A stretch of 34,553 nt of DNA from Erysipelotrichaceae bacterium (GTDB taxonomy: Bacteria > Bacillota_I > Bacilli_A > Erysipelotrichales > Erysipelotrichaceae), in NCBI GenBank assembly GCA_030536265.1, contig JAUNQJ010000004.1:1-34553 (forward strand). The letters run 5' to 3'. The notes below the pieces were generated by a model. That model made no database searches and had not been told where the DNA came from. It was given only the letters and a program-made list of their open reading frames with translations. Position 1 is the stretch's first letter; each line of letters begins with the position of its first letter. This document shows, piece after piece, positions 1 through 34,553 of this stretch. The translations under genes and the position numbers were made by a program.

Positions 1-52
1 ATTGGGGTTTGACCACTTTATATAAACTGTCTACGAATAGTTGACTAGTTCA

Positions 53-853
53 TTAAGCTCCTATTTTATATTCATCAGATACCTTCATCATATTCATAGA
101 TATATTGGGTTTATTATTACCATGATAATCACTACCACCAGTGATTATTTTATTATTTGTTTTAGCTATATCTATTAGATGAATTGAATCATCATTTGTG
201 GCACTTGGGTGATAACATTCAATGCCATCAATATCATCCATAATATTATTCAAGAAATTATCTATGCTACTTAATTGCTTATATTCATAAGGATGGGCAA
301 TAACAGCTATTCCACCATCTAATCTAATAGCTTCACTAGCTTCTTTGATTGATACTGTTTTTCTTTCAACATATGCATCACAATGTTCACCAACATACTT
401 TTCAAAACCATCAGCAACACTTTCAATATAACCATGATCTACCATAGCCATACATATATGAACCCTATTAATAATACCTTTAGAGTATTTAGATAATTCA
501 TTAATGTTGATATCTATACCCATATCATTAAGCTTTTCTATCATTTCTAGAATAGCTATCTTTTTATATGTTTCTCCTTCATTAATAACAAATTGAGTAT
601 TCTTGTAATTAGTAGGAGAACCATTTGGGAAGTAACCTAATAGATGTACTTCATTATTATGATAACCAACAGATAATTCAACACCTATTACATAATTAAT
701 AGAAGCTAATTCCTTAGCTTTTATAGAACCAGTTAAGATATTGTGATCTGTTATAGATATTTGAGATAGATTAAGTGATTTAGCTTCATTTAAAATATCT
801 TCTATTGAAGATGTTCCATCACTATAATTTGAGTGCATATGTAAGTCAATCAT
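53..853 (-). CDS. PHP-domain phosphoesterase (RNase AM/YciV-like)
   Basis: A 266-residue PHP-family metal-dependent phosphoesterase. The N-terminus DLHMHSNYSDG and the following SITDHN are the first two PHP metal-binding motifs; AHPYEY near the middle and GGSDYHG near the C-terminus are the later ones. Length and motif order fit the YciV/RNase AM (TrpH) group, which removes nucleotides from RNA 5' ends or cleaves nucleoside bisphosphates; the exact substrate cannot be read from sequence. The start cannot move downstream without losing the DLH metal ligands. There is no Shine-Dalgarno at a usable distance, and a TATAAT box ends seven bases before the ATG, so the mRNA may be leaderless. The gene is divergent from the nitroreductase. 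Confidence 0.88.
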   Translation of the reverse strand: MIDLHMHSNYSDGTSSIEDILNEAKSLNLSQISITDHNILTGSIKAKELASINYVIGVELSVGYHNNEVHLLGYFPNGSPTNYKNTQFVINEGETYKKIAILEMIEKLNDMGIDININELSKYSKGIINRVHICMAMVDHGYIESVADGFEKYVGEHCDAYVERKTVSIKEASEAIRLDGGIAVIAHPYEYKQLSSIDNFLNNIMDDIDGIECYHPSATNDDSIHLIDIAKTNNKIITGGSDYHGNNKPNISMNMMKVSDEYKIGA

Positions 854-866
854 CCTTATTATTATA
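854..866 (-). promoter_or_regulatory. -10 box directly upstream of the PHP gene
   Basis: Reading the minus strand, a perfect TATAAT occupies 866-861 and the ATG begins at 853, leaving seven bases. Transcription would start at or beside the start codon. No good -35 is visible at 16-18 bases, so the promoter assignment rests on the -10 alone. Confidence 0.45.
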
Positions 867-903
867 TAGTATTGTGAGATAATTTATTTAAGAGGTAATA
901 CAT

Positions 904-1632
904 ATGAACAATACTATTCAAGAAATGATTGATAGACAATCAATAAGAGCCTATAAAGATAAAGAAATAACAAAAGAGGATAAAGATCTTATTATTAATG
1001 CAGGTATTAATGGCCCTAGTGCTGGTAATATGCAACTTTATTCAATAATAGATGTTAAAGATAAAGACACTATAGAAAAATTATCGGTACTATGTGATAA
1101 TCAACCATTTATTAAGAACGCTAAAATGGTATTAGTATTCTGTGCCGATTATGAGAAATGGTATAACGCATTTAATGATTTAGACTTAAATCCAAGGCTT
1201 CCAGGGAAAGGTGATTTACTATTAGCTATAGAAGATGCAATGATTGTAGCTCAAAATACAGTAAATGCTGCCTGGTCTTTAGGAATAGGCTCATGTTATA
1301 TTGGCGATATTATGGAAAATTATGAAGAAGTAACAAAGTTGTTAGAACTTCCAGATTATGTATATCCTGCATGTATGGTGGTTTATGGCTATATTGATGA
1401 AAACCAAACTAGAAAATTTAAACCAAAACGTGTAGATAACAAGTATGTGGTATTTGAGAATAAGTATAGAAGTTTAAACAATGAAGAATTAAAAGATATG
1501 TTTGAATCTAGAAATATTAATGAAGATTATGAAACATGGATGAAGAAGTTTATAGAAAGAAAATATAATTCAGATTTTTCTAAAGAAATGTGTCGTTCAG
1601 CCAATAAATACATAGAAAGATTTAGTGATTAG
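904..1632 (+). CDS. Nitroreductase-family FMN oxidoreductase
   Basis: A 242-residue nitroreductase-fold protein, expected to use FMN and NAD(P)H to reduce nitro compounds, quinones or flavins in the cytoplasm. The N-terminal IDRQSIRAYKDKEIT segment with the arginine/serine pattern of FMN-phosphate binding, the GPSAGNMQLYSII stretch, and GSCYIGDIMEN in the second half are typical. The region around residue 155 (PDYVYPACMVVYGY) matches the dimer core of NfsA-like members. An AGAGG ribosome site lies nine bases before the ATG. The C-terminal 50 residues are lysine- and glutamate-rich, as in the NfsA-like subgroup. The physiological substrate is not deducible. Confidence 0.9.
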   Translation: MNNTIQEMIDRQSIRAYKDKEITKEDKDLIINAGINGPSAGNMQLYSIIDVKDKDTIEKLSVLCDNQPFIKNAKMVLVFCADYEKWYNAFNDLDLNPRLPGKGDLLLAIEDAMIVAQNTVNAAWSLGIGSCYIGDIMENYEEVTKLLELPDYVYPACMVVYGYIDENQTRKFKPKRVDNKYVVFENKYRSLNNEELKDMFESRNINEDYETWMKKFIERKYNSDFSKEMCRSANKYIERFSD

Positions 1633-1671
1633 TATATAATTAAATAGGTAAAAATAAAGGAGAATTATTAT

Positions 1672-2232
1672 ATGGCAATTGAAGCAGGCGATTTTAAAAC
1701 AGGATTAACAGTAATGGTTGATGGTGATCCATGGGTAGTAATAGACTTTATGCATGTAAAACCAGGTAAAGGTGCAGCTATCTTAAAGACTAAGATGAAA
1801 AACCTAAAAACTGGTAATACGCTTGAAAGAAACTTTAATGCTTCTACAAAGTTTGAAGCAGCAAACATAGAGAAAAGAAAAGCATCATTCTCTTATTCTT
1901 CAGATGGAACATATTATTTTATGGATTCAGAATCATATGATACATACGAACTTTCAGAAGAACAATTAGATTTCAAGAAATACTTTATTCTTGAAGGTAT
2001 GGAAGTAATGATGGTGTTCTTTGAAGGCAATGTACTTGATATTAACTTACCTGATAAAGTTGAAGTAACTTTAGTAGAATGTGAAAACGCTGTAAAAGGT
2101 GATACAGCAACAAATGCATTAAAAAACGCTGTTACTGAAACAGGCTTAAAAGTTAAAGTACCTATGTTTATTGAAGAAGGCGAAAGAATTACAGTATTTA
2201 CAGCTGATGGAAAATATGCAGGTAGAGCTTAA
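1672..2232 (+). CDS. efp: Translation elongation factor P
   Basis: A 186-residue EF-P, which binds between the ribosomal P and E sites and relieves stalling at polyproline stretches. The N-terminal KOW-like domain carries the loop HVKPGKG, placing the modifiable lysine at K33, equivalent to B. subtilis K32. The two OB domains follow and the protein ends in DGKYAGRA, the usual C-terminus. An AAAGGAG site precedes the ATG and a TATAAT lies at 1635-1640. No modification enzyme (EpmA/YmfI type) is in the window. The next gene begins 19 bases downstream with its own ribosome site and is probably cotranscribed. Confidence 0.98.
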   Translation: MAIEAGDFKTGLTVMVDGDPWVVIDFMHVKPGKGAAILKTKMKNLKTGNTLERNFNASTKFEAANIEKRKASFSYSSDGTYYFMDSESYDTYELSEEQLDFKKYFILEGMEVMMVFFEGNVLDINLPDKVEVTLVECENAVKGDTATNALKNAVTETGLKVKVPMFIEEGERITVFTADGKYAGRA

Positions 2233-2251
2233 TAAATAAAGGAGCAACGCT

Positions 2252-2896
2252 ATGTTTAAATTTTGGGGAGATGGATCTCAATTATCAAAAGATTTAGTTG
2301 ATGCAGTAGTAGTAAGAAGCACAGCAAACTTTAATTGGACGTTTATCTTTATCCTTGCTGTAGTATTTTATGTTTATTGGTCTGAAATACAAAAGAAAAA
2401 CTTTGATGTTGTGTATGCAGGACTTGCCTTATACGCAACTCACTGGCTATATGAAATAGCCAATGCGGTTATTGCCCATATCTTTGGTTATCCATTGTGG
2501 ACAGTATCAAATGAATCAACAACATTCATTCTATTAATTGGTGTATGTTGGGAATTAAGTATGATGTTTTCTTTAGCTGGTATTATTTCTTTTAAGATGT
2601 TACCAGAAGATAAGAACTCTAAGATGTTTGGCTTACCTTGCAAATTAGCTGGCGCATTATCAATGGCTCTATTATTTGCTTTATTTGAATCATTCTTAGC
2701 AGGCACATCTAATAATTCATTTATTTGGGTATATAAGTGGTGGGGTGTAATTCCAGTATTCATTACAACTTATATTCCATTCTTCTTAGCTAGTAACTAT
2801 ATACCATTTATGAAAAATAGAAAACAAATAGTAATTGGTATGTGGGCAGCAGTAGCAATCTTACTAGCAGTATTAATTCCACTAGGAATTATCTAA
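2252..2896 (+). CDS. Polytopic membrane protein, function unknown
   Basis: A 214-residue integral membrane protein that I do not recognise. About six hydrophobic segments are visible, around residues 28-48, 50-75, 85-112, 128-150, 160-182 and 190-213. The protein is rich in tryptophan and aromatic residues, and acidic and polar residues (ATHWLYEIANA, CWELSMMFSL, LFESF) lie within predicted membrane segments, which would suit a transporter or membrane enzyme. An AAAGGAG site precedes the ATG. It follows efp by 19 bases, but no functional link to EF-P is evident. A strong bidirectional terminator follows. Confidence 0.75.
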   Translation: MFKFWGDGSQLSKDLVDAVVVRSTANFNWTFIFILAVVFYVYWSEIQKKNFDVVYAGLALYATHWLYEIANAVIAHIFGYPLWTVSNESTTFILLIGVCWELSMMFSLAGIISFKMLPEDKNSKMFGLPCKLAGALSMALLFALFESFLAGTSNNSFIWVYKWWGVIPVFITTYIPFFLASNYIPFMKNRKQIVIGMWAAVAILLAVLIPLGII

Positions 2897-2906
2897 AATA
2901 AGCAAT

Positions 2907-2942
2907 AAAAAAACTCCTAATCAATCGATTAGGAGTTTTTAT
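2907..2942. terminator. Bidirectional intrinsic terminator
   Basis: The stem ACTCCTAATC (2913-2922) pairs with GATTAGGAGT (2927-2936) around a four-base loop, flanked by A-runs on the left and T-runs on the right. It can end transcription of both converging genes. Confidence 0.9.
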
Positions 2943-2951
2943 TTTGTTTAA

Positions 2952-4118
2952 TTAGAAGTAAGCTTCTTCAGTTTCTTTATTAAATACATGCATTAATGCA
3001 GGATTGAATGTGTATTGAATTTCTTTACGAGATCCATGTAAATCATCTACATCAACATCTGTTGTAGGAACAACAACTACTACATCCTTACCATCAGAGT
3101 TTAAGTGTAAGTGAAGTTCAGAACCCATTAATTCAGTAACATCAATCTTAGCAGTGATACCTTTATCAGCTAAATTGATATGAGCTGGACGGATACCTAG
3201 AATTACATCTTCAGGAGCATTCTTTCCTTCTAATGCAGCTTTTTGTTCTTTAGTTAATGCGAAATCAACGCCTTGAACTGTAACTTTATCTTTAGATAAT
3301 TTAGCATCGAAGAAGTTCATTTGAGGAGTACCAATGAATCCTGCTACGAATAGGTTAACAGGGTGGTTGAATACTTCTTGAGGTGTACCGATTTGTTGAA
3401 TATAACCATCTTTCATGATGACGATTCTATCACCTAATGTCATAGCTTCAACTTGGTCGTGAGTTACATAAACGAAAGTTGTATCAATCTTTTGTCTTAA
3501 CTTAATGATTTCAGCTCTCATTTGGTTACGTAATTTAGCATCTAGGTTTGATAATGGTTCATCCATTAATAGAACCTTAGGATTTCTTACGATAGCACGT
3601 CCGATAGCAACACGTTGTCTTTGACCACCAGATAATGCTTTTGGTTTTCTATCTAAATATTGAGTGATATCTAAGATTTCAGCAGCTTCTCTAACTTTCT
3701 TATCGATTTCATCTTTAGGAAGTTTCTTAAGCTTTAAAGAGAATGCCATGTTATCATAAACAGTCATGTGAGGATATAGAGCATAGTTTTGGAAAACCAT
3801 TGCGATATCTCTCTCTTTAGGTGGAATATCATTACATAGTTTGTCATCAATGTAAAGTTCACCGCCAGAAATTTCTTCTAGACCGGCAACCATTCTAAGT
3901 GTAGTAGATTTACCACATCCAGATGGACCAACTAATACAACGAACTCCTTATCTTTGATATCAAGATTAAATTCTTGAACGGCAACAACACCTTCTTCAG
4001 TAATTTGAAGATTTGGTTTGTTTGAATCGGGGTTTACTTTCTTTGCTTTGATTTTTTTCTTTTCATCTTTAGCAATAGGGTAAACCTTTTTGATGTTGAC
4101 TAATTTTACTTCAGCCAT
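2952..4118 (-). CDS. Sugar ABC transporter ATP-binding subunit (MsmK/UgpC type)
   Basis: A 388-residue ABC ATPase that powers carbohydrate importers. Visible are Walker A GPSGCGKST, the Q-loop MVFQNYALYPHM, signature LSGGQRQRVAIGRAI, Walker B VLLMDEPLSNLDA and the H-loop VYVTHDQ. A C-terminal TOBE/MalK regulatory region follows from about residue 260. A lysine-rich insertion at residues 13-45 separates the first strand from the rest of the domain; similar insertions occur in some Firmicute MsmK proteins. In many Firmicutes one such ATPase serves several permease systems, and here it is divergent from a complete importer that lacks its own ATPase, so the two almost certainly work together. The ribosome site is weak. 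Confidence 0.95.
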   Translation of the reverse strand: MAEVKLVNIKKVYPIAKDEKKKIKAKKVNPDSNKPNLQITEEGVVAVQEFNLDIKDKEFVVLVGPSGCGKSTTLRMVAGLEEISGGELYIDDKLCNDIPPKERDIAMVFQNYALYPHMTVYDNMAFSLKLKKLPKDEIDKKVREAAEILDITQYLDRKPKALSGGQRQRVAIGRAIVRNPKVLLMDEPLSNLDAKLRNQMRAEIIKLRQKIDTTFVYVTHDQVEAMTLGDRIVIMKDGYIQQIGTPQEVFNHPVNLFVAGFIGTPQMNFFDAKLSKDKVTVQGVDFALTKEQKAALEGKNAPEDVILGIRPAHINLADKGITAKIDVTELMGSELHLHLNSDGKDVVVVVPTTDVDVDDLHGSRKEIQYTFNPALMHVFNKETEEAYF

Positions 4119-4254
4119 AATTTCTTACTCTAATCGCGCTGAATTCTCAATACGCTTTCTCGCATCCTTATATATAAGGAATGCTTTACGACATGTCTCC
4201 ACAATGCCGCACCCCGAGCAAGGGATATTATTTTTTTCCTTTCTCTTAGATCAA
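4119..4254 (-). promoter_or_regulatory. Promoter and structured leader of the ABC ATPase gene
   Basis: On the minus strand TTGATC (4254-4249) and TAATAT (4230-4225) are 18 bases apart, which would start transcription near 4218 and give a leader of about 100 bases. The leader contains a locally GC-rich segment (4202-4222) and a perfect 16-bp palindrome at 4165-4180, extendable with one bulge to 4162-4184. The hairpin has no T-run, so it is not a terminator. No known riboswitch consensus was recognised. Between 4255 and 4395 I see only short inverted repeats, such as AAATTAG/CTAATTT at 4292-4309. Confidence 0.4.
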
Positions 4255-4395
4255 TGCCCCATTTAGTGGATTGGGAGCATCATCCGTATGCAAATTAGCT
4301 TACTAATTTACACCAATATTTTATCTTTTATGAAAAAGTTAGGTCAATGAAATATAGCCAAAAAAGGTAAGAAAATAGAGTTTTTATCTAAATAT

Positions 4396-4410
4396 ATGAA
4401 ACCGCTTTCA
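4396..4410. promoter_or_regulatory. cre-like site (CcpA/LacI-family operator)
   Basis: ATGAAACCGCTTTCA fits every fixed position of the catabolite-response element consensus WTGNAANCGNWNNCW and is nearly palindromic. It lies about 50 bp upstream of the proposed -35 of the sugar-binding protein gene, and would overlap the -35 of an alternative promoter with TATACA at 4427-4432. It could be bound by CcpA or by a local LacI-type regulator; no such regulator gene is in the window. Confidence 0.6.
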
Positions 4411-4460
4411 AAAATCTATCACTTTTTATACACAAATCCCATAATTACCCATGTTTTCTA

Positions 4461-4490
4461 TTGATGGAAGCATACGGGGGGGGGTATCAT
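4461..4490 (+). promoter_or_regulatory. Operon promoter with a nine-G spacer tract
   Basis: TTGATG (4461-4466) and TATCAT (4485-4490) are separated by 18 bases that include an uninterrupted run of nine Gs at 4476-4484. Transcription would start near 4497, about 30 bases before the ATG. The promoter assignment is by eye; the G tract itself is directly seen. Confidence 0.5.
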
Positions 4491-4526
4491 AATATTGCAC
4501 GGATATGTGCTAAAAGGAGAAAACAA

Positions 4527-5888
4527 ATGAAGAAAATTTTATCTGTTCTTCTTGCTCTACTAATGGTTTTAACATTAGCTGGTTGTGGAGCTAAAGAAGA
4601 AGCTGCTGCACCTGAACAAGGTGGTGAAAAGATTGCTATCAACATGCAAGCATTCACTGATGAAGTACCAGGTATGTTCAACAAATTCTTAGAATTACAT
4701 CCAGAATATGCTGAAAAATACTATCTAAACGATACTATCACAGCTACTACTGATGGTTTATATCAACCTGCTCTAGACGAAGCTCTACAAGCTGGTGAAG
4801 TAGACCTATACGTTGCTGAAGGTGCTTTCATTTCTAAGTACTCTCAAGGCGATGCTGCTGCATTCGCTGCAACTTATGAAGATCTAGGCATCGATACTAA
4901 CTTAGTAAAGACTGCTGAAATCGCTCAATACACTGTTGATATTGGAACTCGTCCTTCTGACAACAAACTTGTTGCTTTAGGTTACCAATGTAATGGTGGT
5001 GTATTTATTTACAGACGTTCTATCGCTAAGGCTGTTCTTGGTTCTGATGATCCAGCAGTTGTTGCTGAAGCATTAGGTGCTGGAACTGGTTCTTGGGATA
5101 AATTCTGGGAATTAGCTGAAAAATGTAAAGCTGCTGGCTACAAGATCATCTCTGGTGATGGTGATATGTGGCACGCTGTAGAAAACTCTTCTAAAGAAGG
5201 TTGGTTAGTAAATGGCAATCATTTAAATCTTCCTGCTGAAAGAGAAGCATTCTTAGATCAATCTAAGAAATTAGTTGATAACGAATATCATAACGATACA
5301 ACTGACTGGCAAGAAGGTTGGTTCGCTGATATGAAGATGTCAGGAACTGCTTTAGGTTTCTATGGACCATGCTGGTTAATCAACTACACATTAGCTCCAA
5401 ACTGTGGTCAAGACACTGAAAATTCTTCTTGGGGTGACTGGGCTGTATGTGCTCCTAACATCGGTTTCTTCTGGGGCGGATCTTGGATTTTAGCTTCTAA
5501 AGATGTTATCGGAACTGAAAAACAACAAGTAGTTGCTGATTTCATTAAATGGGTTACTCTAGATACTGATGCTAACTCACTACAAGTTAAATGGGCTAAC
5601 GGTACTCTAAACGGTGAAGGTGGAACTCCTGACTCTGTAGCTTCTGCAGTAGTTATGGCTTCTGCTGATGGTACTACAGATTTCTGTGGTGGCCAAAACG
5701 TATTCGAAGCATTCATTCCTGCTAACAAATTAGCAAATGGTCATGTTCTAACTCAATATGATGAAAGAATCAATGCTTTATGGAGAGACCAAGTTAAGAT
5801 GTATGCTCATGGTCAAATCGACAAAGAAACAGCAATCAAACAATGGAAAGATAACGTTGCTGCTGAATTCGACGTTGTAGTTGACTAA
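4527..5888 (+). CDS. Sugar ABC transporter substrate-binding lipoprotein
   Basis: A 453-residue extracellular solute-binding protein (family 1 type) anchored as a lipoprotein. The signal peptide MKKILSVLLALLMVLTLAGC ends in the lipobox cysteine C20. The mature protein has aromatic- and tryptophan-rich segments (WDKFWELAEKC, GDWAVCAPNIGFFWGG) typical of oligosaccharide binders. The ATG at 4527 has AAAGGAG ten bases upstream; an in-frame TTG at 4461 is open but lies in the promoter and would hide the signal peptide. Codon choice is strongly biased (GCT, GTT, GGT), suggesting high expression. It is the first gene of an importer operon ending in a beta-xylosidase-like enzyme, so a xylo-oligosaccharide or related beta-linked sugar is the likely ligand (inference). 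Confidence 0.95.
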   Translation: MKKILSVLLALLMVLTLAGCGAKEEAAAPEQGGEKIAINMQAFTDEVPGMFNKFLELHPEYAEKYYLNDTITATTDGLYQPALDEALQAGEVDLYVAEGAFISKYSQGDAAAFAATYEDLGIDTNLVKTAEIAQYTVDIGTRPSDNKLVALGYQCNGGVFIYRRSIAKAVLGSDDPAVVAEALGAGTGSWDKFWELAEKCKAAGYKIISGDGDMWHAVENSSKEGWLVNGNHLNLPAEREAFLDQSKKLVDNEYHNDTTDWQEGWFADMKMSGTALGFYGPCWLINYTLAPNCGQDTENSSWGDWAVCAPNIGFFWGGSWILASKDVIGTEKQQVVADFIKWVTLDTDANSLQVKWANGTLNGEGGTPDSVASAVVMASADGTTDFCGGQNVFEAFIPANKLANGHVLTQYDERINALWRDQVKMYAHGQIDKETAIKQWKDNVAAEFDVVVD

Positions 5889-5912
5889 TTTAAATAATTA
5901 ATTAACTCAATT

Positions 5913-5942
5913 ATTTGGAGGAGCATTTTTGCTCCTCCAAAT
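5913..5942 (+). promoter_or_regulatory. Intercistronic stem-loop after the binding-protein gene
   Basis: ATTTGGAGGAGC (5913-5924) pairs perfectly with GCTCCTCCAAAT (5931-5942). The tail is only mildly T-rich, so it probably acts as a partial terminator or 3' mRNA stabiliser, giving more binding protein than permease. Confidence 0.75.
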
Positions 5943-5988
5943 TTCTATTATTTTTCAATTTATTAATACTAAAAGAAAGGATTACAAT

Positions 5989-6909
5989 ATGACAGCTAAA
6001 GTCGCTGACAAAAAACGTGGATTTAGTTATGCAAAATATGGATATCTATTTGTTCTTCCATTTGTTTTGTGTTTCTTAGTATTCCACTTATATCCAACAT
6101 TAAGAACTGTTCTTTTAGCATTCACAGATTGTAAAGGTTTAGGAAATACTTCAATGAATTTCTTAAAATCTGATGTATTTGCTAATTTCACAAAAATCTT
6201 ATCTGATGACGTGTTTAAACTATCTTTAAAGAACACTGCTATTTTATGGATCGTTAATTTTATTCCGCAAATATTCTTTGCTTTACTATTTACTGCATGG
6301 TTCACTAGCAAGAGAAACAAAATTAAAGGACAAGGATTCTTTAAAGTTGTATTCTATATGCCAAATATTATTACAGCTGCAACTATTGCTATTTTATTTA
6401 ATGCTTTATTTGCATATCCAGTTGGACCTGTTAATAGTTTGTTACAAGAGTGGGGCATAATTGAAAAACAATACGATTTCGTTGCACACCCTACATCTGC
6501 AAGATTAATCATCTCTTTCATCCAATTCTGGATGTGGTATGGTTATACAATGATTACTTTGATTTCTGGCGTTTTAGGTATTAACCCTGAAATCTTTGAA
6601 GCCGCAGAAATTGACGGCGCAAATGACTGGGATGTGTTCTTTCACATCACTCTTCCAAATTTAAAATCAATCTTAACATACACATTGATTACATCATTGA
6701 TTGGTGGTCTATCAATGTATGATATTCCTAAGATGTTTAATGCTGGACAACCAATGAATACTACATTAACTACTTCAATGTATATTTACAATAAAGCGTT
6801 CTCTGGCAGTTACTTATATGCACAAGCTTCTGCTGCATCAATGATATTATTTGTATTAATTGGTATATGCTCTATCTTTGTGTTCTTATCAATGAGAGAT
6901 CAAAAATAG
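5989..6909 (+). CDS. Sugar ABC transporter permease (MalF/UgpA type)
   Basis: A 306-residue inner-membrane permease of a carbohydrate ABC importer. Six membrane segments are visible, beginning with YGYLFVLPFVLCFLVFHLYP. The EAA coupling motif, which contacts the ATPase, reads EAAEIDGANDWDVFFHITLP in the second half. The ATG at 5989 has a GAAAGGA ribosome site nine bases upstream; the longer in-frame TTG at 5929 lies inside the upstream stem-loop and is unlikely. It pairs with the next gene to form the heterodimeric channel. Confidence 0.95.
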   Translation: MTAKVADKKRGFSYAKYGYLFVLPFVLCFLVFHLYPTLRTVLLAFTDCKGLGNTSMNFLKSDVFANFTKILSDDVFKLSLKNTAILWIVNFIPQIFFALLFTAWFTSKRNKIKGQGFFKVVFYMPNIITAATIAILFNALFAYPVGPVNSLLQEWGIIEKQYDFVAHPTSARLIISFIQFWMWYGYTMITLISGVLGINPEIFEAAEIDGANDWDVFFHITLPNLKSILTYTLITSLIGGLSMYDIPKMFNAGQPMNTTLTTSMYIYNKAFSGSYLYAQASAASMILFVLIGICSIFVFLSMRDQK

Positions 6910-6928
6910 GTGAAAGGAGAGACAAAAA

Positions 6929-7780
6929 ATGAATAAATTTAATAAACGTGATGGTAACACATTAGTAAAAATATTTATCTACATCGTATGTATCTTCTTC
7001 GCTATTTTATCTTTATGGCCATTTATCATAATGGTTGTAAACTCAACAAGAAGTACATTTGAAATTCAACAACACGCTGTATCATTTATACCCTCTAGTT
7101 TCTTGATGCATAACTGGAAAGTATTTGACGGTAAATCATTTAATGTAGGCGTAGGTTTAAAAAACTCAGCAATTATTGCTATTTGTTCAACTGTGTTGAC
7201 TATTTATTTCTCGACATTAACTGCTTATGCATTAGTTGCTTATCAATGGAAACTTAGAAATGCTTTCTTTACATTTATTCTATGTGTCATGATGATTCCT
7301 GCTGTTGTTACATCTATTGGTACTTATCAATTTATGTATCGTATTGGATTATCAAATAATCTATTAGCATTGATTATTCCATCAATTTCAGCACCTGCCG
7401 CTGTATTCTTTATGAGGCAGTTTATGGTTGCTTCGTTCCCACTTGAAATATTAGATTCTGCAAGAGTTGATGGTTCTCCAGAATTTAGAACATTTAACCA
7501 AATTGCACTTCCAATTATGAAACCAGCTATGGCTACTCAAGGCATCTTCTCTTTCGTAGGAACTTGGAACCAATTATTCTTACCAAGTATCTTATTAACA
7601 AGAAAAGAATTATATACATTACCAGTCATGGTTTCTCAATTAAAAGGTGATATTTATAAGGTTGAATACGGTTCAGTATATTTAGGTTTAACTTTAACTG
7701 TATTACCATTGTTCGTAATTTATTTTGCTTTATCTAAATACATCATTGCTGGTGTTGCATTAGGTTCTGTAAAAGGTTAA
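6929..7780 (+). CDS. Sugar ABC transporter permease (MalG/UgpE type)
   Basis: A 283-residue second permease subunit with six membrane segments, starting with IFIYIVCIFFAILSLWPFII. Its EAA motif reads LDSARVDGSPEFRTFNQIAL at about residues 178-197, and the C-terminal KYIIAGVALGSVKG is the usual MalG-type end. A GAAAGGAGAG ribosome site precedes the ATG, and the 19-base gap from the first permease supports cotranscription. Together with the binding protein and the divergent ATPase it completes one importer. Confidence 0.95.
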   Translation: MNKFNKRDGNTLVKIFIYIVCIFFAILSLWPFIIMVVNSTRSTFEIQQHAVSFIPSSFLMHNWKVFDGKSFNVGVGLKNSAIIAICSTVLTIYFSTLTAYALVAYQWKLRNAFFTFILCVMMIPAVVTSIGTYQFMYRIGLSNNLLALIIPSISAPAAVFFMRQFMVASFPLEILDSARVDGSPEFRTFNQIALPIMKPAMATQGIFSFVGTWNQLFLPSILLTRKELYTLPVMVSQLKGDIYKVEYGSVYLGLTLTVLPLFVIYFALSKYIIAGVALGSVKG

Positions 7781-7786
7781 TAGTTT

Positions 7787-8428
7787 ATGGATAACAGGAG
7801 CAATAATCTTAAAGAAGGACTTATCAAATTCCTTACTATTGCTGGTGATTTGATGGCCTTAAATCTTCTTTGGTTTGTTTGCTCATTACCTATTATTACA
7901 ATAGGCCCCTCAACATGTGCTTTGTTTAATGTAACTTTAAAGTTAGCTGATGATCAGTCTTTCCCAGTTCTAAAGACGTTCTTCAAGGCATTTAAAGAAA
8001 ACTTTAAACAATCCCTAGCTGTAGGGGCCTTTTCTATTGTTGTAATTGTAGCTTTATATTTTGATGTTAATTTTGTTTTAGCTAGTGAAGGAACTATTCA
8101 AACAGTATATATTATTGTTTCAGCTATTCTATATACAATGTTACTTTCAACAATTTCTTACTTAAATGCATTAATATGTAGATATAACAATACCTTAAAA
8201 GGTCATATTATTAATACACTTAAGTTAGCATTTGTTAATCCTATTCGAACTATATTAATGTGGGCTATTTTATCTTTACCTGTATTGATTATTTTGTTTA
8301 TTCAACCGATAATTATTTTGTACTTAGGTTGGTTCTTTATTTTGTTCTTAGTAAGTTTACCAGTATATATGTGTTCTACTATACTAGTGAAGATATTTAG
8401 AAAATTTGAAAATGCGGAAGGTAAATAA
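7787..8428 (+). CDS. YesL-like DUF624 membrane protein
   Basis: A 213-residue membrane protein of the YesL/DUF624 family, commonly found beside sugar ABC transporters and glycosidases of Firmicutes; its molecular role is not established. The N-terminal stretch with NLLWFVCSLPIITIGPSTCA is the family hallmark. About five hydrophobic segments follow. It starts six bases after the permease stop, with an AAAAGG ribosome site inside the end of the permease gene, so translation is probably coupled. Its stop codon is one base before the next start. Confidence 0.85.
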   Translation: MDNRSNNLKEGLIKFLTIAGDLMALNLLWFVCSLPIITIGPSTCALFNVTLKLADDQSFPVLKTFFKAFKENFKQSLAVGAFSIVVIVALYFDVNFVLASEGTIQTVYIIVSAILYTMLLSTISYLNALICRYNNTLKGHIINTLKLAFVNPIRTILMWAILSLPVLIILFIQPIIILYLGWFFILFLVSLPVYMCSTILVKIFRKFENAEGK

Positions 8429-8429
8429 A

Positions 8430-10463
8430 ATGAAAAGAGAAGAAGCAAGAGAGTTAGCAACAGAATTAGTATCAAAAATGACAGTTGAGGAAATGGCTTC
8501 TCAACTTTTGTTTGGTGCAAAAGATATTGATAGATTAGATATTCCTGGTTTTAACTGGTGGAATGAATGTTTACACGGTTTAGCTAGAGGTGGATCAGCT
8601 ACATCTTTCCCTCAAGCAATAGGCATGGCCGCAATGTTTGATGATGAACTTCTTCAAAAAATAGGTGATGCTATTTCTACTGAAGCTCGTGCAAAATATA
8701 ATGAAGTATCTAAATTAGGTGATAGAGATATTTATAAAGGATTAAATTTCTGGTCTCCTAATATTAATATATTTAGAGATCCTCGTTGGGGAAGAGGGCA
8801 TGAAACATATGGTGAAGATCCTTATCTTACAGGAAGAATGGGAAGCGCATTTGTAAAAGGTTTACAAGGTGATGGTGAATTTTTAAAGATTGCAGCTTGT
8901 GCAAAACATTTCTGTGTTCACTCAGGCCCTGAAGCAACAAGACATCACTTCAATGCTGTTGCTAGTAAAAAAGATATGCATGAAACTTATCTTCCTGCTT
9001 TTAAAAAGTTGGTTGATACAGGAGTTGAATCTGTAATGGGTGCATATAACAGAGTAAATGGTGAACCTGCTTGTGCAAACAATTACAATATGAATGAAAT
9101 CCTACGTGGTGAGTGGGGATTTGAAGGTCATTATGTTTCTGACTGTTGGGCTATTAGAGATTTCCATGAAGGACATAAAGTAACTAAGAATGAACTTGAA
9201 TCAGTTAAGTTAGCACTTGAAACAGGATGCGATTTAAACTGTGGATGTACTTATGAATTTGTAATGGATGCATATAACTTAGGACTAATCACTAAAGAAA
9301 CAATCGAAAGATCAGCAATCAGATTATTTACAACTAGATTCTTATTAGGGTCTATGCCTGGTCAAAAGACTGAATACGATGATATTCCATATGAAAAAGT
9401 TGAATGCAAAGAACATTTAGAGTTAGCTCACAAAGCTGCTCTTGAATCTTGTGTACTATTAAAGAATGACGGAATACTTCCATTAAGTAAAGACAAGGTA
9501 GGAACAGTTGGTGTAATTGGTCCAAATGCTAATAGCAGAATTGCTTTAATTGGTAATTATCATGGTACTTCTAGTAGATATATAACAGTGCTAGAAGGTA
9601 TTCAAAATTATTTAGGTGATGATCAAAGAGTTCTATATTCTGAAGGATCTGCTCTTTCACTAGATAGAGTTGAACCACTAGCAGAAGCAAATGATAGAAT
9701 TGCTGAAGCACTTGCAGTAGCAAAACACAGCGATACAGTAATTCTTGTTGTAGGATATGACGAAACAATTGAAGGCGAACAACCTGACCAAGGCAACATC
9801 GGTGTAGCTGGTGATAAAGATGATTTGCTTCTTCCTAACGGCCAAAGAAATATGGTTGAAGAAGTTTTAAAGTTAAACAAACCAACAGTCATAGTATTAA
9901 TGGCTGGTAGTTCAGTAGACTTATCTGAATATGAAGAAAAAGCAAACGCAGTTCTTCTTGGCTGGTATCCAGGAGCAAGAGGCGGTAAAGCTATTGCTGA
10001 GATCTTATTTGGTGAAACATCTCCATCAGGAAAATTACCTGTAACATTCTATAAGAATTCAGCATTAAACGAGATGCCTCCATTCGATGATTATTCAATG
10101 AGTAATAGAACATATCGTTACTATACAGGAACTCCATACCATGAATTTGGCTATGGCTTAACATATGGTAATTGTGAAGTAGAAGAATACAATATCGATA
10201 TTGATACTAAGAAAGCAACTATTAAAGTAATCAATAATGGAAAAGTTGCTACTGGTGATGTAGTTCAAGTATATGTAAGAGATAAAGAATCAAGATTTGC
10301 TACAACAAATCCTGCACTATGTGGATTTAAAAGAGTATTCCTAAACGCAGGTGAAGAAAAAGAAATTGAACTTGATTTAAACCCTGATGCATTCAAAGTG
10401 GTTGATACAGATGGTGAATTAATTAGAGGTTCAGGAAAATTTGAGTTTGTTGTTAAATTTTAA
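8430..10463 (+). CDS. Cytoplasmic GH3 beta-xylosidase-like glycosidase
   Basis: A 677-residue glycoside hydrolase family 3 enzyme without a signal peptide, expected to hydrolyse imported oligosaccharides from the non-reducing end. WSPNINIFRDPRWGRGHETY followed by GEDPYL is characteristic of the beta-xylosidase/arabinofuranosidase branch. The nucleophile is D238 in YVSDCWAIRDF, and acidic residues E448/E450 in TIEGEQPDQ lie where the acid/base is expected. The C-terminal domain and a fibronectin III-like domain (from about 590) are present. The ATG at 8430 follows the previous stop by one base with GGAAGG upstream; the open frame further upstream overlaps the previous gene. Alternative activities include beta-glucosidase and alpha-arabinofuranosidase. 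Confidence 0.92.
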   Translation: MKREEARELATELVSKMTVEEMASQLLFGAKDIDRLDIPGFNWWNECLHGLARGGSATSFPQAIGMAAMFDDELLQKIGDAISTEARAKYNEVSKLGDRDIYKGLNFWSPNINIFRDPRWGRGHETYGEDPYLTGRMGSAFVKGLQGDGEFLKIAACAKHFCVHSGPEATRHHFNAVASKKDMHETYLPAFKKLVDTGVESVMGAYNRVNGEPACANNYNMNEILRGEWGFEGHYVSDCWAIRDFHEGHKVTKNELESVKLALETGCDLNCGCTYEFVMDAYNLGLITKETIERSAIRLFTTRFLLGSMPGQKTEYDDIPYEKVECKEHLELAHKAALESCVLLKNDGILPLSKDKVGTVGVIGPNANSRIALIGNYHGTSSRYITVLEGIQNYLGDDQRVLYSEGSALSLDRVEPLAEANDRIAEALAVAKHSDTVILVVGYDETIEGEQPDQGNIGVAGDKDDLLLPNGQRNMVEEVLKLNKPTVIVLMAGSSVDLSEYEEKANAVLLGWYPGARGGKAIAEILFGETSPSGKLPVTFYKNSALNEMPPFDDYSMSNRTYRYYTGTPYHEFGYGLTYGNCEVEEYNIDIDTKKATIKVINNGKVATGDVVQVYVRDKESRFATTNPALCGFKRVFLNAGEEKEIELDLNPDAFKVVDTDGELIRGSGKFEFVVKF

Positions 10464-10482
10464 AATAATTGATTGTAATTGG

Positions 10483-10516
10483 AATGGTTTTCTATAAAGG
10501 AAACCATTTTTCTTTT
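10483..10516 (+). terminator. Terminator of the importer-GH3 operon
   Basis: AATGGTTTTC (10483-10492) pairs with GGAAACCATT (10499-10508), followed by a T-rich tract to 10516. It closes the operon that begins at 4527. Confidence 0.85.
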
Positions 10517-10539
10517 ATGCTGCATATATTTTAATCAAG

Positions 10540-10545
10540 TATAAT
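10540..10545 (+). promoter_or_regulatory. -10 box of the acyltransferase gene
   Basis: A perfect TATAAT lies 21 bases before the ATG. The leader would be about 15 bases, with only a weak purine stretch (AGAGATAG) as ribosome site. No convincing -35 is seen. Confidence 0.45.
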
Positions 10546-10566
10546 AATGTTGTTAGAGATAGAATA

Positions 10567-12720
10567 ATGTTTAATGAACTATTTAATACAATAGCTCTGA
10601 ATGAAAAATTCAGTTTATTAACAATAATTATTCCTGTGCTATTTTTTGCATTACTATTTATTGGTTCTAAACCTTGTCAAAAAAAGGAATATAATGAGGG
10701 TTATTTAAATAAACAACAAACAGATATAATAAAAGGGTTTTGCGCGATTGGAATTATATTACATCATTTAGCTCAAAAAACTGCTGCCCCTTGGCTTAGT
10801 AGTCAATATATAATTCACGGCTTAGATTTCTTTGTTAATATTGGTTATTTGTTTGTAGGAACATTTTTGTTTATTTCGGGCTATGGTTTATATAAGAGTT
10901 ATAAGTCTAATGAACATTATTTTGATAATTATTTTTCTAGAAGAATATTGCCTATAATCATTGCTTATCTAATTACTTCATTAGTTTACTATTTATACTA
11001 TCCAAAAAGTAGCACTTATACTTGGTATGTTTTCGCTATTCTTGTGTGCTATACATTTTTCTATTTTGGTTTTAAGTATATTAAAAAAGAATTTATATCA
11101 TTCTCAATAGTTATAGTTGGTATTGTTATATACTCTACCATTTGTAGTTTTCTTATTCTTGGTGGGTGGTGGTATAACACCATTGGCTTATTTGTTATTG
11201 GTCTAGTATATGCAAAATTTGAAAAAAACATTTTTTCTTTCATTAAAAAAGCATATATCCCTTTATTGATAATAAGTCTAATAATAACTATTATAGGCAA
11301 TTATTATGGTAGATATTATGAGATCGTTATTCATAACGTTAAAAGCGAATCAATATATGACCTTTATAGTTTTTTAATTATCTTATTTAGATTTGTAGCA
11401 GCTATAGGATTTAGTTTGGCTATAATTTTAGTTTCTTTAAAATATAAGCTTAAAAATAAAGTTCTAGCGTTCTTGAGCTCTATATCGTTAGAATTCTATT
11501 TGATTCAAGGTTTATTTGTTCAAATGTTTAGTTATTGTTATTTCGATGCTAATGTAGAACCTTTGTATTACATAAAGAATGTTTTTCTATATATGTTTGT
11601 GGTTATAGCGTTATCTACAGCTTCAGCATATCTATTAAATTATATTGATAGAAAAATAAGAGAGTTTATTTTGTTCTTAAAAGAAAAAAGAAAATACGAA
11701 ATAGATTTTATCACAAGATCGCTAAAAAAATTATTCATTGTTATGGGAATAATATTAGTTTCTTATTTTCTATTTCTTTCTATAAAGAGTTTTAAAGAAA
11801 ACGTAGGCGCAAAAGAAGCGATAACTGAATATAAAGAAAAGTATATAAAATATGCCGATATTGATGGAAGAAAAATGGCTGCTTATATCGTTGGTGAGGG
11901 GCAAGATACGCTCGTCTTTATGCGAGGCAATAACGATCCATGTCCTAGTTTATCAATGAGATATTTAGCTGATAGGTTGAGTCAAGGTTATAAAGTCATA
12001 GTTTTAGATTATTTTGGAACTGGTTTTAGTGATGAGCCAAAAACAGCACGCATATCTAAGAATATTGTTAAAGAGATTCATGAGGCATTGATTGAATTTG
12101 GGGTAGATGGAAAGTATATTTTGGTCCCCCAATATATTTCCGGTATATATGCTCAAGAGTATGTTAAAGAATATCAAGATGAGGTAAAAGGAATCATAAC
12201 TATTGAGACAGAAATTTTGCCGGAGAGAGAAGCAATACTAAAATACACAGGATTGTCATCAGTTGAATATCATAAGCATCAACAAGTTGATAATTATTTC
12301 AAATATATATTAGGTCGACTAGTTAATATCAAAGGGGTAGATACTTTGGTTTGGACGGTGGAGAAAAAATTTTATAAGCATGGATTAAGTGAAGACGAGT
12401 TAATAGTAGCAAGGAATTTATTTTTTGATAATATTTATGATTCTATATTTTTAGATGAAAACAAGAATGAATTAGAAAATATCTATCAATCACTATCCGC
12501 TCAATATCCAAGAGAAACATATGTATATGATATTATTGGAAATCAAGACAGTATGGAACTATCACTTATGGGATATAGTTTGGAAACACTACACGCCGAA
12601 ACATGTTTTGATAGAGCAAAACACAAAACAAAAATTGTTAATGATATATATGAGACAGTATTCTATGATCCAGGTATAGCAAAGGTAATTATTGATGAAG
12701 CTATAGAAACAATGAAATAA
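10567..12720 (+). CDS. Acyltransferase-3 membrane protein fused to a degenerate alpha/beta hydrolase
   Basis: A 717-residue fusion. Residues 1-370 form about ten membrane segments of the acyltransferase-3 (OafA-like) family, with the catalytic-type histidine in GIILHHLA (about residue 66) and HGLDFFVNIGYLFVGTFLF; such enzymes O-acylate surface glycans. After a further membrane helix at about 388-408, residues 420-717 match an alpha/beta hydrolase. The sequence VFMRGNNDPCPSLSM and LDYFGTGFSDEP are recognisable, but the nucleophile elbow reads PQYISG (521-526) where relatives have PHSISG, so the serine is replaced by Y523. The hydrolase part is probably non-catalytic, perhaps binding substrate. 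The topology would place the C-terminal domain on the outer face if the last helix crosses outward (inference). Confidence 0.82.
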   Translation: MFNELFNTIALNEKFSLLTIIIPVLFFALLFIGSKPCQKKEYNEGYLNKQQTDIIKGFCAIGIILHHLAQKTAAPWLSSQYIIHGLDFFVNIGYLFVGTFLFISGYGLYKSYKSNEHYFDNYFSRRILPIIIAYLITSLVYYLYYPKSSTYTWYVFAILVCYTFFYFGFKYIKKEFISFSIVIVGIVIYSTICSFLILGGWWYNTIGLFVIGLVYAKFEKNIFSFIKKAYIPLLIISLIITIIGNYYGRYYEIVIHNVKSESIYDLYSFLIILFRFVAAIGFSLAIILVSLKYKLKNKVLAFLSSISLEFYLIQGLFVQMFSYCYFDANVEPLYYIKNVFLYMFVVIALSTASAYLLNYIDRKIREFILFLKEKRKYEIDFITRSLKKLFIVMGIILVSYFLFLSIKSFKENVGAKEAITEYKEKYIKYADIDGRKMAAYIVGEGQDTLVFMRGNNDPCPSLSMRYLADRLSQGYKVIVLDYFGTGFSDEPKTARISKNIVKEIHEALIEFGVDGKYILVPQYISGIYAQEYVKEYQDEVKGIITIETEILPEREAILKYTGLSSVEYHKHQQVDNYFKYILGRLVNIKGVDTLVWTVEKKFYKHGLSEDELIVARNLFFDNIYDSIFLDENKNELENIYQSLSAQYPRETYVYDIIGNQDSMELSLMGYSLETLHAETCFDRAKHKTKIVNDIYETVFYDPGIAKVIIDEAIETMK

Positions 12721-12745
12721 AGAATCCGAAGATTCTTTATTTTTT
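12719..12745. terminator. Bidirectional terminator overlapping a stop codon
   Basis: AAAGAATC (12719-12726) and GATTCTTT (12731-12738) pair around CGAA and are followed by a T-rich run. The stem takes in the last bases of the acyltransferase stop codon and separates two converging genes. Confidence 0.85.
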
Positions 12746-12746
12746 A

Positions 12747-13214
12747 CTATTTTTCAGGTATTCTTGTTGTTAACCACAGTTCATCAACGCCACAATCTTT
12801 TAACCAATCAAATTCTTTTCCTAGACCCTGTGTGTTGATATCTATATTATTGGTGACTTCTAAGAATTTATCTAAATCTTCAATAAACAAGTAATCACTT
12901 ATTCTATTTCCTAAATCTAATGATAACTTAGATATTGCGACATCATCTTCACCAGTTTCTCCAAGAGCTACGTTGTATATAACAACATTGCATTCTCCAC
13001 CATATTTTTTTTCAAACACATCCTTCAATCTATCTACTTCTTCTTGACTTGGGTAGTTTGATTTTGAAATTATAGCAATATTATGATCATATTTTGGCTC
13101 ATTTACTTTGTTTACTACAGTTGTCACTATAACAAACAAGGCAATAATACCTATAATAATTGGTACCTTGTAGTAATACCATATATTAGTAAATTTCTTC
13201 TTAAAATCTTCCAT
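12747..13214 (-). CDS. Single-pass membrane protein, function unknown
   Basis: A 155-residue protein that I cannot assign. After a basic N-terminus (MEDFKKKFTNIWYYYK) there is one membrane helix at about residues 17-36, followed by an acidic soluble domain outside the membrane, assuming positive-inside topology. No catalytic motif was recognised. There is no Shine-Dalgarno; instead a near-consensus promoter ends seven bases before the ATG, suggesting a leaderless mRNA. It is divergent from the xylulokinase operon and converges on the acyltransferase gene. No functional link to either is visible. Confidence 0.7.
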   Translation of the reverse strand: MEDFKKKFTNIWYYYKVPIIIGIIALFVIVTTVVNKVNEPKYDHNIAIISKSNYPSQEEVDRLKDVFEKKYGGECNVVIYNVALGETGEDDVAISKLSLDLGNRISDYLFIEDLDKFLEVTNNIDINTQGLGKEFDWLKDCGVDELWLTTRIPEK

Positions 13215-13221
13215 ATAAAAG

Positions 13222-13250
13222 ATTGTAGAGTATTGTTAATAATGTGTCAA
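13222..13250 (-). promoter_or_regulatory. Near-consensus promoter giving a leaderless transcript
   Basis: On the minus strand TTGACA (13250-13245), a 17-base spacer and TACAAT (13227-13222) are followed by seven bases and then the ATG at 13214. Transcription would begin at the start codon itself. Confidence 0.75.
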
Positions 13251-13312
13251 TTTATGCCCAAAATAGGCCAATATTGTGTACTATTTACTATTTTTTGGCT
13301 ATTAAATTAAGG

Positions 13313-13344
13313 TATAATTAAGTTATAAATGTAAGCGTTTTACA
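13313..13344 (+). promoter_or_regulatory. -10 box and LacI-type operator of the xylulokinase operon
   Basis: TATAAT at 13313-13318 is followed by TGTAAGCGTTTTACA at 13330-13344, a near-palindrome with the CG-centred core of LacI/CcpA operators. It deviates from the cre consensus by one position. Being just downstream of the -10, it covers the start of transcription, where a repressor would block initiation. No clear -35 is visible. Confidence 0.6.
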
Positions 13345-13369
13345 AGTTTATACGGAGAGGATAAATAAT

Positions 13370-14848
13370 ATGTATTATATAGGAATTGATTTAGGTACAT
13401 CATCATTAAAACTTCTTTTAGTTGATGATGAAGGAAAAGTAATTAATGAATATAGCAAGGAATATCCTTTAATATTTCCTCAAAATGGTTGGTCTGAACA
13501 AGATCCAAACGAATGGTGGAATGCAGTTTTAGAAGGCGTTCCTGAGCTTATTAAAGATATTGATAAGAGTAAAGTTGCAGGTATTGGTTCTGGTGGACAA
13601 ATGCATGGACTTGTTGCATTAGATAATAATGATGCTGTTATTAGAAATGCAATTCTATGGAATGATGGTAGAACTCAAAAAGAAGTTGATTATTTAAATA
13701 ATGAAATAGGCAAAGAAACTTTATCTAAATATACAGCAAATATTGCGTTTGCTGGTTTCACAGCTCCAAAGATTCTTTGGATGAGAAACAATGAAAAAGA
13801 TAAATTTGATCGTATCGCAAAAATCATGTTACCTAAAGATTATATTAACTATAAATTAACAGGTGTACATTGCTGTGATTATTCTGATGCTTCTGGTATG
13901 TTGCTTCTTGATGTTGAACACAAATGCTGGTCAAAAGAAATGTTAGATATTTGTGGTATCAGCGAAGCTCAAATGCCAAAACTATTTGAAAGTTATGAAG
14001 CAGTAGGAACATTACTTCCTGAAATAGCAGATAAGTTAGGTTTACCAAAAGATGTAAAAGTTGTTGCTGGGGCAGGTGATAATGCTGCTGCAGCTGTTGG
14101 TACAGGTGTAGTTGGAAATGGTGGATGCAATATTTCTCTTGGTACTTCTGGAACAATCTTTATTAGTTCTGATAAATTTGGAGTAGATCCAAGTAATGGC
14201 TTACATGCTTTTGCTCATGCTGATGGAAATTATCATTTAATGGGCTGTATGTTATCAGCCGCTTCTTGCAATAAATGGTTTGCAGAAGATATTTTAGGAA
14301 ACGGTAATTTTGCTGAACTTCAAAAAGATATTACTGATGATAAATTAGGAAACAACAGAGTATACTTCTTACCTTACTTAATGGGTGAAAGATCTCCTAT
14401 TAATGATGTTGATGCAAGAGGTGCTTTTATTGGTTTATCTTTAGATACAACTCGCAGCGATATGGTTCAAGCAGTACTTGAAGGTGTATCATTCGCTATT
14501 AGAGATAGTTTTGAAGTTGCTAAATCAATTGGCGTTAAGATTGAACGTTCTATGATTTGTGGTGGTGGATCTAAATCTCCATTATGGCAAAAGATGATAG
14601 CAAACGTTCTTGGTATTCCACTAGATCTACCTGTTACTGAACAAGGTCCAGGTTATGGTGGAGCAATGTTAGCAATGGTTGCTTGTGGAAAATATCCAAC
14701 AGTAATCGATGCTGCAAAAGATTTAATTAAAGTTAAAGCTACTGTAATGCCTGATAAAGATATTACAGAAAGATACGAAAAGAAGTATCAATTATTTAAA
14801 CAAATTTATCCAACAAATAAAGCTATGTTTAAAGAATTAGCTAAATAA
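13370..14848 (+). CDS. xylB: Xylulokinase
   Basis: A 492-residue FGGY-family kinase of the xylulokinase group, which phosphorylates D-xylulose to xylulose 5-phosphate. The N-terminal ATPase signature MYYIGIDLGTSSLKLLLVDD, the substrate motif SGGQMHGLVALD, the catalytic aspartate D237 in GAGDNAAAAVG, and the C-terminal ICGGGSKSPLWQKMIANVLG are all present. The length is normal. GGAGAGG lies nine bases before the ATG. It leads a three-gene operon with DUF4867 and a fucose-isomerase-like protein, with no canonical xylose isomerase, so its physiological ketose could be other than xylulose. A LacI-type operator controls the promoter. Confidence 0.9.
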   Translation: MYYIGIDLGTSSLKLLLVDDEGKVINEYSKEYPLIFPQNGWSEQDPNEWWNAVLEGVPELIKDIDKSKVAGIGSGGQMHGLVALDNNDAVIRNAILWNDGRTQKEVDYLNNEIGKETLSKYTANIAFAGFTAPKILWMRNNEKDKFDRIAKIMLPKDYINYKLTGVHCCDYSDASGMLLLDVEHKCWSKEMLDICGISEAQMPKLFESYEAVGTLLPEIADKLGLPKDVKVVAGAGDNAAAAVGTGVVGNGGCNISLGTSGTIFISSDKFGVDPSNGLHAFAHADGNYHLMGCMLSAASCNKWFAEDILGNGNFAELQKDITDDKLGNNRVYFLPYLMGERSPINDVDARGAFIGLSLDTTRSDMVQAVLEGVSFAIRDSFEVAKSIGVKIERSMICGGGSKSPLWQKMIANVLGIPLDLPVTEQGPGYGGAMLAMVACGKYPTVIDAAKDLIKVKATVMPDKDITERYEKKYQLFKQIYPTNKAMFKELAK

Positions 14849-14866
14849 ATAGAAGGGGAAAATAAA

Positions 14867-15505
14867 ATGAAAATTTATTCAGTGTATGATGATGAATTCC
14901 GTGCATATGGTAGAGTAATCAAAGGAATTGATTGTGGTGAATTAGTTAACGCAATGAATAACATTGATATGCCAGCACAAGGAACGGCTTATGAACCTGC
15001 TATCGCAAGTCTTGAAGCTTGTTCAGTATTCGATGATTTTAAGAAGAAAGTATTTGGTGGTATGCCTACTCAACTTGGTATGTGCTGGGGCTATAACACT
15101 ATGCTTAACTGCTTAGAATATCACCGCGATTCTGAATTTAATTTAGGTGCAGGTGAATTTATTCTATTACTTGCTAAACTTGATGAAGTTCATGACATGA
15201 TGCTTGATACATCATGCGTAAAAGCATTCAAGTGTCCAGCTAATACATTAATTGAAGTATATGCTACAACTCTTCACTATGCTCCATGTGATGCAAAAGC
15301 AGGTGAAGGCTTCAGAGTTCTAGTTGCTTTACCTCGTGGTACAAATACAGCTAAACCTGAAATAGCAAACCCAAGTGGCGAAGACCTTTATTTAACAGCT
15401 TGCAACAAATGGCTTCTACCTCATCCAGAAAGTTCAGAAGCTAAAGGTGGCGCAGTTGTTGGACTTAAAGGCGCAAACATAGATATAGCATCAGATATTA
15501 AATAG
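14867..15505 (+). CDS. DUF4867-family cupin-like protein
   Basis: A 212-residue soluble protein of what I recognise as the DUF4867 family; biochemical function not established. The central sequence EYHRDSEFNLGAGEFILLLA looks like a cupin-type metal site (His, Glu), and a later conserved stretch is TLHYAPC, where a second histidine could complete it. Sugar isomerases, epimerases and lyases are known with such folds, so a role in converting the open-chain sugar or its acid form is a reasonable guess. It sits 18 bases after xylB with an AGAAGGGGA ribosome site and nine bases before the isomerase-like gene, so it probably works on the same pathway. Confidence 0.75.
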   Translation: MKIYSVYDDEFRAYGRVIKGIDCGELVNAMNNIDMPAQGTAYEPAIASLEACSVFDDFKKKVFGGMPTQLGMCWGYNTMLNCLEYHRDSEFNLGAGEFILLLAKLDEVHDMMLDTSCVKAFKCPANTLIEVYATTLHYAPCDAKAGEGFRVLVALPRGTNTAKPEIANPSGEDLYLTACNKWLLPHPESSEAKGGAVVGLKGANIDIASDIK

Positions 15506-15514
15506 GAGGAAAAA

Positions 15515-16996
15515 ATGATGTTAGAAAATATCCCTAGTGTAAAGCTTGGTATCATCGCAGTATCTCGTGACTGCTTCCCAATCGCTTTATCAGAAAAACG
15601 TCGTAAAGCTATCGTTAAAGCTTATGGTAAAGGATTATATGAATGTCCTGTTACTGTAGAAAACGAAAAAGACATGCTTAAGGCTGTTGAAGATGTTAAG
15701 AAAGCTGAATGTAATGCTCTTTGTGTATTCTTAGGAAACTTCGGTCCTGAAACACCAGAAACATTAATCGCTAAGTACTTCGATGGTCCAGTAATGTATG
15801 TTGCTGCTGCTGAAGGTGATGGCGACTTAATTAATGGTCGTGGTGATGCTTATTGTGGTGTTCTAAACTGTTCTTATAACTTAGGTATGAGACATTTAAA
15901 TGCTCATATCCCATCTTACCCAGTTGGTACAGCTGCAGACATCGCTAAGATGATGAAAGAATTCGTACCAGTTGCTCGTGCAATTATTGGTGTTAAGAAT
16001 TTAAAGATTATTACTTTCGGTCCAAGACCTCAAGACTTCTTTGCATGTAACGCTCCAATCAAAGGCTTATATGAATTAGGTGTTGAAGTTGAAGAAAACT
16101 CTGAATTAGATTTACTTGTTTCTTATAAAGCACATGCTAAAGACAAACGTATTAAAGATGTTTGCAAAGACATGGAAAAAGAAATGGGTAAAGGTAAATA
16201 CTATCCAGATCTATTAGAAAGAATGGCTCAATTTGAATTAACATTATTGGACTGGGCTGAAGAACATAAAGGCTCAAGAAAATATGTTGCATTCGCTGAT
16301 AAATGTTGGCCAGCATTCCCAAAAGAGTTCGGATTTGAACCATGCTATGTTAACTCTCGCTTAGCTTCTAGAGGAATTCCTGTAAGCTGTGAAGTTGATA
16401 TCTATGGTGCATTATCTGAATATATCGGTGCATGTGTATCTGAAGATGCTATCACATTACTTGATATTAATAACTCTGTTCCTGCTTCTTTATATGATAA
16501 GAAGATCAAAGGCAAATACAAATACAAACTTACTGATACATTCATGGGATTCCATTGTGGTAATACTCCATCTTGCAAGATGTGCAAGAACCGTGCAGTT
16601 AAGTATCAATTAATCCAAAACAGATTACTTGAAAATGGTGGTAAACCAGATTTCACTAGAGGAACTTTAGAAGGAGATATCGCTCCATCTAAGATTACAT
16701 TCTATCGTTTACAATGTGATTCTGAAGGTCAACTTCGTTCATACATTGCACAAGGTGAAGTTCTTAACGTTCCTACTGGATCATTTGGTGGAATTGGTAT
16801 CTTCGCTATTCCAGAAATGGGAAGATTCTATCGCCATGTATTAATTGAAAAACGTTATCCACACCATGGTGCTGTTGCATTCGGTCATTATGGAAAAGCT
16901 CTATTTGATGTATTCCGTTTCTTAGGAATCGAAGACATCCAATACAATAGACCAGCTTCTCTTCCATATCCAACAGAAAATCCATTTGTTAAATAA
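15515..16996 (+). CDS. L-fucose/L-arabinose isomerase-like protein
   Basis: A 493-residue protein of the FucI/AraA superfamily, Mn-dependent aldose-ketose isomerases. The N-terminal half has Rossmann-like segments (ALCVFLGNFGPETPE, MYVAAAEGDGD). The C-terminal half shows CEVDIYGALSEYI, FHCGNTPSC and RYPHHGAVAFGHYGKALFDV, equivalents of the metal and substrate ligands. It is not a standard 590-residue FucI, so the substrate is uncertain. As partner of a xylulokinase it should supply the ketose, giving aldose to ketose to ketose 5-phosphate. GGAGGA precedes the ATG; a second in-frame ATG one codon later is an equally possible start. A terminator follows. Confidence 0.82.
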   Translation: MMLENIPSVKLGIIAVSRDCFPIALSEKRRKAIVKAYGKGLYECPVTVENEKDMLKAVEDVKKAECNALCVFLGNFGPETPETLIAKYFDGPVMYVAAAEGDGDLINGRGDAYCGVLNCSYNLGMRHLNAHIPSYPVGTAADIAKMMKEFVPVARAIIGVKNLKIITFGPRPQDFFACNAPIKGLYELGVEVEENSELDLLVSYKAHAKDKRIKDVCKDMEKEMGKGKYYPDLLERMAQFELTLLDWAEEHKGSRKYVAFADKCWPAFPKEFGFEPCYVNSRLASRGIPVSCEVDIYGALSEYIGACVSEDAITLLDINNSVPASLYDKKIKGKYKYKLTDTFMGFHCGNTPSCKMCKNRAVKYQLIQNRLLENGGKPDFTRGTLEGDIAPSKITFYRLQCDSEGQLRSYIAQGEVLNVPTGSFGGIGIFAIPEMGRFYRHVLIEKRYPHHGAVAFGHYGKALFDVFRFLGIEDIQYNRPASLPYPTENPFVK

Positions 16997-17009
16997 TAAT
17001 TAACGATAT

Positions 17010-17043
17010 AAGCTCCTAGCTAAATGCTAGGAGCTTTATTTTG
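17010..17043 (+). terminator. Terminator of the xylB operon
   Basis: AAGCTCCTAGC (17010-17020) pairs perfectly with GCTAGGAGCTT (17026-17036) and is followed by TATTTTG. Confidence 0.9.
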
Positions 17044-17071
17044 CATATTTGTATCGCAATTGTGATACAAT
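17041..17071 (+). promoter_or_regulatory. Promoter and inverted-repeat operator of the toxin-antitoxin pair
   Basis: TTGCAT (17041-17046) and TACAAT (17066-17071) form a promoter with a 19-base spacer. GTATCGCAATTGTGATAC (17051-17068) is an 18-bp inverted repeat with one mismatched pair, filling the spacer and touching the -10. This is where ribbon-helix-helix antitoxins usually bind to repress their own operon. Confidence 0.6.
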
Positions 17072-17087
17072 ATATTTAGGTATAAAT

Positions 17088-17408
17088 ATGCAAAAAACAG
17101 AGACAGTACATACAAGGGTTACGCCCGCTATTAAGAAAAAAGCCGATAAACTATTTGAATCTATTGGTTTAACAACAAGCCAAGCAATTATGCTTTTTTT
17201 AACAGCATCAGTAAATTGTAATGGCTTGCCATTTGAACTGAGGCTAAATAGAAATGAAGAAAATGATTTTGAATTTGCTAAAGGTATAGCGACAGTAGAT
17301 GGAGTTAATCCTTCTAAAGAAGCTGAAAGAATAATGAAATTATATTCAAAAGGTGAAATAGATTATGAAACGGCTCAGTTTGCTATAGAAAGGATTTATG
17401 TTAAATAA
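17088..17408 (+). CDS. RelB/DinJ-family antitoxin
   Basis: A 106-residue antitoxin. The N-terminal ribbon-helix-helix segment (TVHTRVTPAIKKKADKLFES and the following GLTTSQAIMLFL) is typical of RelB/DinJ and binds DNA as a dimer. The C-terminal half, rich in Glu, Lys and Tyr, would wrap the toxin. DinJ normally pairs with the RNase YafQ, but here the next gene encodes a Fic protein and overlaps this stop codon (TAATG). The ATG at 17088 is preferred: the open frame before it runs through the operator. The ribosome site is weak (TTTAGG). An obvious Fic-inhibitory (S/T)xxxE(G/N) motif was not found in this protein. Confidence 0.85.
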   Translation: MQKTETVHTRVTPAIKKKADKLFESIGLTTSQAIMLFLTASVNCNGLPFELRLNRNEENDFEFAKGIATVDGVNPSKEAERIMKLYSKGEIDYETAQFAIERIYVK

Positions 17409-18121
17409 TGAAAGATCCTTATTTGTACGAAGGAACGTCAGTTCTAATTAACAATTTAGATATTAGGAATAGTGACGAACTAGATAAAGCCGAAACGGAT
17501 TTTGTTATTATAGCTATCGAGAAATTAAAGAAAAGTAATTTTTGCTTTGAATCAATATATGATGGTTTATATATTCACTCAGAATTATTTTCAAAATTAT
17601 ACAAATGGGCAGGAAAGATAAGAACAGTGAATATATATAAAAAAGAAGAAATATTAGATGGAAAATCTATTGATTATGTATTTGCTTCGTATATTAACAA
17701 TGAGTTAGATGCGTTAGATAAAGAATTTAAACAAGTCAATTGGGATATATTGAATAATAAAGAAAAAATAGAAAAGATTAGTTATTTTGTATCAGAGTTT
17801 TGGCATATTCATCCTTTTAGAGAAGGAAATACAAGAACTTCTGCTATGATGTTATATTTTTTAATAAAGAAAGCAAAAATGAATATTAATTCAGAGTTTC
17901 TGTCAAAGAATTCTAAATATTTTCGTAATGCTTTAGTTTTATCTTCTACTTATAATAAAACGAAAAGCCGTTACCTATTTGATATAATTTCTGATTGCAC
18001 GACTATAAAAAATATAAACACAAATAGATATGAAACTATTGAAGGTGTAGAAGTAAGAAAATATGAATATACTACTCATACTATTGAAAAAATAGACACA
18101 ATTGCAAAACCTTCAAAATAG
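17408..18121 (+). CDS. Fic-domain protein (probable AMPylating toxin)
   Basis: A 237-residue Fic protein. Fic enzymes usually transfer AMP from ATP to a hydroxyl of a target protein. The N-terminal YEGTSVLINNLDIRNSDELD is the usual start of short bacterial Fic toxins, and the active-site loop is HPFREGNTR (H135-R143), with the catalytic His, the acidic metal ligand and the Arg present. The usual second glycine (GNGR) is Thr. The class II inhibitory motif is not visible at the N-terminus, so inhibition probably depends on the partner. The start codon overlaps the antitoxin stop, giving translational coupling. Targets are unknown. Confidence 0.88.
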   Translation: MKDPYLYEGTSVLINNLDIRNSDELDKAETDFVIIAIEKLKKSNFCFESIYDGLYIHSELFSKLYKWAGKIRTVNIYKKEEILDGKSIDYVFASYINNELDALDKEFKQVNWDILNNKEKIEKISYFVSEFWHIHPFREGNTRTSAMMLYFLIKKAKMNINSEFLSKNSKYFRNALVLSSTYNKTKSRYLFDIISDCTTIKNINTNRYETIEGVEVRKYEYTTHTIEKIDTIAKPSK

Positions 18122-18134
18122 AAAATAAGATATT

Positions 18135-18161
18135 AAAAGCACTACATTCGTAGTGCTTTTT
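18135..18161. terminator. Bidirectional terminator
   Basis: AAAAGCACTAC (18135-18145) and GTAGTGCTTTT (18150-18160) pair around ATTC, with T or A runs on both sides. It separates fic from the converging kinase-GtrA gene. Confidence 0.9.
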
Positions 18162-18171
18162 GAAATTAATA

Positions 18172-20196
18172 CTATTTATCTTCTTTATTTAATGAATCTC
18201 TGAATACAAAGTATTTATCATAGAAGAATTCAGTAATTAGATTGATGCACATGTTAATAGCAGTAGCTATATAATCATGCCAATGAAGCGTTCCTGTTAA
18301 GAAGTTTCCAAGAGCTGTAGTAGCAGGAGTGAATACTGCATAGAATGCTGCAACCTTTAACATAGCGATCGGAACATTGCTTGATGATTTAAATGTTACT
18401 TTTCTATTAATTGTGAAGTTCCATAATACTGATAATACTAGTGATGTTAGATAACTTGTTTGCCATCCTAGTTTTAATACAGAATCAAATAAAGCGAATG
18501 AAGCAGCTTGGATTATTCCAGCTGAGGCTGAGATAATTCCAAATTTTAATGCTTGTATCCAACTTTCTTTAGTTTTGTTGTTGTTTTCCATAAGTTTTGT
18601 CTCCGCTAAATCTTTGTATATATTTTTGTTAGATTTATAAATCTTTTTAAATGTTTGGTAATATGGTTCATACTTCTTATGATTTTCTTCATTTGGAGTA
18701 TAAACAACATCAGTAGGGATGAATTCTTTTAGATTATCTAGAGAATCAATTTCACCAAGTCCTACACCAACTACTGCAGCAGCACCGATACTACCAACGA
18801 ATTGTGTATCTTTTACTGTTTCAATAGTTCTACCAGTTATATCAGCTAACATCTGACAAGATACAGGAGATAAAGCACCACCGCCTACAAATCTAATAGG
18901 ATTAGATGTCTTTAACTTCTTATCTTGGCATTCTAACATCCATCTTAGATGATAGAACACGCCTTCAAGTACAGATCTAATTAATTCAGTTTTACCAGTT
19001 TCAAGTTTTACTCCATAGAAGCCACCTGTTGCGTTTGGATCTTCAAATGGACAACGGTTTCCATGTAACCAAGGAGTAAAGATTACGCCACCTGATCCAG
19101 GTTCAACATTTTTAATAGTATCTGTCATATATGAGTATAAGCTTTCATATGCGTTATCATCTGCTTCAGTGATATGTTTCTTTTGCATATAGATACCAAT
19201 TTCATCTAATGCTAAGTGATCTTTTACCCATTCTAGAGATTTACCAGCTGTCTCCATTTCAGCGAAGTAATTGAATCTATTTGTTTGAGCACCAGTGATG
19301 GCTGCTATCATGGCTGATACATCAACCATTTGTTTATCAGTAACAGTAATTACCCAACCAGAAGTTCCATCATAAATATGTGTATCACCTAGGTTTGTAC
19401 ATCCTGCACCAACACCAATTAAAGAAGCATCACCACCGCCTCCAAATACTGGAGTTCCTTCATTTAAACCTAACTCTTGAGCAGCTTTAGCAGTTAAACC
19501 ACCAACTTTATCAGTTGATTTAATAATACGAGGAAGGTGTTCAGTGTTAATACCAAACATCTTACATAATTTCTTTGACCAACCTTGTTTACCAGCTCTT
19601 GTGTCATATAGTAGGGTACCGAATGCACTATCTTCAGTCATAGTGAATTCACCAGTACAACGGCAGATTAGATAATCTTTAACATCTAACCATTTATATA
19701 CTTTCTTAAATAATTCTGGTTCATTGTTTTCAACCCATTTGTATTTCCACATAGGATCTTTAACACTTGATGATACAGCACCAGTAATTACTAAGCTTGG
19801 TAATAATTTAAATACATTAGCACCAGCTACTTGTAAGCCATTAGCAATTCCATCTTTTATTTCTTTCTTTGCTCTTTGATCCATATATGACATAGGACGT
19901 CTTAGAGCATTGCCATCTTTATCAACAAGTACTAAGCCTTGCATTTGTGAACAGAAAGAAATACCTGCGATATCTTTAGGATCAACTTTGACTGTAGATT
20001 TTTCAAAGCATTCCTTAGTAGACTTTCTAAGTGCGCTCCACCATTCTTCAGCGTCTTGTTCAGCACCGCCATCAGGCAAGATATATAAGCCATAAGATTC
20101 ATTATCAGAAGCTATTAGTTTAATTGTTTTATCGATTTGAAATATACATGTTTTTAAACCGGTAGTTCCAATATCATAAGCTATTACATATTTCAT
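18172..20196 (-). CDS. FGGY carbohydrate kinase fused to a GtrA-like membrane domain
   Basis: A 674-residue fusion. Residues 1-535 are a full-length FGGY kinase resembling xylulokinase: YVIAYDIGTTGLKTCIFQID at the N-terminus, FCSQMQGLVLVD as substrate motif, catalytic D256 in GGGGDASLIG, and FVGGGALSPVSCQMLADITG near the end. Residues 536-674 are a complete GtrA-type protein with four membrane helices and the family pattern SVLWNFTINRKVTF; GtrA proteins help move polyprenyl-linked sugars across the membrane. The join is the short ETKL. The GtrA part begins with an in-frame ATG that has its own ribosome site, so it may also be made separately. The start is two bases after the aldolase stop. 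The kinase substrate is unknown. Confidence 0.88.
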   Translation of the reverse strand: MKYVIAYDIGTTGLKTCIFQIDKTIKLIASDNESYGLYILPDGGAEQDAEEWWSALRKSTKECFEKSTVKVDPKDIAGISFCSQMQGLVLVDKDGNALRRPMSYMDQRAKKEIKDGIANGLQVAGANVFKLLPSLVITGAVSSSVKDPMWKYKWVENNEPELFKKVYKWLDVKDYLICRCTGEFTMTEDSAFGTLLYDTRAGKQGWSKKLCKMFGINTEHLPRIIKSTDKVGGLTAKAAQELGLNEGTPVFGGGGDASLIGVGAGCTNLGDTHIYDGTSGWVITVTDKQMVDVSAMIAAITGAQTNRFNYFAEMETAGKSLEWVKDHLALDEIGIYMQKKHITEADDNAYESLYSYMTDTIKNVEPGSGGVIFTPWLHGNRCPFEDPNATGGFYGVKLETGKTELIRSVLEGVFYHLRWMLECQDKKLKTSNPIRFVGGGALSPVSCQMLADITGRTIETVKDTQFVGSIGAAAVVGVGLGEIDSLDNLKEFIPTDVVYTPNEENHKKYEPYYQTFKKIYKSNKNIYKDLAETKLMENNNKTKESWIQALKFGIISASAGIIQAASFALFDSVLKLGWQTSYLTSLVLSVLWNFTINRKVTFKSSSNVPIAMLKVAAFYAVFTPATTALGNFLTGTLHWHDYIATAINMCINLITEFFYDKYFVFRDSLNKEDK
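18589..18606 (-). promoter_or_regulatory. Internal ribosome site and ATG within the kinase-GtrA fusion
   Basis: On the minus strand GCGGAGA is followed eight bases later by an in-frame ATG (18591-18589) encoding M536. The product from here would be 139 residues, the normal length of a free-standing GtrA. Confidence 0.55.
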
Positions 20197-20197
20197 A

Positions 20198-20974
20198 TTA
20201 TTTGTCCCTCAACTTTGAATATTTAAGTTTATAAATAAGATGTTGAATGTTTTTGTCTAATAAGCCTAAAGGCTTGCTGTCTTTAACATATAAAGATGCA
20301 GCAGCATTCTTTTCGCTTACCATCTTAATAGCAGTTTCATCTTCTCCAGTATTAAGAGGGAACATTTGAGCATAATCGTCTAAATAAGGCTTCATATTAT
20401 TAGGAACATAGAACTTATCTACACGTTTATCAAATAATTCTTTGCATTCCTTCTCTAGTTTTTCAGCCATATTTAAAGCATCTTTCATAGTTTCACCAAA
20501 AGTAATAGCACCATGTTTTGCCATTAAAAATGCATTAGAAGTAGTAAAACCAGCAAACGCTTTCTCACAATTCTTCATAAGCTTTTTAGTTGAAGGAAGT
20601 CCATATTCAGCACATGGAACAAATGAACCATCGCTTAATACAATAGACTTTTCTTCAGCACAAATAGCTGATGCATAGAATTGATGAGTATGAACAATAA
20701 AATTAACTTCAGGTCTAAGTTTATAAGCGGCAGCATGAACACCTTTTTCACTGCTTGGTTTTCTTTGACCATCTGTATAAGATAAATCATCAATTTTAAC
20801 AATTACTAAATCTTCAGGTTTAGTTAATTCATAAGCTAAACCAGAAGGGGTAATAATAAACTCATTTTCATTTAATCTAGCTGATACGTTTCCCCAAGTA
20901 CGAGCAATTAAGCCAGTCTTTTGAAGATACATGCAAGCATCAATTATTTCTTGTCTTAATTCTTGTTCGTTCAT
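20198..20974 (-). CDS. Class II aldolase (FucA/AraD family)
   Basis: A 258-residue Zn-dependent aldolase/epimerase-fold protein. Expected zinc ligands are H95 and H97 (VHTHQ) and H154 (KHG), with the catalytic acid E76 in SSEKGVH. ARTWGNVSAR and ITPSGLAYE form the phosphate-binding part. Members cleave ketose 1-phosphates (FucA, RhaD) or epimerise ribulose 5-phosphate (AraD). Next to an FGGY kinase a kinase-aldolase pair is expected, producing dihydroxyacetone phosphate and an aldehyde. The C-terminus is about 40 residues longer than FucA. The start overlaps the aminotransferase stop (TAATG). The role beside an aminotransferase is unclear. Confidence 0.88.
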   Translation of the reverse strand: MNEQELRQEIIDACMYLQKTGLIARTWGNVSARLNENEFIITPSGLAYELTKPEDLVIVKIDDLSYTDGQRKPSSEKGVHAAAYKLRPEVNFIVHTHQFYASAICAEEKSIVLSDGSFVPCAEYGLPSTKKLMKNCEKAFAGFTTSNAFLMAKHGAITFGETMKDALNMAEKLEKECKELFDKRVDKFYVPNNMKPYLDDYAQMFPLNTGEDETAIKMVSEKNAAASLYVKDSKPLGLLDKNIQHLIYKLKYSKLRDK

Positions 20975-22458
20975 TATTCGGAAATCTTTCCACAGTTTTT
21001 AAATACTTTTTCAAATCTTGCAAGTACATCATCAATATCTTTTTCAGTATAAGCAGCACTTGTGTATAAACGAGAACCAGCTAAAGTGATAATACCTTCA
21101 GCCATATAAGCAGCGCCAATATGTTCCATTTCGACTCTTCTAATATCAGTTTGTTTTAATACGTTTGGAATAGTCCATGGTTTACTCCAGTTGATAGCAT
21201 AATGCATTGTTCCAACTGAATCTAAGTGACAAATTGAACCAGTGTTGAATGCAACAAATGGTAAATCATATTTCTTAATTAATTCTTGTAAGCCTTTAGT
21301 TAAACGGTCGCCCATTCTTCCAGCTACTTCACAAGCGTTACGTTTTTCAATTTCACAGATTGCAGTATAACCAGCAACACAAGAAATAGGAGTAGCAGCC
21401 ATTGTACCACCACATAATGCCTTAGTAATCTTTTTACCTTGAGCATCAAGTCCAGCACCTAAGTGAGCCATACAATCAGCGTGTCCACCAACGCCACCAG
21501 CACCAGGGTATCCACCAGCAATAATCTTACCGAAGATAGTTAAATCAGGATCAATTCCATAGTATCCTTGAGCACCTGATAGACCAATTCTAAATCCAGA
21601 TACAACTTCATCACAAATTAATAAAGCACCATATTTATGAGCAAGAGTTTCACAACCCTTAACAAATTCTTTAGATACAGGTCTAGTTCCTGATTCTGGA
21701 CCAACTGGTTCAATATATACCGCAGCTGTACCACCTTTTAATTCATTTGCTTTTAATTTTCTTTCTAAGTCTTTTAAGTCGTTAGGGAAGAATTCATCAG
21801 TATGTTTGAATACAAAATTAGGAATACCTTTTGCTTGAGTTCCTTTAGTACCAGGAATTCTCATACCGTATGCTAATTGATCAGACCAACCGTGGTATGC
21901 GCCACCCATCTTTAATACATTTTTCTTACCAGTTTTAAGTCTTGCGATACGTAAAGCACACATACATGCTTCTGTACCAGATCCTAACATTCTAAATTTC
22001 TCAACACTTGGTACACATTCAGAAATTTTCTTTGCTAGTTTATATTCATATTCATGGAATAAACCAGTAGAAGGGCCACAAGTATTTAATAATTCAATAA
22101 CTTTTTCTTTAACTACTGGATCATTAGAACCTAAAATTGTTGGACCACCAGCTTGAAGTAAATCATAATACCAGTTTCCATCAATATCATATAGTTTGTT
22201 TCCTTCAGCCTTTGTAATAACAATAGGGAAAGGATAGTTAAAAGCTAAGTTATGTTGTACACCACCAGGAATGATTTTCTTAGCTTCAGTAATCATCTCT
22301 TTTGATTTAGAACATTTCTTTTCGAAATATTCATCAACATATTCCTTCAATTTGTCTGGTTTAATTGAATAAATTGGTTTATTTTTTAGTTCATCTAGTT
22401 GCTTAGTAACCTTCTCAGCATCAAGATATTCATCAATTGCAAATCCGTTATATGCCAT
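20974..22458 (-). CDS. Class III PLP aminotransferase (GSA-aminomutase-like)
   Basis: A 494-residue fold-type I PLP enzyme of the class III aminotransferase family, closest in appearance to glutamate-1-semialdehyde aminomutase. PLP-binding features include LGSGTEACMCALRIAR, AYHGWSD, CDEVVSGFR and the Schiff-base lysine K311 in FGKIIAGGYP. An N-terminal extension of about 55 residues precedes the usual IPGGVQHN start. No other heme genes are nearby, so genuine heme synthesis is unlikely; transfer of an amino group to a sugar-derived aldehyde or ketone, or its removal, fits the kinase and aldolase that follow. An AGGGGG ribosome site lies seven bases before the ATG. Confidence 0.9.
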   Translation of the reverse strand: MAYNGFAIDEYLDAEKVTKQLDELKNKPIYSIKPDKLKEYVDEYFEKKCSKSKEMITEAKKIIPGGVQHNLAFNYPFPIVITKAEGNKLYDIDGNWYYDLLQAGGPTILGSNDPVVKEKVIELLNTCGPSTGLFHEYEYKLAKKISECVPSVEKFRMLGSGTEACMCALRIARLKTGKKNVLKMGGAYHGWSDQLAYGMRIPGTKGTQAKGIPNFVFKHTDEFFPNDLKDLERKLKANELKGGTAAVYIEPVGPESGTRPVSKEFVKGCETLAHKYGALLICDEVVSGFRIGLSGAQGYYGIDPDLTIFGKIIAGGYPGAGGVGGHADCMAHLGAGLDAQGKKITKALCGGTMAATPISCVAGYTAICEIEKRNACEVAGRMGDRLTKGLQELIKKYDLPFVAFNTGSICHLDSVGTMHYAINWSKPWTIPNVLKQTDIRRVEMEHIGAAYMAEGIITLAGSRLYTSAAYTEKDIDDVLARFEKVFKNCGKISE

Positions 22459-22479
22459 AATAGTACCCCCTAGTAATTG

Positions 22480-22507
22480 ATTGTATAAACTGATTTTCTT
22501 ACCTCAA
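22480..22507 (-). promoter_or_regulatory. Promoter of the aminotransferase-aldolase-kinase operon
   Basis: On the minus strand TTGAGG (22507-22502) and TACAAT (22485-22480) are 16 bases apart. The leader is short, with AGGGGG as ribosome site. Confidence 0.6.
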
Positions 22508-22538
22508 TTTTACCATTTTTAGGCTTAATTAGGACTTA

Positions 22539-22567
22539 TTGAAAACATAGAAATCATAAGATAAAAT
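22539..22567 (+). promoter_or_regulatory. Promoter of the lysine-riboswitch transcript
   Basis: TTGAAA (22539-22544), a 17-base spacer and TAAAAT (22562-22567) place the transcription start near 22574, exactly at the beginning of the riboswitch. Confidence 0.75.
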
Positions 22568-22574
22568 ATAAGTG

Positions 22575-22741
22575 TTGTGATAGAGGATGCGATCAACATT
22601 TAATAAGTATCATAAGTGAGACTTCACGATACTTACAAGGGAAGATCGCCGAAGGTTAGTTTGTTAAGTCTAACGATTAACCTGGGGTTACAGGGAATAC
22701 CTGTAAAACTGTCGCGAAATATCGCGGAGCGCTGTCATGTC
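22575..22741 (+). promoter_or_regulatory. Lysine riboswitch (L box)
   Basis: The conserved blocks occur in order: GATAGAGGATGCGAT, AAGGGAAGATCGCCGAAG, the arm GGTTAG/CTAAC-type with CCTGGGGTTAC, and CTGTCGCG followed by CGCGGAGCGCTGTC. These match the core of the lysine aptamer. P1 forms between TGTGATAG at the start and CTGTCATG at the end. The downstream terminator arm can pair with the 3' strand of P1 (TGTCATG with CATGATA), so lysine binding should favour termination and lysine shortage should allow transcription. Confidence 0.95.
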
Positions 22742-22755
22742 CGAAAAGAATTTTT

Positions 22756-22790
22756 TAGGCCATGATACTATCATGGCCTATTTATTTTTT
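22756..22790 (+). terminator. Riboswitch-controlled terminator
   Basis: TAGGCCATGA (22756-22765) pairs with TCATGGCCTA (22771-22780), followed by a T-rich tail to 22790 directly before the ribosome site GGAGG. Its 5' arm is the one that can pair alternatively with the aptamer's P1 strand. Confidence 0.9.
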
Positions 22791-22802
22791 GGAGGACAAA
22801 GT

Positions 22803-24299
22803 ATGAATGTGTTAAACACCTGGTGGTCTTTAGTGCCACCGCTAATTGCGATCATATTAGCATTAATCACTAAAGAAGTATATTCATCACTATTCATTGG
22901 TATTATTGTTGGTGGTGTATTATTTGCAGGATTTAATTTTGCTGCAGTAATGGAACATGTATTTGTTGATGGAATGATTTCTTCTATCGCAGATTCATGG
23001 AATGCAGGTATTCTAGTATTTCTTGTAATACTTGGATGCATGGTTATTCTTATGAATAAGGCAGGCGGCTCTGCTGCATTTGGCAGATGGGCTTCAACTC
23101 ACGTTAAGACAAAAGTAGGAGCTCAACTTGCAACTGTTGCTCTTGGCTGTATTATTTTTATTGATGATTACTTTAACTGCTTAACTGTTGGTTCAGTTAT
23201 GCTTCCAGTTACAGATAAACATAAAATATCTAGAGAGAAATTAGCTTACTTAATTGATGCTACTGCTGCACCAGTTTGTATTATTGCACCTATTTCATCA
23301 TGGGCTGCTGCTGTTACTTCTTCAGTAGATGGAGTTAATGGGTTAGATTTATTTATTAGAGCTATTCCTTATAATTACTATGCATTATTAACTATTGTTA
23401 TGATGTTATCTTTAGCTTTCTTTAAATTTGATTTTGGTCCTATGAAGAAAGCTGAAGCAATTGTTAAAGATAAAGTAGATGTTGATGAAGTTATTACAAA
23501 CAATAAAGATACAAAAGGAAATGTAATTCATTTAATTCTTCCTATTATTGTATTAATTATTTCTTGTGTAATTGGAATGATTTATACTGGTGGATTCTTT
23601 GAAGGAGCTAGCTTTGCTGATGCATTTGCTAATTCAGATGCTTCTGTTGGACTTGTGTTTGGTTCAGTTGTTGCTTTAGTGTTTACTGTAACATTCTTCT
23701 GCATTAGTAAAGTATTATCATTTAATGATTGTATGTCATCTATTCCTGAAGGATTTAAATCAATGGTTCCTGCAATCTTAATTCTTGTGTTTGCTTGGAC
23801 ATTAAAGGCTATGACTAATTCTTTAGGTTCTGATGTATTTGTTTCTGGTGTTGTTAATTCATTTGCTGAAAACAATGCTATTATGTCTATGATTCCTGCT
23901 GTTGTATTTGTTATAGGATGCGTTATCTCTTTTGCCACAGGTACTTCATGGGGAACATTTGGTATCTTAATTCCAATCGTTGTTAAAGTATTTAACTATG
24001 ATGTTAATAATGCTTTAATGATTATTTCGGTATCAGCATGTATGGCTGGAGCAGTATGTGGAGATCACTGTTCACCAATTTCTGATACTACTATTATGGC
24101 TAGCGCTGGTGCACAATGTGTTCATATTGAACACGTCAATACACAGCTTCCATACGCCTTAACATGCGCAGGCTTATCATTAATAAGCTATATTATTGCA
24201 GGATTTATTAGAAATGCAGGCATCTGCTTATTAATAGGTATCGCAATAGAACTGGTTGTATTACTTGTTATTAAGAAATTGACAGTTGATAAAGCATAG
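22803..24299 (+). CDS. NhaC-family transporter, probable lysine transporter
   Basis: A 498-residue membrane protein of the NhaC Na+/H+ antiporter family with about 12 membrane segments. The sequences IFIDDYFNCLTVGSVMLPVT, FATGTSWGTFGILIP and CGDHCSPISDTTIMAS are characteristic. NhaC-like proteins behind lysine riboswitches have been predicted to transport lysine (LysW type), and the OFF-switch logic here fits an importer turned on when lysine is scarce. An ATG at 22737 is in frame but lies within the riboswitch and reads through the terminator; ATG 22803 with GGAGG eight bases upstream is the real start. A terminator follows. Confidence 0.9.
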   Translation: MNVLNTWWSLVPPLIAIILALITKEVYSSLFIGIIVGGVLFAGFNFAAVMEHVFVDGMISSIADSWNAGILVFLVILGCMVILMNKAGGSAAFGRWASTHVKTKVGAQLATVALGCIIFIDDYFNCLTVGSVMLPVTDKHKISREKLAYLIDATAAPVCIIAPISSWAAAVTSSVDGVNGLDLFIRAIPYNYYALLTIVMMLSLAFFKFDFGPMKKAEAIVKDKVDVDEVITNNKDTKGNVIHLILPIIVLIISCVIGMIYTGGFFEGASFADAFANSDASVGLVFGSVVALVFTVTFFCISKVLSFNDCMSSIPEGFKSMVPAILILVFAWTLKAMTNSLGSDVFVSGVVNSFAENNAIMSMIPAVVFVIGCVISFATGTSWGTFGILIPIVVKVFNYDVNNALMIISVSACMAGAVCGDHCSPISDTTIMASAGAQCVHIEHVNTQLPYALTCAGLSLISYIIAGFIRNAGICLLIGIAIELVVLLVIKKLTVDKA

Positions 24300-24317
24300 T
24301 TATATCAAAAGAAAAAC

Positions 24318-24347
24318 AAAGGGGCTCAAAAAAAGAGCTCCTTTTTT
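24318..24347 (+). terminator. Terminator after the lysine transporter gene
   Basis: AAAGGGGCTC (24318-24327) pairs with GAGCTCCTTT (24335-24344), including one G-T pair, and ends in TTTTTT. Confidence 0.85.
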
Positions 24348-24373
24348 AGAGCCCTAATATGAGATAATATAAT
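24345..24373 (+). promoter_or_regulatory. Promoter of the isomerase-kinase-aldolase operon
   Basis: TTTAGA (24345-24350) and TATAAT (24368-24373) are 17 bases apart; the -35 overlaps the T-run of the preceding terminator. The leader of about 45 bases shows no LacI-type operator. Confidence 0.45.
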
Positions 24374-24423
24374 CAATAAAACAATTATATTTTTGTTTAC
24401 ATCATAATAATAAGGAGAAAAAT

Positions 24424-25455
24424 ATGTCTAAGTTTAAGTTTACAGTAGGTCCATGGAATGTTCACACAGGAGCAGATTCTTATGGCCCAGATACTAGAAG
24501 GATGATTGATCTAGAAGAAAAATTCAAGAAATTTGCAGAACTAGGATTTAGTGCTGTTCAATTTCATGATGATGATGCAGTACCAAATCTAAATAATTTA
24601 ACTGAAGAAGAAATTAAACAAGAAGCACGTAAAGTAAAAGAACTTCTTGATAAATATGGCCTAGCAGCAGAATTTGTAGCCCCAAGACTTTGGATGGATC
24701 CTCATACAATCGATGGTGGATTTACATCAAATAGAAAAGAAGATAGAGATTTTGCTATGTGGAGAGCTTATCGCTCAATCGATATTGCTAGAGAACTAGG
24801 ATGCGACATGATTGTATTGTGGTTAGCTAGAGAAGGAACAATGTGTGCTGAAGGAAAGAGCGCTGTAACTGCTACTAAACAATTAGTGGAAGCTATCAAC
24901 AACATGTTAAGATATGATGAAACAATCAGAGTATGTATTGAACCAAAACCAAATGAGCCAGTAGATAGATCTTTTGCTGGAACAATGGGACATGTTATGG
25001 GAATCTCTGCAGCAACAATCGATCCAAAACGTGTTGGTGGTAACTTAGAATCAGCTCACGCAATTTTAGCAGGTTTAGATCCAGCTAACGAAATTGGTTT
25101 TGCTTTAGCTATGGATAAATTAATGACAGTTCATTTAAATGACCAAAATGGTTTAAAGTTTGACCAAGATAAATCATTTGGTGTAGAAAACTTAAGAACA
25201 GCATTTAATCAAGTTAAATTATTAGTTGAGAATAAATACTGGGAAAAAGGTTATGTTGGATTAGATGTTAAAGCTATGAGAACAACAAGTGACGAAGATA
25301 GCTATGAACATCTTAAAAACTCTCTAGAAATATTCAAAGCTTTAGAAGCTAAAGTAGATAAATGGGATTATGAATATACAAATAAACTAATTGAAGAAAG
25401 AAAATTTGAACAATTAGAAATGTATACAATTAGATTATTAATGGGAATCGAATAA
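24424..25455 (+). CDS. Xylose-isomerase-like TIM-barrel sugar isomerase
   Basis: A 343-residue protein resembling the short (Streptomyces-type, class I) xylose isomerases, which interconvert aldose and ketose with two divalent metals. By motif comparison: H48 and D51 in FHDDD, W in LWLAREG, E173 and K175 in EPKPNEP, E209 and H212 in NLESAH, D247 and D249 in KFDQD, and D281 in GLDVKAMRT correspond to active-site residues. The position of metal-1 ligand D245 of the Streptomyces enzyme is H237 here (TVHLNDQNG versus FHIDLNGQNG), as in rhamnose-isomerase/epimerase relatives. It is some 45 residues shorter, mostly at the C-terminus. AAGGAG precedes the ATG. It heads an operon with a kinase and an aldolase. 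Confidence 0.85.
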   Translation: MSKFKFTVGPWNVHTGADSYGPDTRRMIDLEEKFKKFAELGFSAVQFHDDDAVPNLNNLTEEEIKQEARKVKELLDKYGLAAEFVAPRLWMDPHTIDGGFTSNRKEDRDFAMWRAYRSIDIARELGCDMIVLWLAREGTMCAEGKSAVTATKQLVEAINNMLRYDETIRVCIEPKPNEPVDRSFAGTMGHVMGISAATIDPKRVGGNLESAHAILAGLDPANEIGFALAMDKLMTVHLNDQNGLKFDQDKSFGVENLRTAFNQVKLLVENKYWEKGYVGLDVKAMRTTSDEDSYEHLKNSLEIFKALEAKVDKWDYEYTNKLIEERKFEQLEMYTIRLLMGIE

Positions 25456-25462
25456 TGTAATT

Positions 25463-25482
25463 AGGGGCAATTATTTGCCCCT
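25463..25482 (+). promoter_or_regulatory. Intercistronic stem-loop before the kinase start
   Basis: AGGGGCAA (25463-25470) pairs with TTGCCCCT (25475-25482) around a TTAT loop, without a T-run. It starts seven bases after the isomerase stop and ends 13 bases before the kinase ATG. It could be a partial terminator, an mRNA processing site or a control on kinase translation. Confidence 0.7.
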
Positions 25483-25495
25483 TAAAACTAATACT

Positions 25496-26980
25496 ATGAA
25501 CAATTATTTATCTATTGATATAGGAACAACATGTTGTAAGTGCCAGCTATTTGATGAAAATGGTGATATTTTAAAATACATTTCAAAAGAATATTCATTT
25601 AAAGAGATACAAGGTGATAACTACATTGATATCGTAAAGATAAAGGATAATGTATTATCAATGATTTATGAAGTATCAAAAGAATATAAAATATCATCAA
25701 TTTGTATTTCTTCACTAGGTGAATCTTTTGTTTTGTTGGATGAAAACGATGACATTGTATTCTATCCTATGTTATACACAGATCCGCGTGGCGATAAAGA
25801 AGCGAAAGAATTCATTAGTTTACTAGGTGAAGAATATATATTTAATGTAACTGGTTTAATACCTCAAGCAATGTTTTCTTTATGCAAATTAATGTATATA
25901 AAGAATAATTATCCTGATAGTTATAAAAAAGGAAATAAAGCATTTCAGGTATGTGATTACATAGGGTATGTATTAACAGGTGAAAGAGTAATTGATTATA
26001 GTTTAGCATCAAGAACGTGTGGGTTTGATATTAAAAAACTTCAATATGATGAAAAGATATTTGATTCATTAAATATTGATTCTGATATTTTCTCAAAGCC
26101 GATGCCAACAGGAACAATAGTAGGAAATATAAAAGATGATATTAAAAAGCTATTAAATATTGATTATGATATTAAATTAGTATTAGGTAGCCAAGATCAA
26201 GTATTAAATGCTGTCGGTTCATTTTGTTTAAAACCAGGTGATGCAACAGATGGTATAGGAACTGTAGAATGCATTACACCAGTATTTGATTTTAAATCAG
26301 ATGATATTCAAATGGCTAAAGAAGGATATCCAATCGTACCTTTTTTAAATACTGGTATGTATTGTACATATATTTGTAACTATGCAAGTAACTCAATAAC
26401 AAATTGGTTTAAAAATGAGTTGGCACATAAGTATAAGGATAATAAAGATGATTTCTTTGATTATATTGAAGATAAGATGAATGATTCAATTGATGATATA
26501 TATTGTTTACCTTATTTTGCTGGAAGCTGTATACCTTATCAAGATTTAAATGCTAAGGGTGCATTTATTGGCTTAACTACATTTACTAGCGATGCACAAC
26601 TTTATAAAGCTGTTATTGAAAGCTTAGCTATGGAAATGAGATTTGAAGTTGAAAATGGTAACAAGTTTGGTATTAAAGTATCTAAATTAATAGCTACAGG
26701 TGGCGGTTCTTTATCTAAGAAAAGATTACAGCTGAAAGCTGATATTGAAAATGTGAAAGTTGAAACATTAGTAAGCCAAGAAGGTGGCTTATGTGGTGGT
26801 GCCATAATACAAGCTGTAGCTTTAGGACAATTTAATAATTATGAAGATGCTTGTAAGTGTTTTGTTAAGATTAAAGATACATATATTCCTAGTTATGATA
26901 AACATATTAAATATGAAGATAAATACAACAAATATTTAAAAATGTATAAAAATATTAAAAACATTTTTGAGGGTGAATAA
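25496..26980 (+). CDS. FGGY-family carbohydrate kinase
   Basis: A 495-residue FGGY kinase, distinct from the two others in the window. YLSIDIGTTCCKCQLFDENG is the N-terminal ATPase motif, ICISSLGESFVLLDENDD the substrate loop, D234 in GSQDQVLNAVG the catalytic base, and TGGGSLSKKRLQLKADIENV the C-terminal nucleotide-binding motif. The ATG at 25496 fits the family start; it has no clear Shine-Dalgarno and is preceded by a stem-loop. A TTG 21 bases earlier lies inside that stem. Placed between an aldose isomerase and a class II aldolase, it probably makes a ketose 1-phosphate for cleavage; 5-phosphorylation is the alternative. Confidence 0.88.
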   Translation: MNNYLSIDIGTTCCKCQLFDENGDILKYISKEYSFKEIQGDNYIDIVKIKDNVLSMIYEVSKEYKISSICISSLGESFVLLDENDDIVFYPMLYTDPRGDKEAKEFISLLGEEYIFNVTGLIPQAMFSLCKLMYIKNNYPDSYKKGNKAFQVCDYIGYVLTGERVIDYSLASRTCGFDIKKLQYDEKIFDSLNIDSDIFSKPMPTGTIVGNIKDDIKKLLNIDYDIKLVLGSQDQVLNAVGSFCLKPGDATDGIGTVECITPVFDFKSDDIQMAKEGYPIVPFLNTGMYCTYICNYASNSITNWFKNELAHKYKDNKDDFFDYIEDKMNDSIDDIYCLPYFAGSCIPYQDLNAKGAFIGLTTFTSDAQLYKAVIESLAMEMRFEVENGNKFGIKVSKLIATGGGSLSKKRLQLKADIENVKVETLVSQEGGLCGGAIIQAVALGQFNNYEDACKCFVKIKDTYIPSYDKHIKYEDKYNKYLKMYKNIKNIFEGE

Positions 26981-26983
26981 ACT

Positions 26984-27829
26984 ATGATTATTTCTATGAA
27001 AGAAGCAATGGATATTGCTAAAGAAAGACATATTGCTATTGGTGCATTTAATGGAACAACTAGTGAAAGTGCATTAGCTATTTTAGAAGCAGCAGAAGAA
27101 CTTGATGTACCAGTAATTTTTATGCATGCACAATGTCATGATTCGATAGCGCCTCTAGATATGATTGGTCCAATGATGATAGCAATGGCAAAAGCATCAA
27201 AAGCAAAAGTTGTTGTTCATTTAGACCATGGTGAAGATTTTGAATACTGCAAACGTGCTATTGATATGGGCTTCAATTCAGTAATGATAGATTATTCTGC
27301 GTTACAATATGAAGATAATATCAAAGGAACAAAAGAAGTTGTTGATTACGCCCACGCAAGAAATGTATCAGTTGAAGCGGAGCTTGGTGCTATGCCTAGC
27401 GCGGAAGGTGGAGCAAAACAAGACGCAAAACCTGAAGATTTATACACAAAGGTAGAACTTGTGAATGATTTTGTTGATAGAACAGGTGTAGATATATTAG
27501 CTATTGCATTTGGAACAGCACACGGAATCTATAAAACTAAACCTGTATTAAATATGGATATCATTAGTGAAGTTAGAAAAGTAAGTGATATACCACTTGT
27601 AATGCACGGAGGAAGTGGTGTAAGTGAAGATGAATATAGAGAAGTAATAAAACGTGGAATAAATAAAATTAATTATTACACTTATATGTCTTATGCAGGA
27701 TATGCAAAAGCAAAAGAGATATGTGATAAAAAAGAGAAAGATTATTATCATGCTCTAGCATGGGAAGTAAAAGATGCTATGAAAGACAATATTAAAAAAG
27801 CTATTAAAGTGTTCTCAAATTTAAATTAA
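26984..27829 (+). CDS. Class II ketose-bisphosphate-type aldolase (FBA/GatY/KbaY family)
   Basis: A 281-residue Zn-dependent class II aldolase. The catalytic aspartate D81 and zinc ligand H82 lie in VVHLDHGED; further ligands are H180 (FGTAHGIYK) and H208 (MHGGSG), and E131-L134 contains the usual EAEL element. GGSG and the NKINYYT stretch bind the dihydroxyacetone phosphate part. Family members act on fructose or tagatose 1,6-bisphosphate, or on ketose 1-phosphates. No phosphofructokinase-type second kinase is present, so a monophosphate substrate made by the preceding kinase is plausible. The start is three bases after the kinase stop, with GAGGGTG as ribosome site. Confidence 0.92.
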   Translation: MIISMKEAMDIAKERHIAIGAFNGTTSESALAILEAAEELDVPVIFMHAQCHDSIAPLDMIGPMMIAMAKASKAKVVVHLDHGEDFEYCKRAIDMGFNSVMIDYSALQYEDNIKGTKEVVDYAHARNVSVEAELGAMPSAEGGAKQDAKPEDLYTKVELVNDFVDRTGVDILAIAFGTAHGIYKTKPVLNMDIISEVRKVSDIPLVMHGGSGVSEDEYREVIKRGINKINYYTYMSYAGYAKAKEICDKKEKDYYHALAWEVKDAMKDNIKKAIKVFSNLN

Positions 27830-27830
27830 A

Positions 27831-27857
27831 CCTGATTCAATAAGAATCAGGCTTTTT
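27831..27857 (+). terminator. Terminator of the isomerase-kinase-aldolase operon
   Basis: CCTGATTC (27831-27838) pairs with GAATCAGG (27844-27851), then CTTTTT. Confidence 0.88.
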
Positions 27858-28017
27858 AACTAAAACCCTCCAAGAATTCTCCTGTCCTCTATAGGCAGGT
27901 AGATGAATTGGAGCTTTTTTATTTTGACTCTTGATATATACCAATTAGAATTTATATATGGATTAATACTTGATATATTTTCAAGTAAATGATATATTAG
28001 AAATAGATTAAAGTAAT

Positions 28018-29250
28018 ATGAAATACAATAAAGCCTTCAAATATAGAATCTATCCAAGTGATTCTCAAGTAATACTAATTGAGAAGACTTTTGGATGTAC
28101 AAGATTCATCTATAATAAGATGCTTAATGATAAGATAACTTATTATGAAAAGAATAAGAAATCATTACATATTACACCAGCATCTTATAAGAAAGAATAT
28201 GTTTGGCTAAAAGAAGTAGATTCTCTAGCTTTAACTAATACACAACTTCAATTAGATAAAGCTTATAAAGCATTCTTTAGTAAGAATAATAGATTTCCTA
28301 AATATAAGTCTAAACATAATAAGAAGAAATCTTATACAACCAATATGGTTAATGGAAACATTAAGATAGATTACAAGTCTAAATCTATTACATTACCAAA
28401 ATTAGGTTCTATTAAATGTAAATATCATAGATACATTCCAAATGACTATATGGTTAAATCAGTTACAGTATCTAAATCACCTACAAATAAGTATTATGTA
28501 TCAATATTAACTGAATATGAAAACGATATTCCATATAGAATACTAGATTCTAATAAATCTATAGGACTAGATTATTCATCTTCATCTTTATATGTGGATA
28601 GTAATGGAAATAGTATTAATATGCCTCATTACTATAGATTATTAGAAGAAAGACTAGCTAAAGAGAATAGAAAACTATCTCATATGAAACTGCATTCTAA
28701 TAACTGGTTTAGGCAACAAAATAAAATAAATAAAATACATGAAAGAATAGCTAACCAACGTAAAGATTATTTACATAAATTAAGTACTAAATTAGTAAAC
28801 AGCTATGACTATATAGCCTTAGAAGATATAAACCTTAAAAACATAAGCCAATCATTACATCTTGGAAAATCAACAGATGATAATGGTTTTGGGATGTTTA
28901 GAGATTTCTTGTCTTATAAAGCAGAATTAAATGGTACAAAGATTATCAAAGTTGATAAGTTTTATCCATCTAGTAAACAATGCCATATCTGTAACTATAA
29001 GAAGGTAGATCTAACTCTAAAGGATAGATCTTGGACTTGTCCAATATGTAATACAACACATAATAGAGACGAAAATGCAGCTATTAACATACTAAAAGAA
29101 GGATTAAGACTATATAATAATAACTGTCTTAGTGATAATTCTATTATCTATAACACTAATAACCCTTGGGCTAAGGGGGATAGCTCGTTGATACTGAACT
29201 CATTAGAGTTCTTGAGCGAGAAGCGCCCACTTCAAACTAGCAATAGCTAG
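28018..29250 (+). CDS. tnpB: TnpB RNA-guided nuclease (IS200/IS605 OrfB)
   Basis: A 410-residue TnpB, the family from which Cas12 arose; characterised members cut DNA guided by an RNA from the element's right end. The N-terminus KAFKYRIYPSDSQVILIEKT is typical, followed by the helix-turn-helix-like region. The RuvC residues are all visible: D185 in GLDYSS, E269 in ALEDINL and D351 in HNRDENAAINI. The zinc finger CHIC-CPIC lies between about 322 and 342. The reading frame is full length, so the nuclease may be active. There is no Shine-Dalgarno of note. The last 80 bases overlap the predicted guide RNA. Confidence 0.95.
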   Translation: MKYNKAFKYRIYPSDSQVILIEKTFGCTRFIYNKMLNDKITYYEKNKKSLHITPASYKKEYVWLKEVDSLALTNTQLQLDKAYKAFFSKNNRFPKYKSKHNKKKSYTTNMVNGNIKIDYKSKSITLPKLGSIKCKYHRYIPNDYMVKSVTVSKSPTNKYYVSILTEYENDIPYRILDSNKSIGLDYSSSSLYVDSNGNSINMPHYYRLLEERLAKENRKLSHMKLHSNNWFRQQNKINKIHERIANQRKDYLHKLSTKLVNSYDYIALEDINLKNISQSLHLGKSTDDNGFGMFRDFLSYKAELNGTKIIKVDKFYPSSKQCHICNYKKVDLTLKDRSWTCPICNTTHNRDENAAINILKEGLRLYNNNCLSDNSIIYNTNNPWAKGDSSLILNSLEFLSEKRPLQTSNS

Positions 29251-29272
29251 TTAAGTGGTGGGAGTAGGTCAC
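29163..29272 (+). ncRNA. Probable omega RNA scaffold at the IS right end
   Basis: Three consecutive stems are visible: CCCTT/AAGGG (29163-29177), GCTC/GAGC enclosing GAACTC/GAGTTC (29183-29217), and CCACTT/AAGTGG enclosing AACTAGC/GCTAGTT (29227-29258), then the tail GGGAGTAGGTCA. They overlap the tnpB 3' end, where omega RNAs of characterised elements lie. The guide would be the 15-20 bases after about 29271. The 5' end is uncertain and may be further upstream. Confidence 0.65.
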
Positions 29273-29309
29273 AATTCTATATATTACAGTTAATGTAAAG
29301 GAGAATATT

Positions 29310-30152
29310 ATGAAAAAGATATTAACAGTATTATTTGTGGCATTATTGTTATGTGGATGCGCCACTAACAACAAGGAAGTAATCAATAATGATGAACCTA
29401 CAACCTTAGCTAATCCAATGGTAGAATACTCTTCATTAGATGAAATCAATAAAAAAGTAGGCGTATCAATTGTTTCACCTGGTGTTATGGGTAAAGAAAA
29501 CGAGAAATATTTTGTTATAGCTGATAAAATAGCTCAATATGATTTTGATTTAAATGGTTACTCATGGACTATTAGAGGTGCTATTAATACTGAAGAAGAT
29601 ATTAGTGGTATCTATGATGAAAATAATATATTCGAACCAGGTCAAAGCTATGGAATGTACACAAACGATTTCTATTTAGATAGATTCTTTGATGGTTCTA
29701 AACAATACACTATCGTCTTAACTGGAGAAGGAGTAGAAACTTATAGCGAAGAGGATTTCTCTAACATATGCCTAGAACTAGAATTAATCATGAAATGGCA
29801 TAGAGATGATCCAATTGTTGGAGATTATGAAGAAATTAATAATCCAAATACATACTTATATGTTGAAAGAGTAGAAGATGAATATGTTCTAAATATTAAT
29901 GTTAATTTTTCAGACTTAGAATCATATACATATTCAATGAATGCGACAAAACAAGATAATAAATTAGTATATGGTGGAGAAACAATTGGCCATTATGTAT
30001 ATGATGAAAACTATGAATTAATAACTGATGAAGAAACAGCTGTTAATTATTTAGGATCATTTGAGATACAAGATAATAAGTTATTATGGAACAACGCATC
30101 AGATGAAGCATTAAGAGATTATGCATTTGAAAAAATAATATATGAAGAATAA
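29310..30152 (+). CDS. Lipoprotein with DUF4367-like domain
   Basis: A 280-residue lipoprotein of unknown function. The signal peptide MKKILTVLFVALLLCGC ends at lipobox cysteine C17. Residues 36-160 (NPMVEYSSLDEINKKVGVSI onward) resemble the DUF4367 type of surface or sporulation-associated domain. Residues 165-280 resemble a small beta-rich domain often found behind it in Firmicute lipoproteins, beginning DPIVGDYEEI. An AAAGGAG site precedes the ATG. The gene begins only 38 bases after the IS right end, so its native promoter may have been displaced or supplied by the element. Confidence 0.8.
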   Translation: MKKILTVLFVALLLCGCATNNKEVINNDEPTTLANPMVEYSSLDEINKKVGVSIVSPGVMGKENEKYFVIADKIAQYDFDLNGYSWTIRGAINTEEDISGIYDENNIFEPGQSYGMYTNDFYLDRFFDGSKQYTIVLTGEGVETYSEEDFSNICLELELIMKWHRDDPIVGDYEEINNPNTYLYVERVEDEYVLNINVNFSDLESYTYSMNATKQDNKLVYGGETIGHYVYDENYELITDEETAVNYLGSFEIQDNKLLWNNASDEALRDYAFEKIIYEE

Positions 30153-30188
30153 TTAATAAAGCTCGTTAAAAAACGAGCTTTATTAATA
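30153..30188. terminator. Long perfect-stem bidirectional terminator
   Basis: TTAATAAAGCTCGTT (30153-30167) pairs over all 15 bases with AACGAGCTTTATTAA (30172-30186) around AAAA. Confidence 0.85.
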
Positions 30189-30192
30189 TAAT
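30187..30192 (+). promoter_or_regulatory. -10 box directly before queT
   Basis: TATAAT ends eight bases before the ATG and there is no Shine-Dalgarno, again suggesting a leaderless mRNA. It abuts the preceding terminator. No preQ1 riboswitch, the usual regulator of queT, is present in the gap. Confidence 0.45.
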
Positions 30193-30200
30193 AAATAAGT

Positions 30201-30689
30201 ATGAAAAGTAAAAGAATATTTAATATTTCAATAATTATAGCTATATATGTTGTATTATGCTTGGTATTAGAACCAATAAGCTTTGGTGTTATTCAATTTA
30301 GAATAAGTGAGATACTATGCTTATTAGCTATTGAATTTCCTTACGCCATAATAGCTAATACCATAGGATGCTTATTATCAAACTTGTTATTTGGTGGCTT
30401 AGGCATTGTTGATGCTGTATTTGGTAGTGCTGCTACATTACTAGGATGCTTATTAGCTTACTTATTAAGAAATAAAAGATATAAAAACCTACCAATACTA
30501 TCTTGTTTATCAATAGTATTAACAAACGGAATAATAGTAGGTATAGAACTAGGCTTTATAACAAACAACATAAATATGATACCTATCACCATATTACAAA
30601 TAACATTAAGTGAATTTATTGTCATTATGTTAATAGGATTACCTATGTACAATAAACTGATAAAAACGGTTAAAAACAATCTAAAATAA
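30201..30689 (+). CDS. queT: QueT, queuosine-precursor ECF transporter S component
   Basis: A 162-residue membrane protein with about five helices. SFGVIQFRISEILCLLAIEF in the first third is the QueT family signature, and LGGLGI/GSAATLLGCLLAY-type glycine-rich helices follow. QueT is the substrate-binding subunit of an energy-coupling-factor importer for queuine or preQ1, used to modify tRNA wobble bases. The shared EcfAAT module is not in the window. Its regulation differs from the common preQ1-riboswitch arrangement. Confidence 0.88.
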   Translation: MKSKRIFNISIIIAIYVVLCLVLEPISFGVIQFRISEILCLLAIEFPYAIIANTIGCLLSNLLFGGLGIVDAVFGSAATLLGCLLAYLLRNKRYKNLPILSCLSIVLTNGIIVGIELGFITNNINMIPITILQITLSEFIVIMLIGLPMYNKLIKTVKNNLK

Positions 30690-30690
30690 T

Positions 30691-30720
30691 AAGTTGTCGC
30701 AAAAGCGACAACTTCTTTTT
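30691..30720 (+). terminator. Terminator after queT
   Basis: AAGTTGTCGC (30691-30700) pairs with GCGACAACTT (30705-30714) around AAAA, then CTTTTT. Confidence 0.9.
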
Positions 30721-30726
30721 ATATTC

Positions 30727-30769
30727 TACTTTACATATTTATATATTATACTTTACAAATTTATATATT
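30727..30769. repeat. Tandem pair of 21-bp AT-rich repeats
   Basis: TACTTTACATATTTATATATT (30727-30747) recurs at 30749-30769 with one difference, giving a 22-bp period of two helical turns. A CGCG flanked by ATATAG direct repeats follows at 30774-30789. The repeats lie in the gap between queT and abiEi; no gene is seen there. Confidence 0.7.
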
Positions 30770-30815
30770 GTTATATAGCGCGATATAGTGTAAATATGCC
30801 TTATATTCGTTCGTT

Positions 30816-31385
30816 TTACAATAATATTGATAAATAATTAAAAATAATTTTATCTATACTAAACACTTTAGCATACTTAAATAATAAATCAATATTTTTG
30901 TCTTTTCTTTTTAAATATTTTTTTAATGCATTACTTATTTCAATAACTTCAAAGTTATTTCTGTTTCTAATCAAATCACAAATAGTCCTTTCAAGATTAT
31001 ACATATATATTTCATTTCCAAAATTATCAATTACTTTTGTTTTTCCAATATCTAATAAGTTATTATTAACATAATAAATTTTATAACCTGCTTTTTTCAA
31101 TTTGCTTGCATTGTATCCAGAATTAATTGTGCAAGTAGGTTTTAATGGTTCTCTATCAGTTAATCCAAAATAATACAAAGCTTCATCATGAGAGGCAACA
31201 GCTCTAGGGCAACGCATCTTAAGTACTAACAAAGGGTCTACAAACGTGTCTTTGCTTGCATATATGCCATGAGATATTTTTTCATACTCATTCTCTTTTA
31301 TAAAATCATAGAATTCTTTTTTTGAATAACCTTTAATTCTTGATTCTTTTGTTGTTATGATTTCTTTGTTTAATCCTTTTTTCAT
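30816..31385 (-). CDS. AbiEi-type antitoxin/regulator, orphan
   Basis: A 189-residue protein resembling AbiEi antitoxins of type IV toxin-antitoxin (abortive infection) systems: an N-terminal winged helix region (YSKKEFYDFIKENEYEKISH and then GIYAS), the middle PRAVASHDEALYYFGLTDRE, and YMYNLERTICDLIRNRNNFE. It appears intact at both ends. AbiEi normally represses the operon and counters AbiEii, a nucleotidyltransferase encoded immediately downstream; here the downstream side ends in repeats and a terminator with no AbiEii. The gene reads away from a 17-bp inverted repeat next to its start, the probable autoregulatory operator. Confidence 0.85.
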   Translation of the reverse strand: MKKGLNKEIITTKESRIKGYSKKEFYDFIKENEYEKISHGIYASKDTFVDPLLVLKMRCPRAVASHDEALYYFGLTDREPLKPTCTINSGYNASKLKKAGYKIYYVNNNLLDIGKTKVIDNFGNEIYMYNLERTICDLIRNRNNFEVIEISNALKKYLKRKDKNIDLLFKYAKVFSIDKIIFNYLSILL

Positions 31386-31388
31386 ATA

Positions 31389-31431
31389 ACTATCGTACTT
31401 ATATTATAATGAATATAAGTACGATAGTAAA
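31389..31431. promoter_or_regulatory. 17-bp inverted-repeat operator at the abiEi promoter
   Basis: ACTATCGTACTTATATT (31389-31405) and its exact reverse complement (31412-31428) are separated by six bases. On the minus strand TTTACT (31431-31426), 17 bases and TATAAT (31408-31403) form the abiEi promoter inside this repeat. AbiEi proteins are known to bind inverted repeats at their own promoter. Confidence 0.75.
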
Positions 31432-31434
31432 GGG

Positions 31435-31469
31435 TATAATAATTCTATATTTTAGAGCTATATAGAATT
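31435..31469 (+). promoter_or_regulatory. -10 box and leader hairpin of the small ORF
   Basis: TATAAT (31435-31440) is followed at once by AATTCTATAT (31441-31450) and ATATAGAATT (31460-31469), a 10-bp perfect inverted repeat with a nine-base loop. It may be a leader hairpin or operator. Confidence 0.5.
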
Positions 31470-31488
31470 CAAGCAAAAAGGTAACATT

Positions 31489-31653
31489 ATGGACAAATTA
31501 GAAAAAGATAGAATAACAACAGATATTAATCCAAAATCAAACAATTTTGAATCAATAAACAATTATGAAGAAATTGATATTGATATATCTCATTGTGGCC
31601 TTGATGGACACATAGAGAATATAGATGATCCAACAGGATTCATTAAAAAGTAA
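31489..31653 (+). CDS. Small acidic protein of 54 residues, function unknown
   Basis: A short reading frame with an AAAAAGG ribosome site six bases before its ATG and a terminator immediately after its stop, which together support a real gene. The product is acidic with the sequence NNYEEIDIDISHCGLDGHIE in its middle, one cysteine and two histidines; no membrane segment or known domain is visible. It lies between the abiEi operator and a sortase gene. The function is unknown. Confidence 0.6.
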   Translation: MDKLEKDRITTDINPKSNNFESINNYEEIDIDISHCGLDGHIENIDDPTGFIKK

Positions 31654-31655
31654 AT

Positions 31656-31680
31656 AAGTTGCCATAAAGACAACTTTTTT
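31656..31680 (+). terminator. Terminator after the small ORF
   Basis: AAGTTG (31656-31661) pairs with CAACTT (31671-31676) and is followed by a T-run. The sequence resembles the queT terminator. Confidence 0.7.
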
Positions 31681-31745
31681 ATTTTTGAAGTCACAAATTG
31701 CGACCTCGATGCCATTAATGTTATTAACTGATAAAATAACAATGT

Positions 31746-32576
31746 ATGAAAAGAAGAATGATCATTATATCTTTATTGTTATTGATATCTATATCTATAA
31801 TTATTTTAATTAATAATAATGATTCAAATGATATTGAAATAAAAGATAAGAGTAACTTAGATAATAAACTAGAATTTATTAACGAAGAATACGCTAGTTA
31901 TAAATCAATTAACGATGATTATATAGGACAATTAGTATTTGATTCAGAAATAATAAACGAGCCTGTTTTACAGGCAAAAGGGTCTTTAAATGATAATGTT
32001 ATATTTGCTTATAATACTGGAGTTATAGTTAATGATTATAATAAAGGATGTGAAGGTGGTAGTTGTTCACTTAATGATGTTTATTTAAGAAAAGATATTA
32101 ATAACAATTTTGATATAGGTGGAACAGTATTTATGGATTATAGAAATTCATTATCTGATCAAAACATAATAATATATGGACACTTATATCCTAAAACAAT
32201 GGATCCAAATAAAGAATTAAAGTTTTCACCACTTGAATCATTATTAAATAAAGATAATTATGAAAATAATAAATATGTATCATTAAAACTTAAAGAAGAA
32301 ACAAAGAACTACCAAGTAGTATATGTATACTTGTTTAATTTAAGTAATGATGATTATGATAATCTTCAATACTTTAGGACAAACTATAATATAGACTTAA
32401 AAGGAAATATAGATGAAGGATATTATGATAGGTATATTAATAATCTTGAACAAGTAAAACTATATGATACAGGTATTAAACTAAATAATACTGATAATAC
32501 ATTAAAATTACAAACATGTTATGAAGAAGATGATAATATACTAGAAATTGTAGTATGTAAAGAGATAAGTAAGTAA
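31746..32576 (+). CDS. Class B sortase-like protein lacking the catalytic arginine
   Basis: A 276-residue sortase B-family protein with an N-terminal membrane anchor (residues 5-23). Family features are IGQLVFDSEIINEPVLQ, VYLRKDINNNFDIGGTVFMD, IIIYGHLYP with the catalytic His, and LKLQTC with the catalytic Cys. Sortase B enzymes need an Arg in the strand after the Cys (TCEDA...KRIVVV in S. aureus); here this strand reads LEIVVCKEI and no arginine follows the Cys. It may be a variant or inactive enzyme. There is no Shine-Dalgarno; TAAAAT ends eight bases before the ATG. No sorting-signal protein is seen in the window. Confidence 0.85.
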   Translation: MKRRMIIISLLLLISISIIILINNNDSNDIEIKDKSNLDNKLEFINEEYASYKSINDDYIGQLVFDSEIINEPVLQAKGSLNDNVIFAYNTGVIVNDYNKGCEGGSCSLNDVYLRKDINNNFDIGGTVFMDYRNSLSDQNIIIYGHLYPKTMDPNKELKFSPLESLLNKDNYENNKYVSLKLKEETKNYQVVYVYLFNLSNDDYDNLQYFRTNYNIDLKGNIDEGYYDRYINNLEQVKLYDTGIKLNNTDNTLKLQTCYEEDDNILEIVVCKEISK

Positions 32577-32603
32577 AAGAAGCCTGTTTAAGGCTTCTTT
32601 TTA
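32577..32603 (+). terminator. Terminator after the sortase-like gene
   Basis: AAGAAGCCT (32577-32585) pairs with AGGCTTCTT (32591-32599), followed by TTT. Confidence 0.88.
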
Positions 32604-32629
32604 CTCTTTAAAAGTAATAATTAAAAGGC

Positions 32630-32635
32630 TATAAT
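32630..32635 (+). promoter_or_regulatory. -10 box of the cystatin-Hint lipoprotein gene
   Basis: TATAAT lies 17 bases before the ATG, with TTTAAA (32607-32612) as a weak -35 at 17 bases and AAAGGA as ribosome site. Confidence 0.5.
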
Positions 32636-32652
32636 TATGTAAAGGATTAATT

Positions 32653-34470
32653 ATGAAAAAACTATTAACTATCTTATTAACAACATTTATGTTATTTACA
32701 CTAGTTGGCTGTAATACTAATAAAGAAGAACCAACTGTTTTAGATGAACCTACTATTCAAGAAGAAACAAAAGAAGAAGAGGATACTATTTTAGGTGGCT
32801 TTACTGAAGCTGAAGATAAGAGTTTAAATGATGAATTGATAGAAATCTTCAATAAAGCTGTAGATGGATTATTAGGTGCTAAATATGAACCAGTAGAATT
32901 AGTGGCAACACAAGTTGTAGCTGGTACAAACTATAAATTCTTGGCAAATGGCACTAAAACTACTAATCCAGTAATTAAAGGCACATACTACATTATTATA
33001 TATAAAGATTTGAATGGTAATGTAGAACTAAAAGACATAGAAGTAATAGAAGAAAATGAAGTTGATTATACGGGAGTAAAATTTTGGGTTGTTGTATATG
33101 ATCAATTTGATAATGAAATAAGCAGGACTACAGCTGTATATGGTTCAACTATAAAAGATCCAGATGGAAACGATGTGATTGTAGATCATAACAAGTATTT
33201 TCATACTGTAGTTGATTATCATTCTGATGATAAGAAAGATAGTTCATCCCCATCTCCATCTCCATCCCCAACTCCAACTCCAACGCCAACATGCAGTAAT
33301 ATTGGTCAACCTCTATATTATATATATGCAGAAGATGGAAATAAATTTTTAACTTGCTGTTACGAGTATTCACAAGATAAATATTCTTTTGATTCGAGCG
33401 TTATGTTTTCAAAAAGCGATTGTAGTGGTTTACAAGTAGGCGATTGGTTCCACTATGATGTTGCTTTTGGCAATGTGTTAGGAAAATGTGTAGGTGGTGG
33501 TGATGCAGCGGTATTACCTACTTTTCATACTATAACATTCGAAAAAAATGGCGTTGAGACAACAAGCTTCCCATCTAATAGAAAGACAATAGATAACATG
33601 TTGGTAACAACTCCGCAAGTGGTTGCAACTGCAGACGGACACGAATTTCTAGGCTGGTATAAAGAGGCTTCTTGCGAAAATCAATGGAATTTTTTAACCG
33701 ATAAACCCACTAGTGATATAACATTGTATGCAAATTGGAATCCACCAGCATGTTTAGCTGCAGGAACTATGATCACCATGGCCGATGGTTCAAGAAAGCC
33801 AGTAGAAACACTTCAAGAAGGTGATGATATTAGAATCTTTGATCATAATACTGGTAAATTATCACATGCAAAGATAATGGATTATTGGCAATATGAAGAA
33901 CCTGTAACTGGCTTAATGACATTACATTTCACAAATGATATTGATGTAAATATTGTTACTGCTCATAGTTTCTATAACAAACAAGAAAATAAGTATATTA
34001 CTATTAATCGCGAAAATATTAATGATTATATAGGACAACAATTCTATAATGCTGATAATGACTCGTGGGAAACATTATTAGGCGTTAACTATTCTAGTAA
34101 ACCAGTAGACACATTCTTTATTGCGACAGAAGATCAATTCGATTGTATTGCAGAAGGCATGTTAACGATGGAAGATGGAATATATACATTAGTTTCAAAT
34201 ATTTTCGATTATGATTCAAATATGAAAGTTAATGTTGTTAAGAAGTATATAGATATCATTAAATACGGAGTATTTACACCTGAAGATATACCTGCTATTA
34301 AAGAAAATGCAATTAAAGCATATAAATTGCAATATATCAAAGTAGCAATAGGCAAAGGCATTATAACTGAAGATATATGGAATATTATGGTAAAAGAAAT
34401 GATTTCGTATGAATCAGATAATGTTAATGAAGAATATATCCCGAGTGAACAAAAGCATTCAGCTAAATAA
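32653..34470 (+). CDS. Lipoprotein with cystatin-like, InlB-repeat and Hint domains
   Basis: A 605-residue surface lipoprotein. The signal peptide ends in LVGC (C20). Residues 46-135 look like a cystatin: LGGFTEAEDKSLNDELIEIF, then QVVAGTNY at 87-94, the QxVxG papain-inhibitory loop, preceded by the conserved Gly pair. A Ser/Thr-Pro linker spans about 196-213, followed by a cysteine-rich segment. Residues 290-365 form an InlB-type repeat (HEFLGWYKEA to ITLYANW). At C367 a Hint (hedgehog/intein) domain starts: CLAAGTMITMADGSRKPVE, with VTAHSFY (H438) as the probable block B. The C-terminal Asn of inteins is missing, so splicing is unlikely; cleavage before C367 is possible. About 85 helical residues end the protein. 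Confidence 0.82.
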   Translation: MKKLLTILLTTFMLFTLVGCNTNKEEPTVLDEPTIQEETKEEEDTILGGFTEAEDKSLNDELIEIFNKAVDGLLGAKYEPVELVATQVVAGTNYKFLANGTKTTNPVIKGTYYIIIYKDLNGNVELKDIEVIEENEVDYTGVKFWVVVYDQFDNEISRTTAVYGSTIKDPDGNDVIVDHNKYFHTVVDYHSDDKKDSSSPSPSPSPTPTPTPTCSNIGQPLYYIYAEDGNKFLTCCYEYSQDKYSFDSSVMFSKSDCSGLQVGDWFHYDVAFGNVLGKCVGGGDAAVLPTFHTITFEKNGVETTSFPSNRKTIDNMLVTTPQVVATADGHEFLGWYKEASCENQWNFLTDKPTSDITLYANWNPPACLAAGTMITMADGSRKPVETLQEGDDIRIFDHNTGKLSHAKIMDYWQYEEPVTGLMTLHFTNDIDVNIVTAHSFYNKQENKYITINRENINDYIGQQFYNADNDSWETLLGVNYSSKPVDTFFIATEDQFDCIAEGMLTMEDGIYTLVSNIFDYDSNMKVNVVKKYIDIIKYGVFTPEDIPAIKENAIKAYKLQYIKVAIGKGIITEDIWNIMVKEMISYESDNVNEEYIPSEQKHSAK

Positions 34471-34482
34471 CCAAAATTTATT

Positions 34483-34506
34483 AAAAGGCTTGTATAAGCC
34501 TTTTAT
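34483..34506 (+). terminator. Terminator after the cystatin-Hint lipoprotein gene
   Basis: AAAAGGCTT (34483-34491) pairs with AAGCCTTTT (34496-34504) around GTAT. Confidence 0.85.
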
Positions 34507-34535
34507 TATCAAATGTTTAATAATCGAAAACGTAT

Positions 34536-34541
34536 TATAAT
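34536..34541 (+). promoter_or_regulatory. Possible -10 box at the window edge
   Basis: A TATAAT is present 12 bases before the end of the window and may belong to a gene outside it. No -35 was identified. Confidence 0.25.
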
Positions 34542-34553
34542 ATACCTATAATA

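Follow-up and report, generated by a model that had tools for sequence, protein, structure and literature searches.

Cystatins are inhibitors of papain-like proteases and are best known from animals and plants. Bacterial stefins and cystatins, those of Clostridia included, were described by Kordis and Turk in 2009 (PMC2784779), who regarded them as rare and patchily distributed and suggested that they act on proteases of the host; multi-domain copies and one fusion were already on record. Among Hint systems, hedgehog passes its signal to cholesterol (PMC7765530), and B-type BIL domains lack only the C-terminal intein motif (Amitai 2003, as reviewed in PMC7765530). The BIL2 domain of the Tetrahymena BUBL1 locus joins its N-terminal partner, a ubiquitin-like domain, to lysines in a reaction that needs no ATP (PMC8616854).

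In the window, which is the whole stretch of 34,553 nucleotides analysed in this paper (contig JAUNQJ010000004.1 of an Erysipelotrichaceae bacterium), one gene joins a cystatin to a Hint domain in a single lipoprotein. The cystatin is of a known kind and the Hint fold belongs to a known superfamily. The pairing of the two, and the unit formed by the Hint domain and the helical tail behind it, are undescribed as far as the tools used here reach; the literature searched, mainly open-access, gave no report of either.

The locus and its gene

The contig is one of 96 in a 953-kb MAG that is 79% complete, and it ends only 83 bases beyond the cystatin-Hint gene. The features of the locus are collected in Table 1. 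The product had been called a lipoprotein in the initial annotation, and a signal peptide with an LVGC end and lipidation at Cys20 agrees with this. Its helical tail, List_Bact repeat and Cys-rich segment are absent from that annotation. Promoter-like sites are no more frequent in the region than in shuffled sequence; judged by its consensus match, the site upstream suggests that the gene may have its own promoter. The sortase-like gene is apparently a separate transcription unit and is at most tentatively linked to the lipoprotein.

Table 1. Features of the cystatin-Hint locus (coordinates in the window; residues numbered in the lipoprotein)
Feature	Coordinates	Strand	Basis or remark
Sortase-like protein, 276 aa	31746..32576	+	Pfam Sortase E 3e-4, below cut-off
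Bidirectional terminator-like hairpin	32575..32601	.	Between the upstream sortase-like gene and the cystatin-Hint gene
Promoter-like site TTTAAA-17-TATAAT	32607..32635	+	Consensus match only
Cystatin-Hint lipoprotein gene	32653..34470	+	605 aa, ATG start, intact ORF
Lipoprotein signal peptide (ends in LVGC; Cys20 as lipidation site)	32653..32712	+	Sequence
Cystatin (stefin-like) domain, residues 46-135	32788..33057	+	Profile against PDB, AF2 model, VIA Z, tree
N-terminal Gly-Gly of cystatin trunk, G48-G49	32794..32799	+	Sequence, 36-domain alignment
First hairpin QVVAGTNY, residues 87-94	32911..32934	+	Sequence, family profile, motif counts
DLNGN turn, residues 119-123	33007..33021	+	Between last two strands of model; D-L-x-G-N family-conserved
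Segment 136-212, ends in Ser/Thr-Pro linker	33058..33288	+	Nothing convincing matched among 296 genomes of the class
Cys-rich segment 214-288, five Cys	33292..33516	+	No relatives found in 296 genomes of the class
Listeria-Bacteroides repeat (List_Bact, Flg_new / InlB B-type), 292-360	33526..33732	+	Pfam PF09479 E 3.7e-14
Hint domain, residues 367-510; Cys1 = C367, block-B His = H438	33751..34182	+	Sequence profile, model, fold search, alignment
Conserved helical C-tail, residues 511-589 (about 80 residues)	34183..34419	+	Accompanies Hint in all full-length copies

Several other genes of the window were observed in passing. RelB/DinJ-like and Fic/DOC-like genes adjoin at 17049-18121 and look by eye like a toxin-antitoxin pair. 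An IS605-family TnpB (OrfB, with a Cas12f1-like TNB domain) lies at 28018-29250, and a protein resembling by eye an AbiEi-type antitoxin is encoded at 30816-31385 on the minus strand, with no Pfam match at E 0.001. In a separate locus (L203), a homologue of the sortase-like protein is located 4 kb from a single-domain stefin lipoprotein.

The cystatin domain

A glycine pair, a helix and QVVAGTNY had been pointed out earlier in the order typical of cystatins, and this order is confirmed, with Gly-Gly at residues 48-49, the modelled helix at about 60-70 and QVVAGTNY at 87-94. Two motifs of the cystatin superfamily, the Q-x-V-x-G first hairpin and the N-terminal Gly, are both present in the domain. 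In the AF2 model of residues 46-135 (pLDDT 88.6), the helix is followed by four strands, in agreement with the superfamily fold of one helix wrapped by a four- or five-stranded beta sheet. According to sequence and model, the DLNGN turn is probably the second inhibitory hairpin.

A profile (A1) made from an alignment of 36 domains of cystatin relatives was searched against the PDB sequences, and all 16 distinct sequences found at E<1 were cystatins (best E 0.011). The Pfam Cystatin model gave the window domain 14.0 bits (E 0.061), less than its cut-off of 22.2 bits, and the best scorer among family members reached E 9e-4; this cut-off is a gauge of sequence similarity and does not define the superfamily. 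Cystatins also ranked first when the model was searched with Foldseek (best E 3.7e-3). With VIA-align, a Z of 9.2 was obtained for Dictyostelium cystatin A2, potato multicystatin and tarocystatin (papain complex), and 8.5 for stefin B (papain complex) and ricistatin (cathepsin V complex); from about Z 8 downward, monellin and engineered cystatin-scaffold binders also match, because the fold is shared. The cystatin fold that had been proposed for this region is thus borne out by prediction and profile, and residues 46-135 are, on both counts, a real, stefin-like cystatin.

Type 1 cystatins, or stefins, are taken here as domains of about 100 residues with no disulphides and a second hairpin without Pro-Trp. 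The 90-residue length, the absence of Cys between residues 20 and 214 and the DLNGN at the second hairpin fit this type. Lack of a signal peptide, another stefin trait, does not apply to a lipoprotein with a signal and Cys20, and for this reason the domain is called stefin-like only. Secreted type 1 cystatins do exist, for example 6i1m.

The Hint domain

A Hint domain had been proposed for residues 367-520. The start at C367 and the horseshoe fold were recovered, and the core was found to end near residue 510 instead of 520, so that residues 367-510 are, by sequence and model, a Hint domain. A sub-threshold Pfam Hint_2 match begins at C367. The best PDB sequence match is 6y75 (BIL2, Tetrahymena BUBL1 locus; E 2.4e-11), and BIL2 is first in Foldseek as well (E 1.3e-10). 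In the model of Hint and tail (pLDDT 90.3, pTM 0.85), roughly the first 145 residues form the Hint fold, with the helical tail after them. The horseshoe fold matches inteins, BIL and hedgehog at Z 14-20 in VIA-align, including BIL2 at Z 19.9 (1.9 A over 138 residues), a C. thermocellum BIL at Z 18.1 and hedgehog 1at0 at Z 17.1.

The absence of the terminal Asn, also noted in the initial annotation, was confirmed in the sequence: nothing like the C-terminal His-Asn of inteins and A-type BIL domains follows the Hint in the window protein or in its aligned relatives. The window Hint cannot splice, because the terminal Asn is missing. BIL2 (6y75, 6tmm) is the closest solved structure by both sequence and fold, and Cys1 and the block-B His are common to the two; however, BIL2 has a C-terminal Asn (N143) and then a ubiquitin-like domain, whereas the window Hint has neither and carries the helical tail instead. 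With the hedgehog Hog domain it shares the Hint fold, the C-terminal position, the lack of a terminal Asn and an extra region after the Hint core. In Hog this region recognizes sterols, whereas the conserved tail in its place here is without sequence match to solved structures or Pfam; the N-terminal partners are bacterial, and the block-B Thr is missing. As judged from the review PMC7765530, the window Hint resembles B-type BIL domains, which are likewise Hint domains that occur in variable bacterial proteins and lack the C-terminal motif. In contrast to these, it also lacks the block-B Thr and has behind it a conserved non-toxin tail, with which the protein ends or nearly ends.

In the structural alignment, Cys1 is kept in 23/23 members and the block-B His in 22/23. 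None of the 23 retains the block-B Thr seen in inteins and hedgehog; catalysis is possibly weak or lost because of this absence, which is the chief ground for doubting the chemistry. Moreover, the conserved block-F Asn is replaced by Asp497 in the window protein, and the residue preceding Cys1 is variable. These changes agree with a serious rival explanation, in which the Hint module would have no catalytic activity and act solely as a folded distal cap or binding domain, the tethered cystatin being the working part. An invariant Cys1 and an almost invariant block-B His are nevertheless hard to explain without selection on cleavage chemistry, given that the aligned module members are only 22-33% identical to the window protein. 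Silence of the module is considered unlikely, although it has to be taken seriously.

The Hint-plus-tail module

The tail is joined to this type of Hint in all 26 full-length copies. In these copies the pair stands at or near the C-terminus of the protein, and 76 residues lie beyond it in one locus (L140). Almost the full length of residues 363-605 can be aligned with two proteins of the same genus, a 332-aa frame (L008) and the end of a 1,574-aa protein (L009). The tail has no significant match among PDB sequences or in Pfam; the list from the fold search covered the Hint part only. A toxin domain after the Hint, in the style of polymorphic toxins, was considered and rejected, since the tail is conserved and none of the toxin families matched it.

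When 392 genomes drawn from the phylum were searched with a profile, the module came up in 20, among them the genome of the window; a few of these 20 are short or generic Hint matches. Within the order of the window, the module is confined to the genus (three genomes, and a fourth with a short match). Among 398 genomes from the phylum of a Lachnospiraceae locus, no full Hint-plus-tail was found; the matches were short and limited to roughly the first 90 positions. From these alignments, Hint and tail form a single module, with which about 20 other surface proteins of Bacilli end or nearly end. The N-termini of 16 of the 20 other host proteins exceed a simple hydrophobicity threshold; among the remaining four, L174, L176 and L190 have starts that are less hydrophobic or unclear and L178 is cut by a contig end. 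Among the 16, a 1574-aa protein of a Candidatus Colivicinus equi MAG (L191; G004:C50:36300-42500) combines a type IV prepilin-like leader with Hint-plus-tail at the C-terminus, and no LPxTG was found near the C-terminus of the 20 other hosts. Counting the window lipoprotein, the module proteins use three kinds of N-terminal signal for secretion or anchoring but share a single kind of C-terminal end. The module, which is outside any curated family searched, lies at the far end of anchored surface proteins.

Near the Hint-plus-tail genes of two genomes (G472 and G437), clusters of secreted proteins with similar N-terminal signals were observed (L194 and L195). They adjoin genes that resemble serine recombinases by eye, which suggests rearranging surface-protein loci.

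Probable origin of the fusion

The architecture had been described as unusual, and this held up. No relative of the full-length architecture was found in 101 related genomes or in a first scan of the genome contigs, and among about 100 cystatin genes the pairing with Hint is seen only in this one incomplete MAG. At 97 retrieved loci (80 genome loci and 17 viral loci), which were checked by ORF length and domain positions and, for the ten longest or oddest, by Pfam, no other cystatin ORF contains a Hint.

A tree of cystatin domains places the window copy inside a clade with L007, L010, L011 and L013 (support 99/96), and L007 is the closest (65% identity over 88 columns). Each of these four is a stand-alone lipoprotein and ends with the domain, at the point where the extra segment of the window protein begins. 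No gene order is shared with the single-domain stefin loci. The window protein has one clear copy of the internalin B-type (List_Bact, Flg_new) repeat; unlike in internalins, the repeat is a spacer in a lipoprotein, and no other internalin domain was found. Its codon usage is atypical (score 0.10 versus 0.17-0.44 in window genes; GC3 0.29 versus 0.12-0.25), and that of the cystatin and Hint parts is typical of window genes. The fusion probably arose when a single-domain stefin lipoprotein of the L007 kind gained, in frame, the C-terminal end of a repeat-rich surface protein, that is, the Flg_new repeat, the Hint and the helical tail. An origin from phages or plasmids was set aside, with no Hint or cystatin match in annotated phages and no match in plasmids, where only the Hint was searched.

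An assembly error, in which a stefin gene was joined to the end of an unrelated surface-protein gene, could also produce such a protein. The single fragmented MAG, the nearness of the contig end, the middle segment without relatives and the atypical codon usage of the repeat all fit an artefact. Set against them are an uninterrupted frame of 605 codons, which a chance join would seldom leave intact, and the typical codon usage of both cystatin and Hint. An assembly error is possible but less likely than a true fusion, and its chance appears slim.

Proposed mechanism

The best combined explanation, to which a probability of roughly one half is given, is that of a tethered cystatin inhibitor of fusion origin, whose Hint would form a thioester and then be shed or transferred. 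In this explanation, the lipid on Cys20 would hold the secreted lipoprotein at the outer face of the membrane, where one stefin-type cystatin would be displayed. Using H438, the Hint would convert the peptide bond preceding C367 into a thioester. Resolution by water would shed the Hint and tail, and resolution by an outside nucleophile would join the anchored cystatin body to that nucleophile. The tail, which is placed like the adduct-recognition region of hedgehog, may choose the nucleophile. The domains with their folds, the anatomy of the protein, its family context and its closest relatives are computational results. Protease inhibition by the tethered cystatin, the thioester reaction and any partner to which the body may become attached we infer; for the chemistry, BIL2 provides a precedent.

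A different outcome had been proposed at first, namely that hedgehog-like cleavage before C367 frees a soluble cystatin. The Hint fold and Cys1 are indeed present; the proposal fails on topology, as the cystatin is situated between the lipidated Cys20 and the C-terminal Hint. With the lipid at the N-terminal end, a cut before C367 would remove the Hint and tail and leave the cystatin on the membrane, so that a second protease would be needed for its release. An N-terminal anchor is also the rule among the module hosts. Release of the cystatin by self-cleavage is therefore highly improbable, and of the earlier reading as a whole, the cystatin, the Hint, the lipoprotein signal and the missing Asn stand without it.

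By analogy with BIL2, the Hint and C-tail could even be a new type of surface-display conjugation module, borne at the far end of N-terminally anchored surface proteins of gut Bacilli, that joins the C-terminus of the anchored protein to an external amine or hydroxyl. This specific form is rather doubtful. If it were true, the tethered cystatin would be covalently joined to a host, protozoal or neighbour molecule. If active at all, the module would give bacteria an equivalent of hedgehog-type self-processing or of the intein-like domains that form isopeptide bonds.

Cystatins of gut bacteria and the target of inhibition

Relatives of residues 40-135 are abundant in genomes of the same genus, where they occur as lipoproteins with one copy (frames of 116-157 aa), two tandem copies, or two behind an extra N-terminal region. 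Of 155 family cystatin domains, 153 keep Q-x-x-x-G and 143 keep the N-terminal Gly motif. In GTDB genomes (257 billion bases), 246 of 274 stretches matching the motif ATQ[VLI]V[SAN]GTN encode relatives. Their taxonomic spread, as read from the 80 retrieved of these 246 loci, includes gut and rumen Erysipelotrichaceae and Solobacterium-like bacteria, Lachnospiraceae, Oscillospiraceae, other Clostridia and Coriobacteria. Judged from such relatives, the window cystatin is ordinary for its group, since one-, two- or multi-domain lipoproteins are common in gut Erysipelotrichaceae.

The cystatin fold, the QVVAG-type hairpin, the patchy bacterial spread and, for several members, an origin from animal guts are shared with the bacterial stefins described before (PMC2784779). 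Unlike those stefins, the cystatins found here are secreted lipoproteins and very common in gut Erysipelotrichaceae, and the one in the window is fused to a Hint. Where the 2009 survey met cystatins in few bacterial genomes, they are here regular surface lipoproteins of gut Erysipelotrichaceae and neighbouring groups.

With regard to its target, the tethered cystatin would most likely block papain-family (C1) proteases from outside, such as those of the host, the diet, rumen protozoa or competitors, and a host- or competitor-facing role of the lipoprotein is plausible. Alternatively, the cystatin might restrain a cysteine protease of its own or a neighbouring bacterium instead of a eukaryotic one, and the clear C1 peptidases in about 10 of 36 genomes of the genus are in keeping with this. 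However, none was found in the window's own genome as far as it is complete, and across the 36 genomes strong C1 hits show no association with the cystatin (6/26 with it, 4/10 without; Fisher p 0.41). Pairing with an own C1 peptidase was rejected on these grounds, and a bacterial target in the wider sense seems unlikely, with some weight left to it.

Other arrangements of cystatin domains were also observed. Short stand-alone cystatin-like ORFs of 90-112 aa occur on contigs of a viral collection (L156-L167), which are possibly prophage or host DNA. On another contig of this collection (L155:2-4252), an open frame of at least 1417 aa has copper-amine-oxidase N-terminal and cadherin-like domains and a cystatin at its end (1334-1416). 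Two cystatin domains are followed by a lipocalin-like domain in L073:7824-8963 and L068:932-2053 (Lipocalin_4; over the Pfam cut-off in L073 only), and four cystatin domains stand in tandem in L090:7092-8606.
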